Shown: positions 1 to 64,000 of the stretch, piece after piece
Layout of the letters: each line of letters opens with the position of its first letter
Position numbering within the stretch: position 1 is the stretch's first letter
DNA from: Flavobacterium succinicans LMG 10402
GTDB lineage: Bacteria; Bacteroidota; Bacteroidia; Flavobacteriales; Flavobacteriaceae
Assembly (NCBI RefSeq): GCF_000611675.1
Contig: NZ_JATV01000005.1
Span: forward strand, 1-64,000
DNA: 64,000 nucleotides
Direction of reading: 5' to 3'
Program-made: the position numbers and the translations under genes
Notes under the pieces: model-generated
What the model saw: only the letters and a program-made list of their open reading frames with translations
Told to the model about the DNA's origin: nothing
The model's database searches: none

Positions 1-581
1 CTAGTGATATGATCCAAAGTAATGATGCGAGTTCCTGAATTGATATGTGAGCCCGGCTCATTGAAACCAACGTGTCCCGTACGACCAATTCCTAACAATT
101 GAAAATCAAGGCCACCTGCGTTTTTTATGTTCATTTCGTAATCAATACAATATTGATTTAACTCCTCAATAGCAACCGTTCCATCAGGTACGTGAACATT
201 GTCTGGATGAATATCAATATGATTGAATAAATGTTGGTGCATAAAGAAATGATAACTTTGCTTGTTTTCTTTATTCATCGGATAGTACTCATCCAAATTG
301 AAAGTGATTACGTTCTTAAAGCTTAACCCTTCCTCTTTGTGCATACGAACCAATTCTTCGTAAACTTTGATAGGCGATGATCCAGTGGCCAATCCTAACA
401 CACAATTCTCATTGCTTTCTTGTTTTGAGCGAATCAAATCGGCTATTTCTTGAGCTACTATTTTTGAAGCTTCCACTGAATTTTTAAAAATCTCGTTGTG
501 GATTTTCTCAAATCGTGTTTCTTCGAATTTTCCTGCACTTTTGTAACTAATATCTGGCTTAATCTCTAAAGTGTTTTTCAT
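1..581 (-). CDS. nagB: Glucosamine-6-phosphate deaminase, N-terminal part (runs off left edge)
   Basis: The 193 visible codons encode the N-terminal part of a NagB-type isomerase/deaminase, which converts glucosamine 6-phosphate to fructose 6-phosphate and ammonia in the cytoplasm. Seen: the ATG at 579-581, the sugar-phosphate loop LATGSSP (residues 64-70), NLDEYY with the catalytic-base Asp97, and GRTGHVGFNEPG (167-178). His170 and Glu175 match the ring-opening His143/Glu148 of E. coli NagB, but the usual Asp141 equivalent is Thr168. In Bacteroidota nagB is often a long protein with an extra C-terminal LmbE/PIG-L-like domain; the cut at the edge prevents a check. The neighbouring SusCD, two-component pair and sugar transporter suggest amino-sugar catabolism. 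Confidence 0.93.
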   Translation of the reverse strand, partial: MKNTLEIKPDISYKSAGKFEETRFEKIHNEIFKNSVEASKIVAQEIADLIRSKQESNENCVLGLATGSSPIKVYEELVRMHKEEGLSFKNVITFNLDEYYPMNKENKQSYHFFMHQHLFNHIDIHPDNVHVPDGTVAIEELNQYCIDYEMNIKNAGGLDFQLLGIGRTGHVGFNEPGSHINSGTRIITLDHIT

Positions 582-995
582 TGTATTTAAATTTTAATTT
601 TTTTTATTTGACTAAATAGCTACTCATGATTTTTAAATAACATTCTTATATTTTCAAATCTTTAGCTTGTTAATTTATTTGATTTTATGCATTATAAAAC
701 CGTTTTAGTATAAATATACATCAAATGTAAACGTAATAGTTCTAGCAAAAAAATAAAAAAAACAAACGGCAAGAGTTTATATACCAACGACAATATTCAA
801 TCAATAACAGGTGTTTTTTATCAAAAAACAATAAAAAACCACTCCTTCATTAACTAAATCTTTATTGTTTTCATAATTAAATCTTAACAAAATGATTGAT
901 GAATCCTAATTATTACTAATTCAAGGTATTCAAGAATCGAATAAAAATGGAATAAGTAATTTTGAAATTACTTATTCCATTTATTTTATTTCCTA
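582..995. other. Gene-free spacer between nagB and the susD 3' end
   Basis: This 414-base AT-rich stretch must hold the nagB promoter on the minus strand, but I see no convincing TAnnTTTG box. It contains an inverted repeat at 811-842 (arms 811-821 and 831-842, one-base bulge) with a nested alternative hairpin (812-819 with 823-830). This could be a regulatory element or a weak terminator. The right end holds the susD terminator. No RNA gene or small ORF could be supported. Confidence 0.5.
945..982 (-). terminator. Rho-independent terminator of the susCD operon
   Basis: A perfect inverted repeat has arms 945-962 and 965-982, just beyond the stop codon of the SusD-like gene. Read on the minus strand the hairpin is followed by a run of T (complement of the A run at 943-947), as expected for an intrinsic terminator. 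Confidence 0.8.
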
Positions 996-2597
996 CTAGA
1001 AGTTTCCTCCAGTAGTATCCCACCATAATCTTGTGCCTCCTGTATCAGGTCCGCCTAATTTGGCTTCACCAGTAGCTACTCCAGCTTTATTTCCTGCAAT
1101 TTCAGATTGTACAAAATTAACTCTACGTACTCCAAATTCGGTTGTGATTTTTCCTGCACTTTTGTTTACAACAACAGGCAATAATTTTGGATATCCTGTT
1201 CTTCTGTATTCAGACCATGCTTCTTGACCTTCTGGGAAACCAGCAATCCATTTTTGTGTAATGATCTTTTGCAATTTCACTTCGTTTGTAGCTGCAGCAT
1301 CCCAAGCCACAGATACATTATTTACAGCAGTTCCATTGTTAGCTGCGTTTACAGGGTCCACATAATTAATTGGTAAACTTGCATTATCCGCAATGTAATT
1401 TGCTGCACCAGCAACTCCATGTTGTGCAAAAGATGCTGCAATACCTTGCTCATATAAACTTTGAGCAGTACCTCCCATGTTCCAACCTCTCAATGCTCCT
1501 TCTGCTTTCAAAAAGCAAACTTCCGCAAAAGACATCCAAACATAGACACTAGTTTTCCCAACTTTACCAACTCTTGAAAAATTAGTACGCAAATCTTTAC
1601 CTACTGCTTGATCTCCTGAAATCTCGATACCGTTTCTAATACCTTTGTATTGTCCTGGGTATTGAGTAGAAGTATCAAAGAAAATCGCTAATCTTGGATC
1701 TTTGTACCCTACTAACATGGATTCCATATCTGCAGACATATTTACATCGCCATAAACATTACTACAACCATAAATACCAGTAGTAAATCCGCTATCATAA
1801 GAAAAAGTATCCTCTTGACTTTTGAAAACACCATATTTTTGTGCTACCGCTTTTTCAGCTTCCGCTTTAGCTAAAGTTGGATTTTTTTTCACGATACGCA
1901 TTGCTAATCTCAAACGTAATGAATTAGCATACTTAGCCCATTTTGAATAATTTCCTCCATAAGAAGATTTATCCGAAGACACCAAAATAGATTTTTCTCC
2001 CGAATCTGCACTTTTAGACAATTCAGTTACAGCTTCATCTAATTCAGCAAACATTTGTTTGTACACTTCTTCTTGAGAATCGTACTCTTTCACAGCATCA
2101 GTAGTACTAAATTTAGAATAAACGATTGGACCATAAGTATCTGTAATTCTATGCATTGCCTGAACTTTCAAGACTAAAGACATAGCATAAATTTGATTGT
2201 ACTGTCCTTTCTTTTTTGTTAAGTTCTCTACTTTCAAAGCATTAGCCATTACTTCCGTATAGGCTTTTCCCCAAGCCCATCCGTTCCAACCATCGATCAA
2301 GTTGTAAGTAGAGTTATTTGAGCCACCAGCAAAACCTGTTGGAATGGCTGCATAACCTGACCACAAATCGGCTTGTAGGTTTTGTTGAATTTGATAACTC
2401 CAAATTGGATCGTGATTCCAAACATTATTGAACATCACTTTTATTGGTGCATTGATATTTCCAAAATCTTGGGCTAAAATTTCACCTGTAGCCCCTGCAG
2501 TATTAGAATTTAATTCGTCAAAATCTCCAGTACAACTTACTGTCATAGATAATAAACTAAAACATACAGCTGCTTTTTTTATTGTATTTAATTTCAT
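996..2597 (-). CDS. SusD/RagB-like nutrient-binding outer-membrane lipoprotein
   Basis: A 533-residue exported lipoprotein that should sit on the cell surface and hand ligand to its SusC partner. Seen: a basic N terminus, a hydrophobic stretch and the lipobox-like SMTVSC with Cys22, then FDELN near residue 30. The tail has AWSEYRRTGYPKLLP, typical of the SusD-like_2 group (PF12771) as I remember it. The helical TPR-like core is about residues 90-450. It starts 11 bases after the SusC stop, so the two are co-transcribed, and a strong terminator follows. The ligand is not shown by the sequence; the adjacent nagB and sugar transporter make an amino sugar or chitin oligosaccharide a reasonable guess. 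Confidence 0.9.
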   Translation of the reverse strand: MKLNTIKKAAVCFSLLSMTVSCTGDFDELNSNTAGATGEILAQDFGNINAPIKVMFNNVWNHDPIWSYQIQQNLQADLWSGYAAIPTGFAGGSNNSTYNLIDGWNGWAWGKAYTEVMANALKVENLTKKKGQYNQIYAMSLVLKVQAMHRITDTYGPIVYSKFSTTDAVKEYDSQEEVYKQMFAELDEAVTELSKSADSGEKSILVSSDKSSYGGNYSKWAKYANSLRLRLAMRIVKKNPTLAKAEAEKAVAQKYGVFKSQEDTFSYDSGFTTGIYGCSNVYGDVNMSADMESMLVGYKDPRLAIFFDTSTQYPGQYKGIRNGIEISGDQAVGKDLRTNFSRVGKVGKTSVYVWMSFAEVCFLKAEGALRGWNMGGTAQSLYEQGIAASFAQHGVAGAANYIADNASLPINYVDPVNAANNGTAVNNVSVAWDAAATNEVKLQKIITQKWIAGFPEGQEAWSEYRRTGYPKLLPVVVNKSAGKITTEFGVRRVNFVQSEIAGNKAGVATGEAKLGGPDTGGTRLWWDTTGGNF

Positions 2598-2608
2598 TGT
2601 TTTAGTAT

Positions 2609-5600
2609 TTAGAAAGTTACATTTAAATTTAATCCGATACTTCTAGTAGAAGGTAAGCCAAAAATATCTACCCCTTGAAGACCTTCTCCTGTACTTAATG
2701 CAATATTTGGATCAAATGGAGCATCTTTGTAGATAAAGAATAAATTTCTACCTACAACTGACATAGAAGCTGACTGTAAAAATGGTAAACTTTTCACGTT
2801 GAATGTATAACCAAGTGACAACTCTCTTACACTAATGTTTGTAGCATCATAAACATACTCTCCTAAAGCACCATTTCTACCTCCTACTTTTGCATAATAC
2901 TTCTCTGCAGCAATACTTGTTACTGGTGTTTTGCCATCAGCCGCAACTGCGTTCACTTTAACTCCTCCTGCATTTTTAGCATCACCAAAAGCTTTAGAAA
3001 CTCCAGCTTGATCATTTATTGCTTGAGTCATACTCAAAACATTACCTCCAAATCTTCCATCAACTAGAACATTTAATGTAAAGTTTCCAACTTTAAAGTT
3101 ATTAGCAAAACCTAACATAAAATCAGGATTAGCAATACCTACTTCTTTAAAATTCTGATCTACTTGTACATCACCATTGTTATCCAATAAAAGTCTTCCT
3201 TTATCATCTCTAACCGCGGTAAACGCTTCAATTACACCAAAAGGTCTTCCTTCAATTAATGAAAACTGATATCCATTACTACCTGGTAACGTTAAATTGA
3301 TTCTTCCACCTAACTCAGCAGGAATATTATTCACTTTATTAGTGTTTTTAGAGAAGTTAACTGTAGAATTCCAAGAAAATTTCTCTCCTTCGATAACTTT
3401 TCCAGTTAACACCACCTCAATACCTTTATTTTCAATACTTGCTGCATTAAAGGCATAATTAGCATAACCAAAAGGATTCGTTGCTGGTGCTGGAACTTGA
3501 ACGTATTGGTTTTTGGTGTCTGAATTATAGTAGGATATTTCAAAACCTAATCTATTATTAAACATTCTCCATTCAGTTCCTATTTCAAATTCTGATTTTA
3601 ACTCAGGTTTCAAAGAAGATCCTGGTCTTGGTCCTACTGAAGGAGCTATAACATTACCCGCAATTATGGTAGCAACTGGAGAAGTAACACCAACAGGAAT
3701 ATCGTTACCTACTTGAGCATAAGTAGCACGAACTTTACCGAAACTAATCCATTCTGGCATTTCGGTCATTTGAGAAATGATGCCAGTCAAACCAACTGAT
3801 GGGTAGAAAAATGACAAATTATCAGTATTTACAAGAGTAGATGACCAATCATTTCTGGCAGCAACATCTAAAAACAAATAATCTTTATAACCAAATGTAC
3901 TTGTTGCAAATATAGACTGAACCTCTCTTTCAGCTCCTCCTATTTGTTGGTTCAATTTATTGTTTACAAAATTTCCAAGTGTAAACCAGTTCGTATTTAC
4001 CAAACCTCCATTATTGATTCCTGAATTCAAAACAGTTGATTTGTTTGCTAATGTACTAGTAACACTAGTACCAAGTATTGCATTAAAAGTAAAGTCAGAA
4101 TTAAAAGCAGTATTAATTCTTGCTATAAAATCACCATATTTTTGTGAACTTTCATTATTAATGTTCACATAAGTTCCATTTCTATTAACCAAAATTTCAC
4201 TTGTTGTAGCATGCATTTTTTTATCAAACTCACTATTGATTTTATTATAACTAAATCTAGATGAAAGATTCAACCAATTGTTTACTTTGTAATCTAATGC
4301 AATAGATCCATTAAAGAAATTGTTGCTATCTATTGATTTTGCTTTATTAATTAACCAATATGGATTTTGAATGTATTCATTAATCACTGGATAATTTTGA
4401 GCATAAATATTTCTAACAGGATCAAAAACTTGATAGTTATTTTTCAAATTAGCAAAATCATTTCCAGCCCCTCTTGGTAATAAGTATGTCCCTAATAATG
4501 GATTAAAATACAACCCACTTATTGGTCGGTTTACAATTTCTTGAGTCGTATATTTAGCATCAACTGCTACTGTCAATTTGTTATCAAAAAACTTTCCAGT
4601 TTGTCTGATTCCAAAGTTATTTCTTTTCAAACTGTTTCCCGGCATAATACCATCTGCGGAAGTGTTGGCATAAGATAAATTAGTTGAAGCTACATCAGAT
4701 GCTGATGAAAAACTAACTGAAGAAATTTGAGTATTTCCAGTTTCAAAAAAATCTTTTACGTGATCTCTAGTTTTTTCTTTCTCTCCTTTAAAGTTGTAAT
4801 CATTTTGAAATTTAGGCAAATAAGCTGCCGTTTCAAAAAGTGTTACAGAAGAACCCGTTATGGTTGATTTTCCTTCTTTAGCTTTTTTAGAAGAAAGCAA
4901 GATTACACCATTTGCCCCTTGAGAGCCATACAATACTGATGCTGCTGCACCTTTCAAAACAGTCATTCCATCATAATCCTCAGGATTGATCAATGAAACA
5001 ACATCACCACCATCGCGGTTACCACCACTTAAATCACCAAAAGTTTCATTAGGCTGACTTGAAGACCCATTAAACAAAGGAATACCATCTATAACATATA
5101 AAGGTTGGTTATTACTTACAGAAGAGTTTCCACGGATCGCTACTTTGGTAGATCCACCAGTACCACCCGCACTTCTCGTAACGGCTACACCAGCAATTTT
5201 ACCTGCTATAGTATTGACAATACTTGCATCTTTTACTCTAGTAAACTCCTCTCCTTTTAGCTCTTGAGCAGCATAGGTGATTGATTTTTTAGATTTCTTG
5301 ATACCTAATGAAGTTACCACCACTTCAGTTAAAGCAGTAGTAGATTCAGCTTTTAACACGATATCGAGTGTTTCTTCGTCACCTACAACTACAGAATTCG
5401 ACTCATATCCTAAATAAGATATTACTAATGTTTTACCTTTGCTTACTTTGATGGTAAAAGATCCATCAAAATCAGTAGAGGAACCGTTTGATTCTCCCTG
5501 CACTTTAACATTTGCGGATGGAATTGGAGCTCCACTGCGGTCCACTACCTTTCCTTTGACTGTTTTTACTTGCGCGAGTACCAATTGCGAAGTAAAAATC

Positions 5601-5629
5601 AGCATAACGATTACTAAAATTTTTTTCAT
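2609..5629 (-). CDS. SusC/RagA family TonB-linked outer-membrane porin
   Basis: A 1006-residue TonB-dependent transporter. Seen in order: a signal peptide (about 1-19), a carboxypeptidase-D regulatory-like domain (about 20-105, [18 protein letters not shown]), the plug (about 115-250, with [11 protein letters not shown] and YVIDGIPLF), and a long beta-barrel ending in aromatic LNLNVTF. The length is usual for SusC proteins. It works with the downstream SusD-like lipoprotein to import a bound glycan or peptide, powered by TonB. It is transcribed divergently from the sensor kinase at 5891, with a 12-base palindrome midway between the two starts, which suggests the two-component pair may control it. 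Confidence 0.93.
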
Positions 5630-5754
5630 TTTTTTAAATGTATTTGTTAGTTATGGTGTAAATCTATTCTTAAGGTTTTGTTAAAAAAAATAAATTATAC
5701 GAACGGATCTTTTTTTTAAACCAACAGCATTTTTTTTTCAATAATACGCGAAAC

Positions 5755-5766
5755 GAAAACGTTTTC
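5755..5766. promoter_or_regulatory. 12-bp palindrome in a divergent promoter region (possible operator)
   Basis: The sequence GAAAACGTTTTC is perfectly self-complementary. It lies about 125 bases from both the susC start (minus strand) and the sensor-kinase start (plus strand). It resembles LacI-type operators in form. There is no direct evidence that any protein binds it. No clear TAnnTTTG promoter box was found in the 261-base spacer. Confidence 0.3.
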
Positions 5767-5890
5767 TTAACTAAAGATTCTCATCAAAAAACATCATACC
5801 TTACTTTTTACATAGAAAAAAAAGGTTTTTAACAACAAAATGAGTATTGTTGCAAAATATAAATAGCTCCAAAATAATAAACAACATATA

Positions 5891-6943
5891 ATGAATAGAA
5901 TAAAAAACTTAACATTTGACATAAAAATAAAAAACCATTTTTGGTTTTGGGGCATCTATTTTCTACTTAATTTTTTACGCTGGGGCGCCTACTTTAATGA
6001 TTATGAATATTCGTTTAAGTCAAATGTTATAGAATTTGCTTTACACATTCCGCTGGTTTATTTCAATTTGTTTTTGTTGGTCCCGAGATATGTTTTAAAA
6101 TCAAAATATTGGCATTATACACTTTCTCTCATCCTTTCTTTGGCAGTCATTTATATCCTAAAAACAGGACTAACCTATTTTTTAATTTCTAAAAATATAT
6201 GGCCGGAAGCAAATCGAGATTACGAAGCTTTTGAAATCAATCATATTATTGCTGTTTGCATTGGTGAATTGTATGTGCTAGCCATGGCATCGTCAGTTTA
6301 CTTGACGCTTACTTGGCTCAAAGAAAGAGAACGAAATAGAATTCTTGAGGAAAATCAATTTAAAATAAAACTCAAATACTTAAAAACTCAAATTCAACCT
6401 CATTTTTTCTTCAATACGCTAAACAATCTTTACGCACTTTCCCTAGAATCTTCGGACAAAGTGCCCAATGTTATCATAAAATTATCCCAATTAATGGAAT
6501 ATGTTTTGTACGATATTGAAGGCACCAAATTTGTTCCTCTAATAAAGGAGCTCGATTATATTCAAAATTATATCGAAATAGAAAAACTACGTTTTGAAAA
6601 CGTACAAGTATATATCAATCTAGAAAACAATATAGAAAACGTCTTTGTCCCTCCGTTACTTTTGATTAATTTAATCGAAAACGCATTCAAACATGGTGGC
6701 GCCAATAATACTGACTTAAAAATTAAAATCAATTTCAAAATTATCAATGGAAATATGCTAGATTTTGAAATAATAAATAATTTTGTACATTCACAAAACG
6801 AAAACCATAAACACGGCATTGGTCTAACCAATACTAAAGAAAGATTGGAGTTGATTTTTAAAAACAAATATCAATTAAATCATCAAATCAAGTTTAATTT
6901 TTTTATAATTCGTTTACAAATTCCCATAAGCAATGAAGATTAA
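5891..6943 (+). CDS. LytS-like sensor histidine kinase (His_kinase family)
   Basis: A 350-residue membrane kinase. The first ~145 residues contain about four hydrophobic segments (roughly 17-35, 47-66, 75-100, 117-141) with little periplasmic loop. A short linker then leads to the phospho-acceptor region QIQPHFFFNTLNNL with His171, and to an ATP-binding domain with NLIENAFKHG (about 262-271) and a glycine-rich HGIGLTNTKERL. This is the PF06580 type that pairs with LytTR regulators, and the partner starts 11 bases inside the end of this gene. The input signal is unknown; location next to susC, susD, a sugar transporter and nagB suggests sensing of carbohydrate uptake. Confidence 0.92.
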   Translation: MNRIKNLTFDIKIKNHFWFWGIYFLLNFLRWGAYFNDYEYSFKSNVIEFALHIPLVYFNLFLLVPRYVLKSKYWHYTLSLILSLAVIYILKTGLTYFLISKNIWPEANRDYEAFEINHIIAVCIGELYVLAMASSVYLTLTWLKERERNRILEENQFKIKLKYLKTQIQPHFFFNTLNNLYALSLESSDKVPNVIIKLSQLMEYVLYDIEGTKFVPLIKELDYIQNYIEIEKLRFENVQVYINLENNIENVFVPPLLLINLIENAFKHGGANNTDLKIKINFKIINGNMLDFEIINNFVHSQNENHKHGIGLTNTKERLELIFKNKYQLNHQIKFNFFIIRLQIPISNED

Positions 6944-7640
6944 GTGTGTATTGATTGATGATGAACCATTAGCTAGTAAAGTAATACAAAACTACTTTGA
7001 AAACTTTCCCGAATTCGAAATCGTAAAAACATTTACCAATCCTATTGAAGCATTAGATTTCATAAACAATACTACCATTGATGCGCTTTTTCTAGACATC
7101 AACATGCCATTAATGTCAGGGTTTGAATTGATCCATTTGTATCATAATAAAAAAAATACAAAAATCATCATCACTTCAGCCTTTAGAGAGTTTGCTGCAG
7201 AAAGTTATGATTTAGATGTATTAGATTACCTAGTTAAACCCATTCCACTGCCAAGATTCATCAAATGCCTTTCGAAAATAACCAATGAATTTCAAAATAA
7301 AAACAGCCCAAAACATGACAACCATCGGGTTGAACCTCATATTTTTATCAAAGTAGATAAAAAAATGGTAAAAGTAAATATTGATGAAATTCTATTCGTT
7401 GAAGGCATGAAAGAATACATCAAGGTAGTTACCCAAGAAAAAACGTACATTACCCACAAATCACTCTCTTCACTAACTGATGAACTTCCAGAAGAGCGAT
7501 TTATGCGTATTCATAAATCGTTCACAATTGCCATTGACAAAGTCAAAACACTTGAAGGCAATCGTATTCAAATTACTTCTTACACCATCCCAATTGGAAG
7601 AAACTTTAGCAAAGAAGTGAAAAATAGAATATTGGAATAA
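6933..7640 (+). CDS. LytTR-family DNA-binding response regulator
   Basis: A 235-residue two-component regulator. The receiver domain (1 to about 120) shows the acidic pair in DDEP (9-12), the phosphorylation site Asp55 in FLDINMP, and Lys102 in LVKP. A LytTR DNA-binding domain follows (about 135-235; FVEGMKEYIKVV, FMRIHKSF, IPIGRNF). It overlaps the kinase gene by 11 bases, so the two are translationally coupled and form one system. Likely targets are the divergent susCD genes and the transporter downstream, but no binding repeats were recognised. Confidence 0.93.
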   Translation: MKIKCVLIDDEPLASKVIQNYFENFPEFEIVKTFTNPIEALDFINNTTIDALFLDINMPLMSGFELIHLYHNKKNTKIIITSAFREFAAESYDLDVLDYLVKPIPLPRFIKCLSKITNEFQNKNSPKHDNHRVEPHIFIKVDKKMVKVNIDEILFVEGMKEYIKVVTQEKTYITHKSLSSLTDELPEERFMRIHKSFTIAIDKVKTLEGNRIQITSYTIPIGRNFSKEVKNRILE

Positions 7641-7829
7641 ACCACCATCATTTGTGATCTACCTGCTCCTATTTTAATTGGTTTAACCAAAGAAAATACG
7701 TGTTATTGAAGAAAAAAGGTAGTTCATTTAAAAAAATGTAAAAAATAACCAAAAAATTTTTTTTTCGAAATCGTAAGAGATATATTTACGTCTAATACTT
7801 TGTTTAATTAAAAATAAAAATAAATACCT

Positions 7830-9089
7830 ATGTCTAAGAATAAAAGTTATTTACTACCCATTGCAATGATGTTCTTTTTGTTTTTCATCATATCCTTTGT
7901 TACAGGCCTTCAAAACCCAATGGGAGGCATCTTAAAAGAACAATTTACTTTAAGTAATTTCGAATCCCAATTAGCCAATATGGCGGTTTTCCTTGCTTAT
8001 CTTTTTATGGGAATACCCGCTGGTAAAATGATCGAAAAATTAGGGTATAAAAAGTCAGCGTTAATCTCATTAGTTATTGGATTTTCTGGTGTTTTAATTT
8101 TGTTTCTTGCTGGAAAAATAGAATCTTTCAATTTTTATTTATTTGGAGCATTTGTTTCAGGGTTTTCAATGTGTATCTTAAATGCAGTTGTAAATCCAAT
8201 GCTATCCATTTTAGGTGACGAAAAAGGAGCCAATTCAAGACTTAACTTTGGAGGCGCACTAAACTCTTTAGGAGGAACATTAGCGCCAATTTTAGGAGGT
8301 GTGGTGGTTGGAAACATCCTTTCGCCAAAAATCTCCGATGCAAATCCTTTGTTATTTATGGCAATGGGAATTTTTGCTTTGGTATTCTTGGTTTTGTATA
8401 GCGTACAAATTCCAGAACCAGAAATTTCTGTTGCTGAAAAAGGAAATGAAAAAAATAGCCCTTTATCGTTTACGCACTTCAAAATGGGGTTAATTGCTAT
8501 TTTCTTATACGTTGGAGTAGAAGTTTCGATCTCAAATACCACTTTGAATTACTTAATCAATGATCTGAAATTTGATAAAGGTGTTGCAGGATCTATTGTA
8601 GGATCTTATTGGTTACTTATGCTTGTAGGTCGTTTACTTGGAGGTGTTTTGGGTAAAAAATTCTCTAGTAAACAAATGTTGGTAACTGTATCTTCAGTAG
8701 CACTGCTTTTTGTGGTTTCCTCAATACTTATGGGTACAGGTACCTCTGCGTACATGCCTGCCTTTTCTGGCGAAACTTTATCTTTTAGTATGACTCAAGT
8801 TCCATTAAGTATTTTGCTTTTGGTACTTTGCGGATTATGCCTATCGGTTATGTGGCCTGGAATCTTCAATCTAGCCACTTCAGGTTTAGGAAAATACACA
8901 GCCCAAGGTTCTGGATTTTTTATGACAATGGTATTTGGTGGTGGTATTATTCCATTAGTACAAGCCTACGCAGTAGATGTTACAGGAAGTTTTCCTTCTA
9001 GCTACTGGATTGTTGTTTTAAGTTTAGTTTATATCTTATATTTTGCAGTTTCTGGATGCAAAAACATCAACAAAGATATTCCGGTTTAA
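7830..9089 (+). CDS. Sugar MFS transporter, FucP/NagP type
   Basis: A 419-residue inner-membrane protein with about 12 hydrophobic segments. The start LPIAMMFFLFFIISFVTG, LQNPMGGILKEQF and FVSGFSMCILNAVVNPM are typical of the fucose/glucose/galactose:H+ symporter family. Homologues in marine bacteria and flavobacteria take up N-acetylglucosamine (NagP); whether this one does is inferred from nagB at the other end of the block. It begins 189 bases after the response regulator and ends at a strong terminator shared with apt. Confidence 0.88.
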   Translation: MSKNKSYLLPIAMMFFLFFIISFVTGLQNPMGGILKEQFTLSNFESQLANMAVFLAYLFMGIPAGKMIEKLGYKKSALISLVIGFSGVLILFLAGKIESFNFYLFGAFVSGFSMCILNAVVNPMLSILGDEKGANSRLNFGGALNSLGGTLAPILGGVVVGNILSPKISDANPLLFMAMGIFALVFLVLYSVQIPEPEISVAEKGNEKNSPLSFTHFKMGLIAIFLYVGVEVSISNTTLNYLINDLKFDKGVAGSIVGSYWLLMLVGRLLGGVLGKKFSSKQMLVTVSSVALLFVVSSILMGTGTSAYMPAFSGETLSFSMTQVPLSILLLVLCGLCLSVMWPGIFNLATSGLGKYTAQGSGFFMTMVFGGGIIPLVQAYAVDVTGSFPSSYWIVVLSLVYILYFAVSGCKNINKDIPV

Positions 9090-9130
9090 AATTGATTGTA
9101 CTAAGCGAAAAGTACATTACACTAAAAACT

Positions 9131-9165
9131 AAAAGAGCTCGAAAAAATTTCGAGCTCTTTTTTTT
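9131..9165. terminator. Bidirectional Rho-independent terminator
   Basis: Arms AAAAGAGCTCGAAA (9131-9144) and its exact complement (9148-9161) form a 14-bp stem. T runs follow on the plus strand and A runs precede it. It lies between the convergent transporter and apt genes and can serve both. Confidence 0.9.
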
Positions 9166-9186
9166 ATAAAATATTCTAACAGTATT

Positions 9187-9693
9187 CTAATAGACCACTG
9201 GAGCAAAAACGGGGCGATCTCCTAATTTATCTCTTCCATTCAAGAAAGTCAATTCCATTATAAAGTTACACTGTACAATAGTACCGCCTAATCTTTCGAC
9301 CAATTCACAAACCGCCTTAGCAGTGCCTCCTGTGGCCAAAACATCATCATGTATCAAAACCCTATCACCAGGCTGAATGGCGTCAGTATGGATCTCTAAT
9401 GTATCCGTTCCATATTCCAAGTCATAAGAAGCCGAAATCGTATCAAAAGGCAGTTTATTGGGTTTACGAACCGGAACAAAACCAGCATTTAACTCTTGAG
9501 CAATTAAAGTACCAAAAAAGAAACCTCTACTTTCAACACCAACTACTTTATTTATTGCCTGATCTTTTAATGCCGCAACCAACACATCAAGGCATTTTTT
9601 ACGAGCAATTGGATCAATTAACAACGGAGTTATGTCTTTAAATGAAATTCCTTCTTTTGGAAAGTCCTGAATATCACGAATATACTTTTTCAT
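9187..9693 (-). CDS. apt: Adenine phosphoribosyltransferase
   Basis: A 168-residue purine-salvage enzyme that makes AMP from adenine and PRPP in the cytoplasm. Seen: the N-terminal FPKEGISFKDITPLL, the adenine-side VGVESRGFFFG, and the PRPP-binding loop VLIHDDVLATGGTA (about 110-123). The length is normal for the family. It is a single gene facing the sugar transporter, with the tRNA-Arg gene transcribed away from it upstream. Confidence 0.96.
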   Translation of the reverse strand: MKKYIRDIQDFPKEGISFKDITPLLIDPIARKKCLDVLVAALKDQAINKVVGVESRGFFFGTLIAQELNAGFVPVRKPNKLPFDTISASYDLEYGTDTLEIHTDAIQPGDRVLIHDDVLATGGTAKAVCELVERLGGTIVQCNFIMELTFLNGRDKLGDRPVFAPVVY

Positions 9694-9727
9694 CGTATTT
9701 TTTTTTAATTTTTATACAAATTCATGC

Positions 9728-9757
9728 TTGCAATTTACACATTTATTCTTATATTTG
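9728..9757 (+). promoter_or_regulatory. Promoter of tRNA-Arg
   Basis: TTG at 9728-9730 and TATATTTG at 9750-9757 are 19 bases apart and match the Bacteroidota -33/-7 pattern exactly. The tRNA begins 56 bases after the -7 box. Confidence 0.75.
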
Positions 9758-9812
9758 CACCCGCAATCAGGTCATCAATCAAACATGATTAAATGACTAA
9801 AATGATTCAAAA

Positions 9813-9886
9813 GGCCTCGTGGCGCAACTGAATAGCGCATCTGATTACGGCTCAGAAGGTTACTGGTTTGAATCCAGTCGAGGTCA
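9813..9886 (+). tRNA. tRNA-Arg (anticodon ACG)
   Basis: A 74-base cloverleaf can be folded by hand. The acceptor stem is GGCCTCG with CGAGGTC (one G-U pair). The anticodon stem TCTGA/TCAGA encloses loop TTACGGC, giving anticodon ACG. The T arm is ACTGG-TTTGAAT-CCAGT and the discriminator is A. The 3' CCA is not encoded. A34 is expected to be converted to inosine, reading CGT, CGC and CGA. Confidence 0.96.
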
Positions 9887-9890
9887 CTAA

Positions 9891-9926
9891 AAAAAACGCA
9901 ATTGTCTCTTGATAATTGCGTTTTTT
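9891..9926 (+). terminator. Terminator after tRNA-Arg
   Basis: CGCAATT (9897-9903) pairs with AATTGCG (9914-9920), extended by an A run before and a T run after. It lies 5 bases after the tRNA and just upstream of the pentapeptide-repeat gene. Confidence 0.85.
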
Positions 9927-9949
9927 GCTTTAAAACACTTCCTTTGTGC

Positions 9950-10519
9950 ATGCCAAACTACAATCTAGATCAACATTACCAAAAAATCATTTATAACAGA
10001 GACGAATTAAATCACAATGAATTCGAATGTTGCACGTTTGAAAATTGTGATTTTACGGCTTGCAATTTTATGGATGTTACCTTTATTGATTGTGTGTTTA
10101 CAAAGTGTAATTTTAATGGAGCACACATCAATCACGTGGCATTACGAACCGTTACTTTTAACCATTGTCAAATCAGAGAGGTTAATTTTGCAATGTGCAA
10201 TAAACTAATTTTTGAAGTGCATTTTCAACATTGTGTATTGGACTTTTCAAAGTTTTACACTTTAAAACTAAAAGGAACCACTTTTATGAATTGTAGTTTA
10301 ATTGCAGTAGATTTTATGGCAACTGACTTAACCGAAAGTATTTTTGATAATTGTGACCTGTACCGCGCCGAATTTGACAAAGCTATTGCCAACAAAGCGA
10401 ATTTCAAAACAAGCTATAATTATACTATAGATCCTTCCAAAACCAAACTTAAAAAGGCAACTTTCAGTCTCAACGAAGTAAAAGGCTTACTTTTTAAACA
10501 CGAAATTCTAGTAGATTAA
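9950..10519 (+). CDS. Pentapeptide-repeat protein (Qnr/McbG-like architecture)
   Basis: A 189-residue protein made almost wholly of pentapeptide repeats with Phe or Leu at the central position (CTFENCDFTACNF, FIDCVFTKCNF, SIFDNCDLYRAEF), predicting a right-handed square beta-helix. The C-terminal DPSKTKLKKATFSLNEV tail is common in single-domain members. Some relatives (Qnr, McbG) mimic DNA and protect gyrase; whether this one does is unknown. I chose the ATG at 9950 because an earlier TTG in frame lies inside the tRNA terminator. It ends overlapping the convergent ABC ATPase gene by 4 bases. Cysteine is unusually common. Confidence 0.85.
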   Translation: MPNYNLDQHYQKIIYNRDELNHNEFECCTFENCDFTACNFMDVTFIDCVFTKCNFNGAHINHVALRTVTFNHCQIREVNFAMCNKLIFEVHFQHCVLDFSKFYTLKLKGTTFMNCSLIAVDFMATDLTESIFDNCDLYRAEFDKAIANKANFKTSYNYTIDPSKTKLKKATFSLNEVKGLLFKHEILVD

Positions 10520-11196
10520 CTTTTTATTATTCGACCGTCTTGCATAGTTATTGTTCTATCTGAACGCTCTGCAAAATCATTATCATGCGTTACAATCAAT
10601 AGCGTCTGTTTCTGCTCATGGGTCAATTGCTTAAAAATATCAAACACTAGGTCGCTGTTTTTTTTATCTAAATTTCCTGTAGGTTCATCTCCCATAATGA
10701 TTAAAGGATCATTGATTAACGCTCTCGCTATAGCTACCCTTTGTTTTTGTCCACCGCTCAATTGATTCGGCAACTTCAAAGCATGTTCGTGCATGTCTAA
10801 TGTTTTCAGATGCTCCATTGCACGATGCTCCACTTCCTTTTCAGAAAACTTAGCCAATTTCAATCCCGGAAGCATTACGTTTTTCAGCACATTATATTCA
10901 TTGAGCAAATAATGAAATTGAAAAACAAAGCCGATTTTTTCATTGCGAATCAAAGCCAATTCTTTGTCGGATTTTCCAGTAATCAATTCATTATTCACAA
11001 ACAATTGTCCATCATAATCTGTATCCATGGTCGAAAGCAAATACAACAACGTTGATTTCCCACAGCCTGATTTACCTACAATCGAAACAAACTCGCCATG
11101 ATTGATACTCATATCGATTTCCTTCAACACTTGAAATTTTACAGGATCATAAAAATATTTACTCAATCCGATAGTTTGCAGTACTTTATTTTCCAT
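10516..11196 (-). CDS. ABC transporter ATP-binding protein (LolD/MacB type)
   Basis: A 226-residue ATPase. Seen: Walker A GKSGCGKST (41-49), the Q-loop FVFQFHYLLNEYNV, signature LSGGQKQRVAIARAL (146-160), Walker B LIIMGDEPT and the H-loop VTHD. The family powers lipoprotein release or tripartite efflux from the inner membrane. It is the last gene of the adaptor-permease-ATPase operon, one base after the FtsX-like gene stop, and should form the complex with the two proteins upstream. Confidence 0.93.
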   Translation of the reverse strand: MENKVLQTIGLSKYFYDPVKFQVLKEIDMSINHGEFVSIVGKSGCGKSTLLYLLSTMDTDYDGQLFVNNELITGKSDKELALIRNEKIGFVFQFHYLLNEYNVLKNVMLPGLKLAKFSEKEVEHRAMEHLKTLDMHEHALKLPNQLSGGQKQRVAIARALINDPLIIMGDEPTGNLDKKNSDLVFDIFKQLTHEQKQTLLIVTHDNDFAERSDRTITMQDGRIIKS

Positions 11197-11197
11197 T

Positions 11198-12454
11198 TTA
11201 TTTTCCTCTAATAATTTCTACTGGATCTACTTTGCTGGCTTTTAAAGCAGGAAACAAACCTGCAATAGTCGTGGTGAACAACGCAAATACAATTCCGATG
11301 ATATAATACAAAATATTGAAATTAATTGGATACGTTTTGACGGTTGGCAAAGCCGCAGTTTCAAAAGGAATCACATCAATAATTGAAGTAAAAATAAATC
11401 CAAAAATGAGACCAAAAATACCTCCAGCCAAACCAATAATTATAGATAACGAAACAAAAATCCACTTGACATCATTTCCTGAAAAGCCAGTCGCTTTCAA
11501 AATAGCAATACTGTCCATTTTCTCGTAAATCATCATGTTTAGAATATTGTAAATTCCAAAACCAGCCACTATCAACAATACAATTCCAACGGCATAGGAA
11601 ATTATTGTTCGCACAGAACTTCCGGTCTCAAATTGTGAATTCGCCGTTTGATAATCGATAGTATCCAATTGATACGTCGCTTGCAATTCTTTGGCTACAA
11701 GGGGCGCCGAAGTCATATCAAACAATTTAATCTGAATATCCGTAATGTAATTTGTGGCTTCACCCAACATTTTTTGAGCCGTATCTAAAGAAGTATAAGA
11801 CATAGTATCGTCTATTTCTGCAATACCAATTTGAGAAATCCCGACTACTTTTAAGGTTGCCAAATTCCCTTTGGATGTAGTAACTTTGATTCGGTCTCCA
11901 ACAATTAATAGCATTTTATCCGCCAATCCTTTACCAATAATAATGCTATTGTTTTGCACCAAATCGGTTATCTTTCCTTCGATGATATAATCGCTGGTTT
12001 GAAACAATCTTTCTTCCGCCAAAATAGCTATCCCATTCACCACTCCAGAAATCTCAATAGTTCCCGAATTAAAAAAAACAGGAGCCACTACCTTTGGAGC
12101 AACATCAATGATTCGTTTGTCGTCCTTAAGAGCTTTAATAATTGGAATTCCGTTATATATTGATTTCCCTCTATCTTTAGGTTTGACCGAACGGATAAAG
12201 TTGGTAGTATTTTTATAATGATTTGATAAATCAATCGGTTGATTAGCCGTAGGTTTTATTTCGTTATACAAGCGAACATGAGGTGTTCTATTTAGCATCA
12301 ATCCATCTAATAAATCATTGAGTCCATTCATAAAACTGACCAATGAAATAAACATAGCGATACTAAAGGTAACCCCAATTGCTGCCACAATGGTTTGTTT
12401 TAAGCGGGCACGCAACAAATGCAAAGCGATGTTTAAGATAAGTTTGTAGTTCAT
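11198..12454 (-). CDS. FtsX-like/MacB-type ABC transporter permease
   Basis: A 418-residue inner-membrane protein. It has one N-terminal membrane segment (about 18-45), a large periplasmic MacB_PCD-like domain (about 46-270), and three C-terminal segments forming the FtsX domain (about 280-410; ending FPALKASKVDPVEIIRGK). The 1+3 topology is that of MacB and LolC/E permeases. It overlaps the adaptor gene by one base and precedes the ATPase. The adaptor in the same operon points to efflux, not lipoprotein sorting. Confidence 0.92.
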   Translation of the reverse strand: MNYKLILNIALHLLRARLKQTIVAAIGVTFSIAMFISLVSFMNGLNDLLDGLMLNRTPHVRLYNEIKPTANQPIDLSNHYKNTTNFIRSVKPKDRGKSIYNGIPIIKALKDDKRIIDVAPKVVAPVFFNSGTIEISGVVNGIAILAEERLFQTSDYIIEGKITDLVQNNSIIIGKGLADKMLLIVGDRIKVTTSKGNLATLKVVGISQIGIAEIDDTMSYTSLDTAQKMLGEATNYITDIQIKLFDMTSAPLVAKELQATYQLDTIDYQTANSQFETGSSVRTIISYAVGIVLLIVAGFGIYNILNMMIYEKMDSIAILKATGFSGNDVKWIFVSLSIIIGLAGGIFGLIFGFIFTSIIDVIPFETAALPTVKTYPINFNILYYIIGIVFALFTTTIAGLFPALKASKVDPVEIIRGK

Positions 12455-13548
12455 TAGTTCGGTTTATAAAGCGTTTCGTTGGCTTGTAATCCATCTAAAA
12501 TCTCTACTTTTTTGTAATCACTTAAGCCGACTTTTACTTTTCGTTTTTCATCTTTATTCACTAAAACATACGTACCTTCTATTAGATACTCTTTCGGAAT
12601 AGTGAGTGCCTTTTTTTTGGTTTGAATAACGATATTTGCTTCAGCTGTTAAATTAGGATACAACTTGGGCGGAGCTTTTATGAACTGCGCTTCTATCTTG
12701 AACGTTCTCGAACGCTCATCCATTATGGGATAAATTTTTGAAACTACTGCATCAAAAACAGTTCCTTTATAGCTATCCATAGTAACAACGATATTTTGTC
12801 CCAACACCACTCGAACCATATCGTTTTCATCCACATCTAATTCAAGAATAAAAGTATTGCTTTTCCCAATCGTAGCAATCGGTGTTTGGGGTGTCACCAA
12901 AGTTCCTTCTTTAACCGGCAAGTCGAACAATTGACCGTCAAATTCACTTTTTACAGCAAAATCACTTTGACTTTTTTGGCTAATTTTTAAATTGATAGCA
13001 TTTTTACTTTGGTCATTTTGCAATTGACTTTTGAATTGTGCCAATTGTTTTTGAGCCATTTCAAAATTACTTTTCGAGCTTTTATAGGTTTGCACTACCC
13101 TATCAAAATCAATTTGAGAAATTCCTTCATACAGCAATGCTTTTTGATTCCTGTGATAAATAGATTCATCCAAAAGTAGTTTGTCTTTCGCCGCCAAAAC
13201 TTTCAACTCTAATTCGGCAATTTTATCTTGAATGTAACGACTATCTTTTTTGCTCAATTCATACGCCAATAAAGCGTTTTGAGTATTCAAATCAGCTTTG
13301 TCGCTATCTAACTCAAACAATAATTGTCCTTTGCTGATTTTTTGACCAACTACCACTTTTGTTTTTTTCAAAATTCCACTTACTGTAGGATAAACAATGT
13401 ATTGGTCCTTGGCTTTTATTACGCCAGAAGCATAAACACTTTCGGTAATATCGCTTATGGTAGGTTGAATTTCTTGAGATTCTTTTTTGGAACAATTTAC
13501 GAGAAGTATCGAAAAAAAGGACACTACTACAACTACTTGTGAACGCAT
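12454..13548 (-). CDS. HlyD/MacA-like periplasmic adaptor lipoprotein
   Basis: A 364-residue membrane-fusion protein. Seen: a signal peptide with lipobox LLVNC (Cys about 19), a biotinyl-lipoyl-like half motif (YVIYPTVSGILKKTKVVVGQKISKGQLLF), a coiled-coil hairpin (about 80-190), the second lipoyl half (SEFDGQLFDLPVKEGTLV) and beta-barrel/membrane-proximal domains. It links an ABC permease to an outer-membrane channel, and no TolC homologue lies in this window. It is the first gene of the three-gene exporter operon. The substrate is not evident. Confidence 0.9.
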   Translation of the reverse strand: MRSQVVVVVSFFSILLVNCSKKESQEIQPTISDITESVYASGVIKAKDQYIVYPTVSGILKKTKVVVGQKISKGQLLFELDSDKADLNTQNALLAYELSKKDSRYIQDKIAELELKVLAAKDKLLLDESIYHRNQKALLYEGISQIDFDRVVQTYKSSKSNFEMAQKQLAQFKSQLQNDQSKNAINLKISQKSQSDFAVKSEFDGQLFDLPVKEGTLVTPQTPIATIGKSNTFILELDVDENDMVRVVLGQNIVVTMDSYKGTVFDAVVSKIYPIMDERSRTFKIEAQFIKAPPKLYPNLTAEANIVIQTKKKALTIPKEYLIEGTYVLVNKDEKRKVKVGLSDYKKVEILDGLQANETLYKPN

Positions 13549-13647
13549 GGTATTTTGTTTATTAAGAAGAAAGTTACCCTATAAATATAAGGTTTTCTAG
13601 GTAGTATTTTATTATAATATAAAACAAATTAGTGATAAAAACTCCTT

Positions 13648-14145
13648 CTATATGGCTCGCTCCATCACATAATCTTCCATCAAGTAACCATGTTCTAGCT
13701 CGATATTTACCTCACTAATGATAGAAAAACCCATTCTTTCATAAAAAGCAATCGCTTTATTAAAGCGATTGACATTCAGACACAAGGTAAGAGAACCTTG
13801 CTTTCTCGCTTCAGTGGCGATATAATCTATAAGTACTTTACCTACTCCTTTACATTGGGCGGAAGGAAGTATATAAATTTTATGAATTTTAGTTTGTTTT
13901 TGATGGTCGTAATTCCATTCAAAAGAAGCAAAACCTAAGGTTTGATTTCCTTCATTTGCCAAAACAAAATGATGTCCTCTTTGTGACACACTTTCCTTTA
14001 ATGCTGTATCATTATAAAAGGCACCCAACATATAATCTAACTGAGATTTTGACAAAATTTCACCATAAGCTATTGGCCATGTTTCGTAGGCAATAGAACG
14101 TATCGTAGCAAAATCGGTTGCTGTTGCTGGGAGAACTGTAATCAT
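13648..14145 (-). CDS. GNAT-family N-acetyltransferase
   Basis: A 165-residue single-domain acetyltransferase. Seen: the acetyl-CoA binding motif A region (HKIYILPSAQCKGVGKVLIDYI, where Q/R-x-x-G-x-G/A corresponds to QCKGVGK) and the C-terminal LNVNRFNKAIAFYERMGF. Such proteins acetylate small molecules or protein N termini, and the substrate cannot be told from sequence. It stands between the exporter operon and miaE on the same strand but with gaps of 50-100 bases. Confidence 0.88.
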   Translation of the reverse strand: MITVLPATATDFATIRSIAYETWPIAYGEILSKSQLDYMLGAFYNDTALKESVSQRGHHFVLANEGNQTLGFASFEWNYDHQKQTKIHKIYILPSAQCKGVGKVLIDYIATEARKQGSLTLCLNVNRFNKAIAFYERMGFSIISEVNIELEHGYLMEDYVMERAI

Positions 14146-14195
14146 AAACGAGTAAATTGGAATTAGACTTAAAAATGGCTGCTATTATTTAAAAA

Positions 14196-14789
14196 TTAAC
14201 CATGAATGGTTTCGTTCTTTCCATAATTTGAGATGACAGATTCTTCAAAAGCCAACCATTCTCTCCAACGTTTCTCAACATCAATTCCGACTCCGTATTT
14301 TCTAGCATAGGTAATAAAAGTAGTGTAATGTCCCGCTTCACTTTCCATCAAATCACGATAAAAAGAAGCTAATTCTTCGTCTTGAATGTTTTCTGAAAGC
14401 ACTTTAAATCGCTCACAGCTTCTTGCTTCAATCATGGCAGAAAACAATAATCGCTCGACTAAACCAGAAACGCGACTACCATCTATGCTCTTTTTCATGT
14501 AAGCATACAGTTCATTAACATAATCATCCTTGCGCTCTCTACCTAGTTTTAATCCTCTTTTAATGATAATGTTATGGACTTGCTCAAAGTGGTCAATTTC
14601 TTCTTTGGCTAATGCTAATAAGTCTTGAACCAAATCTTGATGCTCAGAGTTATTCGTTATAATCGTAATAGCATTTGTAGCCGCTTTTTGCTCGCACCAA
14701 GCATGATCCGTTAAAATTTCTTCAATATTTTTCTCAACAATATTTACCCATCTCGGGTCAGTTGGTAATTGTAAACGTAATACTCCCAT
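14196..14789 (-). CDS. miaE: tRNA-(ms2io6A)-hydroxylase-like protein (MiaE family)
   Basis: A 197-residue ferritin-like di-iron protein resembling MiaE, which hydroxylates the isopentenyl group on tRNA position 37. Seen: E-x-x-H type metal-ligand motifs in LAKEEIDHFEQVH, LFSAMIEARSCERF and LMESEAGHYTTF, spaced as in a four-helix bundle. The N-terminal ILTDHAWCEQKAA also fits the family. The length is normal for it. No other tRNA-modification gene is close. Co-transcription with glyA is unlikely because a hairpin separates them. Confidence 0.87.
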   Translation of the reverse strand: MGVLRLQLPTDPRWVNIVEKNIEEILTDHAWCEQKAATNAITIITNNSEHQDLVQDLLALAKEEIDHFEQVHNIIIKRGLKLGRERKDDYVNELYAYMKKSIDGSRVSGLVERLLFSAMIEARSCERFKVLSENIQDEELASFYRDLMESEAGHYTTFITYARKYGVGIDVEKRWREWLAFEESVISNYGKNETIHG

Positions 14790-14852
14790 TATTTTATAAA
14801 TTAAAAGTTTAAAAATTGTTTAAAGAGTTAAAAGTTGTATTAAAAATGAAAA

Positions 14853-14904
14853 AAAGTTTAAAGTTTTGAAATGCTTTTAAACATCAACAAAACCTTAAAC
14901 CTTT
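14853..14904. repeat. AT-rich hairpin repeat between glyA and miaE
   Basis: The left arm (14853-14867, AAAGTTTAAAGTTTT) pairs with the right arm (14889-14904) through A-T and G-U pairs. The motif AACCTTAAACCTT in the right arm recurs in the argC-argD spacer at 22499-22511. On the minus strand the hairpin is followed by a T run, so it may act as the glyA terminator. Confidence 0.5.
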
Positions 14905-14929
14905 AAATTTTAAATTTTTAAACAAAAAT

Positions 14930-16204
14930 TTAGAATACAAAAATTGCTCTTTCACTCATCATTTCATTGACTTGAGCAGCCACTTCTTCTATAACATCCT
15001 CGTTTGTATGATCCATTAATACTTTATCAATCATAGCAACAATAGTTTCCATATCTTCTTCAACTAAACCACGAGTTGTAATAGCTGCAGTACCTACACG
15101 GATACCTGAAGTTACAAAAGGAGATTTATCATCAAATGGAACCATATTTTTATTAACGGTTATTTCAGCTTTTACTAATGCATTTTCTGCGTCTTTTCCT
15201 GAAATATTTTTATTTCTTAAGTCAATCAACATCATGTGATTGTCTGTTCCTCCAGAAATGATTTCGTATCCTCTAGCAACAAATGCCTCAGCCATAGCTT
15301 TTGCATTTTTCTGCAATTGCATAGCATAAGTAAAGAACTCATCTTGTAAAGCTTCACCAAATGCAACTGCTTTAGCAGCAATAATATGCATTAATGGTCC
15401 ACCTTGATTACCAGGAAAAACAGCTAAGTCTAATAATGAAGACATCATACGAATTTCACCTTTTGGTGTTTTGTGTCCCCAAGGGTTTTCGAAATCTTTA
15501 CCCATCATAATCAAACCACCACGTGGTCCACGAAGTGTTTTGTGAGTAGTCGTTGTTACAATATGACAATGAGGAATAGGATCATTCATTAAACCTTTAG
15601 CAATCAAACCAGCAGGATGAGAAATATCAGCCATCAAAATTGCACCAACACTATCAGCAATTTGTCTAAAACGAGCAAAATCCATATCACGAGAATAAGC
15701 AGATGCTCCAGCGATGATTAATTTAGGCTGCTCTTTCGTAGCAATTTCTTGAATTTTATCGTAATTCAAACGACCAGTTTCCTTATCTACCCCATAAAAA
15801 ACTGGATTGTACAAACGTCCAGAGAAATTTACTGGAGAACCATGTGTTAAATGCCCACCATGAGACAAATCAAAACCTAAAATTGTATCTCCAGGTTTCA
15901 AACAAGCATGATACACTGCTGTATTGGCTTGAGAGCCTGAGTGAGGTTGAACATTAGCATATTCAGCACCAAACAAAGCTTTTGCTCTATCGATAGCAAT
16001 TTGCTCCACAACATCTACTACTTCACAACCACCGTAGTATCTTTTGCCAGGATATCCTTCTGCATATTTATTGGTTAAAACAGAACCTGCTGCCTCTAAA
16101 ACTTCATCACTTACGAAGTTTTCTGAAGCAATTAGCTCTAATCCGTGTATTTGTCTCTCTTGTTCTTCAAGAATTAGGTCAAAAATTTGTTCGTCGCGTT
16201 GCAT
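14930..16204 (-). CDS. glyA: Serine hydroxymethyltransferase
   Basis: A 424-residue PLP enzyme that interconverts serine and glycine while charging tetrahydrofolate with a one-carbon unit in the cytoplasm. Seen: LIASENFVS near the N terminus, [32 protein letters not shown] and the PLP-lysine motif [14 protein letters not shown]. The length and motif order are as usual. The C terminus is [13 protein letters not shown]. It is divergent from fahA. Confidence 0.97.
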
Positions 16205-16230
16205 TTTTTTGTTTTTCGTTAATTATGGCG

Positions 16231-16238
16231 CAAAAATA
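16231..16238 (-). promoter_or_regulatory. Probable -7 box of glyA
   Basis: On the minus strand this reads TATTTTTG, a match to TAnnTTTG, 27 bases upstream of the glyA start. No clear TTG at -33 was seen, so confidence is moderate. Confidence 0.45.
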
Positions 16239-16311
16239 CAAAAAAACGTTTGGTTACATCTTAGATTATAATATATTTGGTGTGTAATTTTCAACAAATA
16301 ATTAACACATT

Positions 16312-17595
16312 ATGCCAATACTAGCAAATAACCCAAATAGAAAATCATGGCTTGAAGTTGCTTCAGATAGTGATTTTCCCATTCAAAACATTCCATTTGG
16401 AGTGTTTCTTACCAAAGAGAATATCGTAACTGTGGGTACGCGTATTGGTAATTACGCCATTGATTTAGGCGCTTTACAACAACTCAATTATTTTGAAGGT
16501 ATCGAATTAACTGACGATATGTTCATGCAAGATACACTGAACGATTTTATCTCTGATGGAAAAAAAACATGGCGTTTAGTTCGTAACAGAATTGCAGAGA
16601 TTTTTGACGCAACCAATCCTAAATTACGCGATAACGAAAAACATAAAGACATCGTTATTTTTAATGTTGATGAAGTTGAAATGCAGCTCCCTGTATTAAT
16701 TGGTGATTATACCGATTTCTATTCTAGCAAAGAACACGCCACCAATGTAGGCAAAATGTTTCGTGACCCAGAAAATGCTTTACTTCCAAATTGGCTACAC
16801 ATACCAGTAGGATATCACGGTAGAAGTTCAACCATTATTCCTTCTGGCATTCCAGTACATCGCCCCATGGGACAAACTTTACCAAATGGCGAAACAACAC
16901 CTGTATTTGGCCCTTCTCGTTTGGTAGATTTTGAATTAGAGACCGCTTTTATCACCACAGATGCCAATATCATGGGTGAAAACATCCCTGTTTATGAAGC
17001 CGAAGACTATATTTTCGGAATGGTTTTGCTAAACGACTGGAGCGCTAGAGACATTCAAAAATGGGAATATGTTCCATTAGGCCCTTTTCTAGCTAAGAAT
17101 TTTGCTTCCTCCATATCACCTTGGATCATCACTCTTGATGCTTTGGAACCTTTTAGAACCAAAGGCCCAAAACAAAGTCCAGCGCCACTTCCCTATTTAC
17201 AATCAAAAGGGAAACATGCTTTCGATATCAACCTTGAAGTTTCAATAACACCCAAAAATGGAGTGCCAAATATAGTTTCACACACTAATTTCAAATACAT
17301 GTATTGGTCAATGTGCCAGCAACTAGCACATCATACATCTAATGGTTGTAGAGTTAATTCTGGGGACATGATGGGATCAGGAACCATCTCTGGACCAACT
17401 CCTGATAGTTTTGGTTCCATGCTTGAATTGACTTGGGGAGGAAAAGATCCTATCCAGATGAATGATGGAAGCGAAAGAAAATTTATCAATGATTTTGACA
17501 CAGTAACAATCAAAGGATACAGTAAAAACAATGAAGTCCGAATAGGCTTTGGAGAAGTTTCCAACCAATTGCTACCTCCATTTGTTCGTAAATAA
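16312..17595 (+). CDS. fahA: Fumarylacetoacetase
   Basis: A 427-residue enzyme that splits fumarylacetoacetate into fumarate and acetoacetate, the last step of tyrosine breakdown. Seen: the N-terminal SH3-like part (SWLEVASDSDFPIQNIPFG), active-site motifs DFYSSKEHATNVGKMFRD and PVGYHGRSSTIIPSG, the metal-binding LVDFELETAF and LLNDWSARDIQKWE. The length matches the family. No other tyrosine-degradation gene is in the window. A terminator hairpin follows at 17618. Confidence 0.96.
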   Translation: MPILANNPNRKSWLEVASDSDFPIQNIPFGVFLTKENIVTVGTRIGNYAIDLGALQQLNYFEGIELTDDMFMQDTLNDFISDGKKTWRLVRNRIAEIFDATNPKLRDNEKHKDIVIFNVDEVEMQLPVLIGDYTDFYSSKEHATNVGKMFRDPENALLPNWLHIPVGYHGRSSTIIPSGIPVHRPMGQTLPNGETTPVFGPSRLVDFELETAFITTDANIMGENIPVYEAEDYIFGMVLLNDWSARDIQKWEYVPLGPFLAKNFASSISPWIITLDALEPFRTKGPKQSPAPLPYLQSKGKHAFDINLEVSITPKNGVPNIVSHTNFKYMYWSMCQQLAHHTSNGCRVNSGDMMGSGTISGPTPDSFGSMLELTWGGKDPIQMNDGSERKFINDFDTVTIKGYSKNNEVRIGFGEVSNQLLPPFVRK

Positions 17596-17617
17596 TTGAA
17601 TGTTATTTCAAAATATT

Positions 17618-17650
17618 AAATCCGTCAAAATTACTTGTCGGATTTTTTTT
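17618..17650 (+). terminator. Terminator after fahA
   Basis: AAATCCG (17618-17624) pairs with CGGATTT (17639-17645) and a run of nine T follows. It lies 22 bases after the fahA stop codon. Confidence 0.75.
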
Positions 17651-17718
17651 TGGCATTATCTTTGGCCTGTCCAAAAACAACAAAATCAAACCTTAACCTT
17701 TTGAAATTTCATTTAAGC

Positions 17719-18900
17719 ATGAAGAAAATTACTCTTTTTATCGCACTAGTTGCGTTCGTCGCGAGCTGTGGCGTAAAACAAACCCAACAGCTAGTAAACA
17801 CTGGCAATTATGACGAAGCTATCAATAACGCCTTATCCAACTTAAGAACCAACAAAGACAAAAAAGGGAAACAAGATTACATCTACCTACTCGAAGAAGC
17901 CTTTGCAAAAGCAAAAGAAAGAGATTTGAACAACATTCAGATGCTAAACATTGAATCAAATCCGAATCAAATCGAAAAATTGTACAACTACTACGTTCAA
18001 TTAAACGATCGACAAGAAAAAATAAAACCCGTACTTCCTTTGTTTTTAATAAAAGAAGGTCGCAATGCTATTTTTCCTTTTGACAATTACAACAATCAAA
18101 TTGTTTCGAGTAAAAATGCTTTAGCTGAATATTTATACAAAAAAGCGCTACAATTGATAAAAACCAATACCAAAGCGAACTTCAGAAACGCTTTTGAAGA
18201 ATTGACCTATCTCAACAAAATTAGCCCTAATTACAGAGAAGTAAATCGATTATTAGACGAAGCCAAATTCAAAGGAACCGATTTTGTTTTGGTAAAAACG
18301 AAAAACGAAACCAACATGGTAATCCCAGAGCAGTTGCAGACCGATTTGCTGGACTTTAGTACTTACCAATTAAATAATCCTTGGATTGTGTATCACAGCA
18401 CACCACAAAAAGGAAACAAATATGACTACAGTATGAATATTCTTTTCAGAAATATTTCCGTATCGCCTGAACAAATAAAAGAACGTGAATTTGTAAAAGA
18501 ACGCGATATAAAAGACGGTTATAAGAAAGTAGTCGATGCCAACGGAAAAGTGGTACTAGACGACAAAGGAAAAGAAGTTTTGGTGGACAACCTTAGGAAA
18601 GTCTCAATACAGATTTATGAATTTCGTCAATTTAAATCCTGTCAAGTGACCGCAAAAGTTGACTTTATCAACACCAAAAACAATCAATTGATGCAGTCTT
18701 ACCCTATCACAAGCGAGTTTGTTTTCGAAAATATTTATGCTACTTACAAAGGAGACAGAAGAGCTACGGATGAAAATTACTTCGCCACATTTGATCGTAG
18801 AGCCGTTGCTTTTCCATCAACAGAGCAAATGATCTTCGATACAGGAGAAGATTTAAAGTCAAAAATCAAAAATGTAATGAATACCAACCGCTTCGAGTAA
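17719..18900 (+). CDS. Hypothetical lipoprotein, about 393 aa
   Basis: I do not recognise the family. The ATG at 17719 gives a clean lipoprotein signal: MKKITLFIALVAFVASC with lipobox VASC and Cys17. An upstream in-frame ATG would overlap the fahA terminator and was rejected. The N-terminal third is helical with repeat-like spacing (YDEAINNALSNLR, KKGKQDYIYLLEEAF), which suggests a TPR-like region. The C-terminal half is mixed, with a charged Lys/Glu/Asp segment near residues 255-300 (KEREFVKERDIKDGYKKV). It is probably anchored in the periplasm or outer membrane. It is a single gene followed by a terminator. Confidence 0.8.
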   Translation: MKKITLFIALVAFVASCGVKQTQQLVNTGNYDEAINNALSNLRTNKDKKGKQDYIYLLEEAFAKAKERDLNNIQMLNIESNPNQIEKLYNYYVQLNDRQEKIKPVLPLFLIKEGRNAIFPFDNYNNQIVSSKNALAEYLYKKALQLIKTNTKANFRNAFEELTYLNKISPNYREVNRLLDEAKFKGTDFVLVKTKNETNMVIPEQLQTDLLDFSTYQLNNPWIVYHSTPQKGNKYDYSMNILFRNISVSPEQIKEREFVKERDIKDGYKKVVDANGKVVLDDKGKEVLVDNLRKVSIQIYEFRQFKSCQVTAKVDFINTKNNQLMQSYPITSEFVFENIYATYKGDRRATDENYFATFDRRAVAFPSTEQMIFDTGEDLKSKIKNVMNTNRFE

Positions 18901-18944
18901 AAAAGAAGCTATCCATAAAAAACAATTATTCCCCTTATCGGGCT

Positions 18945-18981
18945 AAAAAAAGTGATTTTGACTTTCAAAATCACTTTTTTT
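18945..18981 (+). terminator. Terminator between the lipoprotein gene and the arg leader
   Basis: AAGTGATTTTG and its complement form a stem of at least 15 bp (18946-18960 with 18966-18980) with a 5-base loop, closed by A and T runs. It insulates the arginine cluster from upstream transcription. Confidence 0.88.
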
Positions 18982-19028
18982 GCTTTTAAAAATAAATTTT
19001 ATTTAATTTTAACAATTTAAAATAAAAT

Positions 19029-19062
19029 TTGATTTTTTATAAAAATTATTATCGTAAATTTG
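19029..19062 (+). promoter_or_regulatory. Predicted promoter of the arginine-proline cluster
   Basis: TAAATTTG at 19055-19062 fits the TAnnTTTG -7 box. A TTG at 19029-19031 lies 23 bases upstream, a slightly long spacing. With the usual start about 5-8 bases after the box, the transcript would begin almost at the ATG of the small ORF at 19068, leaving about 320 bases of leader before the GNAT gene. Confidence 0.6.
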
Positions 19063-19067
19063 CACCG

Positions 19068-19148
19068 ATGAAAAAAACAAGTTTACATATAACTTCTATC
19101 TACCGGATAAACTTACTTTGCGCTTCTCCCGAGGTGCGGATGCTATAG
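19068..19148 (+). CDS. Candidate leader peptide, 26 aa, upstream of arg cluster
   Basis: A 26-codon ORF (begins MKKTSLHITS, ends PEVRML) sits immediately downstream of the predicted promoter, so it would be translated leaderless or nearly so. It contains two Arg codons (residues 13 and 24), both CGG, a codon expected to be uncommon in such AT-rich DNA. It also has one Cys (residue 18). The 3' half is GC-richer and can form a hairpin (GCGCTTCTCCC with GAGGTGCG). Its position suggests a regulatory leader peptide. There is no homology evidence, and chance cannot be excluded for so short an ORF. Confidence 0.45.
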   Translation: MKKTSLHITSIYRINLLCASPEVRML

Positions 19149-19388
19149 CCTACAGTTTCCAAATAAGACTTTCTTACCTTTTATCCTTTCATTACTACCC
19201 CATTTGTCATATTTTTTTATTTCAAAATGGAAAAACAACAAAAACCAATTCTAACTACTAAGTAATTGTTATTAAAATAATTACAATAAAATAGTTGAAA
19301 ATTTTATAGTACTTTTAATAGCACATTGACTATGATTGCATTACAAAAAAAAAGAAAACAATTATTTAACCATAATTCGAATCCAGAA
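19149..19388 (+). other. Long untranslated leader before the GNAT gene
   Basis: About 240 bases between the leader ORF and the preferred GNAT start. The stretch opens pyrimidine-rich (19165-19205) and becomes very AT-rich. Partly complementary segments lie near 19260-19292 (GTAATT with AATTAC). A 12-codon ORF at 19227 is probably meaningless. I recognise no known riboswitch fold. Confidence 0.4.
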
Positions 19389-20006
19389 ATGAATATTTCT
19401 ATAGTAGTAGCACAAAAAGAACACTATGTATTTGCTGAAGAAATTTGTGATACCATCGAAACCTCGGCCTTACTAAGAGGAACGGGAATAGCCAAAAGAA
19501 CCCCAGAATACATCCAAAAGAAAATGGAAACCGAAAATGCGGTTATCGCCATAATCGATGGAAAATTCGCCGGTTTTTGTTATATCGAATCTTGGCAACA
19601 CGGACAATTCGTAGCCCATTCAGGTTTGATTGTACACCCAGACTTTAGAAATTTAGGATTAGCCAAAAAAATCAAAACATTCGTTTTTGAGTATTCACAA
19701 CAAAAATACCCAGAAGCCAAAGTTTTCGGTATCACGACTGGATTAGCAGTAATGAAAATCAATTCCGATTTAGGATACAAACCTGTTCCCTTTTCTCAAT
19801 TGACTACCGACCCTACTTTCTGGAAAGGTTGTCAAACTTGCACCAATTTTGAAATTCTAAAAAGCAAAGACTACAAAATGTGTTTGTGCACAGGAATGCT
19901 GTATGACCCCAAAGAAAAACAAAAAAATCCACCCAAACACCCTTTCAATGTCCGGATTTGGAATCGTTTAAAAGAAATCAAACAAGCCCTTTTCTTAAAA
20001 AAATAA
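19389..20006 (+). CDS. GNAT acetyltransferase heading the arg cluster (putative N-acylglutamate synthase)
   Basis: A 205-residue GNAT protein. The acyl-CoA region is around residues 78-100 (GLIVHPDFRNLGLAKKIK). In Bacteroidota a GNAT protein at this position is generally taken to perform the first step of arginine synthesis, acylation of glutamate; here that is inferred from context, as no classical argA or argJ is present. Odd: a C-terminal cysteine cluster C148-x2-C151-x13-C165-x-C167 that could bind metal. The start at 19389 (MNISIVVA) is preferred over an ATG at 19332, which adds a basic, low-complexity 19 residues. It lies 57 bases before argG. Confidence 0.78.
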   Translation: MNISIVVAQKEHYVFAEEICDTIETSALLRGTGIAKRTPEYIQKKMETENAVIAIIDGKFAGFCYIESWQHGQFVAHSGLIVHPDFRNLGLAKKIKTFVFEYSQQKYPEAKVFGITTGLAVMKINSDLGYKPVPFSQLTTDPTFWKGCQTCTNFEILKSKDYKMCLCTGMLYDPKEKQKNPPKHPFNVRIWNRLKEIKQALFLKK

Positions 20007-20063
20007 TAGTTCAAAAAATAAAAAACAACGTTTTGTCAGACACAAAACATCAAAAGATATACA

Positions 20064-21263
20064 ATGGAAAATAAAAAAGTAGTATTAGCCTATAGCGGAG
20101 GATTAGACACTTCCTATTGTTTAAAATATTTAAAAAACGAAAAAGGATTCGAAGTACATACCGTATTAATTAACACGGGTGGATTTGATGATGCTGAGCT
20201 AAAAGCCATCGAAGACAGAGCTTACGAATTAGGAAGCGCCAAACACGCCAACCTTACTATTCTAGACAAATATTATGACAAAGCCATCAAATATTTGATT
20301 TATGGGAATGTCTTAAAAAACAACACCTATCCGTTATCAGTTAGTGCTGAGCGTGTTTTTCAAGCTATCGAAGCCATAAAATACGCCAAATCTGTTGGAG
20401 CCACAGCCATTGCACACGGAAGCACCGGTGCAGGAAATGACCAAATTCGTTTTGATTTAATTTTCCAAACCATCGCTCCCGAAATAGAAATCATCACTCC
20501 TATCCGTGATTTAAAACTATCTCGTCAGGAAGAAGTAGACTATTTAGCCAAAAACGGCGTGCATTATTCTTGGGAAAAAGCACAATATTCTATCAACAAA
20601 GGCCTTTGGGGAACCAGTGTGGGCGGAAAAGAAACCTTAACTTCAGGACAACCTTTACCAAGTGAGGCTTACCCTTCGCAATTGCAAAAAGAAGGAGAAG
20701 AGAAAGTAACTTTAGAATTCCAAAAAGGGGAATTGGTTGCGATAAATGGCAAAGCAGATAAACCTTCTAATAATATTGTGGCCTTAGAAAAATTGGCTAG
20801 CGCTTACGCCATCGGGAGAGACATTCACGTGGGCGACACCATTATCGGTATCAAAGGAAGAGTTGGTTTTGAGGCCGCAGCCCCATTAATCATCATCAAA
20901 GCACACCATTTGTTAGAAAAACATACACTCGGCAAATGGCAACAATACTGGAAAGAACAACTGGGCAATTGGTACGGGATGCTATTCCACGAAGGACAAT
21001 TTTTAGACCCAGTGATGCGCAATATCGAAACGTTCTTAGAAGACACGCAAAAAACAGTCAACGGAACCGTAACGGTCTCTTTAAAACCGTATCATTTCAG
21101 CTTAGACGGCATCGAATCACCAAACGATTTAATGAACACCGGCTTCGGTCAATACGGCGAAATGAACAATGCTTGGACCTCTGACGATGCCAAAGGATTC
21201 ATCAAAATTCTTGGCAATGCGCAAAACATATTTTCATCTGTGAATCAAGAAACTTACGAATAG
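20064..21263 (+). CDS. argG: Argininosuccinate synthase
   Basis: A 399-residue cytoplasmic enzyme that joins citrulline and aspartate using ATP, the seventh step of arginine synthesis. Seen: the ATP pyrophosphatase loop LAYSGGLDTSY (about 8-18), AHGSTGAGNDQIRF, and DLKLSRQEEVDYL. The family length is normal. It is the second gene of the cluster. A 217-base spacer with two repeat elements separates it from argC. Confidence 0.96.
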   Translation: MENKKVVLAYSGGLDTSYCLKYLKNEKGFEVHTVLINTGGFDDAELKAIEDRAYELGSAKHANLTILDKYYDKAIKYLIYGNVLKNNTYPLSVSAERVFQAIEAIKYAKSVGATAIAHGSTGAGNDQIRFDLIFQTIAPEIEIITPIRDLKLSRQEEVDYLAKNGVHYSWEKAQYSINKGLWGTSVGGKETLTSGQPLPSEAYPSQLQKEGEEKVTLEFQKGELVAINGKADKPSNNIVALEKLASAYAIGRDIHVGDTIIGIKGRVGFEAAAPLIIIKAHHLLEKHTLGKWQQYWKEQLGNWYGMLFHEGQFLDPVMRNIETFLEDTQKTVNGTVTVSLKPYHFSLDGIESPNDLMNTGFGQYGEMNNAWTSDDAKGFIKILGNAQNIFSSVNQETYE

Positions 21264-21310
21264 TATAATTACTGATTAGGATCGAAAGTTCAGGCATTTT
21301 TGGAGACATT

Positions 21311-21404
21311 AGTTCCCGCTATCCGTTGCAATCTTTGTAGGCTGAACCCCAGCCCACAAAGGATTTCCACTACTATCGGGGCTAAAAGAGAAAAAACGGG
21401 AACT
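21311..21404. repeat. Structured intergenic repeat, family A copy 1 (argG-argC spacer)
   Basis: A GC-richer element with nested complementarity. AGTTCCCG (21311-21318) can pair with CGGGAACT (21397-21404). The core hairpin is CTTTGT-A-GGCT (21333-21343), loop GAACCCC, AGCC-C-ACAAAG (21351-21361), flanked by AAT/ATT pairing. A second copy at 36315-36380 has the same GAACCCC loop and compensated stem bases. Confidence 0.75.
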
Positions 21405-21436
21405 TTTGAATAACAAACTTACATTTTAAAAACAAA

Positions 21437-21468
21437 CCCTTAGCGCTTTGGCGTCTTTGCGGTGAAAC
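21437..21468. repeat. Short GC-rich spacer element before argC
   Basis: This reads CCCTTAGCGCTTTGGCGTC then TTTGCGGTGAAAC and stands out from its AT-rich surroundings. As I recall, similar CTTAGCG...CTTTGCGG sequences are frequent between genes in flavobacterial genomes; only one copy is visible here. Confidence 0.4.
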
Positions 21469-21480
21469 AAAATAAAAATT

Positions 21481-22458
21481 ATGATTACTATTGGAATTAT
21501 TGGCGGTTCGGGTTATACGGCTGGCGAACTCATCAGAATCTTGATGTTTCATCCCAACGCCAAACTCGACTTTGTGTACAGCACCACCAATGCGGGAAAA
21601 CCCCTTTCGGTAGCGCATCAAGATGTGTTGGGCGACATCGAAATGAATTTTACGGACACTATCAACCCTAATGTAAACGTTCTATTTCTGTGTCTAGGTC
21701 ACGGAAAATCCAAAGCCTTTTTATCCGAAAATACATTTGCCAGCCATACCAAAATCATTGATTTAGGCAACGATTTCAGGTTGGAAAAAGACGAAGTGTT
21801 TGAGGGCAAAAAATTCATATACGGCTTACCAGAACTGAACAAAAAAGCCATTAAAAATGGACAATTCATTGCCAATCCGGGATGTTTTGCCACCGCGATT
21901 CAATTGGCTTTATTGCCTTTGGCGGAAGCCAAATCACTCAACAGCGATGTGCACATCAATGCCACAACCGGAAGTACAGGAGCTGGAGTGAGTCTTTCAG
22001 AAACCTCACACTTTAGTTGGAGAAACAACAATATGTCACATTACAAAGCTTTTGAACACCAACATTTGGGAGAAATTGGCGAAAGTTTGCACCAATTACA
22101 GGAAGATTTCAAAAACGAATTGATTTTTATTCCTAATCGAGGTGATTTTCCAAGAGGAATTTTTGCCACCTTGTATACCCATTGTGAGGAAAGCTTAGAA
22201 GATGTTGTGGCCAAATATGAAGCTTTTTACAAAAACGAACCATTTGTAACTGTTACCACTACCAACATTAATTTAAAACAAGTGGTTCAAACCAATAAAT
22301 GCATCATTAGTTTGATGAAAAAAGGCAACCGAATTTTGATTACTTCGGTTATTGATAACTTAGTCAAAGGCGCCTCAGGTCAAGCCATTCAGAATATGAA
22401 CTTGCTCTTTGGACTAGACGAAAGTACCGGATTGCATTTGAAACCAAGTGGATTTTAA
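21481..22458 (+). CDS. argC: N-acetyl-gamma-glutamyl-phosphate reductase
   Basis: A 325-residue NADPH enzyme that reduces acylglutamyl phosphate to the semialdehyde. Seen: the dinucleotide-binding start IGIIGGSGYTAGEL (4-17), the catalytic Cys135 in ANPGCFATAI, and NATTGSTGAGVSL. The ending SGQAIQNMNLLFG is typical. The length is that of the short type 1 enzymes. The acyl group it handles (acetyl or succinyl) cannot be read from the sequence. It follows a repeat-filled spacer and precedes argD by 82 bases. Confidence 0.95.
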   Translation: MITIGIIGGSGYTAGELIRILMFHPNAKLDFVYSTTNAGKPLSVAHQDVLGDIEMNFTDTINPNVNVLFLCLGHGKSKAFLSENTFASHTKIIDLGNDFRLEKDEVFEGKKFIYGLPELNKKAIKNGQFIANPGCFATAIQLALLPLAEAKSLNSDVHINATTGSTGAGVSLSETSHFSWRNNNMSHYKAFEHQHLGEIGESLHQLQEDFKNELIFIPNRGDFPRGIFATLYTHCEESLEDVVAKYEAFYKNEPFVTVTTTNINLKQVVQTNKCIISLMKKGNRILITSVIDNLVKGASGQAIQNMNLLFGLDESTGLHLKPSGF

Positions 22459-22470
22459 AAAAATTGTTTC

Positions 22471-22518
22471 AAGTTTAAAAGTTTAAAGTTGCTCGTGTAA
22501 CCTTAAACCTTAAACTTT
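22471..22518. repeat. AT-rich hairpin repeat in the argC-argD spacer
   Basis: The left arm at 22471-22490 (two copies of GTTTAAA) and right arm at 22499-22518 pair nearly throughout, with G-U pairs, around loop GCTCGTGT. The right arm contains AACCTTAAACCTT, also present at 14891-14903 near glyA. Confidence 0.55.
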
Positions 22519-22540
22519 AAACCATAAACAAAAAACAACA

Positions 22541-23677
22541 ATGAACCTATTCGACGTTTACCCATTATACAACATCACACCAGTAAAAGCAGTAGACTGC
22601 ACCATTACAGATGAAAACGGTGTGGAATATTTAGATTTATACAGCGGTCACGGAGTCATCTCCATTGGGCACACACAACCGCATTATGTGACGAAAGTAA
22701 AAGAACAATTGGACAATATTGGATTTTATTCTAACGCCATCCAAAATCCATTACAAGTAGAATTAGCCCAAAAATTAGGTGAATTATCAGGCTATGATGA
22801 TTACTCTTTGTTTTTATGCAGCTCAGGAGCCGAAGCCAATGAAAACGCACTAAAATTAGCCTCTTTCCACAACGGAAAATCGAGAGTGATTGCTTTTGAC
22901 AACTCTTTTCACGGAAGAACATCAGCAGCAGTTGCGGTAACGGACAACAAAAAAATTGTAGCGCCCATTAATGCTCAACAAGTGGTTACTTTTTTACCAC
23001 TAAACCAAATTGATTTGGTAGAAACCGAATTACAAAAAGGCGATGTCTGCACCGTGATTATTGAAGGGATTCAAGGTGTGGGAGGTTTAGATGAAGGCAC
23101 AACTGAATTTTTTCAAGCCTTAGAAAAACTGTGCAAACAATACGAAGCAGTTTTGATTCTAGACGAGGTACAATCGGGTTATGGCAGAAGCGGGAAGTTT
23201 TTTGCGCATCAGTACCATAACATCAAAGCGGATATCATTTGTTTGGCCAAAGGAATGGGCAACGGTTTCCCGATTGGAGGAATTTTGATTGCTCCACATT
23301 TTAAAGCGAGTTATGGCTTGCTAGGCACTACTTTTGGTGGAAGTCATTTGGCTTGTGCCGCTGGAATTGCCGTTTTGGATGTAATCAAGAGCGAGAAGTT
23401 AATGGATAATGTAAACGCCGTTAGCGAGTATTTTATGAAAGCCATCCAACAAGTGCCTGAAATCATCAAAGTGAAAGGAAAAGGATTGATGCTAGGCGTA
23501 GAATTTGATTTTGACGTGAGCGCCTTACGCAAGAAAATGATTGTAGAAAAACATATTTTTACAGGAAGTGCCAACAATAAAAACTTATTGAGAATTTTAC
23601 CGCCTTTGACCATTACCACAGCCGCAATTGATACCTTTATCGTTGCCTTGAAAGAGTCGTTGGCTGAATTGAAATAA
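22541..23677 (+). CDS. argD: Acylornithine aminotransferase (class III)
   Basis: A 378-residue PLP transaminase that converts acylglutamate semialdehyde to acylornithine. Seen: LDLYSGHGVISIGH, the PLP-phosphate loop CSSGAEANENALKLA (93-107), SFHGRTSAAVAVT, VIIEGIQGVGG, LILDEVQSGYGRSG and the Schiff-base Lys237 in CLAKGMGNGFPIGG. The length is slightly short, as in other Bacteroidota members. Position between argC and proA fits the role. It is followed by a GC-rich spacer of 140 bases. Confidence 0.94.
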   Translation: MNLFDVYPLYNITPVKAVDCTITDENGVEYLDLYSGHGVISIGHTQPHYVTKVKEQLDNIGFYSNAIQNPLQVELAQKLGELSGYDDYSLFLCSSGAEANENALKLASFHNGKSRVIAFDNSFHGRTSAAVAVTDNKKIVAPINAQQVVTFLPLNQIDLVETELQKGDVCTVIIEGIQGVGGLDEGTTEFFQALEKLCKQYEAVLILDEVQSGYGRSGKFFAHQYHNIKADIICLAKGMGNGFPIGGILIAPHFKASYGLLGTTFGGSHLACAAGIAVLDVIKSEKLMDNVNAVSEYFMKAIQQVPEIIKVKGKGLMLGVEFDFDVSALRKKMIVEKHIFTGSANNKNLLRILPPLTITTAAIDTFIVALKESLAELK

Positions 23678-23687
23678 GAAACTGCGT

Positions 23688-23724
23688 GAGTATTCCTTGC
23701 CAGTCCGCTGCGTGAGGAATAGTC
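23688..23724. repeat. Hairpin in the GC-rich argD-proA spacer
   Basis: GAGTATTCCT (23688-23697) pairs with AGGAATAGTC (23715-23724) with one mismatch. CTGCGTGAG occurs twice in the same spacer (23682 and 23708). The rest of the spacer (to 23817) stays GC-rich and includes CTGAGCCTGTCGAAG, a sequence I recall seeing between genes in many bacteria. Confidence 0.45.
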
Positions 23725-23817
23725 CTGATTTTTTCATCGGGAAGCGGGAAAACCGACCTACTGAGCCTGTCGAAGTATCGGGTGGGGCACGCTCAAAAAA
23801 TTAACTAACCAAAAACT

Positions 23818-25014
23818 ATGAATACACTACTAACCATCGAAAAGAGAAACGCCGTTTTAACCACGATGACGGCTTTGCTAGCGCAGGAACGAACGGCGTT
23901 GAAAAGTAGTAACCAACAAGATTTAGCCAATTATTCCGGAGAAGATTTGGCAATGGAAAAACGTTTGTTGGTCGATGATGCTAAAATTGACAGTATGATT
24001 TTGTCCTTACAACAATTGGCCAGTCAAGAAGACCCTGTGGGAAAAATTCGCTTCGAATTTGTTCACGATAATGGTCTTAAAATTTATAATAAGACTGCTG
24101 CATTTGGCACTATTTTAATTATTTATGAGTCTCGACCTGATGTAACAGTTGAAGCGGGTGGTATTGCTTTTAAGTCAGGAAATAAAATCCTTTTGAAAGG
24201 CGGCAAAGAATCATTATTGTCGAATCAAAAGATTGTAAGTCTTTGGCATCAAGCTTTGGAAAACAATGGTGTAGCAACGGATTGGGTAGAATACCTGAAT
24301 TACGATAGAGCACAAACCCAAGCTTTTTTGGAAAAACCAACTCAAAAGGTCGATTTGATTGTGCCTCGTGGAGGAGAAAAACTAATTGAATTCACCAAAA
24401 AACACGCTACTTGTCCGGTGATTGTAAGTGGACGCGGTAATAATTTTGTGTACGTAAACGCCGATGCCGACTTAGATAAAGCAATGTCAGTTATTATTAA
24501 CGCAAAAACCTCAAATATATCTGTTTGCAATGCTTTAGATAAAGTATTAATTGATATAAATTTACCGAATTGGGAAGTCTTTGCTAACCAATTAATTCGT
24601 GCTTTGCAGGAACGAAAAGTGACTGTTTTGGGAGATGCCACAATTGCCAAAACAACTCATATCCCTCAAATTGATTCAGACGAGATTTGGTATGAAGAAT
24701 TTTTGGATTATAAAATTGTACTTGGCATTGTTTCTTCTAATCAAGAAGCAATAGCTAAAATCAATAAATATTGCGGAGGTCACTCAGCTGCTATCATCAC
24801 CGAAAGTGAAACTACAGCCCAAGAATTTATGGATAACGTTGATGCTTCATCCGTTTACCATAATGCTTCGACTCGTTTTACCGACGGAGGGCAATTTGGT
24901 TTAGGCGGAGAATTAGCCATCAGCACAGACAAATTACACCAACGCGGCCCAATTGGTTTACAACATTTGGTCACCAACAAATGGTATATTTACGGAGAAG
25001 GACAGATTCGGTAG
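23818..25014 (+). CDS. proA: Gamma-glutamyl phosphate reductase
   Basis: A 398-residue NADPH enzyme making glutamate semialdehyde for proline. Seen: GTILIIYESRPDVTVEAGG, KSGNKILLKGGKES, DLIVPRGGEKLI, the catalytic Cys237 in SVCNALDKVLID, and the C-terminal DASSVYHNASTRFTDGGQFG LGGE region. The length is usual. Its TAG stop codon is the second to fourth base of a 28-bp palindrome, so the repeat has become part of the gene end. It lies upstream of proB, placing the two steps next to each other inside the arginine cluster. Confidence 0.96.
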   Translation: MNTLLTIEKRNAVLTTMTALLAQERTALKSSNQQDLANYSGEDLAMEKRLLVDDAKIDSMILSLQQLASQEDPVGKIRFEFVHDNGLKIYNKTAAFGTILIIYESRPDVTVEAGGIAFKSGNKILLKGGKESLLSNQKIVSLWHQALENNGVATDWVEYLNYDRAQTQAFLEKPTQKVDLIVPRGGEKLIEFTKKHATCPVIVSGRGNNFVYVNADADLDKAMSVIINAKTSNISVCNALDKVLIDINLPNWEVFANQLIRALQERKVTVLGDATIAKTTHIPQIDSDEIWYEEFLDYKIVLGIVSSNQEAIAKINKYCGGHSAAIITESETTAQEFMDNVDASSVYHNASTRFTDGGQFGLGGELAISTDKLHQRGPIGLQHLVTNKWYIYGEGQIR

Positions 25015-25038
25015 GGACAAGTCGCGACTTGTCCCTAC
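25011..25038. repeat. Perfect 28-bp palindrome at the proA stop codon (family B copy 1)
   Basis: GTAGGGACAAGTCG (25011-25024) is followed directly by its exact complement (25025-25038). The proA TAG stop (25012-25014) lies inside. A second copy at 28797-28824 differs by A to G on one arm and T to C on the other, keeping the palindrome. Confidence 0.9.
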
Positions 25039-25081
25039 ATATCCCAACCCAATGCACAATCTGTTTGTAAAAAAATATAAA

Positions 25082-25843
25082 ATGACAAAAAAAAGAATAT
25101 TATTAAAATTAGGCAGCAATACCTTAACCAAGGAAACCAATCATATCTCGAGAGGAAAGATTGAGGATATTGGAATGCAAATTGCCGCGCTACAAGACCA
25201 ATACGAATTCATTATTGTAAGTTCTGGGGCGATTGCCGCTGCCAAACAATTTGTTAAGCTAGACAATAATGACCAAGAAGTCTTTGTAAAACAAGCCTTA
25301 GCATCTATTGGGCAACCCCATTTGATGCGTATTTATCACGAAAATTTCAGTGATTTAGGATTGCATATTTCACAATGCCTACTCTCCTATTCTGATTTTG
25401 AGAAAGAACAATCCAAAGTCAATATCGTGAATACCATCAATGTTTTGGTCAAAAACAATTACATTCCCATCATCAATGAAAATGACACGGTGGCCACTGA
25501 CGAAATCAAGTTTGGCGATAACGATAAATTAGCCGCTTTGGCAGCCGTATTGTTAGATGTAGATATTTTGATTATTGCTACCAATACGAATGGTATTTAC
25601 ACCAAAGCGTCTATTAACGATGCACTTCCATCAACGATTGAACTAGTAACCGATTTGTCTTTACTAGAAAAAGAAATAGGCGATAAAAAATCGTCTCACG
25701 GAACTGGAGGAATGCAATCTAAAATAGAATCGGCAGCCATTGCCAAAAAAGCCAATATTGAGACTTGGATTGTGAATGGCCTAGAAGATGATTTTATGCG
25801 GAAAGCGCTGCGGAATGAAATCCCTTTCACTAAAATTATTTAA
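25082..25843 (+). CDS. proB: Glutamate 5-kinase, short form without PUA domain
   Basis: A 253-residue amino-acid kinase that phosphorylates glutamate for proline synthesis. Seen: LLKLGSNTLT (7-16), IVSSGAIAAAKQ, IINENDTVATDEIKFGDNDKLAALAA and GTGGMQSKIESAAIA. The protein ends after the kinase fold; the C-terminal PUA domain of the 367-residue E. coli enzyme is absent. I chose the ATG at 25082; longer in-frame starts lie within proA and the palindrome. It follows proA by 67 bases and argF' comes 65 bases later. Confidence 0.94.
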   Translation: MTKKRILLKLGSNTLTKETNHISRGKIEDIGMQIAALQDQYEFIIVSSGAIAAAKQFVKLDNNDQEVFVKQALASIGQPHLMRIYHENFSDLGLHISQCLLSYSDFEKEQSKVNIVNTINVLVKNNYIPIINENDTVATDEIKFGDNDKLAALAAVLLDVDILIIATNTNGIYTKASINDALPSTIELVTDLSLLEKEIGDKKSSHGTGGMQSKIESAAIAKKANIETWIVNGLEDDFMRKALRNEIPFTKII

Positions 25844-25908
25844 CTTAGAGCCACTAAAAATCACAAACTACAAATCCGCTTATTCAGCATTCTAATAAAG
25901 ATAAAGCT

Positions 25909-26883
25909 ATGAATTACACCTCAATAAAAGAAATCGATTCCCTAAAGAAATGGGTAAAACAAGCCCTTAAAATAAAGAAAGACCCATTAAAAAATCAAAG
26001 ATTGGGTAAAGACAAAACATTGGTTATGCTCTTTTTCAATCCAAGTTTGAGAACGCGTTTGAGTACTCAAAAAGCAGCCATCAATCTAGGAATGAATGTG
26101 ATGGTGATGAACTTTGGTACTGAAGGATGGACTTTGGAGTTCGAAGACGGCACAATTATGAATCAAGGTGCCTCAGAACACATTAAAGAAGCCGCCGAAG
26201 TCGTTTCACAATATTGTGATATTATTGCCATCAGAGCTTTTGCGGGACTAACGGATAAAGAAAAAGATAATGCAGAAACTGTGTTGAATGGTTTTGTAAA
26301 ATATGCCACTGTGCCAATTGTCAATATGGAAAGCGCAACAGGTCATCCGCTACAATCCTTGGCCGATGCGATTACAATGGCCGAATTCAAAACCAAACAC
26401 AAACCTAAAGTAGTGCTGACTTGGGCGCCACATCCAAAAGCATTACCTCAAGCTGTGGCCAATTCGTTTGTAGAAATGATGCAACTGCAAAGAGATATGG
26501 ATTTTGTAATTACGCATCCAGAAGGGTATGAATTGAATCCTGAAATCACCAAGGATTCGGTAATAGAATACAATCAGAATAAAGCTTTTGAAAATGCTGA
26601 TTTTATTTATGCCAAAAACTGGAGCAATTACAACGACTACGGGAAAGTGACCAATACAGATGAAAATTGGACCGTTACCGCCGATAAAATGAAGTTGACG
26701 AACAATGCCAAATTTATGCATTGTCTTCCGGTGCGTCGCAATGTTATTGTAGCCGATGAAGTGATTGATAGCGAAAACTCCATTGTGATTCAGCAAGCCC
26801 ATAACAGAACCTATTCGGCACAATTGGTTTTACAAAAAATACTGAAAAGATTACCTAATAAAACCAAAAGTTTAGAGTATTAA
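25909..26883 (+). CDS. argF': N-acylornithine carbamoyltransferase (acetyl or succinyl type)
   Basis: A 324-residue transcarbamylase of the AOTCase/SOTCase branch, making acylcitrulline. Seen: the carbamoyl-phosphate loop SLRTRLSTQ (46-54), MESATGHPLQSLAD, TWAPHPKALPQA and HCLPVRRN. From memory of published work, the residue just before the conserved EH in loop 80-92 is Glu92 in Xanthomonas AOTCase and Pro90 in Bacteroides fragilis SOTCase, and swapping it swaps specificity. Here the residue is Ser89 (codon 26173-26175), so specificity cannot be assigned. It is 9 bases from argB. Confidence 0.9.
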   Translation: MNYTSIKEIDSLKKWVKQALKIKKDPLKNQRLGKDKTLVMLFFNPSLRTRLSTQKAAINLGMNVMVMNFGTEGWTLEFEDGTIMNQGASEHIKEAAEVVSQYCDIIAIRAFAGLTDKEKDNAETVLNGFVKYATVPIVNMESATGHPLQSLADAITMAEFKTKHKPKVVLTWAPHPKALPQAVANSFVEMMQLQRDMDFVITHPEGYELNPEITKDSVIEYNQNKAFENADFIYAKNWSNYNDYGKVTNTDENWTVTADKMKLTNNAKFMHCLPVRRNVIVADEVIDSENSIVIQQAHNRTYSAQLVLQKILKRLPNKTKSLEY

Positions 26884-26892
26884 TTCAAAAGA

Positions 26893-27669
26893 ATGGAACA
26901 ACTAACAATAGTAAAAATCGGTGGTAATATTATAGATAATCCAGCCGAGCTAGAACAGTTCATTGCCGATTTTTCAAAAATTGAAGGCTATAAAGTGTTG
27001 GTGCACGGCGGTGGAAAATCAGCTACCAAAATGGCAAAAAGTATTGGTTTAGTCCCCCAAATGATAGATGGAAGACGCATCACCGACCAGCCTATGCTAG
27101 ACGTTGTCGTGATGATTTATGCGGGCGAAATCAACAAAAATATCGTAGCACAATTACACGCAAATGGAACTAATGCAATGGGCTTTTCTGGGGCGGATGG
27201 CAATTTGATTCAGTCCACCAAAAGAAATCATCCCACGATTGATTACGGTTTTGTGGGCGATGTACAAAAAGTAAACACCTCTTTGTTAGAAACATTGCTA
27301 AAAAACGAGATAACACCGGTTTTTTGCGCTATTACACACGATAAACAAGGACAATTATTGAATACGAATGCTGATACGATTGCTAGTGAATTGGCCATTG
27401 CATTGTCGGAAGTTTTTAAAGTAACTTTGACGTATTGCTTCGAAAAATCGGGAGTTTTGTATGATGCAGAAGACGACACTTCTGTTATCGAAAACATCAA
27501 TAAAGAACTGTATGACCGATTAAAAACAGAAGGCGCCATACATTCAGGGATGATTCCAAAACTAGACAATTGCTTTAACAGCTTGTCCAAAGGCGTTCAT
27601 AAAATAAAAATTGGACATCACAAATTATTGAAAGACAACAACGCACTTTGTACCAGTATAACATTATAG
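26893..27669 (+). CDS. argB: Acetylglutamate kinase
   Basis: A 258-residue amino-acid kinase that phosphorylates N-acylglutamate, the second step. Seen: IVKIGGNIID (6-15), VLVHGGGKSATKMAKS, the acylglutamate-site DGRRITDQPMLDVV, NTNADTIASELA and IHSGMIPKLDNC. It is short and lacks the N-terminal helix found in arginine-inhibited hexameric enzymes, so feedback inhibition is less likely (inference). It starts 9 bases after argF'. Confidence 0.94.
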   Translation: MEQLTIVKIGGNIIDNPAELEQFIADFSKIEGYKVLVHGGGKSATKMAKSIGLVPQMIDGRRITDQPMLDVVVMIYAGEINKNIVAQLHANGTNAMGFSGADGNLIQSTKRNHPTIDYGFVGDVQKVNTSLLETLLKNEITPVFCAITHDKQGQLLNTNADTIASELAIALSEVFKVTLTYCFEKSGVLYDAEDDTSVIENINKELYDRLKTEGAIHSGMIPKLDNCFNSLSKGVHKIKIGHHKLLKDNNALCTSITL

Positions 27670-27678
27670 ATTACTAAC

Positions 27679-27711
27679 AACCCTTTCAGAATTCAAAACT
27701 CTGAAAGGGTT
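27679..27711. repeat. Hairpin repeat in argB-argE spacer (family C copy 1)
   Basis: AACCCTTTCAGA (27679-27690) and its exact complement TCTGAAAGGGTT (27700-27711) enclose a 9-base loop. A degenerate relative lies at 36208-36240 after clpB. I recall this AACCC..TCAGA motif as common between genes in Bacteroidota. Confidence 0.8.
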
Positions 27712-27723
27712 AAATTAAAAATT

Positions 27724-28794
27724 TTGAAAACCATTACAACCCTTACACAAGAAGCCATCGCCTTACTAAAAGCATTGATTGCGACTCCTTCCTTTTCTAG
27801 TGAAGAGGAACAAACTGCGCTTTTAATTGAACAATGGTTCCAGCAAAATAACATTCCCTTTGAGCGGGAAAACAATAATATTTGGGCGTATAACCAACAC
27901 TTTGATGCAGCTAAACCCACTCTTTTACTCAACTCCCATCACGATACGGTAAAACCCAACCAAGGCTATACCAATAATCCTTTTGAACCTATCGAAAAAG
28001 ACGGGAAGTTATTTGGTCTCGGCAGTAACGATGCTGGAGGTTGTTTAGTGGCTTTATTGGCCACTTTTGTTCATTTTTATGCTCAAGAAAATTTGCCTTA
28101 CAATTTGGTTATGGTCGCTTCTGCAGAAGAAGAAAGCAGTGGCAAAAACGGATTGAATAGCGTACTAAAACATTTACCAGAAATTGATTGTGCCATCGTG
28201 GGCGAACCTACATTAATGCAACTGGCCATTGCCGAAAAAGGACTCTTGGTTTTAGATGTAGTCGTAAAAGGTACCGCAAGCCACGCAGCACATCATAATC
28301 CTGACAATCCTATTTACAATGCGATGCCTATCATCAGTTGGTTAAACAGTTACCAATTCGAAAAAGTATCAGAAGTTTTAGGACCTGTAAAAATGACGGT
28401 AACCCAAATCAACGCAGGAAAACAACACAATGTAGTACCTGCTGAATGCCATTTGGTAGTCGATATTCGAGTAAATGATTGTTATACCAATGCGGAGATA
28501 TTAGATACGGTTCGTCAACAAGTGAAAGCTGAGATTACACCGCGTTCTATGCATCTCAATGCTTCTTCTATTCCTCTTTCACACGGATTAGTACAAGCAG
28601 GAATCGCGTTAAGCCGCACCACCTATGGCTCTCCTACGCTTTCGGACCAATCGGTGTTGAGTTGCCAGTCGCTAAAACTTGGCCCGGGAGAAACCCTGAG
28701 GTCACACTCGGCAGACGAATTTATCTACATCAATGAAATCGAAGAAGGAATTGAATTGTACATTAAAATATTGACAGATTTTTTAAAAAATTAA
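27724..28794 (+). CDS. argE: M20-family deacylase (acylornithine/acylcitrulline deacylase)
   Basis: A 356-residue metallopeptidase-fold enzyme that removes the acyl group so that citrulline (or ornithine) is released. Seen: metal and catalytic motifs LNSHHDTVKP (His73, Asp75 region), GLGSNDAGGC, ASAEEESSGKNG with the catalytic Glu pair, VGEPT, and the C-terminal HSADEFIYINEIEEG. The start codon is TTG at 27724 (MKTITTLTQEA); no ATG lies near. Because the carbamoyltransferase acts on acylornithine, the natural substrate is probably acylcitrulline. The gene sits between two palindromes. Confidence 0.88.
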   Translation: MKTITTLTQEAIALLKALIATPSFSSEEEQTALLIEQWFQQNNIPFERENNNIWAYNQHFDAAKPTLLLNSHHDTVKPNQGYTNNPFEPIEKDGKLFGLGSNDAGGCLVALLATFVHFYAQENLPYNLVMVASAEEESSGKNGLNSVLKHLPEIDCAIVGEPTLMQLAIAEKGLLVLDVVVKGTASHAAHHNPDNPIYNAMPIISWLNSYQFEKVSEVLGPVKMTVTQINAGKQHNVVPAECHLVVDIRVNDCYTNAEILDTVRQQVKAEITPRSMHLNASSIPLSHGLVQAGIALSRTTYGSPTLSDQSVLSCQSLKLGPGETLRSHSADEFIYINEIEEGIELYIKILTDFLKN

Positions 28795-28828
28795 TTGTAG
28801 GGACAGGTCGCGACCTGTCCCTACAATT
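28793..28828. repeat. Perfect 36-bp palindrome at the argE stop codon (family B copy 2)
   Basis: The left half (28793-28810, ending GGACAGGTCG) is followed by its exact complement (28811-28828). It begins inside the argE TAA stop codon (28792-28794) and ends 16 bases before argH. The core is the same as at 25011-25038 with one compensated pair. Confidence 0.92.
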
Positions 28829-28844
28829 CAAAAAATAAAATAAT

Positions 28845-30125
28845 ATGAAACTCTGGGAAAAAGGAATACCAACCGACAAACAAATCGAACATTTTACGGT
28901 AGGAAATGACCGTGAATTAGATTTGGTTTTGGCCAAATACGATGCTTTAGGCTCTATCGCTCACGCTAAAATGTTGGCTCAAATAGGATTATTGGAACCA
29001 GCAGAAGCTGATGACTTAGTTTTGGCCTTACAAGATATAATTACAACTATCGAAAAAGGAGATTTCGAAATCGAAGACAGTTTTGAAGACGTACATTCCA
29101 AAATCGAGTATTTATTGACCGAAAAACTAGGCGACGCTGGTAAAAAAATACACACGGCACGTTCTCGAAACGACCAAGTGTTAGTGGATGTCAATTTATA
29201 TTTGAAAGACGTTGTCATAGCACTCAAAGAACAAGTAAAAACGCTATTCGATTTGTTGATGGAATCCGCTGAACAGTATCAAAATGTACTATTACCTGGC
29301 TATACGCATTTGCAAATTGCTATGCCATCTTCCTTTGGTATGTGGTTTTCTGCTTATGCCGAAACCTTGATAGACGATATCACGATGTTGAATGCTGCCT
29401 TGAAAGTGGTAGATCAAAATCCGTTAGGTTCTGCTGCTGGTTATGGTAGTTCCTTCCCCATCAACCGAACCTTTACTACTCGGGAATTAGGCTTTGCCAC
29501 TTTAAAATTCAATTCGGTAGCAGCACAAATGAGCCGTGGAAAATCTGAAAAAACAGTTGCTTTTGCTATGAGTAGCGTGGCTGCGACTTTGGCAAAATTC
29601 TCTATGGATGTGTGTCTATATATGAGCCAAAACTTCGATTTCATTAGTTTACCAGCGCATTTAACGACTGGTTCAAGCATTATGCCGCACAAAAAGAATC
29701 CAGATGTTTTTGAATTAATCCGTGGGAAATGCAATAAAATTCAAGCTTTGCCTTATGAAATCACTTTAATCACAAACAACCTTCCTAGTGGCTATCATCG
29801 TGAATTTCAATTACTGAAAGAAGGATTATTTCCCGCAATCCAAAATCTAAAAGCGTGTTTGGATATTGCCATTTTTTCCATCAAAGACATCAAGGTAAAA
29901 GACAACATTCTAGCCGATCCAAAATACAATTACCTATTTACTGTGGATACATTAAACGAAATGGTAGTAGCAGGAATGCCTTTTAGAGACGCCTACAAAG
30001 CGGTGGCAGAACAATTAGAAAATGGTACTTACGAATCACCAAAAGCTACCCAGCATACGCATGAAGGAAGTATCAATAATTTGTGTTTGAAAGAGATTAA
30101 AGAGAAAATGCTAAACGCATTTTAA
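28845..30125 (+). CDS. argH: Argininosuccinate lyase
   Basis: A 426-residue enzyme of the fumarase/aspartase superfamily that releases arginine and fumarate. Seen: ARSRNDQV, LPGYTHLQIAMPSSFG, and the signature GSSIMPHKKNPD starting at residue 276 with the catalytic Ser loop. It is the last gene of the cluster and is followed by a strong terminator, which fits a single long transcript. The C terminus is slightly short compared with E. coli ArgH. Confidence 0.96.
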   Translation: MKLWEKGIPTDKQIEHFTVGNDRELDLVLAKYDALGSIAHAKMLAQIGLLEPAEADDLVLALQDIITTIEKGDFEIEDSFEDVHSKIEYLLTEKLGDAGKKIHTARSRNDQVLVDVNLYLKDVVIALKEQVKTLFDLLMESAEQYQNVLLPGYTHLQIAMPSSFGMWFSAYAETLIDDITMLNAALKVVDQNPLGSAAGYGSSFPINRTFTTRELGFATLKFNSVAAQMSRGKSEKTVAFAMSSVAATLAKFSMDVCLYMSQNFDFISLPAHLTTGSSIMPHKKNPDVFELIRGKCNKIQALPYEITLITNNLPSGYHREFQLLKEGLFPAIQNLKACLDIAIFSIKDIKVKDNILADPKYNYLFTVDTLNEMVVAGMPFRDAYKAVAEQLENGTYESPKATQHTHEGSINNLCLKEIKEKMLNAF

Positions 30126-30144
30126 AAAAATATGCTAAATAGCT

Positions 30145-30180
30145 AAAGCCGTTCTACTTTCTGTTAGAACGGCTTTTTTT
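30145..30180 (+). terminator. Terminator of the arginine-proline cluster
   Basis: AAAGCCGTTCTA (30145-30156) pairs with TAGAACGGCTTT (30165-30176) and the T run continues to 30180. Confidence 0.92.
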
Positions 30181-30268
30181 GGCTCTTTGTAAAAAAAGAA
30201 AGAATAAGAGACTTTTAATGTGACTTCAAAACAAATAGCTTATTTTTGATTAAGCCAGAATCCAAATT

Positions 30269-31270
30269 ATGAAAACAAATACTTACAAGAGTAAAATCGC
30301 TGCTACATTGCAAGAAAAAGGTTTTATGACCAATAAACAACTAGGGGCCGTTGAAGTATATCAAAAACTTGGCATTTTTTCTTTGCATACTGAATTAAGA
30401 CTTCTCCTTTATTTATCAGTGCTTCTTTTTACCTCAGGAGTTGGAATACTAATTTATCAAAACATTGATTCTATTGGTCACGATGCGATAATCATCTGTC
30501 TTTTTTTGCTAATTGCCGTTAGTCTTTATTTTTGTTTCAAAAAAGCAAAAGGATTTCATAAAGAAGAAGTTGCCTTTGATAATCCAATCTATGACTATTT
30601 AGTCTTACTCATTGCCATTCTAAGTTGTATTTTCATCGGGTATTTACAATTTCAATATACGCTCTTTGGCGAAAATTATGGAATAGCAACGCTTGTCCCA
30701 ACTATTATTAGCTTTTGTTATGCCTATTATTTTGATAACAAAAGTGTCCTTAGCATTGCAGTTTCCAGTCTCGCAGCTTGCATCGGTCTTACTGTAACGC
30801 CGCAGAAAGTTCTAGATACCGAATTTTATTCAAATGACCCCCTAGCATTTTCTGCCATTGGATTAGGACTATTGCTCATTTTATGGACAATTTACAGTTC
30901 AAAAATCAAATTGAAAATGCATTTTAATTTGATTTATCTGACTTTCGCTCTACATCTAATTTGTATTGCTACAATTAGCAAACTTTCAGAAAAAGAAGTT
31001 CCAATATGTTTTCTATATGCCTTGCTTTTAGGAGGAGCAACTTATTATTTTTACAAAATGAGCAAAGAATATGATGCCATTTCACTTTTTGTATTCGCTT
31101 TACTTTACGGTTATGTAGGCTTCAATGTGCTTTTATTCAAAGTAGTTGTTGCTATTGATTTTAATGGATTCTGGCAGCTTTTGATGTATTTGTTTCCTGC
31201 TTACTTCATAGGCTCTATCTTTTTATTTATTCAATCGGTAAAAAAGTTTAAACAACAAAAAAACAAGTAA
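30269..31270 (+). CDS. DUF2157-like polytopic membrane protein
   Basis: A 333-residue inner-membrane protein of unknown function. A short cytoplasmic start (MTNKQLGAVEVYQKLGIFSLHTELRL) resembles the soluble N terminus of DUF2157 proteins, followed by about nine or ten hydrophobic segments from residue 45 to the end. A partial promoter box TATTTTTG lies at 30241-30248. It is paired with the next gene (1 base between), which has the same layout, so they probably form a complex or arose by duplication. No catalytic motif is visible. Confidence 0.75.
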   Translation: MKTNTYKSKIAATLQEKGFMTNKQLGAVEVYQKLGIFSLHTELRLLLYLSVLLFTSGVGILIYQNIDSIGHDAIIICLFLLIAVSLYFCFKKAKGFHKEEVAFDNPIYDYLVLLIAILSCIFIGYLQFQYTLFGENYGIATLVPTIISFCYAYYFDNKSVLSIAVSSLAACIGLTVTPQKVLDTEFYSNDPLAFSAIGLGLLLILWTIYSSKIKLKMHFNLIYLTFALHLICIATISKLSEKEVPICFLYALLLGGATYYFYKMSKEYDAISLFVFALLYGYVGFNVLLFKVVVAIDFNGFWQLLMYLFPAYFIGSIFLFIQSVKKFKQQKNK

Positions 31271-31271
31271 A

Positions 31272-32438
31272 ATGAGAGCTTACGACGAAAACAAATTAAC
31301 GAACATCATTTTAATTGAGGAAACTGATACTTTTTTGAATGCTGATTTTATCACACAAGAACAAGCACATAGTATAAAAAACAATTTACCGGTTTTTAAG
31401 GCACAAAACAACCTACTCCTTCGCTCAGCATTTTTTATACTTGGAAGCCTGCTTTATGCTTCAATTTGCGGCACTATCTCAATCATTGGAGCACAAATTG
31501 GAGAATTCTATTTCCACTTTTGTTTTTACTTATTTGCAATTATAGGATGGGCAGGGGCAGAATTTTTAGCTCAAGAAAACTACAAAAATTATGGTGTTGA
31601 CGACGCTTTTATTTTAGGAAGTATTTTAAACCTTGCTATTGCTGTTGGAATCAATTCAGAGTCTTTTGAACTTTTAATTGCATTCTTTGTTTCAATTAGT
31701 GCCTTACTGATGTATAAAAGATTTGTACACAACATATCCCTCCTAGTATTTTGTTTAGCAACAAAAGCAACCTTATTCTATGCTTTGTTGGAAATAGGGA
31801 CTATTGGCAAGACCATTTTACCTTTTGTAACCCTAATCTTTGCGGTTGTGTGCTACTTTTTTACTAAAAGAAAACTGACACAACTAAATGAGCTCTATTA
31901 TCATAAAGGATTAGTAATCACAAACAGTTTTTACCTCATCTTAGCCTATCTTTCTTGTAACTATTTTGTAGTTAGAGAACTCTCTGCAGCATTACTTGGA
32001 ATGCAATTGGGTCCAGATCAAGACATTCCATTTGCTATTTTCTTTTACTTTTTTACAATTGCAGTTCCTATTCTCTATACTATGATTGCATTAAAAACAA
32101 AAGATCGTTACTTATTATGGATTGGTGCTTTGTGCATTGGTTTTTCCTTTTTTACGATTCGCTATTACCACTCAATTCTACCAGTTGAAGTTGCTATGAC
32201 ATTAGGAGGTATAATTCTTTTTGTAATTGCTTATTTTTCAATACAAAAATTAAAAGATAAAACAAGTGGAATCACATTTGAAGTAGATCGACTAACTGAG
32301 AAAAAAGATCTTAAAAGTGCTGAAGCATTAGTGGCTGTTGCTACGTTTGGAATAAAACCAGAAGCCAAAATAGAGGAATCGCCTATGAAATTTGGTGGAG
32401 GTGATTATAGTGGTGGTGGCGCTTCTGGAAGTTTTTAA
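31272..32438 (+). CDS. Polytopic membrane protein with glycine-rich C-terminal tail
   Basis: A 388-residue protein with about ten membrane segments between residues 50 and 330, then a soluble tail ending GGGDYSGGGASGSF. I do not recognise a named family, but the Gly/Ser-rich end resembles that of TPM-domain and related membrane proteins. The N-terminal 50 residues (FITQEQAHSIKNNLPVFK) resemble those of the preceding DUF2157-like protein, its operon partner. No active-site motif was seen. A terminator follows. Confidence 0.75.
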   Translation: MRAYDENKLTNIILIEETDTFLNADFITQEQAHSIKNNLPVFKAQNNLLLRSAFFILGSLLYASICGTISIIGAQIGEFYFHFCFYLFAIIGWAGAEFLAQENYKNYGVDDAFILGSILNLAIAVGINSESFELLIAFFVSISALLMYKRFVHNISLLVFCLATKATLFYALLEIGTIGKTILPFVTLIFAVVCYFFTKRKLTQLNELYYHKGLVITNSFYLILAYLSCNYFVVRELSAALLGMQLGPDQDIPFAIFFYFFTIAVPILYTMIALKTKDRYLLWIGALCIGFSFFTIRYYHSILPVEVAMTLGGIILFVIAYFSIQKLKDKTSGITFEVDRLTEKKDLKSAEALVAVATFGIKPEAKIEESPMKFGGGDYSGGGASGSF

Positions 32439-32444
32439 ATAAAA

Positions 32445-32479
32445 AAAGCACTCTTTTAAAATTTAAAAAAGAGTACTTT
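32445..32479. terminator. Bidirectional terminator
   Basis: AAAGCACTCTTTT (32445-32457) pairs with AAAAGAGTACTTT (32467-32479) with one mismatch. It lies between convergent genes, with A and T runs on both sides. Confidence 0.7.
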
Positions 32480-32483
32480 ATTA

Positions 32484-33008
32484 TTAGTTATTTAACTTCA
32501 AGCGCATCATAATATCAGTCTGCTCGTCATCGCCTAACTTAAAAATGTGTTCATCAAAAGCCACAAAACCATTTTTGGTATAGAATCGAATCGCTTTCAC
32601 ATTTTCTTCCCAAACACCAAGCCATACATACTCCACACCTTTTTCTTTGGCAATTGTGATGGCATTATCATAAAGCAATTGTCCCACATGCTTCCCGTGA
32701 AAGGCATTTACAACATAAATCCGTTCAATTTCAAGCGCTTTATGATCTTTTAACTCCGTTTGAGCTTCTGCAAAATTGATTTTCAAATACCCAATGATGT
32801 CATTTTCATGGATAGCAAAATAGAACTCAGAATCTGGATTATGTAACTCTAAAGTAAGCTTTTCAACAGAAAAACCTTCCTCCAAATAGTTTTTCATATT
32901 CTCCTCAGAATTGGAATCAGAAAACGTCTCCTGAAAAGTCTGTCTCCCTATTTTTTGCAATGCCCCAATTTCATGAGGCTTAACTTTTACAATTGAAATA
33001 GCATCCAT
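32484..33008 (-). CDS. GNAT-family N-acetyltransferase
   Basis: A 174-residue acetyltransferase of the YjaB/RimI-like sort. Seen: IERIYVVNAFHGKHVGQLLYD with the acetyl-CoA loop at about 94-115, YVWLGVWEENVKAIRFY and NGFVAFDEH. It lies 28 bases downstream of the ytxJ-like gene on the same strand and may share its transcript. The substrate cannot be assigned. Confidence 0.88.
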   Translation of the reverse strand: MDAISIVKVKPHEIGALQKIGRQTFQETFSDSNSEENMKNYLEEGFSVEKLTLELHNPDSEFYFAIHENDIIGYLKINFAEAQTELKDHKALEIERIYVVNAFHGKHVGQLLYDNAITIAKEKGVEYVWLGVWEENVKAIRFYTKNGFVAFDEHIFKLGDDEQTDIMMRLKLNN

Positions 33009-33035
33009 AAATTAATAGAAAATATATTGAGACAC

Positions 33036-33428
33036 TTAGGCAATGTATTTTTTCAAAACCAAGGCATCAATACTATCATGTGAGGTATCATAAATGGCTT
33101 TTCCGCCCTTAATCAAAATCAATTGAGGCGATTGATGTGGCACACCAAAACGAGCAGCAATTTCATTTGAAATCTCACGATACGTAATTAAATCCAAGAA
33201 ATAGGCATTCATAACATCGTGCAAATCAAACTCGTTTTCAAATTGTTTCAAGGCAAATCGACTAATACTACAACGGGTACTGTGTTTGAAGATAAGTACA
33301 GGCTTTTCATTAGAAAGCGCCGTTAACTCGTCCAATTGTCCCATCGATTGCAACGGAATCCAATTGACTTTACTAACCGACTCTTTTTTTTCTTCTGAAC
33401 TACCAAATATGGAATTAAATAGGCTCAT
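33036..33428 (-). CDS. ytxJ: Monothiol bacilliredoxin, YtxJ family
   Basis: A 130-residue thioredoxin-fold protein matching YtxJ (PF11009), associated with bacillithiol redox chemistry. Seen: FKHSTRCSISRFALKQFE with the single active-site Cys53, and the cis-Pro region GVPHQSPQLILIKGG. It should remove bacillithiol from protein thiols, implying that the organism makes that thiol; no biosynthesis gene (bshA-C) is in the window. It is transcribed away from clpB, which is itself a stress gene. Confidence 0.9.
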   Translation of the reverse strand: MSLFNSIFGSSEEKKESVSKVNWIPLQSMGQLDELTALSNEKPVLIFKHSTRCSISRFALKQFENEFDLHDVMNAYFLDLITYREISNEIAARFGVPHQSPQLILIKGGKAIYDTSHDSIDALVLKKYIA

Positions 33429-33582
33429 TTTGTCTCTTTTTATGTCTTTTTGTCGTTAAATAATACTCAAATTCAAACAAAAACAGTCAAAATGTCCGTA
33501 AATTTATATTGGAATACCATTTGACGATTTTCAACAAAATTAGCTAATAATTCACAAACAATAATCATCAAATCCATCAATC

Positions 33583-36186
33583 ATGAACATTAACAAATTT
33601 ACCATCAAATCCCAAGAGGCCATTCAGCACTCCCAACAACTGGTGCAAAGCCTAGGGCAACAACAAATAGAAAACGAGCATCTGTTTAAAGCTATTTTTG
33701 AAGTTGACGAGAATGTAGCGCCTTTTATTTTGAAAAAACTAAACGTAAACGTGCCGTTGTTCCTTCAAATTTTAGACAGTCAAATTCAAAATTTCCCTAA
33801 AGTAACAGGTGGAGAAATTCAATTGTCTAGAAGTGCCAACACCGCACTTAACGAAGCCGAAATTATTGCCAAAAAAATGAACGATGAGTTCGTTAGTATT
33901 GAGCATTTAATCCTAGCGATTTTTGCTTCTAAAAGTAAAGTTGCCCAAATCCTAAAAGATCAAGGCGTGACCGAAAAAGGACTCAAAGCTGCCATAGAAG
34001 AATTACGCAAAGGCGAACGTGTCACCTCAGCTTCTGCGGAAGAAACCTATAATTCCTTGAACAAATTTGCCAAAAACCTCAACGAATTAGCCAAAAACGG
34101 CAAATTAGATCCCGTGATTGGGCGTGACGAAGAAATTCGTCGTGTCCTTCAAATTTTAACGCGTAGAACCAAGAACAATCCGATGTTAGTGGGAGAACCT
34201 GGTGTGGGTAAAACCGCCATTGCCGAAGGCTTAGCGCACCGAATCGTAGCAGGTGATGTTCCCGAAAACTTAAAAAACAAAATTGTTTTCTCTCTAGACA
34301 TGGGAGCTCTTATCGCGGGTGCCAAATACAAAGGAGAATTCGAAGAGCGTTTGAAATCGGTAGTCAAAGAAGTCATTGCTTCTGAAGGAGATATTGTATT
34401 ATTCATAGACGAAATTCACACGCTGGTAGGAGCTGGCGGTGGCGAAGGCGCTATGGATGCCGCCAATATTTTGAAACCGGCTTTGGCTCGTGGCGAATTG
34501 CGTGCGATTGGAGCTACCACTTTGGACGAATACCAAAAATACTTTGAAAAAGACAAAGCTTTAGAACGCCGTTTTCAAAAAATAATGGTAGAAGAACCCG
34601 ATACCGAGAGTGCTATTTCTATTTTGCGCGGTATCAAAGAAAAATACGAAACACACCACCAAGTGCAAATCAAAGATGAAGCCATTATCGCTTCGGTGGA
34701 ATTGTCGCAACGTTACATTACCAACCGATTCTTGCCAGACAAGGCTATCGATTTGATGGACGAAGCGGCTTCTAAGTTACGCATGGAAATCAACTCTAAA
34801 CCCGAAGAACTCGATGTATTGGATCGAAAAGTCATGCAGCTAGAAATTGAAATCGAAGCGATCAAACGGGAAAAAGACGAAAGCAAGCTAAAAGTTTTAG
34901 GATTGGACTTAGCCAATTTAAAAGAAGACCGCAACGAAATTTATGCCAAATGGAAATCTGAAAAAGATGTGGTAGACAATATTCAGTTAGTAAAAACCGA
35001 AATCGAAAACTTCAAACACGAAGCCGAACGCGCCGAACGTGAGGGCGATTACGGAAAAGTAGCCGAAATTCGTTACGGTAAAATCAAAGAAGCGCAAGAA
35101 AAATTAGCTGTCCTTACCCATCAATTACAGGAAAATCAATCCGGAACTTCTTTGATTAAAGAAGAAGTAACTCGAGAGGATATTGCCGAAGTCGTAGCCA
35201 AATGGACTGGAATTCCAGTCATGAAAATGCTACAAGGAGAACGCGAAAAACTATTAAAATTAGAAGATGAGCTTCACAAACGCGTGGTAGGACAAGAAGA
35301 AGCCATCGAGGCGGTGAGCGACGCTGTTCGCAGAAGTCGTGCGGGTTTGCAGGATATGAAAAAACCCGTGGGAACTTTTCTATTCTTAGGAACTACCGGT
35401 GTGGGTAAAACTGAGTTGGCAAAAGCCTTAGCTGAATATCTATTCGACGATGAAAATGCCATGACCCGAATCGACATGAGCGAATACCAAGAACGTCACA
35501 GCGTGAGCCGATTGGTGGGTGCGCCTCCGGGCTACGTGGGCTATGACGAAGGAGGACAATTGACCGAAGCTGTGCGAAGAAAACCGTATTCTGTGATTCT
35601 GCTAGACGAAATTGAAAAAGCACATCCAGATACGTTCAATATTTTGCTGCAAGTGCTGGACGAAGGTCGATTGACGGACAACAAAGGACGCTTGGCCGAT
35701 TTCAAAAACACCATTATCATCATGACCTCGAATATGGGAAGCCAAATTATTCAGGATAAATTTGAAAACTTAAATGGAAGTGTAGAGGCCGCGACAGAAG
35801 CCGCCAAAGTAGAAGTGTTGGGATTACTAAGACAAACCGTTCGTCCAGAGTTCATCAACCGTATCGACGAAATCGTGATGTTTACCCCGTTGACCAACGC
35901 TAATATTGCGCAAATTGTAGGCTTGCAAATGAAAAGTGTGACCAAAATGTTGGCACAACAAGGCATCACCATGGACGCTACTCCCGAAGCGATAAGCTAT
36001 TTGTCTCAAAAAGGCTACGATCCGCAATTTGGAGCCAGACCAGTAAAACGCGTCATTCAGCGTGAAGTGCTCAACGAATTATCGAAAGAAATTCTGTCGG
36101 GTAAAATCACCACCGATAGTATCGTTTTGATTGACGCCTTCAATAATCAATTGGTTTTCAGAAATCAAACAGAATTGGTAAATTAA
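33583..36186 (+). CDS. clpB: ATP-dependent disaggregase ClpB
   Basis: An 867-residue AAA+ chaperone that works with DnaK to pull proteins out of aggregates. Seen: an N domain (1-145, two Clp repeats), AAA1 with Walker A GEPGVGKT (204-211) and Walker [11 protein letters not shown], the coiled-coil middle domain (about 400-530), AAA2 with Walker A GTTGVGKT (about 603-610), and the C-terminal [19 protein letters not shown]. The length and order are standard. Single gene. No CIRCE or HrcA-type inverted repeat was seen upstream. Confidence 0.97.
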
Positions 36187-36207
36187 TCAATGCTTACTAA
36201 CAACTTC

Positions 36208-36240
36208 AACCTTGTCAGAGTTTTGAACTCTGATTGGGTT
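36208..36240. repeat. Hairpin repeat after clpB (family C copy 2)
   Basis: TCAGAGTT (36215-36222) pairs with AACTCTGA (36226-36233). The outer AACC and GGTT also pair but the segment between is mismatched. It resembles the element at 27679-27711 and may also terminate clpB. Confidence 0.6.
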
Positions 36241-36314
36241 ATTCAACAACACCAGTCGAAAGATTGGTGTTTTTTTTAGGAGCAGTAACACCTTTTTTCA
36301 TAATAACTTTCCCT

Positions 36315-36380
36315 CCCGCTGTCCGCAGTATCTTTAGGGCTGAACCCCAGCCCTAAAGGATACTTGCTCCCATCGGGGCT
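36315..36380. repeat. Structured intergenic repeat, family A copy 2
   Basis: The core stem GTATCTTTAGGGCT (36328-36341) and AGCCCTAAAGGATAC (36349-36363) pairs along its whole length with a single bulge, around loop GAACCCC. Outer CCCG (36315-36318) can pair with CGGG (36374-36377). The same loop and frame are seen at 21311-21404, while stem bases differ in compensating ways. Confidence 0.8.
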
Positions 36381-36576
36381 GAATAGAAAAAATGCTTTGC
36401 ATCACTACATTTTCAAAAGATTGATAGAATCAACTTAAACAAAATAAATACAAAATGACCCTTATTTTATTCCTATAATTTGGTGTTTTTCTTTAGATTT
36501 GCCTCACTCATTTGTAAACACATAGTCAAGCAAATAATTGGAGAAGAAATGCTTTTTATAAATCAATAGCCAAAAA

Positions 36577-36831
36577 ATGGATATCGTCAAATTCAAAATC
36601 ACCCCAAAAACCATCAAAGTAGAAGTACGTAATTCCAATAATTACGTGTTTAATTTTAACAGTGCGGTGGAAATCGATAAACAAGACCGAGACGTTTTAT
36701 TAAAATTATACAATGCATTAGATCTTCTTTTCAAAAAAGAAACCACAAACGAAACCAAAAACTTTATCGCTCCCAATCAAACTAATATCTTAGATCAAAT
36801 CAAAGAAGTGAGTGAAACAGAAAAGCCATAA
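36577..36831 (+). CDS. Small hypothetical protein, 84 aa
   Basis: I do not recognise this gene. It encodes a soluble, charged protein: a beta-rich first half (VKFKITPKTIKVEVRNSNN) and a helical second half (DVLLKLYNALDLLFKKE), with no signal peptide. It lies 39 bases upstream of the DUF808 gene on the same strand and is probably co-transcribed. The ORF is short, but its amino-acid composition is that of a real protein. Confidence 0.6.
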   Translation: MDIVKFKITPKTIKVEVRNSNNYVFNFNSAVEIDKQDRDVLLKLYNALDLLFKKETTNETKNFIAPNQTNILDQIKEVSETEKP

Positions 36832-36870
36832 ATCAAAACAAATTAAAAATTAAACTAAATTAAATAAAAA

Positions 36871-37743
36871 ATGGGATCAGGATTTTTTGCACTTTTAGAT
36901 GATATCGCAGCAATAATGGATGATGTGGCAGCAATGAGTAAAATTGCTACCAAAAAAACAGCTGGAATTTTAGGAGACGACCTAGCTGTCAATGCCGAAA
37001 AAGCTTCAGGATTTGTTTCCTCACGTGAGCTACCAGTATTGTGGGCCATTACTAAAGGTTCGTTTTTAAACAAACTAATCATTCTTCCAATAGCCTTTGT
37101 GCTTAGTGCTTTTTCGCCTTTGGCCATTAAAGTAATTTTAGTTTTGGGAGGTCTTTATTTAGCCTACGAAGGTGCCGAAAAAATTTATGAATATTTCTTT
37201 CCGCATCATCATCACGAAGCTGAGATTTCATTAACCCAATCTTTTACCGAAGAAGAGATTCTTGCACAAGAAAAAGGAAAAATAAAAGCAGCTATTGTTA
37301 CAGATTTTATCCTCTCTGTTGAGATTGTAATCATTGCCTTAGGAACCGTTTTAGAGAAATCAGTCCCCACTCAAATTGCAGTAGTGTCTATTGTTGCCAT
37401 TATTGCTACTATCGGTGTATACGGTATAGTAGCTTTAATTGTTCGTATGGATGATATGGGATTCAAACTAATGCAACTAAGCAGTAAAGAAAATGGCTTT
37501 TTAACCAAAATTGGAAACTTTTTGGTAAACGCTTTACCTAAAGTCATTAAAAGTTTAGCCGTAATCGGAACTATTGCTTTGATTATGGTAGCTGGTGGAA
37601 TTTTTGCCCACCAAATCGACTATTTACATCACGTGCTACCAAAAGTTCCTAGTTTCATCAAAGAGCCTTTATTTGGCTTAGTGTTTGGTGGAATTACACT
37701 ACTTATCGTAACCATCATAAAGAAAATTTTGGGTAAAAAATAA
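36871..37743 (+). CDS. DUF808 family membrane protein (YedI-like)
   Basis: A 290-residue inner-membrane protein of unknown function matching DUF808. Seen: the conserved start SGFFALLDDIAAIMDDVAAMSK, KTAGILGDDLAVNAEKASGF, VLWAITKGSF, and about five or six membrane segments. A His-rich loop FPHHHHEAE lies near residue 110. Members are sometimes near metal or stress genes, but no role is established. A strong terminator follows. Confidence 0.9.
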   Translation: MGSGFFALLDDIAAIMDDVAAMSKIATKKTAGILGDDLAVNAEKASGFVSSRELPVLWAITKGSFLNKLIILPIAFVLSAFSPLAIKVILVLGGLYLAYEGAEKIYEYFFPHHHHEAEISLTQSFTEEEILAQEKGKIKAAIVTDFILSVEIVIIALGTVLEKSVPTQIAVVSIVAIIATIGVYGIVALIVRMDDMGFKLMQLSSKENGFLTKIGNFLVNALPKVIKSLAVIGTIALIMVAGGIFAHQIDYLHHVLPKVPSFIKEPLFGLVFGGITLLIVTIIKKILGKK

Positions 37744-37770
37744 ACAAAACCTTTATTTTCAATTAATTAC

Positions 37771-37818
37771 AAGTTAGCTTTTGTTTTATTTACAAAATAA
37801 AAGCTAACTTTATTTTTT
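37771..37818 (+). terminator. Terminator after the DUF808 gene
   Basis: AAGTTAGCTTTTGTTTT (37771-37787) pairs with 37794-37810 over 17 bp with one G-U pair, and TATTTTTT follows. Confidence 0.85.
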
Positions 37819-37836
37819 ATATTAATTTTAAAGAAG

Positions 37837-38256
37837 ATGGCACAAAAAACTATCGAAACAGATCAAAATGTAGCTGATTTTATTGAAAAATTTGCCGATT
37901 CAGAACAAAAGAAAAAAGACAGCCAAAAATTAGTTGAAATTATGCAGGCTGTTTCTGGATGTGAAGCTATAATGTGGGGAGCATCAATCATTGGCTTTGG
38001 CAAATATCACTACAAATACGAAAGCGGACACGAAGGAAATGCACCGCTATTGGGTTTTTCTCCAAGAAAATCGGCGATTTCGTTATATGTTTTTACTGGA
38101 CTCGAAGAGCACGAATCACTTTTAACAAGTTTAGGGAAATTCAAAAGAGGAAAAGCGTGTTTGTATGTAAATAAGCTCAGCGATATCGATTTGGATCAAT
38201 TGCAAAAAATTATGAAAGCCAATATCGAATACTTAAAAACTCGGTTCGAGTTATAG
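37837..38256 (+). CDS. DUF1801 domain protein (YdhG-like)
   Basis: A 139-residue soluble protein of the DUF1801 group. Seen: VADFIEKFADSEQKKKDSQKL, MWGASIIGFGKYHYKYESG, and RKSAISLYVF, which are typical of the family, followed by GKACLYVNKLSDID. Function is unknown; the fold resembles frataxin-like iron-binding proteins in some reports, which I cannot test here. It appears to be a single gene after a terminator. Confidence 0.85.
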   Translation: MAQKTIETDQNVADFIEKFADSEQKKKDSQKLVEIMQAVSGCEAIMWGASIIGFGKYHYKYESGHEGNAPLLGFSPRKSAISLYVFTGLEEHESLLTSLGKFKRGKACLYVNKLSDIDLDQLQKIMKANIEYLKTRFEL

Positions 38257-38378
38257 CACTAATTCAAACTGAATTTTGGTAATCTTTCGAAATCATTATG
38301 ACAGCTTACAATTCTTAGAATTATAATAAATAAAAAAAGCAACACGTTATTAAAAACGAAGTAACTAGATTCAGTCTC

Positions 38379-39224
38379 ATGAAAAAAATAATTTTTGTTG
38401 TATTATCAACACTCTGCTCTGCTCTTATTTTTAGTCAAAATAAGAAAGAAAAAGATAGTTTATACATTGAAGCAGTAGAAAACAAACTACATCCAGATAA
38501 AGTTCTTCACGCCGAGCCCCTTTATATTGATTTAATTAGAGATTTAGGTGCCCGAAAAGGAGAAAAAGAATGGAACGTTGGATTTGAATTAAAAGACAAC
38601 AATACATTTGATTCATACAATGGATTTGTAGAATACGAGTGGGCAGTCATCGATCGTTTAGGTTTAGAAATTGAGGTCCCATTCACTTTTTATTCTCCAA
38701 ACAACAGCGGCGCAACCATTCCGAAAAATGCCATAGATGGATTAAAACTAGCTACACAATACTCGTTTTATGTTTCTGAAAAAAACAAAACCACACTGGC
38801 CATTGCTTACTTAAACGAATTCGAACTACCCAATTTTTCAGATTATGGCAAATCGAAAGCCATAATTGGTAACATTTACAATCCTTTTTTTGTTGCTGCA
38901 AAACGATGGGGAAACAATTTTCATACTTTACTTTACATTGGGCCAGTGATAGAACACGAATTTGAAAACAATCATATCGAAACTACGTGGCAAATCAATA
39001 CTAATTTCCATTATATGATTCCTGGAACTAGTAACTTTATTGGAATAGAATTGAATAAAGAGATTCATAATGGTGCTTTCGATATGGTCATAAGGCCTCA
39101 AATGCGTGTTGGAATAATTGATAATTTATTGATTGGAATTGTAACTGGAATCCCAATAAGCAAAGAAAACGAACGCTTTAGTACTTTCTTACGACTCATT
39201 TATGAACCCAAAGGCATACATTAA
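38379..39224 (+). CDS. Exported protein of unknown function, probable outer-membrane barrel
   Basis: A 281-residue protein with a signal peptide (MKKIIFVVLSTLCSALIFSQ, cut near residue 20). The mature part contains alternating strand-like segments (WNVGFELKDNN, GLEIEVPFTFYSP, FHTLLYIGPVIEHEF) and ends TFLRLIYEPKGIH, which suggests a barrel or beta-rich outer-membrane protein. Phrases such as HAEPLYIDLIRDLGARKGEKEWN look conserved, but I cannot name the family. It lies 15 bases before the glyoxalase-like gene. Confidence 0.7.
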   Translation: MKKIIFVVLSTLCSALIFSQNKKEKDSLYIEAVENKLHPDKVLHAEPLYIDLIRDLGARKGEKEWNVGFELKDNNTFDSYNGFVEYEWAVIDRLGLEIEVPFTFYSPNNSGATIPKNAIDGLKLATQYSFYVSEKNKTTLAIAYLNEFELPNFSDYGKSKAIIGNIYNPFFVAAKRWGNNFHTLLYIGPVIEHEFENNHIETTWQINTNFHYMIPGTSNFIGIELNKEIHNGAFDMVIRPQMRVGIIDNLLIGIVTGIPISKENERFSTFLRLIYEPKGIH

Positions 39225-39239
39225 AAAAAATAAAAAAAA

Positions 39240-39608
39240 ATGCAATTCAAAACCAAATCCATCCGCCCATTTATAGGATCTAAAAACTTCGCGGAATCTA
39301 GACAGTTTTATAAAGAGCTAGGTTTTAATGAAAGTATTCTTTCTAGCAATATGAGTTATTTCAGTACCGAAAATTTTGGTTTCTACCTACAAGATGCTTA
39401 TGTAAAAGACTGGATTGACAATACTATGGTTTTTATGGAGGTTGAAAATGTAGAAGAATTTTGGGAATCATTAGTAGCATTACACCTGACGAAAAAGTAT
39501 CCTACTGCCAAATTAGTCCCTATTCGCCATCTCGACTGGGGAAAGGAATGTTTTTTACACGATCCTTCTGGTATTCTTTGGCATTTTGGAGCATTTAATC
39601 CTCAATAA
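39240..39608 (+). CDS. Glyoxalase/bleomycin-resistance superfamily protein
   Basis: A 122-residue protein with one VOC fold (paired beta-alpha-beta-beta-beta units). Seen: RPFIGSKNFAESRQFYKELGF near the start and FLHDPSGILWHFGAF at the end. The typical metal-binding His/Glu set is incomplete, so enzyme activity is uncertain. It may be translated from the same transcript as the exported protein upstream. Confidence 0.8.
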   Translation: MQFKTKSIRPFIGSKNFAESRQFYKELGFNESILSSNMSYFSTENFGFYLQDAYVKDWIDNTMVFMEVENVEEFWESLVALHLTKKYPTAKLVPIRHLDWGKECFLHDPSGILWHFGAFNPQ

Positions 39609-39712
39609 AAAAAAGAATTCTATTTACAATTGCACTTCAACAAAACCAATGATAGCTTGATTACAAACCAAACTTTCATTTTACCTCATTAGAACTCTTT
39701 AGAAAAAATAAC

Positions 39713-39720
39713 TACTTTTG
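39713..39720 (+). promoter_or_regulatory. Probable -7 box of the aguBA genes
   Basis: TACTTTTG fits TAnnTTTG and lies 18 bases upstream of the aguB start codon. No TTG was seen at the expected -33 position, so only the -7 part is supported. Confidence 0.5.
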
Positions 39721-39738
39721 CACTCTAAATTTTAAGTT

Positions 39739-40626
39739 ATGCCTAATAAAAAATACAAAATAGCGGTTATTCAATTAAACCTCAACGATGTTGCTGAAAA
39801 CAACTTAAAAAAATGTTTACACTGGGTTCGAGAGGCAGCAAAACAAGGCGCAGAGGTTATTTCGTTACCAGAATTATATAGCAGTCATTATTTTTGTCAA
39901 AGTGAAGACGTGGATAATTTTGCCTTGGCAGAACCATTGTACAGTACTTCATTTATCGCTTTTTCGGCATTAGCCAAAGAATTAGGCGTGGTAATCATTG
40001 TTCCTTTCTTCGAAAAGAGAATGGCGGGAATTTACCACAACAGTGCTTACATCATTGATACCGATGGAACCGAAGCAGGACTGTATCGCAAAATGCACAT
40101 TCCAGACGATCCGCATTTCTATGAAAAGTTCTACTTTACGCCAGGCGATATTGGTTTCAAAGCATTCCCTACTCAAAAAGGAAAAATTGGAACCTTAATA
40201 TGTTGGGACCAATGGTATCCAGAAGGCGCAAGACTAACTGCTTTGCAAGGAGCTGAAGTGTTGTTTTACCCAACCGCAATTGGATGGCATCCTTTAGAAA
40301 AAGAACAATATGGCGAAAACCAACACGGCGCTTGGATGAATGTGATGAAAGGTCACGCGGTAGCCAATGGTGTGTATGTAGCCGCAGCCAACCGTATTGG
40401 TTTGGAACAATACATCGAAGGAACAGCTGGAATTGAATTCTGGGGTTCGTCATTTATTGCAGGACCACAAGGCGAAATTTTAGCACAAGCTTCACACGAT
40501 AAAGAAGAAATACTAATTGCTGAAGTTGATTTGGATTTACAAGAAAACGTACGTCAGAATTGGCCGTTTTTCAGAGACAGACGAATCGATGCTTTTGGGG
40601 ATATTACTAAAAGAGCAATAGACTAA
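39739..40626 (+). CDS. aguB: N-carbamoylputrescine amidase
   Basis: A 295-residue nitrilase-family enzyme that hydrolyses N-carbamoylputrescine to putrescine, CO2 and ammonia. Seen: the catalytic triad Glu45 (SLPELYSSHY), Lys118 (LYRKMHIPDDP) and Cys155 (TLICWDQWYPEGAR). The phrase YEKFYFTPGD is typical of this subfamily. The length is normal. It is separated from aguA by 2 bases, and the pair completes agmatine-to-putrescine conversion. No arginine decarboxylase is present in the window. Confidence 0.95.
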   Translation: MPNKKYKIAVIQLNLNDVAENNLKKCLHWVREAAKQGAEVISLPELYSSHYFCQSEDVDNFALAEPLYSTSFIAFSALAKELGVVIIVPFFEKRMAGIYHNSAYIIDTDGTEAGLYRKMHIPDDPHFYEKFYFTPGDIGFKAFPTQKGKIGTLICWDQWYPEGARLTALQGAEVLFYPTAIGWHPLEKEQYGENQHGAWMNVMKGHAVANGVYVAAANRIGLEQYIEGTAGIEFWGSSFIAGPQGEILAQASHDKEEILIAEVDLDLQENVRQNWPFFRDRRIDAFGDITKRAID

Positions 40627-40628
40627 AG

Positions 40629-41669
40629 ATGACTACAACCTCAAGAAGATTTCCCGCAGAATGGGAAAAACAACAAGGAATCCTATTATGTTTTCCACAT
40701 AACGGAAAAGACTGGCCTGGAAAATACGAAGCGGTACAATGGGCTTTCGTAGAATTCATCAAAAAAGTAGCCACCTACGAAACTGTTTTTTTAGTAGTTG
40801 CCGATGAAAAACAACAAGAGAAAGTCACTGAATTGCTAACAATGGCTACCGTAAATTTAGAGCAGATATCCTTCATCATTCATAAAACCAATAGAAGTTG
40901 GATGCGTGATTCTGGTCCAATCATTGTGAAGAATGGTAATCAAAGAGAAGCCTTGAATTTCAATTTTAACGGTTGGGCAAAGTACAAAAACATCAATTTA
41001 GATAAACACGTACCGAGTAAAGTCGCTGAACATTTACAACTTTCCTTAACTCAAGTTACCTACAAAGGAAAGCCCGTAATTGTAGAAGGTGGTGCTATTG
41101 ATGTAAACGGACGTGGTACCTTGTTAACTTCAGAAGAATGCTTAATGCATCCTACGATTCAGGTGCGTAATGAAAGCTTTACCAAAGAAGATTATGAAAC
41201 CGTTTTTAAAGAGTACTTAGGCATTACCAATGTCATTTGGCTAGGAGATGGTATCGAAGGTGATGATACACACGGACACATCGATGATTTATGCCGATTT
41301 GTAAATGAGGACACTATTGTCACCATTATAGAGACTAATCCAGAAGACAGCAATTACAAACCTTTGCAAGACAACTTAAAACGTTTGCAAAATGCGAAAC
41401 TAGAAAACGGTCAAGCACCTGTAATTGTTACTTTACCTATGCCGAAACGCATTGATTTTGATGGATTGCGTTTACCTGCGAGTTATGCTAATTTTTTGAT
41501 TTTAAATAACTGTGTTTTAGTACCTACTTTCAATGATGCAAATGACAGAGTAGCTTTGAATATTCTTTCAGAATGTTTCCCTGATAGAGAAATCATTGGC
41601 ATTAGCGCCATCGATTTTATTTGGGGATTTGGAACTTTACATTGCTTGAGTCAACAAATTCCTGAGTAA
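40629..41669 (+). CDS. aguA: Agmatine deiminase
   Basis: A 346-residue guanidino-modifying enzyme of the PAD family that turns agmatine into N-carbamoylputrescine. Seen: FPAEWEKQQGILLCFPHN, SWMRDSGPIIV, the His/Asp motif DDTHGHIDDLCRFV and the nucleophile Cys339 in FGTLHCLSQQIPE. It works directly before aguB in the pathway. The sigZ gene starts 17 bases later, so the two may share a transcript. Confidence 0.95.
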   Translation: MTTTSRRFPAEWEKQQGILLCFPHNGKDWPGKYEAVQWAFVEFIKKVATYETVFLVVADEKQQEKVTELLTMATVNLEQISFIIHKTNRSWMRDSGPIIVKNGNQREALNFNFNGWAKYKNINLDKHVPSKVAEHLQLSLTQVTYKGKPVIVEGGAIDVNGRGTLLTSEECLMHPTIQVRNESFTKEDYETVFKEYLGITNVIWLGDGIEGDDTHGHIDDLCRFVNEDTIVTIIETNPEDSNYKPLQDNLKRLQNAKLENGQAPVIVTLPMPKRIDFDGLRLPASYANFLILNNCVLVPTFNDANDRVALNILSECFPDREIIGISAIDFIWGFGTLHCLSQQIPE

Positions 41670-41686
41670 TTTTTTACTTTAAAAAG

Positions 41687-42328
41687 ATGAAAAACGAATG
41701 CTGCAATATCAATGAAGTAGTAGATGAATTTTATTCTTTTCTAAAAAATTATATTCTTAAGAAAGTACAAAATCCAACGGTGGCTGAAGACATCGTTCAA
41801 GAAGTGATGCTACAACTCATTGAATCGCATCAAAAAAATAGAGCCATTGCCAATTTAAAGGCTTGGTTGTTTCAAGTAGCAAGAAATACGATTCACGATT
41901 ATTTCAACAAGAATAGCATCGACAGTATCGAGATTGATGAAATCCTTCTGGACAAAAACGCACAAGCATTTGAATTATCGGTATATGATTACATTATACC
42001 GATGATTCAATTACTTCCTAAAAAATATGCTGAACCTTTGTATTGGAGTGATATTGACAAAATCCCTCAAATCGAAATCGCCAAAAAACTGAATATAACT
42101 CTTTCAGCGGCAAAAATGAGAATTCAAAGGGCAAGAATCCAATTGCGAGAACTCTTTGTTGACAGTTGTGATATTGTATATGATGCGAATGGCAACTTTG
42201 TCACTTGCACTGTTAAAAAAAACTGCACTACCGTTCAAAATCACTTGAATGATTTTAAAGCTGAAGTAAAAAAATATTTTTTTTTTCAAAAAAAATGTGT
42301 CTTTTGCTTTATTTCAAAGACTACATAG
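41687..42328 (+). CDS. sigZ: ECF RNA polymerase sigma factor, SigZ type
   Basis: A 213-residue ECF sigma factor. Seen: region 2 (about 15-80; AEDIVQEVMLQLIESH, NLKAWLFQVARNTIHDYF) and region 4 (about 100-155; IPQIEIAKKLNITLSAAKMRIQRARIQLRE). It is Cys-rich: Cys5-Cys6 at the N terminus and 161, 174, 180, 204, 207 after region 4, which may sense redox or metal state (inference). The C-terminal part after residue 195 passes through a run of ten T (42277-42286), so its exact end is less certain. No anti-sigma gene is adjacent. Confidence 0.87.
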   Translation: MKNECCNINEVVDEFYSFLKNYILKKVQNPTVAEDIVQEVMLQLIESHQKNRAIANLKAWLFQVARNTIHDYFNKNSIDSIEIDEILLDKNAQAFELSVYDYIIPMIQLLPKKYAEPLYWSDIDKIPQIEIAKKLNITLSAAKMRIQRARIQLRELFVDSCDIVYDANGNFVTCTVKKNCTTVQNHLNDFKAEVKKYFFFQKKCVFCFISKTT

Positions 42329-42355
42329 TAGAGTTTAATCTTAAAAAACAATACT

Positions 42356-42592
42356 ATGAGTACTGAAATCAAAATTTTACATTCGTCATGCTGTGGTACT
42401 AAATCACCAATTAAAGAACAATTAACAGCAATTGCAGAAAAAAACAATCTTGATATTTCGATCACCGAGTTATCCGATTTACAAGAAACTATGGCTTTTG
42501 GAACAATGACTTTTCCTTCTTTAGTTATCAAAGGAAAAGTTTATGATTACAAAAAAATAAATAGTGAAGAGTTACTAATATCCATTCTATAA
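42356..42592 (+). CDS. Small thioredoxin-fold protein (Thioredoxin_3-like)
   Basis: A 78-residue protein of thioredoxin-like layout. Seen: an N-terminal strand then HSSCCGTKSPIKEQL with a CC pair (about 12-13) at the active-site position, a FGTMTFPSLVIKGKVY segment with the cis-Pro, and a C-terminal helix. Similar small proteins accompany ArsP-type permeases. It lies between sigZ and the permease, 11 bases before the latter, so the three form one unit. Confidence 0.82.
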   Translation: MSTEIKILHSSCCGTKSPIKEQLTAIAEKNNLDISITELSDLQETMAFGTMTFPSLVIKGKVYDYKKINSEELLISIL

Positions 42593-42603
42593 TACCTTGT
42601 AAA

Positions 42604-43578
42604 ATGGAAACCTTAGCACAACTCCTCACCTATTTGGCCGATTTATTGGTTTATAATTGCTTGGGACTTAGCGGTACCGATAAATTTGGTGCTGCTTTAC
42701 ATTATTTCATTATCACTTTTAGCGAAATTTCAATTTTGGTGCTTCTGGTTACCTACCTTATGGGCATTGTAACCAATTATTTGCCATTAGATAGTATTCG
42801 GATTTATTTAGAAAAAAATAAAAAAACGGGGATTGGGAATCTAGCAGCATCAACTTTGGGGGCCATTACTCCATTTTGTTCTTGTTCTTCTATACCGCTT
42901 TTTGTTGGAATGCTTAAAGCAAGAATACCTTTTGGAATAACACTTTCATTTTTGATCACATCTCCATTAGTGAATGAAATTGCAATTGCACTATTTTGGG
43001 TAACCTATGGTTGGAAAGTGGCCGTGATATACATTATAACCGGAATCGTTTTAGGTGTTGTTGGAGGTATCGTATTAGAAAAATTAGGAATGGCTAAACA
43101 TGTAGCCGATTGGTTAAAAACCCCCAACTCCTTTCAGTTATCACAAGAAGAAAACAATAGAACGCTTCTTCAACGTCTTCCTGAAATTAACACAGAAGCC
43201 ATTCAAACCTTGAAAAAACTAGTGGTATATGTATTTATCGGCATCGCTATTGGTTCTTTTATTCACGGATATGTACCGCAATCCTTCTTTGAAAGTTATT
43301 TATCAAAATCCAATGTTTTTGCAGTACCTATTGCAGTTTTGGCGGGTATTCCACTTTATATTGATGCCGTAGGAGTTTTGCCTGTTTTAGAATCGTTGGT
43401 TAGTAAAGGAGTACCATTGGGAACTGGAATTGCATTTATGATGGGAGCCATTGGTTTATCCATACCCGAAACCTTACTGCTTAAAAAAGTAATGAAAAAA
43501 AAGTTGATCATTACCTTTTATTGCACCATCGGTATTGGAATGATGCTTGCTGGATTTATGTTTAATATTTTTTTTTAA
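42604..43578 (+). CDS. ArsP_1-family permease (UPF0718/DUF318)
   Basis: A 324-residue inner-membrane protein with about eight to ten membrane segments, matching PF03773. Seen: the hallmark TPFCSCSSIPLFVGM (Cys92, Cys94), SFLITSPLVNEIAIALFWVTYGW, AVLAGIPLYIDAVGVLPV and MMGAIGLSIPETLLL. Some relatives export organoarsenicals or bind metals via the CxC motif; others are uncharacterised. It is third in the sigZ unit, with a terminator after it. Confidence 0.9.
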   Translation: METLAQLLTYLADLLVYNCLGLSGTDKFGAALHYFIITFSEISILVLLVTYLMGIVTNYLPLDSIRIYLEKNKKTGIGNLAASTLGAITPFCSCSSIPLFVGMLKARIPFGITLSFLITSPLVNEIAIALFWVTYGWKVAVIYIITGIVLGVVGGIVLEKLGMAKHVADWLKTPNSFQLSQEENNRTLLQRLPEINTEAIQTLKKLVVYVFIGIAIGSFIHGYVPQSFFESYLSKSNVFAVPIAVLAGIPLYIDAVGVLPVLESLVSKGVPLGTGIAFMMGAIGLSIPETLLLKKVMKKKLIITFYCTIGIGMMLAGFMFNIFF

Positions 43579-43579
43579 T

Positions 43580-43626
43580 ACAAAAAAAGACATGCAGTAC
43601 ACCACATACTACAAGTCTTTTTTTGT
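43580..43626. terminator. Bidirectional terminator after the permease gene
   Basis: ACAAAAAAAGAC (43580-43591) pairs with GTCTTTTTTTGT (43615-43626) across a 23-base loop, between convergent genes. The stem is A/T-heavy but long. Confidence 0.65.
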
Positions 43627-43640
43627 AATATCAAAGCCTT

Positions 43641-45890
43641 TTACTCTCTTGTAAAAGCAATTTTTTCTGTTGGACTGATGATCATATCCACTCCCGTTTT
43701 AGCTTCATTAAATTGAAACGTAACACCCGCTTCTTTAGACTCAAATGTATCTTTTCCTATCTGAGATAAACCAAATTTTGGATAATCGGTAATTTCAGCA
43801 AATAGGACACTGTTTTTTTGTGTAAACTCAATTTTTAAAGGAGCTGCTTTAGTAGAGAATTTACCCAAATAACCATCCAAAATCACATCTTTTTCAATTG
43901 TACCTGAACTTGCATTCCAAATATTATTAGCAGTATTAGAATCAGGAAAAACGTAATCTGGATCTATCACAACACTTTCAATTTCCTCAGTTGAATTGTG
44001 CTGAAATGACCATTCTTTATTGCGCTGCCAAATTTCGACTGGCAATTTCACTCGTGTCACTTTACCACTTTTTGTTTTTACATCAATTACAATAGGCATC
44101 GCCATTTTTTCAAGGTTTTCGATCGTAATGATTGCTCCGTTCTTAGGCTCATTTTTCACGTATTTTACACTATTCACACTTTGATCCAAACGCCAATTGT
44201 TTTGAAACCATGCTCGCCAAAACCAATTCAAATCTTCGCCAGAAACATTCTCCATTGTTCTAAAAAAATCATCTGGTGTAGGATGTTTAAAAGCCCATCT
44301 TTCGATATACTTTTTAAAAGCGGCATCAAAACGTTCGGCCCCCAATACTTGTTCTCTCAAAATCACTAAACCTTCACTGGGTTTAAAATAACAAAGGATA
44401 CCAATGTTCTTTTCTTTCATATTATCCGGAGAACTCATAACTGGTTCTAATTTCGGACTGGTCAACATTTCACTTATAGCATGCAAATCATTTGGTCTGT
44501 CCTTGAATTCACCTTTATTAAATTCAGCTCCACTTAATGAATTGATAAAAGTGTTAAACCCTTCGTCCATCCAAGCAAACAAACGTTCGTTAGAACCAAC
44601 AATCATTGGAAACCAAATGTGTCCAAACTCATGGTCTGTAACGCCCCATAAATCTTTACCTTTGGATTCCCAACTACAAAAAACAATCCCTGGATATTCC
44701 ATTCCGCCTTCGTTACCCGCTACATTTGTAGCAACTGGATAAGGATATTCTAACCATTTTTTAGAGTAATGCTCTATCGAACCTTTTACATACTCTGTTG
44801 AGCGTCCCCAAGCTGCATTTCCAGCAGATTCTACTGGATAAGCAGATAATGCCAAGGCTTTTTTTCCACTCGGTAAATTGATTTTTGCGCCATCTAAAAT
44901 AAATGCAGCTGACGAAGCCCAAGAAACATCGCGGGAATTTTTAATTTGATAATGCCACGTTTTCGTAGCAGTTGTGGTGTTTTTTGCGGTTGCATTCACC
45001 TCGGCTTCGGAACGAATGACTATGGTTTTATCACTGGTTAATGCTGTTTTGTATTGTTTGAATTGCTCTGCAGTATACACTTCTGCTGGGTTCAACAACT
45101 CACCTGAACATACTACAAAATGATTCGCGGGTGCAGTAATTTTAACATCAAAATTACCGTATCCTAAGTAAAATTCTGAAGCACCAAGGTAAGGATGAAC
45201 ATTCCACCCTCTCACATCATCGTACACACACATTCTTGGATACCACTGCGCCATGGTAAAAATTTTTCCATTTTTGGTTCCCAAAACGCCCATTCTATCC
45301 GAACCTTCATTGGGAGCTATAAAAGAAAATTCAATAACTAATTTGACACTTCCTCCTTTAGCTGTAAGAGCTTCCGGCAGAAAAACTTGCATTCGAGTAT
45401 CAGTAATTACAAATTTTACGTCGGTTGCTGTTTTAGCTTTTCCTGAAATAGCTTTAACGGATTTGATTTTAAAACCTCCATCAAAAACTTGTCCTTGGCC
45501 TCCATTTCTACTTCCTGTTAACGGAACAAGCGCGGCACCTCTAGAATCTTCTTTGAATAAATTTTGTTCTAAGTTCAACCACAAAAACTCTAACTTATCT
45601 GGACTGTTGTTGGTGTATGTAATTTCATCCGTCCCCACCACTTCATTGGTAGCGTCATTCAATTTTACCTTCAACTGATAATCCGCCCGATTTTGCCAAT
45701 ACTCAGGGCCTGGCTGACCACTAGCTGAGCGGGTAGGCGTTCCGTTTTTAGTATAAAAATTAGGACCAAACGTATCATGATAATCGTATTTTGATACGGT
45801 GCTTTTGCTTTCAGATGATGTAGGTTGCTGCCCAAAAACGGATAAAACCCCGAAAAAGAGCCCCAAGCATGAAATCCAATTTGCTTTCAT
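43641..45890 (-). CDS. M1-family zinc metallopeptidase, exported
   Basis: A 749-residue aminopeptidase-like protein (752 if an ATG nine bases upstream is used). Seen: a signal peptide (about 1-21), an N-terminal beta domain, the exopeptidase motif [10 protein letters not shown] (about 395) and the zinc motif HEFGH (420-424) followed by the downstream Glu in DEGFNTF. A C-terminal domain has [11 protein letters not shown]1 enzymes trim N-terminal residues; this one should act in the periplasm or at the surface. Single gene. Confidence 0.93.
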
Positions 45891-46054
45891 AATGTGCATG
45901 TTTTTATTAGTATGAACACAAATTAAATGAAAAAATAATAGTTTTCACTACTAAAAATATATAAATTAAGATAATTCTTAAGGTTTCTAGCCATCTATTT
46001 CTACATGTATTGTAATATCAATATATTTACACCTCATTATTAAAAATAAACATC

Positions 46055-46909
46055 GTGACTACCATTTCTATAAGCAATTCAAAAATTACTGCTCAATTCA
46101 AAACATTGGGTGCCGAATTATTTTCTTTAAAAGATACAAACAACAAAGAATTCATTTGGGAAGGCAACCCAAAACATTGGGGAAAACACTCCCCTATTTT
46201 ATTCCCAATAGTAGGCTCATTAAAAAACAATTCCTTTGAATACGAAGAAGCCTCTTATTCTCTACCACGCCATGGTTTTGCTCGCGAATTAACCTTTGAA
46301 GTAATTGACAAAAAAGAAGATAGTGTTCTTTTTTCATTACAATCCAATGAAGAAACATTAAAAAAATATCCGTTCTCGTTTGAACTTCAATTGAGCTATA
46401 CCTTAATTGGTAGTTCATTACATTTAGGATACAAAGTCATCAACACTTCGAATACTGTGCTTCCGTTTTCTATAGGTGGACATCCTGCCTTTGCCTTACC
46501 CAAAGCTTTTGAAAAATATAGTTTACAATTTGATACTTCAAATTCACTAACCTATCATTTACTGGAGGAGGGCTTGATTTCAAATCAAACGAAAACCATA
46601 GAAATCCCAAATCAACAATTGAATTTGGAGTATCCGTTATTTGAAAATGATGCTTTGGTGTTCAAAAATATACCTTCAAAATCAGTAACAATTTTAGAAG
46701 AAAACCAACCCATACTCAAAGTAGATTATACCGATTTTCCAGATCTTGGCGTTTGGACTCCAGTAAATGCTCCTTTTATTTGTATTGAACCTTGGTTTGG
46801 TTATTCAGACACACCAAATAATTCAGGAAAAATTATTGAAAAAGAGGGCATTCAATTGGTCGAGCCAAATTCTTTTTTTCAGTCAAATTATACAATAACG
46901 CTCCTTTAA
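46055..46909 (+). CDS. Aldose 1-epimerase family protein (LacX-like)
   Basis: A 284-residue galactose-mutarotase-fold protein. Seen: LGAELFSLKDTNNKEFIWEG near the start, SYSLPRHGFAREL, the catalytic His pair region (SIGGHPAFALP) and CIEPWFGYSDTP with the likely Glu base. It should interconvert sugar anomers in the cytoplasm; the substrate is unknown. The start codon is GTG at 46055. It is followed after 10 bases by a GNAT gene. Confidence 0.88.
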   Translation: MTTISISNSKITAQFKTLGAELFSLKDTNNKEFIWEGNPKHWGKHSPILFPIVGSLKNNSFEYEEASYSLPRHGFARELTFEVIDKKEDSVLFSLQSNEETLKKYPFSFELQLSYTLIGSSLHLGYKVINTSNTVLPFSIGGHPAFALPKAFEKYSLQFDTSNSLTYHLLEEGLISNQTKTIEIPNQQLNLEYPLFENDALVFKNIPSKSVTILEENQPILKVDYTDFPDLGVWTPVNAPFICIEPWFGYSDTPNNSGKIIEKEGIQLVEPNSFFQSNYTITLL

Positions 46910-46919
46910 ATTAAATAAA

Positions 46920-47468
46920 ATGTTAACCATCAACTTCTCTCCTTTTCCGAATTTAGAAACCGAAAGACTCATCTTAAGAAGGGTTTCTACCGATGATATC
47001 AATGAGATATTTGCCTTGCGTTCGAATCCAGAAACTATGAAATACATCCCGAGACCATTAGTAACCAATGAAGAAGAGGCTTTGGCACACTTTAAAATGA
47101 TTGATGATAAAATTGAAACCAACGAAGGCATCAATTGGGCAATTACCTTAAAAGGAAATAACACTATGATCGGACTCATTGGACATTATCGCATCAAACC
47201 TGAACATTATAGAGCCGAAGTTGGGTATATGATTTTACCTGAATATCATGGAAAAGGAATTACTACAGAAGCAGTTCAATGCGTAGTAGATTATGGCTTC
47301 ACTAGAATGAAATTACATTCTATTGAAGGGGTTATTGACCCTGAAAATGAAGCTTCTCAGAAAGTTTTACAAAAATGTGGTTTCGTTAAAGAAGCACATT
47401 TTAAAGAAAATGAATACTTTGACGGTAAATTTATTGATGCGGTGGTATATAGTATATTGAACAAGTAA
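46920..47468 (+). CDS. RimJ/RimL-type GNAT N-acetyltransferase
   Basis: A 182-residue acetyltransferase of the RimJ/RimL group. Seen: LETERLILRRVSTDDINEIF, IGLIGHYRIKPEHYRAEVGYMI, the acetyl-CoA loop PEYHGKGITTEAVQ and IDPENEASQKVLQKCGF. Substrates of these enzymes are often protein or peptide N termini. It lies between the aldose epimerase and the TonB receptor with short spacing, suggesting one transcript for the three genes. Confidence 0.9.
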   Translation: MLTINFSPFPNLETERLILRRVSTDDINEIFALRSNPETMKYIPRPLVTNEEEALAHFKMIDDKIETNEGINWAITLKGNNTMIGLIGHYRIKPEHYRAEVGYMILPEYHGKGITTEAVQCVVDYGFTRMKLHSIEGVIDPENEASQKVLQKCGFVKEAHFKENEYFDGKFIDAVVYSILNK

Positions 47469-47472
47469 AAAA

Positions 47473-49671
47473 ATGAAACAAGTTATCATCACCTTGTTTT
47501 GTCTATGCTCTTTTATGGGCTTTTCGCAAGTAACAAAAGATAGCGTGAATGCCGTTGAATTAAACGAACTAGTGGTTAGCGCTAGACGTTTTGCACAACC
47601 TAAAAAGAAAATGACACAGCAATTAGAAACGCTGTCCAAAAAGCAAATCGAGTTTCAAAATTTTCAAACCAGCTCTGATGCACTTGCGAATTCTGGAACA
47701 TTGGCAGTTCAAAAATCACAACAAGGTGGCGGAAGTCCAATTATTAGAGGATTTGAATCCAGTAGAATTCTATTACTTGTAGACGGAATCCGAATGAACA
47801 ACCTTATTTATCGAGCTGGTCATTTGCAAAATATTATCACCGTTGATAAAAATATGCTCGATAACATTGATGTGCTCTTTGGTCCTTCTTCTACCGTCTA
47901 TGGAAGTGATGCAATGGGTGGAGCTATTTTTCTTCAAACCAAAAACCCCCGTTTACTTGACGAAAATGACAATAAAAAGTTTTCTGGAAACGTATTGTCT
48001 TCTTATAGCACTGTAAACGAAGGCAAATCTGGTCATTTTGATTTTAATTATGCTGGCAATCGATGGGCGAGCCTAACCTCTTTTTCTTATAATGAATTTG
48101 GAGATTTAAGAATGGGAAAAAACAAAAATGGTAACAATGCTTTCTTTGGAGAACGCCCTTTTTATGTAGTAACCAATAACGAAGTAGACACTCAAGTGGC
48201 TAACACAAATAAATACATTCAGAAATTCTCTGGCTACTCCCAATATGATTTTATGCAAAAAGTAGTTTTTAAGCAAAACGAATCTACTAAACATCAATTG
48301 AATATTCAATATTCCACTACTTCTGATATTCCAAGATACGACCGTTTGACGGACACGAATACATCAGGGAAATTAAGGTCGGCTGTTTGGAATTACGGTC
48401 CACAAGACAGATTTTTATCAGCCTATAAACTTGTAAAAAAAGACATTTTTGGCTCCACAACCTTGAATTTGAACGCTAGTTATCAAAAAGTAGAAGAAAG
48501 CAGGATTACCAGAAGTTTTGGTAGCGCCAATCAAACTTCTAGAATTGAAAAAGTAAATGTGTATGCTTTGACTTCTGATTTTAAAACTAAAATTGGCAAT
48601 GGAGATTTGGTATACGGTGCCGACTTTTATTATGATGATTTACAATCAAAAGGAATTCGAAAAAACATCTTAACTGGCGCGGAATCCGTTACAGATTCCC
48701 GTTATCCTGATGGAAAAAACAATACACTTAGAGCCGAAGCATTTGCTTATTTCAATAATGACATTACTGATTTGACAACATTCAATACTAGCTTTAGAGG
48801 TGGTTATACACAATTGAATAGCGAAGCAAATACTAATTTTTTCAAACTTCCTTACACCACTGTAAAACAAGAAAGTTTTACCTACAGCGGAGCTATTGGA
48901 ATTGCTCATAACCCTAGTAAGAATTTGAAATTAGCATTCAATTTAGCCTCTGCTTTTCGAGTACCGAATATTGATGATTTGGCTAAAATTTTCGAATCCA
49001 TTCCCGGAAGAGTCATTGTTCCCAATCAAAACATAAAACCAGAACAATCTGTCACTGCTGATATGGGAATCACCTTTTGGGAAGGCAAACGGTTTCAACT
49101 AGAAAACACCTTCTTTTATACTCGTTTGTATGATGCTATCGTGACCTCACCTTTTGAACTCAATGGACAAAATAGTCTCATTTATGAAGGACAATTAAGT
49201 CAAATCTACGCGAATCAAAATCAAGGAAAAGGGGAAATTGTAGGGCTTTCCACTTCTCTAAAATGGTATTTGTTTCCAAAATTGCTTTTGTATGGTAACT
49301 TCAATTACACCAACGGAAGAGTTGAAAACAATTCAGGCCGCTTTCCGTTAGACCATATAGCTCCAACCTATGGAAAAGTAGGCTTGAGTTATGAAGCCGA
49401 TAAGTGGATGGTGGATACCTATGTTTTATACAATGGCAAAAAAAGACTAAAAGAGTATTCTCCAAGTGGAGAAGATAATTTACAATATGCGCCAGCCAAC
49501 GGAATGCCTGCTTGGGAAACCTATAATTTGAAAGGAGCGTATAAATTAATAAATAATCTTACCCTCTTTTCTGGTATAGAAAACTTATTGGACACACAAT
49601 ACAGAACTTTTGCTTCTGGAATAAATGCTGGAGGACGAAATTTTTATTTGGGAGGAAAGTATACGTTTTAA
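47473..49671 (+). CDS. TonB-dependent outer-membrane receptor (hemoglobin/transferrin-receptor-like)
   Basis: A 732-residue receptor. Seen: a signal peptide (about 1-19), a TonB-box-like ELNELVVSA, a plug (about 45-160; PIIRGFESSRILLLVDGIRMN, VYGSDAMGGAIFL) and a C-terminal barrel ending in aromatic FYLGGKYTF. The phrase NLIYRAGHLQNI is typical of the hemoglobin/transferrin/lactoferrin receptor group, so an iron or heme ligand is possible but unproven. It starts 4 bases after the GNAT gene. A hairpin follows. Confidence 0.88.
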   Translation: MKQVIITLFCLCSFMGFSQVTKDSVNAVELNELVVSARRFAQPKKKMTQQLETLSKKQIEFQNFQTSSDALANSGTLAVQKSQQGGGSPIIRGFESSRILLLVDGIRMNNLIYRAGHLQNIITVDKNMLDNIDVLFGPSSTVYGSDAMGGAIFLQTKNPRLLDENDNKKFSGNVLSSYSTVNEGKSGHFDFNYAGNRWASLTSFSYNEFGDLRMGKNKNGNNAFFGERPFYVVTNNEVDTQVANTNKYIQKFSGYSQYDFMQKVVFKQNESTKHQLNIQYSTTSDIPRYDRLTDTNTSGKLRSAVWNYGPQDRFLSAYKLVKKDIFGSTTLNLNASYQKVEESRITRSFGSANQTSRIEKVNVYALTSDFKTKIGNGDLVYGADFYYDDLQSKGIRKNILTGAESVTDSRYPDGKNNTLRAEAFAYFNNDITDLTTFNTSFRGGYTQLNSEANTNFFKLPYTTVKQESFTYSGAIGIAHNPSKNLKLAFNLASAFRVPNIDDLAKIFESIPGRVIVPNQNIKPEQSVTADMGITFWEGKRFQLENTFFYTRLYDAIVTSPFELNGQNSLIYEGQLSQIYANQNQGKGEIVGLSTSLKWYLFPKLLLYGNFNYTNGRVENNSGRFPLDHIAPTYGKVGLSYEADKWMVDTYVLYNGKKRLKEYSPSGEDNLQYAPANGMPAWETYNLKGAYKLINNLTLFSGIENLLDTQYRTFASGINAGGRNFYLGGKYTF

Positions 49672-49684
49672 CCAATTGAAATAC

Positions 49685-49728
49685 CAAGTGTTGCTTTTTT
49701 TATATTTAAAAAACCAATGCTTGGTTAT
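49685..49728 (+). terminator. Probable terminator after the TonB receptor gene
   Basis: ACCAAGTGTTG near 49690 pairs with CAATGCTTGGT near 49728 with two G-U pairs. T and A runs inside the loop can extend the stem. No long T run follows, so function as a terminator is uncertain. Confidence 0.45.
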
Positions 49729-49795
49729 CATTAATCCATATTCGGCTCAGAATTTTCCCAAAAATAGATTTACCTTTACCGTAAATTAAACAAAC

Positions 49796-50353
49796 ATGAA
49801 AAAAACAATTGCATTTCTTTTATTATTAGTAGTCACAACAAGTTTTGGCCAAACATACGTCAAATTTAATGGTGCAACAGCTTTAGTTGGCGTTCCAAAT
49901 ATTGGGATTGAAACAAGCATTGGAAAAAAATTGACATTTAATTTTGATGTAATGGCTTCATTCTGGAAATCTTTTGATGGTCATCATCCTATGCAATTTT
50001 ACACTTTTACTCCAGAGGTTCGTTATCACTTTAAAGAAAAATATAACGGCTGGTATTTTGGTGGACACGCAGGACCTGATATTTATAAAATTCAGAAATG
50101 GAATTATTGGAACACTAATAAATACGAAGAAGGATTTGGCTATCGATTAGGAGCTACCATTGGATATAACTTTAAAATCTCTGACAAGATTGTCTTAGAT
50201 GCATTTGTTGGCGGTGGTTGGCATCAAGGTTTTTATAAAGGATATTACAATGATGGCACACCCGGACGCTATGAAAAGGCTAAAGATTGGAACAAAAGTG
50301 GCGAGTGGTTGCCGTATCGTGGTGGACTAATGCTCTCTTATAAATTAAATTAA
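49796..50353 (+). CDS. DUF3575-like outer-membrane protein
   Basis: A 185-residue exported beta-barrel protein. Seen: a signal peptide (about 1-18, ending SFGQ) and alternating strands with aromatic ends: NIGIETSIGKKLTFN, FYTFTPEVRYHF, YFGGHAGPD, YRLGATIGYNF, ending RGGLMLSYKLN. This matches the DUF3575 pattern as I remember it. Function is unknown. It ends 4 bases inside the convergent VF530-type gene. Confidence 0.82.
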   Translation: MKKTIAFLLLLVVTTSFGQTYVKFNGATALVGVPNIGIETSIGKKLTFNFDVMASFWKSFDGHHPMQFYTFTPEVRYHFKEKYNGWYFGGHAGPDIYKIQKWNYWNTNKYEEGFGYRLGATIGYNFKISDKIVLDAFVGGGWHQGFYKGYYNDGTPGRYEKAKDWNKSGEWLPYRGGLMLSYKLN

Positions 50354-50574
50354 AACTTAGAGAGCGATCGTATATACAACTCTTCTACTTGTTTGCGAGC
50401 CCAATCTGTTTTTCGTAAAAAGGTTAAGCTGGACTTGATACTTGGATTATTTGTAAAGCACTTTATTTTTATCAATTCGCTCAAAGTATCAAATCCGTAT
50501 AAACCGACTAATTGCTCTACCATCTTTTGAAGGGTGATACCGTGTAATGGATCGTTTGATTTTTTATTTTCCAT
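50350..50574 (-). CDS. VF530-family DNA-binding-like protein
   Basis: A 74-residue protein matching PF09905 (VF530). Seen: DPLHGITLQKMVEQLVGLYGF and CFTNNPSIKSSLTFLRKTDWAR, the family hallmark. A structure of a member is helical and was proposed to bind DNA, but no role is established. I chose the internal ATG at 50574 because the upstream six residues (MLYICL) are unlike the family. Confidence 0.85.
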   Translation of the reverse strand: MENKKSNDPLHGITLQKMVEQLVGLYGFDTLSELIKIKCFTNNPSIKSSLTFLRKTDWARKQVEELYIRSLSKF

Positions 50575-50606
50575 AAGGCAAATGTATAGCATTTTTGTAA
50601 AAAGAA

Positions 50607-50637
50607 TTGTGCTTTCATTAATTTGTACCTAAATTTG
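50607..50637 (+). promoter_or_regulatory. Promoter of smpB
   Basis: TTG at 50607-50609 and TAAATTTG at 50630-50637 are 20 bases apart and fit the Bacteroidota pattern. The smpB ATG lies 7 bases after the box, so the message would be nearly leaderless. Confidence 0.7.
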
Positions 50638-50644
50638 CTGACCT

Positions 50645-51097
50645 ATGCAAAAAACAGTCAACATACTTAATAAAAGAGCGCGTTTTGATTATGAAATAAT
50701 CGAAACTTTTACTGCTGGAATTGTTTTGGCAGGCACCGAGATAAAATCCATTCGTTTGGGTAAAGCCAATATTACTGAAAGTTTTTGTGAATTTAACAAC
50801 AATGAACTATTCGCTATCAATACCTATATTGAAGAATATGCCTTTGGAAACCAATTCAATCACAAAGCCAGAAGTGAACGCAAATTATTACTGAATAAAC
50901 GAGAATTAAAATCCTTAGCAAGAAGTGTACAAGCCAAAGGTTTAACCATTGTGCCCTTAAAAATGTTCACCAATGAAAAAGGAATGGCAAAACTACAAAT
51001 TGGCCTTTGCAGAGGTAAAAAAACATACGACAAAAGGGAATCACTCAAAGAACAAGACACCAAACGTGATTTGGATCGGATTAAGAAGGCTTTTTAA
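50645..51097 (+). CDS. smpB: SsrA-binding protein SmpB
   Basis: A 150-residue tmRNA partner for rescue of stalled ribosomes. Seen: KRARFDYEI, AGIVLAGTEIKSIRLGKANI, NHKARSERKLLLNKREL and the C-terminal KKTYDKRESLKEQDTKRDLDR tail, typical of the family. The tmRNA gene (ssrA) is not in the window. Single gene with its own promoter. Confidence 0.97.
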   Translation: MQKTVNILNKRARFDYEIIETFTAGIVLAGTEIKSIRLGKANITESFCEFNNNELFAINTYIEEYAFGNQFNHKARSERKLLLNKRELKSLARSVQAKGLTIVPLKMFTNEKGMAKLQIGLCRGKKTYDKRESLKEQDTKRDLDRIKKAF

Positions 51098-51162
51098 TTT
51101 CACTATTCTTTTGTAATTTTCAAAGTTAAAATCATTATTTTTACTATACTAACCTTAAAAAA

Positions 51163-51807
51163 ATGATTTTGAAAAAACTATTATTATCCTTACTCGCATT
51201 AACTTTTTTCAGTTGTGGAACCAATACTGCCATTGTTAACAGTTGGAGCGATCCGACAACAACTATTGAACAACAACATTTCAAAAAAATACTAGTTGTT
51301 GCATTAGTCAAAGACGAAGCTACTCGCCGAGTAACTGAAAACCGAATCTCTTCCTCCAATCCAGTATTTGTGACTTCTTTTCAATATTTGAATGGAACAA
51401 ATTTAGAATTAAGCAAAGAACAAAAACTCAAAATCCTTAAAGATGAGAATTTTGATGGGGTACTTACCATGCGCTTGGTGAGCAAAGAAAAAGAGACCAA
51501 TTATGTTCCAGGTACTAACACTTCTCTTTTTTATGGTGGCTTTAATGGCATGTATTCTGGTATCTACGGCTATGGTTTTGGCAATTGGTACGGAATGTAT
51601 TCGCCTAATTTTTATACTCCTGGATACTACCAAGAAAACACCTATTATATGGTAGAAACCAATATCTTTTCCTTAAATCAAAACAAATTAATTTGGACAG
51701 GAACTACAAAATCTTCTAACGCATCAGACTTAGGGCTTAAAGTAGACGAAATAATGAAAACACTTTATGGTCAAATGATCAAAGACAAAACGGTCATTAA
51801 AAAATAA
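51163..51807 (+). CDS. Hypothetical lipoprotein, 214 aa
   Basis: A 214-residue exported lipoprotein: MILKKLLLSLLALTFFSC has a lipobox TFFSC with Cys18. The body includes VNSWSDPTTTIEQQHFKKILVVALVKD, which resembles DUF4136-type lipoproteins, and a Gly/Tyr-rich stretch (GFNGMYSGIYGYGFGNWYG) near residues 125-145. I cannot name a function. It is followed by a terminator shared with pcm. Confidence 0.75.
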   Translation: MILKKLLLSLLALTFFSCGTNTAIVNSWSDPTTTIEQQHFKKILVVALVKDEATRRVTENRISSSNPVFVTSFQYLNGTNLELSKEQKLKILKDENFDGVLTMRLVSKEKETNYVPGTNTSLFYGGFNGMYSGIYGYGFGNWYGMYSPNFYTPGYYQENTYYMVETNIFSLNQNKLIWTGTTKSSNASDLGLKVDEIMKTLYGQMIKDKTVIKK

Positions 51808-51814
51808 AAAAAAA

Positions 51815-51845
51815 CGGTTAGTGAAAAATCTAACCGCTTTTTTTA
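51815..51845. terminator. Bidirectional terminator
   Basis: CGGTTAG (51815-51821) pairs with CTAACCG (51830-51836), flanked by A and T runs, between convergent genes. Confidence 0.8.
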
Positions 51846-51846
51846 T

Positions 51847-52488
51847 CTAATTTTTATCTTCTAGCAAAGGAACAAAACGAAATTCTCCAAACTCATGTTT
51901 TTCAAATTGCGTAGCATTTTTCCTAATGAGCAAAGTCATAATTTGAACTTCTTCTCCCAAAGGAATAACTAACCTTCCTCCTATTTTTAGTTGAGCCATC
52001 AAAGGCTTAGGAATAAATGGTGCTCCTGCTGTAACAATAATACTATCAAATGGTGCGTGTAATGGCAACCCCTTGTAACCATCACCAAAAGACACATGCT
52101 TAGGTCTGATTCCTAATTTTCGGAACAAAACAGACGTTTTTTTAAACAATTCACTTTGGCGTTCTACGCTATACACTTTAGCTCCTAAAGCACATAATAC
52201 TGCCGTTTGATACCCAGAACCTGTTCCTATTTCAAGTACTTTATCTTCTTTTTTTACTTCCAATAATTGAGACTGAAAAGCAACCGTGTAGGGCTGAGAA
52301 ATGGTTTGATCAGCACCAATTGGAAATGCCTTATCTTGATAAGCATACGCCTCAAAACTAGAATCTAAAAAAAGGTGTCTTGGTATTTTTCCGATAGCCT
52401 CTAATACAGCCATATCCGTAATTCCTTTTTCTTTTAAAAGAGTAACCAATTGATTTCTAAGTCCTTGATGTTTAGCAGTATCTTTCAA
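51847..52488 (-). CDS. pcm: Protein-L-isoaspartate O-methyltransferase
   Basis: A 213-residue SAM-dependent enzyme that starts repair of damaged aspartyl residues. Seen: IPRHLFLDSSFEAYAYQDKAFPIGADQTISQPY, the SAM motif LEIGTGSGYQTAVL (about 81-94) and SIIVTAGAPFIPKPL. The length is normal. The start codon is TTG at 52488 (MKDTAKHQGLRNQL); the nearest ATG would remove 25 conserved residues. It is transcribed away from the oxidoreductase gene. Confidence 0.94.
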   Translation of the reverse strand: MKDTAKHQGLRNQLVTLLKEKGITDMAVLEAIGKIPRHLFLDSSFEAYAYQDKAFPIGADQTISQPYTVAFQSQLLEVKKEDKVLEIGTGSGYQTAVLCALGAKVYSVERQSELFKKTSVLFRKLGIRPKHVSFGDGYKGLPLHAPFDSIIVTAGAPFIPKPLMAQLKIGGRLVIPLGEEVQIMTLLIRKNATQFEKHEFGEFRFVPLLEDKN

Positions 52489-52606
52489 TGTTGTTTATAA
52501 TTATTTCGGCAAAAATAAACTAAAAATTCAAATTCCAAATGGAAAATAAAACCAATTAAAAGTACAATTAACCAACTTTTATCAGTAGGATTTAGATAGA
52601 TTACCA

Positions 52607-52636
52607 TTGGTAATTCTCATTAAATTGCTATTTTTG
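52607..52636 (+). promoter_or_regulatory. Promoter of the oxidoreductase operon
   Basis: TTG at 52607-52609 and TATTTTTG at 52629-52636 are 19 bases apart, a full match to the Bacteroidota pattern, 17 bases before the start codon at 52653. Confidence 0.7.
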
Positions 52637-52652
52637 TAAAAAGAACATTCTT

Positions 52653-53621
52653 ATGCTAAAAATTGGAGTATTAGGTGCTGGTCACTTAGGAAAGATACAT
52701 TTGCGTTTACTGCAACAGTCAGAAAAATATGAATTAGTAGGTTTTTATGATGAAAACCTTGAAAATGGCCAAAAGATAGAAAAAGAATTTGGTTACAAAC
52801 AATTCAAAACTATAGCCTCTCTAATTCATGCTGTAGATGTGGTCGATATTGTAACCCCTACCTTGTCTCACTTTAAATGCGCCAAAGTAGCCATTAAGTC
52901 AGGCAAACACGTTTTTATAGAAAAACCCATTTCAAATACAGTTGAAGAAGCTCTAGAGATTATCGCCTTAGCCAAAGAGTATAATGTAAAAGGTCAAGTG
53001 GGGCATGTAGAACGCTTCAATCCAGCATTTATCGCAACTAAAAACATGATTGAAAACCCCATGTTTATTGAAGCCCACCGTTTGGCCGAATTCAATCCTC
53101 GCGGAACCGATGTGCCTGTAGTCTTGGATTTGATGATACACGATATTGATGCTATTTTAAGTGTAGTACAGTCGAAAGTCAAAAACGTAAGCGCAAGTGG
53201 TGTATCTGTCATTAGCGAAACTCCCGATATTGCCAATGCAAGAATTGAATTTGAAAATGGTTGCGTGGCCAATCTAACCGCCAGCCGTATTTCGATGAAA
53301 AACATGCGCAAATCAAGATTCTTTCAAAAAGACGCGTATATCTCGGTTGACTTTCTAGAAAAAAGATGTGAGGTAGTAAAAATGAAAGATGCACCAGAAG
53401 TCCCAGGTGATTTCGATATGATATTACAAAATGCAGAAGGCGTAAAAAAGCAAATCTATTTTTCTAATCCTGATGTCGCCCAAAACAACGCCATCTTAGA
53501 CGAATTAAATTCCTTCGCAGACGCCATCAACAACAATACGACTCCTGTTGTTACCTTAGAGCAAGCAACAGAAGCCCTAAGTGTAGCCTATCAAATTATC
53601 GATTGTTTTAATAAGCAGTAA
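52653..53621 (+). CDS. Gfo/Idh/MocA-family NAD(P)-dependent oxidoreductase
   Basis: A 322-residue oxidoreductase. Seen: the Rossmann start IGVLGAGHLGKIHLR (3-17), DVVDIVTPTLSHF, the KHVFIEKPIS motif with the conserved Lys of the family, and VGHVERFNPA. Members act on sugars and related compounds; the substrate is unknown. It is the first gene of a probable three-gene operon (gaps 6 and 2 bases) ending with a 3-hydroxybutyryl-CoA dehydrogenase. Confidence 0.88.
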   Translation: MLKIGVLGAGHLGKIHLRLLQQSEKYELVGFYDENLENGQKIEKEFGYKQFKTIASLIHAVDVVDIVTPTLSHFKCAKVAIKSGKHVFIEKPISNTVEEALEIIALAKEYNVKGQVGHVERFNPAFIATKNMIENPMFIEAHRLAEFNPRGTDVPVVLDLMIHDIDAILSVVQSKVKNVSASGVSVISETPDIANARIEFENGCVANLTASRISMKNMRKSRFFQKDAYISVDFLEKRCEVVKMKDAPEVPGDFDMILQNAEGVKKQIYFSNPDVAQNNAILDELNSFADAINNNTTPVVTLEQATEALSVAYQIIDCFNKQ

Positions 53622-53627
53622 GCTTGA

Positions 53628-54224
53628 ATGGAAAACAAATTAGAAATTAAATTCAGGAACCAAAAACAATCCTTTGAAATTATTGAGGAGGAAATTATAG
53701 TTGATTTAAAAACTTCAAAACATAAATTAAAATATAATGTTCCTCTCGAAGAAATTAAGAAAACTCATTTTGTAACTAAATCAAAGGAAGACGGATTCTT
53801 TTTAATTTCTCTATTCTCATTTATTTTAAATTTTTTACTTCTGAGTTATTTCATTATTGATAATTATAAATTAGGAAATATGTTCTTACAGAGTACTCTT
53901 TTAACAATTTCTCTTGTATTTATAGCAATCATTAAAGCCTTTTTTGACGGACATGATGAAAAACATTTAGATGCATCCAAGCTTTTGTATTTTATATATA
54001 CAAAAAAAAATGCTACCGAAGTTGATCAGTTTATAGAATTGATTTACAACAAACAAAAAGACTGTTTTCGAAAAAAATATTTTGTAATTGATACGGTGCT
54101 TCCTTACAATGTCCAATACGAAAGATATCTTTGGTTATATACCAATAATTATATCAATGAATACGAATACGAAATCATAAAGGAAGACTTAGGTAAGTAT
54201 TTCAATTTTAATCCAACCATTTAA
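53628..54224 (+). CDS. Hypothetical membrane protein, 198 aa
   Basis: I do not recognise this gene. A charged N-terminal region (about 1-60) is followed by two hydrophobic segments (roughly 62-85 and 92-112), and a soluble C-terminal half rich in Tyr, Lys and Glu (YNVQYERYLWLYTNNYINEYE). There is no signal peptide. It lies between an oxidoreductase and a CoA dehydrogenase gene with 6- and 2-base gaps and so is co-transcribed, but it has no obvious metabolic link to either. Its base composition is more AT-rich than that of its neighbours, which may hint at insertion. Confidence 0.7.
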   Translation: MENKLEIKFRNQKQSFEIIEEEIIVDLKTSKHKLKYNVPLEEIKKTHFVTKSKEDGFFLISLFSFILNFLLLSYFIIDNYKLGNMFLQSTLLTISLVFIAIIKAFFDGHDEKHLDASKLLYFIYTKKNATEVDQFIELIYNKQKDCFRKKYFVIDTVLPYNVQYERYLWLYTNNYINEYEYEIIKEDLGKYFNFNPTI

Positions 54225-54226
54225 TT

Positions 54227-55114
54227 ATGAAAACAATAGCTGTCATAGGTTCTGGCACCATGGGCAACGGAATTGCCCACACTTTCGCACAAAGCGGATT
54301 TACAGTAAAATTAATTGATGTTTCTGAAAAAGCATTAGATAAAGGAATGGCTACCATCGCTGCCAATTTGGACCGAATGGTAAGCAAAGGCAGCATTACA
54401 GAAGAAGACAAAGCCAAAACCATTACCAATATCATTACGTATACGGATATCAAAGACGGAGTAGTTGGTGTAGATTTAGTAGTAGAAGCCGCTACAGAAA
54501 ACGTAGATTTAAAACTGAATATCTTCAAACAATTAAATGAAGTTTGTTCCCACAATACCATTTTAGCGACTAATACCTCATCAATTTCCATCACACAAAT
54601 TGGAGCTGTGGTAAGTCATCCAGAGCGTGTTATCGGTATGCATTTTATGAATCCGGTGCCTATTATGAAATTAGTTGAAATCATTAGAGGATACAACACT
54701 TCTGATGAGGTTACCGAAATAATCATGAAATTGTCTGAAAAACTAGGAAAAGTTCCTGTTGAAGTAAACGATTATCCTGGTTTTGTGGCGAACCGAATTT
54801 TGATGCCTATGCTAAATGAAGCAATAGAAACATTGTACAATAAAGTAGCAGGTGTTTACGAAATAGATACGGTAATGAAACTTGGTATGGGACATCCAAT
54901 GGGACCATTACAGTTAGCTGATTTTATTGGCTTGGATGTGTGTTTAGCCATTTTAAATGTAATGTACGAAGGATTCAAAAACCCAAAATACGCTCCTTGC
55001 CCGCTATTGGTCAATATGGTGCGCGCTGGAAAGTTAGGCGTAAAATCGGGCGAAGGATTCTACGATTACAGTGAAAGCAAAAAAGCAGAAAAAATTTCAA
55101 AAATGTTCTTGTAA
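54227..55114 (+). CDS. 3-hydroxybutyryl-CoA dehydrogenase
   Basis: A 295-residue NAD enzyme that oxidises 3-hydroxyacyl-CoA, used in butanoate or fatty-acid turnover. Seen: the NAD loop IGSGTMGNGIAHTFAQSG (6-23), ATNTSSISITQIG, the catalytic His in GMHFMNPVP and DYPGFVANRILMPMLNEAI, with GMGHPMGPLQLADFIGLD. The length is normal for the single-domain form. It ends the operon that starts at 52653 and is followed by a terminator. Confidence 0.95.
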   Translation: MKTIAVIGSGTMGNGIAHTFAQSGFTVKLIDVSEKALDKGMATIAANLDRMVSKGSITEEDKAKTITNIITYTDIKDGVVGVDLVVEAATENVDLKLNIFKQLNEVCSHNTILATNTSSISITQIGAVVSHPERVIGMHFMNPVPIMKLVEIIRGYNTSDEVTEIIMKLSEKLGKVPVEVNDYPGFVANRILMPMLNEAIETLYNKVAGVYEIDTVMKLGMGHPMGPLQLADFIGLDVCLAILNVMYEGFKNPKYAPCPLLVNMVRAGKLGVKSGEGFYDYSESKKAEKISKMFL

Positions 55115-55138
55115 TTTTCTTTACTTGCACAAAAAAAC

Positions 55139-55168
55139 AAACCCCAAAATCATTAGATTTTGGGGTTT
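55139..55168. terminator. Bidirectional terminator
   Basis: AAACCCCAAAATC (55139-55151) pairs perfectly with GATTTTGGGGTTT (55156-55168), loop ATTA, between convergent genes. Confidence 0.85.
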
Positions 55169-55187
55169 CCTATTTTAAAATATTGTC

Positions 55188-56705
55188 TTACAACAAAGAA
55201 TGACTAGTCATAACTTCAGGTTTCTCAACACCCATCAATTCTAAAATGGTTGGAGCAATATCCCCTAACACACCATCATTGATGTTTTTCAAATCCTTAT
55301 CCACTAAAATAATAGGCACTGGATTTGTCGTGTGAGCTGTGTTTGGACTTCCATCAGGATTGATCATCGTTTCACAGTTACCGTGATCCGCAATTACAAT
55401 AGTAGTATAATCATTAGCTAAAGCCGCTTCAATCACTTCTTTCACACAAGCATCAACTGCTTCACAGGCTTGGATGGCAGCGCTCATTACTCCTGTATGC
55501 CCAACCATATCACCGTTGGCAAAATTCAAACAAACGAAATCTACCTCACCTTTATGCAATTCAGGAACCAAAGCATCTTTCAATTCATAAGCACTCATTT
55601 CTGGTTTCAAATCATAAGTGGCTACTTTTGGAGAATTTCTTAAGATACGTGTTTCGCCCTCAAAAGGAACTTCTCTTCCTCCTGAGAAAAAGAACGTAAC
55701 ATGTGGATATTTTTCTGTTTCAGCAATACGAATTTGTTTTTTATTGGCTTTTTCTAAAACCTCACCCAAAGTTTCAGTGATGTTGTCTTTGTTGTACACC
55801 ACTTTCACATTTTCATACGTTTCATCGTAATTGGTCAAAGTAACATAATACAAAGACAATTTGTGCATATTTTGCTCATGAAAATCTTTTTGCGATAAAG
55901 CTTCTGTCAATTCACGTCCTCTGTCTGTTCTGAAGTTAAAGAAAATAACTACGTCATCTTCTTCTATTTTAGCCAATGGTTGACCTGCTTCGTCTACAAC
56001 AACCAAAGGATCTATAAATTCATCCGTCACATCTTTAGCATAGCTTTCTTCAATTGCTGCCACTGGATTTTGAGTAGCCGTTCCTGTTCCATTTACAACT
56101 AAATCATAGGCTAACTTTACACGCTCCCATCTTTTATCACGATCCATAGCATAATATCTACCTACAACCGACGCTAATTTAGCTGTTGTTGGCGCCATGA
56201 AATCTTGTAAATCTTGAATGTATTGTTTTCCTGATTTTGGATCTACATCACGTCCGTCAGTAAAAGCATGCACAAAAACATCTTGCAAACCATAAGTTTG
56301 TGATGCTTCAATTAATCCTCTTAAATGTGAAGTATGTGAATGCACTCCACCATCAGAAACTAATCCTAAGAAATGTACTTTTTTGTTGTTTTCTTTAGCA
56401 TAAGTAAAGGCATCAACTAAAACAGATTCTTTAGCTAAAGTATGATTTGCCACAGCCAAATTGATTTTTGCCAAATCTTGATATACAATTCTACCAGCAC
56501 CCAAATTCATGTGTCCCACTTCACTATTCCCCATTTGCCCCTCTGGCAAACCAACATTTAAACCATCGGTTCTAAGTTGTGCACTAGGATATTTTTCGTA
56601 AAGACTATTGATAAAAGGTACATTGGCATTGTCTATTGCAGACACCTTAGGATCAGGAGATTTCCCCCATCCATCAAGTATCATAAGGATAACTTTCTTG
56701 TTCAT
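55188..56705 (-). CDS. gpmI: 2,3-bisphosphoglycerate-independent phosphoglycerate mutase
   Basis: A 505-residue two-Mn glycolytic enzyme converting 3-phosphoglycerate to 2-phosphoglycerate. Seen: LMILDGWG with Asp11, GQMGNSEVGHMNLGAG with the phosphoserine Ser61, HAFTDGRDVDP, DRDKRWERVKLAYD, and the metal motifs NFANGDMVGHTG and VIADHGNCETM. I chose the ATG at 56705 (MNKKVILMIL); a longer frame adds 23 residues with no support. A -7 box TATATTTG lies 15 bases upstream. Confidence 0.97.
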   Translation of the reverse strand: MNKKVILMILDGWGKSPDPKVSAIDNANVPFINSLYEKYPSAQLRTDGLNVGLPEGQMGNSEVGHMNLGAGRIVYQDLAKINLAVANHTLAKESVLVDAFTYAKENNKKVHFLGLVSDGGVHSHTSHLRGLIEASQTYGLQDVFVHAFTDGRDVDPKSGKQYIQDLQDFMAPTTAKLASVVGRYYAMDRDKRWERVKLAYDLVVNGTGTATQNPVAAIEESYAKDVTDEFIDPLVVVDEAGQPLAKIEEDDVVIFFNFRTDRGRELTEALSQKDFHEQNMHKLSLYYVTLTNYDETYENVKVVYNKDNITETLGEVLEKANKKQIRIAETEKYPHVTFFFSGGREVPFEGETRILRNSPKVATYDLKPEMSAYELKDALVPELHKGEVDFVCLNFANGDMVGHTGVMSAAIQACEAVDACVKEVIEAALANDYTTIVIADHGNCETMINPDGSPNTAHTTNPVPIILVDKDLKNINDGVLGDIAPTILELMGVEKPEVMTSHSLL

Positions 56706-56719
56706 AATTATTTTTTTAT

Positions 56720-56727
56720 CAAATATA
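56720..56727 (-). promoter_or_regulatory. Probable -7 box of gpmI
   Basis: On the minus strand this reads TATATTTG, 15 bases upstream of the gpmI start codon. No TTG was seen at -33. Confidence 0.5.
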
Positions 56728-56827
56728 AAGAATTTTGAAGCGCCGAAAAAGGATTCTAAAATTCGCTTTTTCATTTCAATCGATGTAGGTGATAAAAATT
56801 CACAAAAAAGACCCTAAAATTTCGATT

Positions 56828-59254
56828 TTAACTTTTTATAAACAAATTCTTCGCTTCATTATAATCAATAAAATAGCGTACACTGATCGATAAAGTGTGT
56901 TGCAATTTCTCATTGGTTAAAATGGTATTCAGATTATCGCTATAATTTTTATTGATAAGGTTCTCAAAATTAGCCGAACTGTTGCGATACAAAAACGAAA
57001 CCTGACTTCCGGGTGCAAACCACCAAGAACAAGACAAGTCCATATTCCAAGAATAAAAACTTGAATTCTTATTCAGATTATACCCCATAAATTCAACCAA
57101 TCTTCCATTGGGAGCTAGTTGAAGTATGTTTTTGTTTTCTGCATAAGACCAATATTGTCTCACCAATAAATTAAAATTAACCTGACTATTTATGGAATAT
57201 TTCCCAGAAATATTATGAGAATAAGTAACTACATTTCGATTAGCAAAAAGAATCATTTTATCTAAAGAAGCGTCAATCGTATTCTCAACTTTATCAATAT
57301 ACCCTTTATTATTATTTCGTCTTGAAAATCCAAAATCATACACTACCGCCATTTTATCATTAAAACGATATCTTGGGCTCACAGTCACGCCGATAAAATC
57401 TCTTCCAGGTTCATCTGAACGAAAATACTCTGGATTAATATCAAAGGCAAATTTGTAGTTGTAATTACGAGAATAGTATGCCCAAAAGCCATAACTCGTA
57501 GGGGTGATGACATATCGACCTGACTGACGAGGTTCATAATAATCATAATTTTCAAAGGGATTAAAAACAATGCCAAGACCATATGAATTATTCTTTTTGG
57601 TTTCGATATTGGTGTTTATATTGATGTTATTGCCTTGCACCTGCCCTGTTTCTTTATTGAATTGGAGGAAATTATTATAATTCACTCGAAATCCATTGAA
57701 GTTTTTGGTCGGATTTAAAATTCTATAATTCGCATTTCCGTAAAAACTATAATAATTGGTTTGAAAATTAATCCCTAGATCGTTATTATCAAAGTCTTTG
57801 GTGTATAAATCTGTCCCCAAACTATAGCGATAATTCCCTGAAGTTTCGGCAAAATTAAGTTGTGTAGCTATGCCTTTTTTTACTATTTCATCATTAACAT
57901 AACTGTATTTAAAATCACCCGACAAGTTATAGGTATTGGCTTTGGTATTCAAATCCCAAACTAGGGCCGAAACATTTCCATCTCTAAAACTTCCGTTTCT
58001 AGTTACGTTGGTATTGACAAAAGTGACTGATGAATTTTTACGAAATCGTTGATCCAAAACCAATACATTATAATTAGCCAAAGGCTCCACTAATTCTCTT
58101 CGAATCGCACCGGTTTTAGTGTTTTGCAAGGTTGAATTTGTTTTTTCGGTCACTGCATTCAACACGCCAATTCCTAATCCTCCTTTGGTTCTTCCCGATA
58201 TTTTTAAAGCATTTAATAAATTTACACTGGCAGGGTTATCGATAATAATCTCATCTTTTTCTTTGGTTGGATACAAGGTTGGCGCACCCCCAATTCTTCT
58301 GGAGTATAATAAATTCCCTTTGCTAAACAAGTCAGTCCCTTCGGTGAAAAATGGTCTATTTTCATTGAATTGTTGTTCAAAAGGACCCAAATTTAAAATC
58401 TGATCATCGTATTTGGTTTGCCCAAAATCTGGAATTAAAATGGCATCAAGTGTAAATGCGTCGTTAATGCCGTATTTGATATCCAAACCTCCTTTCAACG
58501 TTCCTTTTGTTTTTTGTTGGTCGTTGGCATTTAAATAAAACGAAGAATAAGGTAATAAAAAAAGTCGTGTAGGGGTTTTAATATTTTCAATTCCGGTCAG
58601 TATGCCATTTTGTTGAGTAAAAGTCCCCAGTTTTGAATCGATAAAATTCCATGAATATTTTTGACGATCTCTTCGTATCTCTCTAAAGAAATTAACCCCC
58701 CAAGTTTGAATTTTCTCAGGCGAAAAACGTAAGGCAGCATACGGAATACGCATTTCAACTGTCCAACCAAAATCTGTAATAATCGCTTTGCTATCCCAAA
58801 CCGCATCCCAAGAATAATCTTCACCATTAGTATCCGTAGTAATACAATCCGCTTGCCCATCGGCCGCATTGACAAAAAATTGAAAATCTTGTTGACCATC
58901 ATTATAGCCATTTATAAAAACACCAAAAAGATCAGCCGTACCAAAATCGTCTCGTTTAGAAATTTCCTTTAGAATTTTTTGAGGCTGATCATCGAACATT
59001 TTAGCCGAAATATAAATGGCATTGTTATCAAACAAAACTTTTACTTCAGAACGTTTTTCAGGAGCTACTGCCTTTCCGTTATCTGGCTGAAACATAATAA
59101 AATCCGTGGCCGGCTGCACCGTTTCCCATACCTTCTCCTCTACTTTTCCATCAACAGTAATGGGTTCCGTAATCAACTTAGTAGCAATGCTCTTCTTTTG
59201 ACCATGAGCAAAAAAAGAAAAAAACAAAACAAAAAACAGTACAATTGATTTCAT
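56828..59254 (-). CDS. DUF5916 protein with CBM9-like domain, outer-membrane barrel (paralogue 1)
   Basis: An 808-residue exported protein. Seen: a signal peptide (about 1-18, FFAHGQ), a family-9 carbohydrate-binding-like domain (about 25-225; ITVDGKVEEKVWETVQPATDF, VNFFREIRRDRQ), and a long barrel region with many aromatic strands, ending LSISVRYFIDYNEA. This is the DUF5916 layout. Function is unknown. It lies 136 bases downstream of a close paralogue on the same strand with the same domain order. Confidence 0.85.
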   Translation of the reverse strand: MKSIVLFFVLFFSFFAHGQKKSIATKLITEPITVDGKVEEKVWETVQPATDFIMFQPDNGKAVAPEKRSEVKVLFDNNAIYISAKMFDDQPQKILKEISKRDDFGTADLFGVFINGYNDGQQDFQFFVNAADGQADCITTDTNGEDYSWDAVWDSKAIITDFGWTVEMRIPYAALRFSPEKIQTWGVNFFREIRRDRQKYSWNFIDSKLGTFTQQNGILTGIENIKTPTRLFLLPYSSFYLNANDQQKTKGTLKGGLDIKYGINDAFTLDAILIPDFGQTKYDDQILNLGPFEQQFNENRPFFTEGTDLFSKGNLLYSRRIGGAPTLYPTKEKDEIIIDNPASVNLLNALKISGRTKGGLGIGVLNAVTEKTNSTLQNTKTGAIRRELVEPLANYNVLVLDQRFRKNSSVTFVNTNVTRNGSFRDGNVSALVWDLNTKANTYNLSGDFKYSYVNDEIVKKGIATQLNFAETSGNYRYSLGTDLYTKDFDNNDLGINFQTNYYSFYGNANYRILNPTKNFNGFRVNYNNFLQFNKETGQVQGNNININTNIETKKNNSYGLGIVFNPFENYDYYEPRQSGRYVITPTSYGFWAYYSRNYNYKFAFDINPEYFRSDEPGRDFIGVTVSPRYRFNDKMAVVYDFGFSRRNNNKGYIDKVENTIDASLDKMILFANRNVVTYSHNISGKYSINSQVNFNLLVRQYWSYAENKNILQLAPNGRLVEFMGYNLNKNSSFYSWNMDLSCSWWFAPGSQVSFLYRNSSANFENLINKNYSDNLNTILTNEKLQHTLSISVRYFIDYNEAKNLFIKS

Positions 59255-59390
59255 AGGAATAGATTAAAAAGCCGAAACGAAACAGCTCCTTAATAGACAT
59301 AAAAAAGAAAAAAATGTTACAGTTCTAGCAAAAAACCTTTTAAAAAAACAGGAATCAATTATTTAAAACCCAAAAAATGAAGAAAACATA

Positions 59391-61784
59391 TTAAAATTTA
59401 TTCTTTACCGTATTATAATCAATGAAATAACGCACGCTTACAGATAAAATGGACGTCAAGTTGTTGTTCCAAACATTTTTAAAATTTGTTGGAAAATCTC
59501 GCTCTACAAGATTTGTTCTTTCTAAGGCATAGTTTCGATATAAAAAGGACAATTGGCTACCAGGAGCAAACCACCAACTGTAAGAAAAATCAAAATTCCA
59601 GGAATTAAAATTTCGATCTTTATTTTCAACATAAGTAGTATTTGTAACAAGTCGCCCATCATTTTGTAAGCTAAAAAAATCATGATTCTTGGCATAGGAC
59701 CAATAATATCTTGCCGTCAAATTAAGAGTCATCTTTTCGTTCAAAGCATATTTTCCGGTAAAATCATGCTGGAAATACTCTCTGTTTCGTTCTGCAAAAA
59801 CTATAGCATCATCTGTTGTTTCAACCCAACCACGATCATTTTTTTTATTCAAATAATCCAAAGCATAGGCAAGTGAAAATTTATCATTAAAACGGTATTT
59901 TGGACTTGCAAAAAAACCATAATTGTGCCTGCCTTCTTCATCATACCAAGCACCAGAAACGGTAACATCCATAGTAAACGCATGATTCCTATTCATCTCA
60001 ACACCAAAATAGGAAGACATTCTTTTGGGAATAAATACATATCTATTGTGTTCACGAGGCTCATAAAAATCATAATTAACGAATGGATTAGCAAAAAAGG
60101 CAAATTCAAAATAATCATTATTCAAATTTGTTCCTTTAATGAGTGCTTTGTACCACGCTTCTTGTAATTTTCCAAAAGTGTTTTGTACCTCGACATTCAC
60201 TTCTTGTTCTACTTTGAATGTATTAAAATACCGTGTTGGATTTAGAATTCTATAACTACCATTCGCTAAAAAACCGTGGTAATTCGTAAAGAAAATAATA
60301 CCCAAATCATTTACATCATAGTTTTCAGAAATATATTTACCAGAAAGCAAATAACGATATTTACCACTCGTCTTTGCAAAATTTAAAGACGTTTTAAAAC
60401 CATTATAATCCTGAATATCATTAATGGTACTGTATTTAAAATCACCATAAAGATTATAACTATTGGCTTGAGTATTCAAATCAAACAACAATCCCGAAAC
60501 ATTGGCATCTCTAAAACTTCCGTTTCGAGTTGTGTTGGTATTAATAAAGGTAACCGATGAATTTTGATTAAAACGCTGGTCAAAAACCAATACGTTATAA
60601 TTAGTCAAAGGTTCCAATATTTCTTTTCTTCTAAATTGAGTGATCGTGTCTTTTAGGGTGGCGAAAGTTTTTTCGGTAACGGCATTCAAAAAACCTACTC
60701 CGAGCCCTTTTTTAGTACGTCCAGAAATTTTAACAGCATTGATCAAATCAACAGTATTGGGATAATTATCGATGACTTCATTGTCTTTGGTCGTTACTTC
60801 TGTCGTGGATCCCAATCCAATTCGACGGGAATAAAACAAGTTTCCCTTGGTAAACATATCCGTCCCTTCGGTAAAAAAAGGTCTATTTTCTTGAAATTGT
60901 TGTTCAAAAGGCTCCAAGATTAAAATGGCATTATCGAACTTAGTTTGACCAAAATCAGGAACCAAAATAGCATCTAAAGTAAAAGAATCATTGATACCAT
61001 ATTTCAAATCTAAACCAGCTTTAAAAGTAGTTTCAGAACCAATATCGTTATGCTGATAATAAGCAGACGAATAAGGAATCAAAAACAATCGCGTGGGCGT
61101 ATCAATATTTTCAATCCCTTCCAAAACTCCAGCTTGCGGAATAACCGCTCCAATGCTAGCATCTACTAAATTCCAAGTGTATTTTTGAACATCTCTTTTT
61201 ATCTCTCTCATAAAATTAATGCCCCAAGTTTGCTTTTTGGCAGCAGAAAATCGCAAGGCTGCATATGGAATCTTCATTTCAACCGTCCAACCAAAACTGG
61301 TTTGTAACACTTTGCTATCCCAAATGGCATCCCAACTAAAATCTTCAAAGTCTTCTGTAGCCAAACAATCCATTTGAACACCAGCTGCACTTACAAAAAA
61401 TCGAAAATCTTGTTGCCCATCATTGAAGCCATTAATGTAAACACCAAAATGGTCCGACACCCCAAAAACATCTCTATTAGTAATTTCTCGCTGAATTTTC
61501 AAAGGATCTTCATCGTACATTGTTGCAGCGATATAAATCGCATTATCATCATAAAGAATTTTGACTTCTGTTTTTTTACTTGAACTAATTGGCTTACCAT
61601 TGTCGGGTTCAAACATCACAAAATCAGTAGCTGCTTCGGCTGTACTCCAAGCCTCTTCATTGAATTTTCCATCAACACTAATGGTTTCTTTAATAAAACT
61701 TGTGTGTAGTGACTTTTTTTGTGACCAAATTGTGCTATTTATTAAAAGCATCAAAAAAGGAATAAAAATGTATTTTTTACTCAT
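59391..61784 (-). CDS. DUF5916 protein with CBM9-like domain, outer-membrane barrel (paralogue 2)
   Basis: A 797-residue paralogue of the neighbouring gene, alike along the whole length (shared ISVDGKFNEEAW, QTWGINFMREIKRD, NRPFFTEGTDMF, LYSRRIG-type and SVRYFIDYN segments). Seen: a signal peptide (about 1-21, INSTIWSQ), a CBM9-like domain (about 25-235) and a barrel. The two arose by tandem duplication. It is the upstream gene of the pair. Ligand and role are unknown; such proteins may take up or anchor surface glycans. Confidence 0.85.
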   Translation of the reverse strand: MSKKYIFIPFLMLLINSTIWSQKKSLHTSFIKETISVDGKFNEEAWSTAEAATDFVMFEPDNGKPISSSKKTEVKILYDDNAIYIAATMYDEDPLKIQREITNRDVFGVSDHFGVYINGFNDGQQDFRFFVSAAGVQMDCLATEDFEDFSWDAIWDSKVLQTSFGWTVEMKIPYAALRFSAAKKQTWGINFMREIKRDVQKYTWNLVDASIGAVIPQAGVLEGIENIDTPTRLFLIPYSSAYYQHNDIGSETTFKAGLDLKYGINDSFTLDAILVPDFGQTKFDNAILILEPFEQQFQENRPFFTEGTDMFTKGNLFYSRRIGLGSTTEVTTKDNEVIDNYPNTVDLINAVKISGRTKKGLGVGFLNAVTEKTFATLKDTITQFRRKEILEPLTNYNVLVFDQRFNQNSSVTFINTNTTRNGSFRDANVSGLLFDLNTQANSYNLYGDFKYSTINDIQDYNGFKTSLNFAKTSGKYRYLLSGKYISENYDVNDLGIIFFTNYHGFLANGSYRILNPTRYFNTFKVEQEVNVEVQNTFGKLQEAWYKALIKGTNLNNDYFEFAFFANPFVNYDFYEPREHNRYVFIPKRMSSYFGVEMNRNHAFTMDVTVSGAWYDEEGRHNYGFFASPKYRFNDKFSLAYALDYLNKKNDRGWVETTDDAIVFAERNREYFQHDFTGKYALNEKMTLNLTARYYWSYAKNHDFFSLQNDGRLVTNTTYVENKDRNFNSWNFDFSYSWWFAPGSQLSFLYRNYALERTNLVERDFPTNFKNVWNNNLTSILSVSVRYFIDYNTVKNKF

Positions 61785-61916
61785 AAAGCGAATTGATTTG
61801 GAGTAAATGTATGGATTTTAACACAAATACAACTAAAAACTACGCTTTTATCTTAAATAAAACCAAATACAACATCGACTAAGTGTTAAATTTTACCGAC
61901 AAAATACATTTTAGCA

Positions 61917-61946
61917 TTGTTTTATTGCTTAATCATAGTATATTTG
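61917..61946 (+). promoter_or_regulatory. Promoter of the YkuD_2-like gene
   Basis: TTG at 61917-61919 and TATATTTG at 61939-61946 are 19 bases apart and fit the Bacteroidota pattern. This places transcription start after 61946 and supports the ATG at 61983 over any longer frame. Confidence 0.75.
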
Positions 61947-61982
61947 CGACCACGACAATTCTTTCTAACTAAAAGATTTACA

Positions 61983-62714
61983 ATGTATTACAACGTAGCT
62001 TTTCTCTTGTTATATTTATTCGGCAATAGCTTTTCTTTTAATTCCAATAGTGTAAAAGAGAGTAATTTTCTTCTTAATAAAAACAAAAAAACTAGTAGCT
62101 ATAGATCTGACTCCCACACAATGATTGCATCGATCTATCAAAATTTAAATGCCAACCAATTTGAATTACCTAATTATGATAGTTTTGCAGAAGGACTAAA
62201 AGGCTACTACACTTTAAAAGAAAAAGGATTAATCAAAAAAGAAATCCTTACTCTAATTGATTTTAGTCTTTCAGCGAACACCAAACGTCTTTGGGTAATT
62301 GATTTGGCTACCAATACCATTTTACACCATTCACTTGTTGCGCATGGCAAGAATACTGGCGATGAATTTGCAACAAAATTCTCCAATCAAAATTCATCTT
62401 TCCAAAGCAGCCTAGGTTTTTATAGTACTGGCGAAATCTACCAAGGAAAACATGGCGCTTCATTAAAACTTGATGGTTTAGAAGAAGGACTCAATAGCAA
62501 TGCTAGATCTAGAGCGATTGTCATTCACGGCGCTGACTATGTTTCAGATAAATTCATCAAACAAAACAAACGATTGGGAAGAAGTTTAGGATGTCCTGCT
62601 TTACCAAAGGAACTCAATATGCCTATCATTACCACTATTAAAGACAAATCACTTCTCTTTATCTATCATCCGTCAAGAAAAAAAGAAGAAAACAATCAAG
62701 CCTTAACGTCGTAA
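61983..62714 (+). CDS. Murein L,D-transpeptidase catalytic-domain protein (YkuD_2 type)
   Basis: A 243-residue exported protein. Seen: a signal peptide (MYYNVAFLLLYLFGNSFSF), then a catalytic domain with RAIVIHGADYVS (His) and RLGRSLGCPALP (the Cys motif), the order seen in YkuD_2 (PF13645). It should make or trim L,D cross-links in peptidoglycan in the periplasm. The start at 61983 is fixed by the promoter. Its last 12 bases overlap the convergent gene, which is another L,D-transpeptidase. Confidence 0.88.
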   Translation: MYYNVAFLLLYLFGNSFSFNSNSVKESNFLLNKNKKTSSYRSDSHTMIASIYQNLNANQFELPNYDSFAEGLKGYYTLKEKGLIKKEILTLIDFSLSANTKRLWVIDLATNTILHHSLVAHGKNTGDEFATKFSNQNSSFQSSLGFYSTGEIYQGKHGASLKLDGLEEGLNSNARSRAIVIHGADYVSDKFIKQNKRLGRSLGCPALPKELNMPIITTIKDKSLLFIYHPSRKKEENNQALTS

Positions 62715-64000
62715 ACTATCATACAACGCTAAATCATAGTCATAAATATCTTTTCTAAAAAAAAGCCGCCCTTTTTGGCTCCAAGCCGTCCAATACCAAA
62801 CATGAAGGTTGTATTTTTTTTCAATTTTGATATAGTGTGTTTTTCTAGTTGCTACTACTGAATCCATTTTTTCTTTGGGCCATTGTTCTGAATGATTTAA
62901 AAAATATTCAGCCAATTCCAGCGGTTTCTCCACTCTTATACATCCCGAACTCAGCGAACGATTGCTCAAACCAAACAAATTGCGATGATTGGTATCGTGC
63001 AAATAAATACTGTGACGATTTGGAAAAAGTATTTTCATTTCCCCCAAAGTGTTATCGGGTCCTGGACCTTGCACATAGCGATAAGCATGCGGTTTTGTAG
63101 CATTCCAAGCATGGGGAGCAACCACTTCATTAGTACTACTATATATGGTGATATTTTTATTCAATAAATAATTCCTATTCTTTAACATAGCCGGCACAAT
63201 GTCTTCCACTAAAATAGTTGGAGGTATCGTCCAAGTCGGATTCAATACAATTGTTCTTAAATACGAATCTAAAATTGGTGTCTTCCTTTTTGAAGTCCCA
63301 ACTACAATTTTATGCACCAAAGTGGTATCTTGATTTTCAACCACCCACAATTTATAATCAGGAATATTTATAAAAACAGCATCTTCGTTCTGTAAAGCTT
63401 CAAACCATCTCCATCTTTCCAAATTAGCAATAATCTGTTTTTCTCTAATCGCTTTTGAAACATTCAATGCTTCAATAGTACCTTGTCCAATTACACCATC
63501 TTGCACTAAACCATGACGTTCCTGAAAACGTTTAATTGCCGCTAACGTCTGTCCATCGTATTTTGAAGTCAACGAATCCCTTGTTTTCAAATCTCCCCAA
63601 TACCTGAGAATTTTTTTAATGGTTTTCATTTCAACCACATTATCATTAACTTGAATATTTTTAGAATATACTATTGGTGCAAATTCTTGATCATCATATT
63701 GACGAATAATTTTCAACGCTTCGAGTAACTGATGATAGACTTCAGTAGTAGGCCTGCACTTTTCGACTAAATCTTTGAAAGATTTTTTTTGAAAAGCCTC
63801 AGACAACAACAGATTGACATTAAAAGGAGTTTTCTTTAAATCCCAAGTATCATAGACAATTTTAGGATCAAGTTTACCGTTTTTTAATTGCGATAACAAC
63901 TGTTGAATATTTGAGGTAATCAAAATATCATATTCAATTAATTCCTTTTCGGTCAAATCAGCATGTCTTTTTTCATATAATTCTAAAGTACTCCATTGAT
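62703..64000 (-). CDS. L,D-transpeptidase, YcbB-like (5' end beyond right edge)
   Basis: At least 432 codons are visible and the frame stays open to the window edge, so the true start lies outside; the TTG at 63956 is not the real start. Seen: an N-terminal scaffold region, a peptidoglycan-binding domain (TLAAIKRFQERHGLVQDGVIGQGTIEALN), then a YkuD catalytic domain with YLHDTNHRNLFGLSNRSLSSGCIRVE holding the catalytic His and Cys. This order is that of LdtD/YcbB enzymes, which form 3-3 cross-links. The 3' end overlaps the convergent YkuD_2 gene by 12 bases. Confidence 0.9.
   Translation of the reverse strand, partial: QWSTLELYEKRHADLTEKELIEYDILITSNIQQLLSQLKNGKLDPKIVYDTWDLKKTPFNVNLLLSEAFQKKSFKDLVEKCRPTTEVYHQLLEALKIIRQYDDQEFAPIVYSKNIQVNDNVVEMKTIKKILRYWGDLKTRDSLTSKYDGQTLAAIKRFQERHGLVQDGVIGQGTIEALNVSKAIREKQIIANLERWRWFEALQNEDAVFINIPDYKLWVVENQDTTLVHKIVVGTSKRKTPILDSYLRTIVLNPTWTIPPTILVEDIVPAMLKNRNYLLNKNITIYSSTNEVVAPHAWNATKPHAYRYVQGPGPDNTLGEMKILFPNRHSIYLHDTNHRNLFGLSNRSLSSGCIRVEKPLELAEYFLNHSEQWPKEKMDSVVATRKTHYIKIEKKYNLHVWYWTAWSQKGRLFFRKDIYDYDLALYDSLRR

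Follow-up and report, generated by a model that had tools for sequence, protein, structure and literature searches.

In the best-studied bacteria, arginine operons are known to be controlled by the ArgR repressor. The his, trp, leu, and thr operons have attenuators, in which the operon transcript opens with a short ORF that carries codons for the end product, helices form inside and behind the ORF, and the biosynthetic operon of that amino acid follows. Leader ORFs with arginine codons have been described as well. Salmonella speF is preceded by orf34, an arginine-sensing leader ORF with rare Arg codons, including one CGG that adjoins the stop codon; however, the gene under control is a polyamine gene, the peptide has a DUF2618 core, control involves Rho, RNA structure, and RNA decay, the leader also answers to ornithine, and frequent Arg codons regulate too (excerpts of PMC6386406). 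Staphylococcus aureus rbfL is likewise a leader ORF with rare Arg codons and a scarce tRNA, but its target is the ribosome binding site of a regulator gene, which it blocks, and it represses under arginine limitation (excerpts of PMC13009471). For Flavobacterium psychrophilum, a study of structured 5' regions states that strong clues point to leader-peptide attenuation ahead of amino-acid operons; the portion of that study examined names no arginine leader, and argG is absent from its main text (excerpts of PMC9723704). Attenuators and Arg-codon leaders such as speF orf34 and rbfL are already known; in the literature searched, with its limited coverage of subscription journals, we found no report of the argG leader described here, or of an arginine leader before argG elsewhere in Bacteroidota.

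We analyzed a 64,000-nucleotide stretch of the Flavobacterium succinicans LMG 10402 genome (contig NZ_JATV01000005.1, positions 1 to 64,000; hereafter, the window). The original prediction, made from the letters of the DNA, placed a TAnnTTTG box five bases ahead of a 26-codon ORF, and this proved exact to the base: on the plus strand, the promoter -7 box TAAATTTG (19055-19062) is separated by bases 19063-19067 from the ATG (19068-19070) of an ORF that encodes MKKTSLHITSIYRINLLCASPEVRML and closes with the stop codon TAG at 19146-19148 (whole ORF, 19068-19148). Both of its Arg codons, Arg13 (19104-19106) and Arg24 (19137-19139), are CGG, and we propose both as regulatory. The codon had been expected to be uncommon in this genome, and in the window (GC 35%) it accounts for 14 of the 562 Arg codons (2.5%) across 51 ORFs; the chance of both leader Arg codons being CGG is ∼6e-4. 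The predicted cysteine is present as Cys18 but is not conserved among relatives, and the spacer to the GNAT gene, put at about 240 bases, measures 240 up to the ATG at 19389, the start shared by homologues. The hairpins, the helix P3, and the probable leaderless start described below, like the non-conservation of the cysteine, go beyond that prediction.

The operon behind the ORF, also on the plus strand, begins with a GNAT-family N-acetyltransferase gene (19389-20006; PF00583 above cut-off) and argG (20064-21263), for which the best models were all argininosuccinate synthase, at scores below their cut-offs (TIGR00032, 257.2 versus 268.2). Profile models then identified argC, an argD-like gene, proA, proB, a gene for N-acetylornithine carbamoyltransferase, argB, an ArgE/DapE-type deacylase gene, and argH (21481-30125). 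The argD-like gene and the deacylase gene scored below model cut-offs, the best model for the latter being a dapE, and argC, proA, proB, the carbamoyltransferase gene, argB, and argH scored above them. This gene content points to an operon that makes arginine. Two Flavo-1 RNAs (RF01705) lie on the minus strand, one just behind argG (21308-21387) and the other at 36308-36384.

Searching 60 genomes at the DNA level, including the one that holds the window, returned 11 same-genus matches (E 1e-29 to 4e-6) that spanned the ORF and all or part of the box, save for one that covered only the first half of the ORF (G033). GNAT and argG lay downstream in all 11, and in 8 of these 11 clear relatives the aligned DNA stopped at query base 147-148, 1-2 bases short of the end of the ORF. 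We built a peptide model from 11 peptides and applied it at an E threshold of 0.01. It matched 83 of 199 Flavobacterium genomes, one of them falsely (G120, the only match without GNAT, which we removed ahead of every count), and 13 more members of the genus in an order-wide draw of 296 genomes; matches outside the genus (best E 0.002, most E 0.01-1) were taken as chance. With one locus retained per genome, 95 true leaders remained. All 95 precede the same GNAT-argG genes, with the GNAT motif 386-427 bases downstream, and all have the box 4-6 bases before the ATG, with a single mismatch in one leader. Their consensus is M-N-K-x-S-L-H-I-T-S-x-S-R-x-N-x-P-x-T-S-P-E-V-R-x-L, in which SPEVR is kept most of all.

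The conservation of the ORF and of its CGG codons, which the original prediction had named as the check to make, was found for both. Arginine occupied both sites in 95/95 leaders; the second was always encoded by CGG, and the first by CGG in 93, AGG in G112, and CGC in G141. Elsewhere in the peptides, arginine occurred 24 times: at position 16 (AGA 13 times, CGA and AGG once each), position 18 (AGG, 3), position 17 (CGT, 1), position 5 (CGT, 2; AGA, 1), and position 21 (CGG, 2, in G033 and G141). CGG thus made up 188/190 codons at the two conserved sites versus 2/24 elsewhere. As judged by this comparison, which shows the pattern throughout the set, both sites remain arginine, and within Flavobacterium the rare codon CGG encodes it with few exceptions.

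A GNAT of at least 70% identity was found in 90 of the 199 genomes, and 82 of these had the leader by the model. Five others (G009, G011, G024, G134, and G153) carry a diverged leader at the matching place, with three CGG codons and no more than one Arg codon of another kind; the sole candidate in G195 starts with GTG and carries one CGG and one AGA; and in G167 and G192 the sequence stops at a contig edge before the leader. The peptide model gave no true leader match in the remaining 109 genomes, 21 of which carry a GNAT of ∼55-64% identity. We checked one locus of this lower-identity kind (L342, genome G218; GNAT of the 57-60% type), and argG follows there too. Two further Flavobacterium loci with a 57-60% GNAT, L179 (G181) and L180 (G020), carry another kind of leader candidate, MKKTDLNMTFISDN..SRVSRVRA, in which CGG and CGC are used.

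To describe selection on the ORF, we used a non-redundant set (A2) of 52 of the 95 leaders, all below 90% identity. The leader frame was open in 52/52, and the other two frames in 0/52 and 12/52. Gaps before column 79 occurred in five leaders and were all of three bases, and in the 47 rows free of gaps, entropy averaged 0.49, 0.58, and 0.77 at the three codon positions, the third being the most variable. This comparison shows a leader ORF under coding selection, and together with the position of the box it argues that a short ORF close to the start of the operon transcript is translated. We placed that transcript start at 19067 or 19068, 0-1 base before the ATG, because of the box spacing in published Flavobacterium promoters. 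The TAnnTTTG box of F. psychrophilum occupies -12 to -5, and 5.5% of the mRNAs examined there were leaderless (excerpts of PMC9723704); for F. johnsoniae, a gap of 4-5 bases from element to start was the mark of a probable promoter, and the leader exceeded 10 bases in 87% of the transcripts so assigned (excerpts of PMC6847099). We infer that the leader mRNA is itself leaderless.

We then compared 80 named loci, split into 58 with a GNAT identity of at least 72% (L236-L292 and L301, almost all with Flavobacterium in their titles) and a remaining 22, from Psychroserpens, Winogradskyella, Lacinutrix, Gelidibacter, Mariniflexile, Flaviramulus, and more; the search took only ORFs with at least two Arg codons behind a box. 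In the Flavobacterium-type loci, a leader was found in 57/58, the one miss being a metagenome-assembled genome (MAG) with a frameshift within the A-run of the leader (L237), and CGG accounted for 115 of 134 Arg codons. One Flavobacterium MAG (L292) has a leader with five Arg codons and zero CGG. The 22 other loci yielded 17 leaders, 16 of them convincing, and CGG was 1 of their 83 Arg codons; this sole CGG sits in the doubtful L294, which is titled uncultured Flavobacterium, has a GNAT of 66%, and was counted among the 17. In other Flavobacteriaceae generally, short ORFs behind a TAnnTTTG-like box upstream of the orthologous GNAT gene are Arg-rich, for example MLKTQNKNERPSSLPARRRRR, MILIKNIIRPSSPAIALRRRRSAH, and MKNLKNKIRCTIPGLPVRSRRRF, and many end in runs such as RRRR; the 16 convincing leaders contain four to eight Arg codons each (CGC, CGT, or AGA). 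ORFs with at least four Arg codons were found in 16/22 of these loci versus 3/440 shuffled upstream regions, and ORFs with at least two in 17/22 versus 25/440. Since Arg-rich ORFs with differing codons recur across genera, arginine is what stays constant, and codon number and choice changed in one clade; this is the strongest result of our analysis, read from sequence comparison.

Beyond the family or genus, L324, L330, L334, and L339, from other families of the class, have Arg-rich short ORFs before GNAT-argG, with AGG/AGA, CGA, or mixed codons; they were the most convincing of 25 such loci, and arginine leaders may be class-wide. We also observed a second Arg-rich element ∼100 bases before GNAT in L144, L146, L147, L158, L168, and others, an open frame ending in RRRP whose stop codon sits in the loop of a hairpin, CGCCC-GTAA-GGGTG, followed by GGAACTTAGGTGAGTCCGGTTCC. 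A two-part pattern found this element in 22/48 loci, of which L183 was spurious, and missed some true ones. The element is the only leader in some genera, and no Rfam family matched it.

We next examined RNA structure in the 52 leaders. Hairpin P1 (GCGCTTC TCCC GAGGTGC; 19120-19137) lies inside the ORF before Arg24 and had double changes at 3/6 pairs. Hairpin P2 (19138-19160) runs from the end of the Arg24 codon past the stop codon, and the Arg24 codon lies at the foot of both hairpins. P2 had 94.1% of its cells paired across the 52 leaders and is weak in the window. The combined set P0+Pa+P1+P2 had 87.9% of cells paired versus 38-48% when slid, although it was predicted from the same 52 leaders, so that the slid control favors the structure. 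Double changes occurred at 12/28 of its pairs, a count that includes P0, and 0/500 shuffles were as good. The window domain was more stable than 60 dinucleotide shuffles (z -3.0), with a mean z of -2.4 over the 52 leaders and 47/52 below -1.

For long-range pairing, we swapped 5' and 3' segments between species, a test that is independent of the alignment. The strongest of 35 overlapping blocks joined nt 33-52, around the Arg13 codon, to nt 90-112 and 93-118 behind P2, with z of -7.9 and -7.7 in the 52 leaders and -3.2 and -2.8 in 17 leaders below 75% identity, values uncorrected for shared descent. In the window this helix, P3, pairs GGATAAA (19105-19111) with TTTATCC (19180-19186), ∼20 bases behind P2, and by duplex fold a P3-shaped best duplex was present in 43/52 leaders and absent in 9. 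Leaders of other genera behaved similarly: in a run of 17, which left out L155 from the 18 of the first run, nt 10-36 with 85-120 stood out of 20 blocks (z -4.6), likewise joining the 5' part of the ORF to a T-rich stretch behind the stop. Several candidates were set aside. P0, which pairs the start-codon region with TTTTATTCAT, appeared in the alignment fold and in the window's own fold, but it failed the swap test (1357/2000 permutations as good) and was not counted as coevolving. Blocks nt 33-52 and 37-50 with 140-165 fell from z -3.3 and -3.6 in the 52 leaders to -0.8 and -1.6 in the 17 below 75% identity, and nt 24-40 with 160-185 from -3.2 to -1.7. By this comparison, the RNA is shown to fold into P1, P2, and the long-range P3, with the first CGG placed within the 5' arm of P3 in the majority of leaders, a structure that a stalled ribosome would disturb. 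In relatives (A2 columns 145-195, for example L008), a conserved TTTTGAAAT block and a TTGGATT..ATCCAA hairpin lie behind the attenuator; both are degraded in the window.

The GG of each CGG codon pairs in a helix (P3 and P2, respectively), and structure may explain part of the conservation of CGG. Selection at the codon level is nevertheless likely on this evidence, because AGG would serve the pairing too and, in the five diverged leaders, CGG appears in different surroundings. Among 50 tRNA matches in the genome (48 contigs) we found three tRNA-Arg genes, with anticodons ACG (window position 9813), TCT, and TCG, and none with CCG or CCT. Under the usual wobble rules, this set of genes would leave tRNA-Arg(UCG) as the sole reader of CGG, provided that the search missed no tRNA gene. 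According to selective-charging theory, a rare codon gains sensitivity only where the supply of its tRNA is low relative to how often the codon is used (excerpts of PMC1183508), so codon rarity alone is no proof of sensitivity.

Taken together, the conserved arginine sites, and the Arg-rich leaders at the matching place in other genera, support the arginine leader peptide first suggested for this ORF, and we hold with high confidence that it is one; the mini-gene very probably lets the cell sense an arginine shortage and adjust the operon. In our preferred reading, to which we give a probability of roughly 0.57, the feature is an arginine leader-peptide attenuator with a leaderless start, and P3 is kept from forming by a ribosome that waits on CGG. 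With plentiful charged arginyl-tRNA, the ribosome would reach the stop codon and leave, P3-P1-P2 would fold, and transcription would end in the T-rich, G-poor stretch behind P3 (19187-19230), a possible termination region by its base composition. When arginine is short, the ribosome would wait at the Arg13 codon and cover the 5' arm of P3, or alternatively at the Arg24 codon and cover P1/P2; with the structure blocked, RNA polymerase would read on into the operon. Compared with the his, trp, leu, and thr attenuators, the start here is probably leaderless and two rare CGG codons take the place of a run; one closing helix was found, no antiterminator emerged from our search of the leader structure, and there is no clear terminator. 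The Arg-rich leaders of other Flavobacteriaceae (for example L147, L158, and L160) share the place, the kind of promoter box, and a helix from the 5' part of the ORF to the T-rich stretch that passes the swap test. They differ in the number and choice of their Arg codons and in that 15/18 of the far-promoter ones, by the first pattern part alone, have the second element, which the window lacks. Two slow CGG codons may match the effect of the more numerous common codons elsewhere. As a tentative and quite possibly mistaken extension, one Flavobacterium clade could have rebuilt an ancestral arginine-run attenuator as a two-codon sensor, in which two or three CGG, read by the single tRNA-Arg(UCG), replace the four to eight common Arg codons and the first CGG lies in the 5' arm of the helix that closes the terminator, such that one stalled ribosome on a leaderless mRNA would switch the operon without an antiterminator.

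The read-out is where an alternative carries most weight. The same arginine-codon leader could act through Rho-dependent termination, or through control of translation or RNA stability, with no intrinsic terminator at P3. A consensus terminator scan of 18880-19420 found no terminator-like site, but this silence is weak because the scan also misses the plain hairpin at ∼18940-18985, a long A-T-rich structure ending in T7 behind the preceding gene, itself a likely terminator. At least seven T in nine bases were present behind P3 in 51/52 leaders, which speaks for an intrinsic terminator; a control stretch gave 26/52, so T-richness there is only partly special. The T run of the window itself is weak, with at most six T in nine bases over leader nt 98-145, and this run and the control lowered our confidence in the P3 read-out. 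Rho sites are often richer in C than G, and behind the ORF C exceeded G in 51/52 leaders (mean 35 C and 21 G). Both speF orf34, acting via Rho and RNA decay (excerpts of PMC6386406), and rbfL, acting at a ribosome binding site (excerpts of PMC13009471), set precedents for such read-outs. Direct masking of the GNAT start is disfavored: swap tests of five leader segments with the 40 bases that lead up to the GNAT ATG showed no pairing signal (z -1.3 to +1.9). We regard a Rho, translation, or stability read-out as possible, if doubtful. The leader is not, on our evidence, a member of the speF orf34/DUF2618 family, having no Pfam match at E 1 and an argG operon, not speF, behind it.

The remaining alternatives dispense with codon-dependent waiting. 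Fungal arginine attenuator peptides stall their own ribosome in response to free arginine, and the conserved peptide here (LHITSxSR...TSPEVR) might do the same, as its retention across 95 leaders, SPEVR above all, would suggest. However, SPEV coincides with hairpin P1, the leaders in G033 and G141 and the five diverged ones retain CGG but lose SPEV, and the leaders of other genera have little but arginine in common, making nascent-peptide arrest very unlikely. We find it harder still to credit an untranslated structured cis-RNA, whether a riboswitch or a protein site, with the ORF accidental. The conserved helices, and the participation of the GG of CGG in them, are what such an RNA would offer; the frame open in every leader of the set, the three-base gaps, the variable third positions, the retention of arginine via AGG and CGC, and the Arg-rich ORFs of other genera go against it. 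No Rfam family matched the leader at the gathering score, and matches up to E 10 were far below gathering, with none overlapping the ORF. Least probable of all is a small protein with its own function in trans: the peptide is conserved and probably translated, but it has no Pfam match and its sequence differs widely between genera save for arginine.

Read as an arginine-codon attenuator, the leader would turn many genera of Flavobacteriaceae into a natural comparison set of attenuators with varying codon choice, in which the question of rare versus common leader codons becomes testable within one operon. If the start is as we place it, translation of the leader peptide would begin with the very first base of the mRNA, in a group of bacteria that lacks Shine-Dalgarno sequences. 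Two records deserve mention. At G203:C1:579497-580110 the leader is intact and GNAT matches as two overlapping pieces with read-through stops, possibly a broken gene or a sequencing error. A record titled Klebsiella pneumoniae MAG (L247) has a Flavobacterium-type arg locus with the leader, and is probably a mis-binned or mis-named contig.
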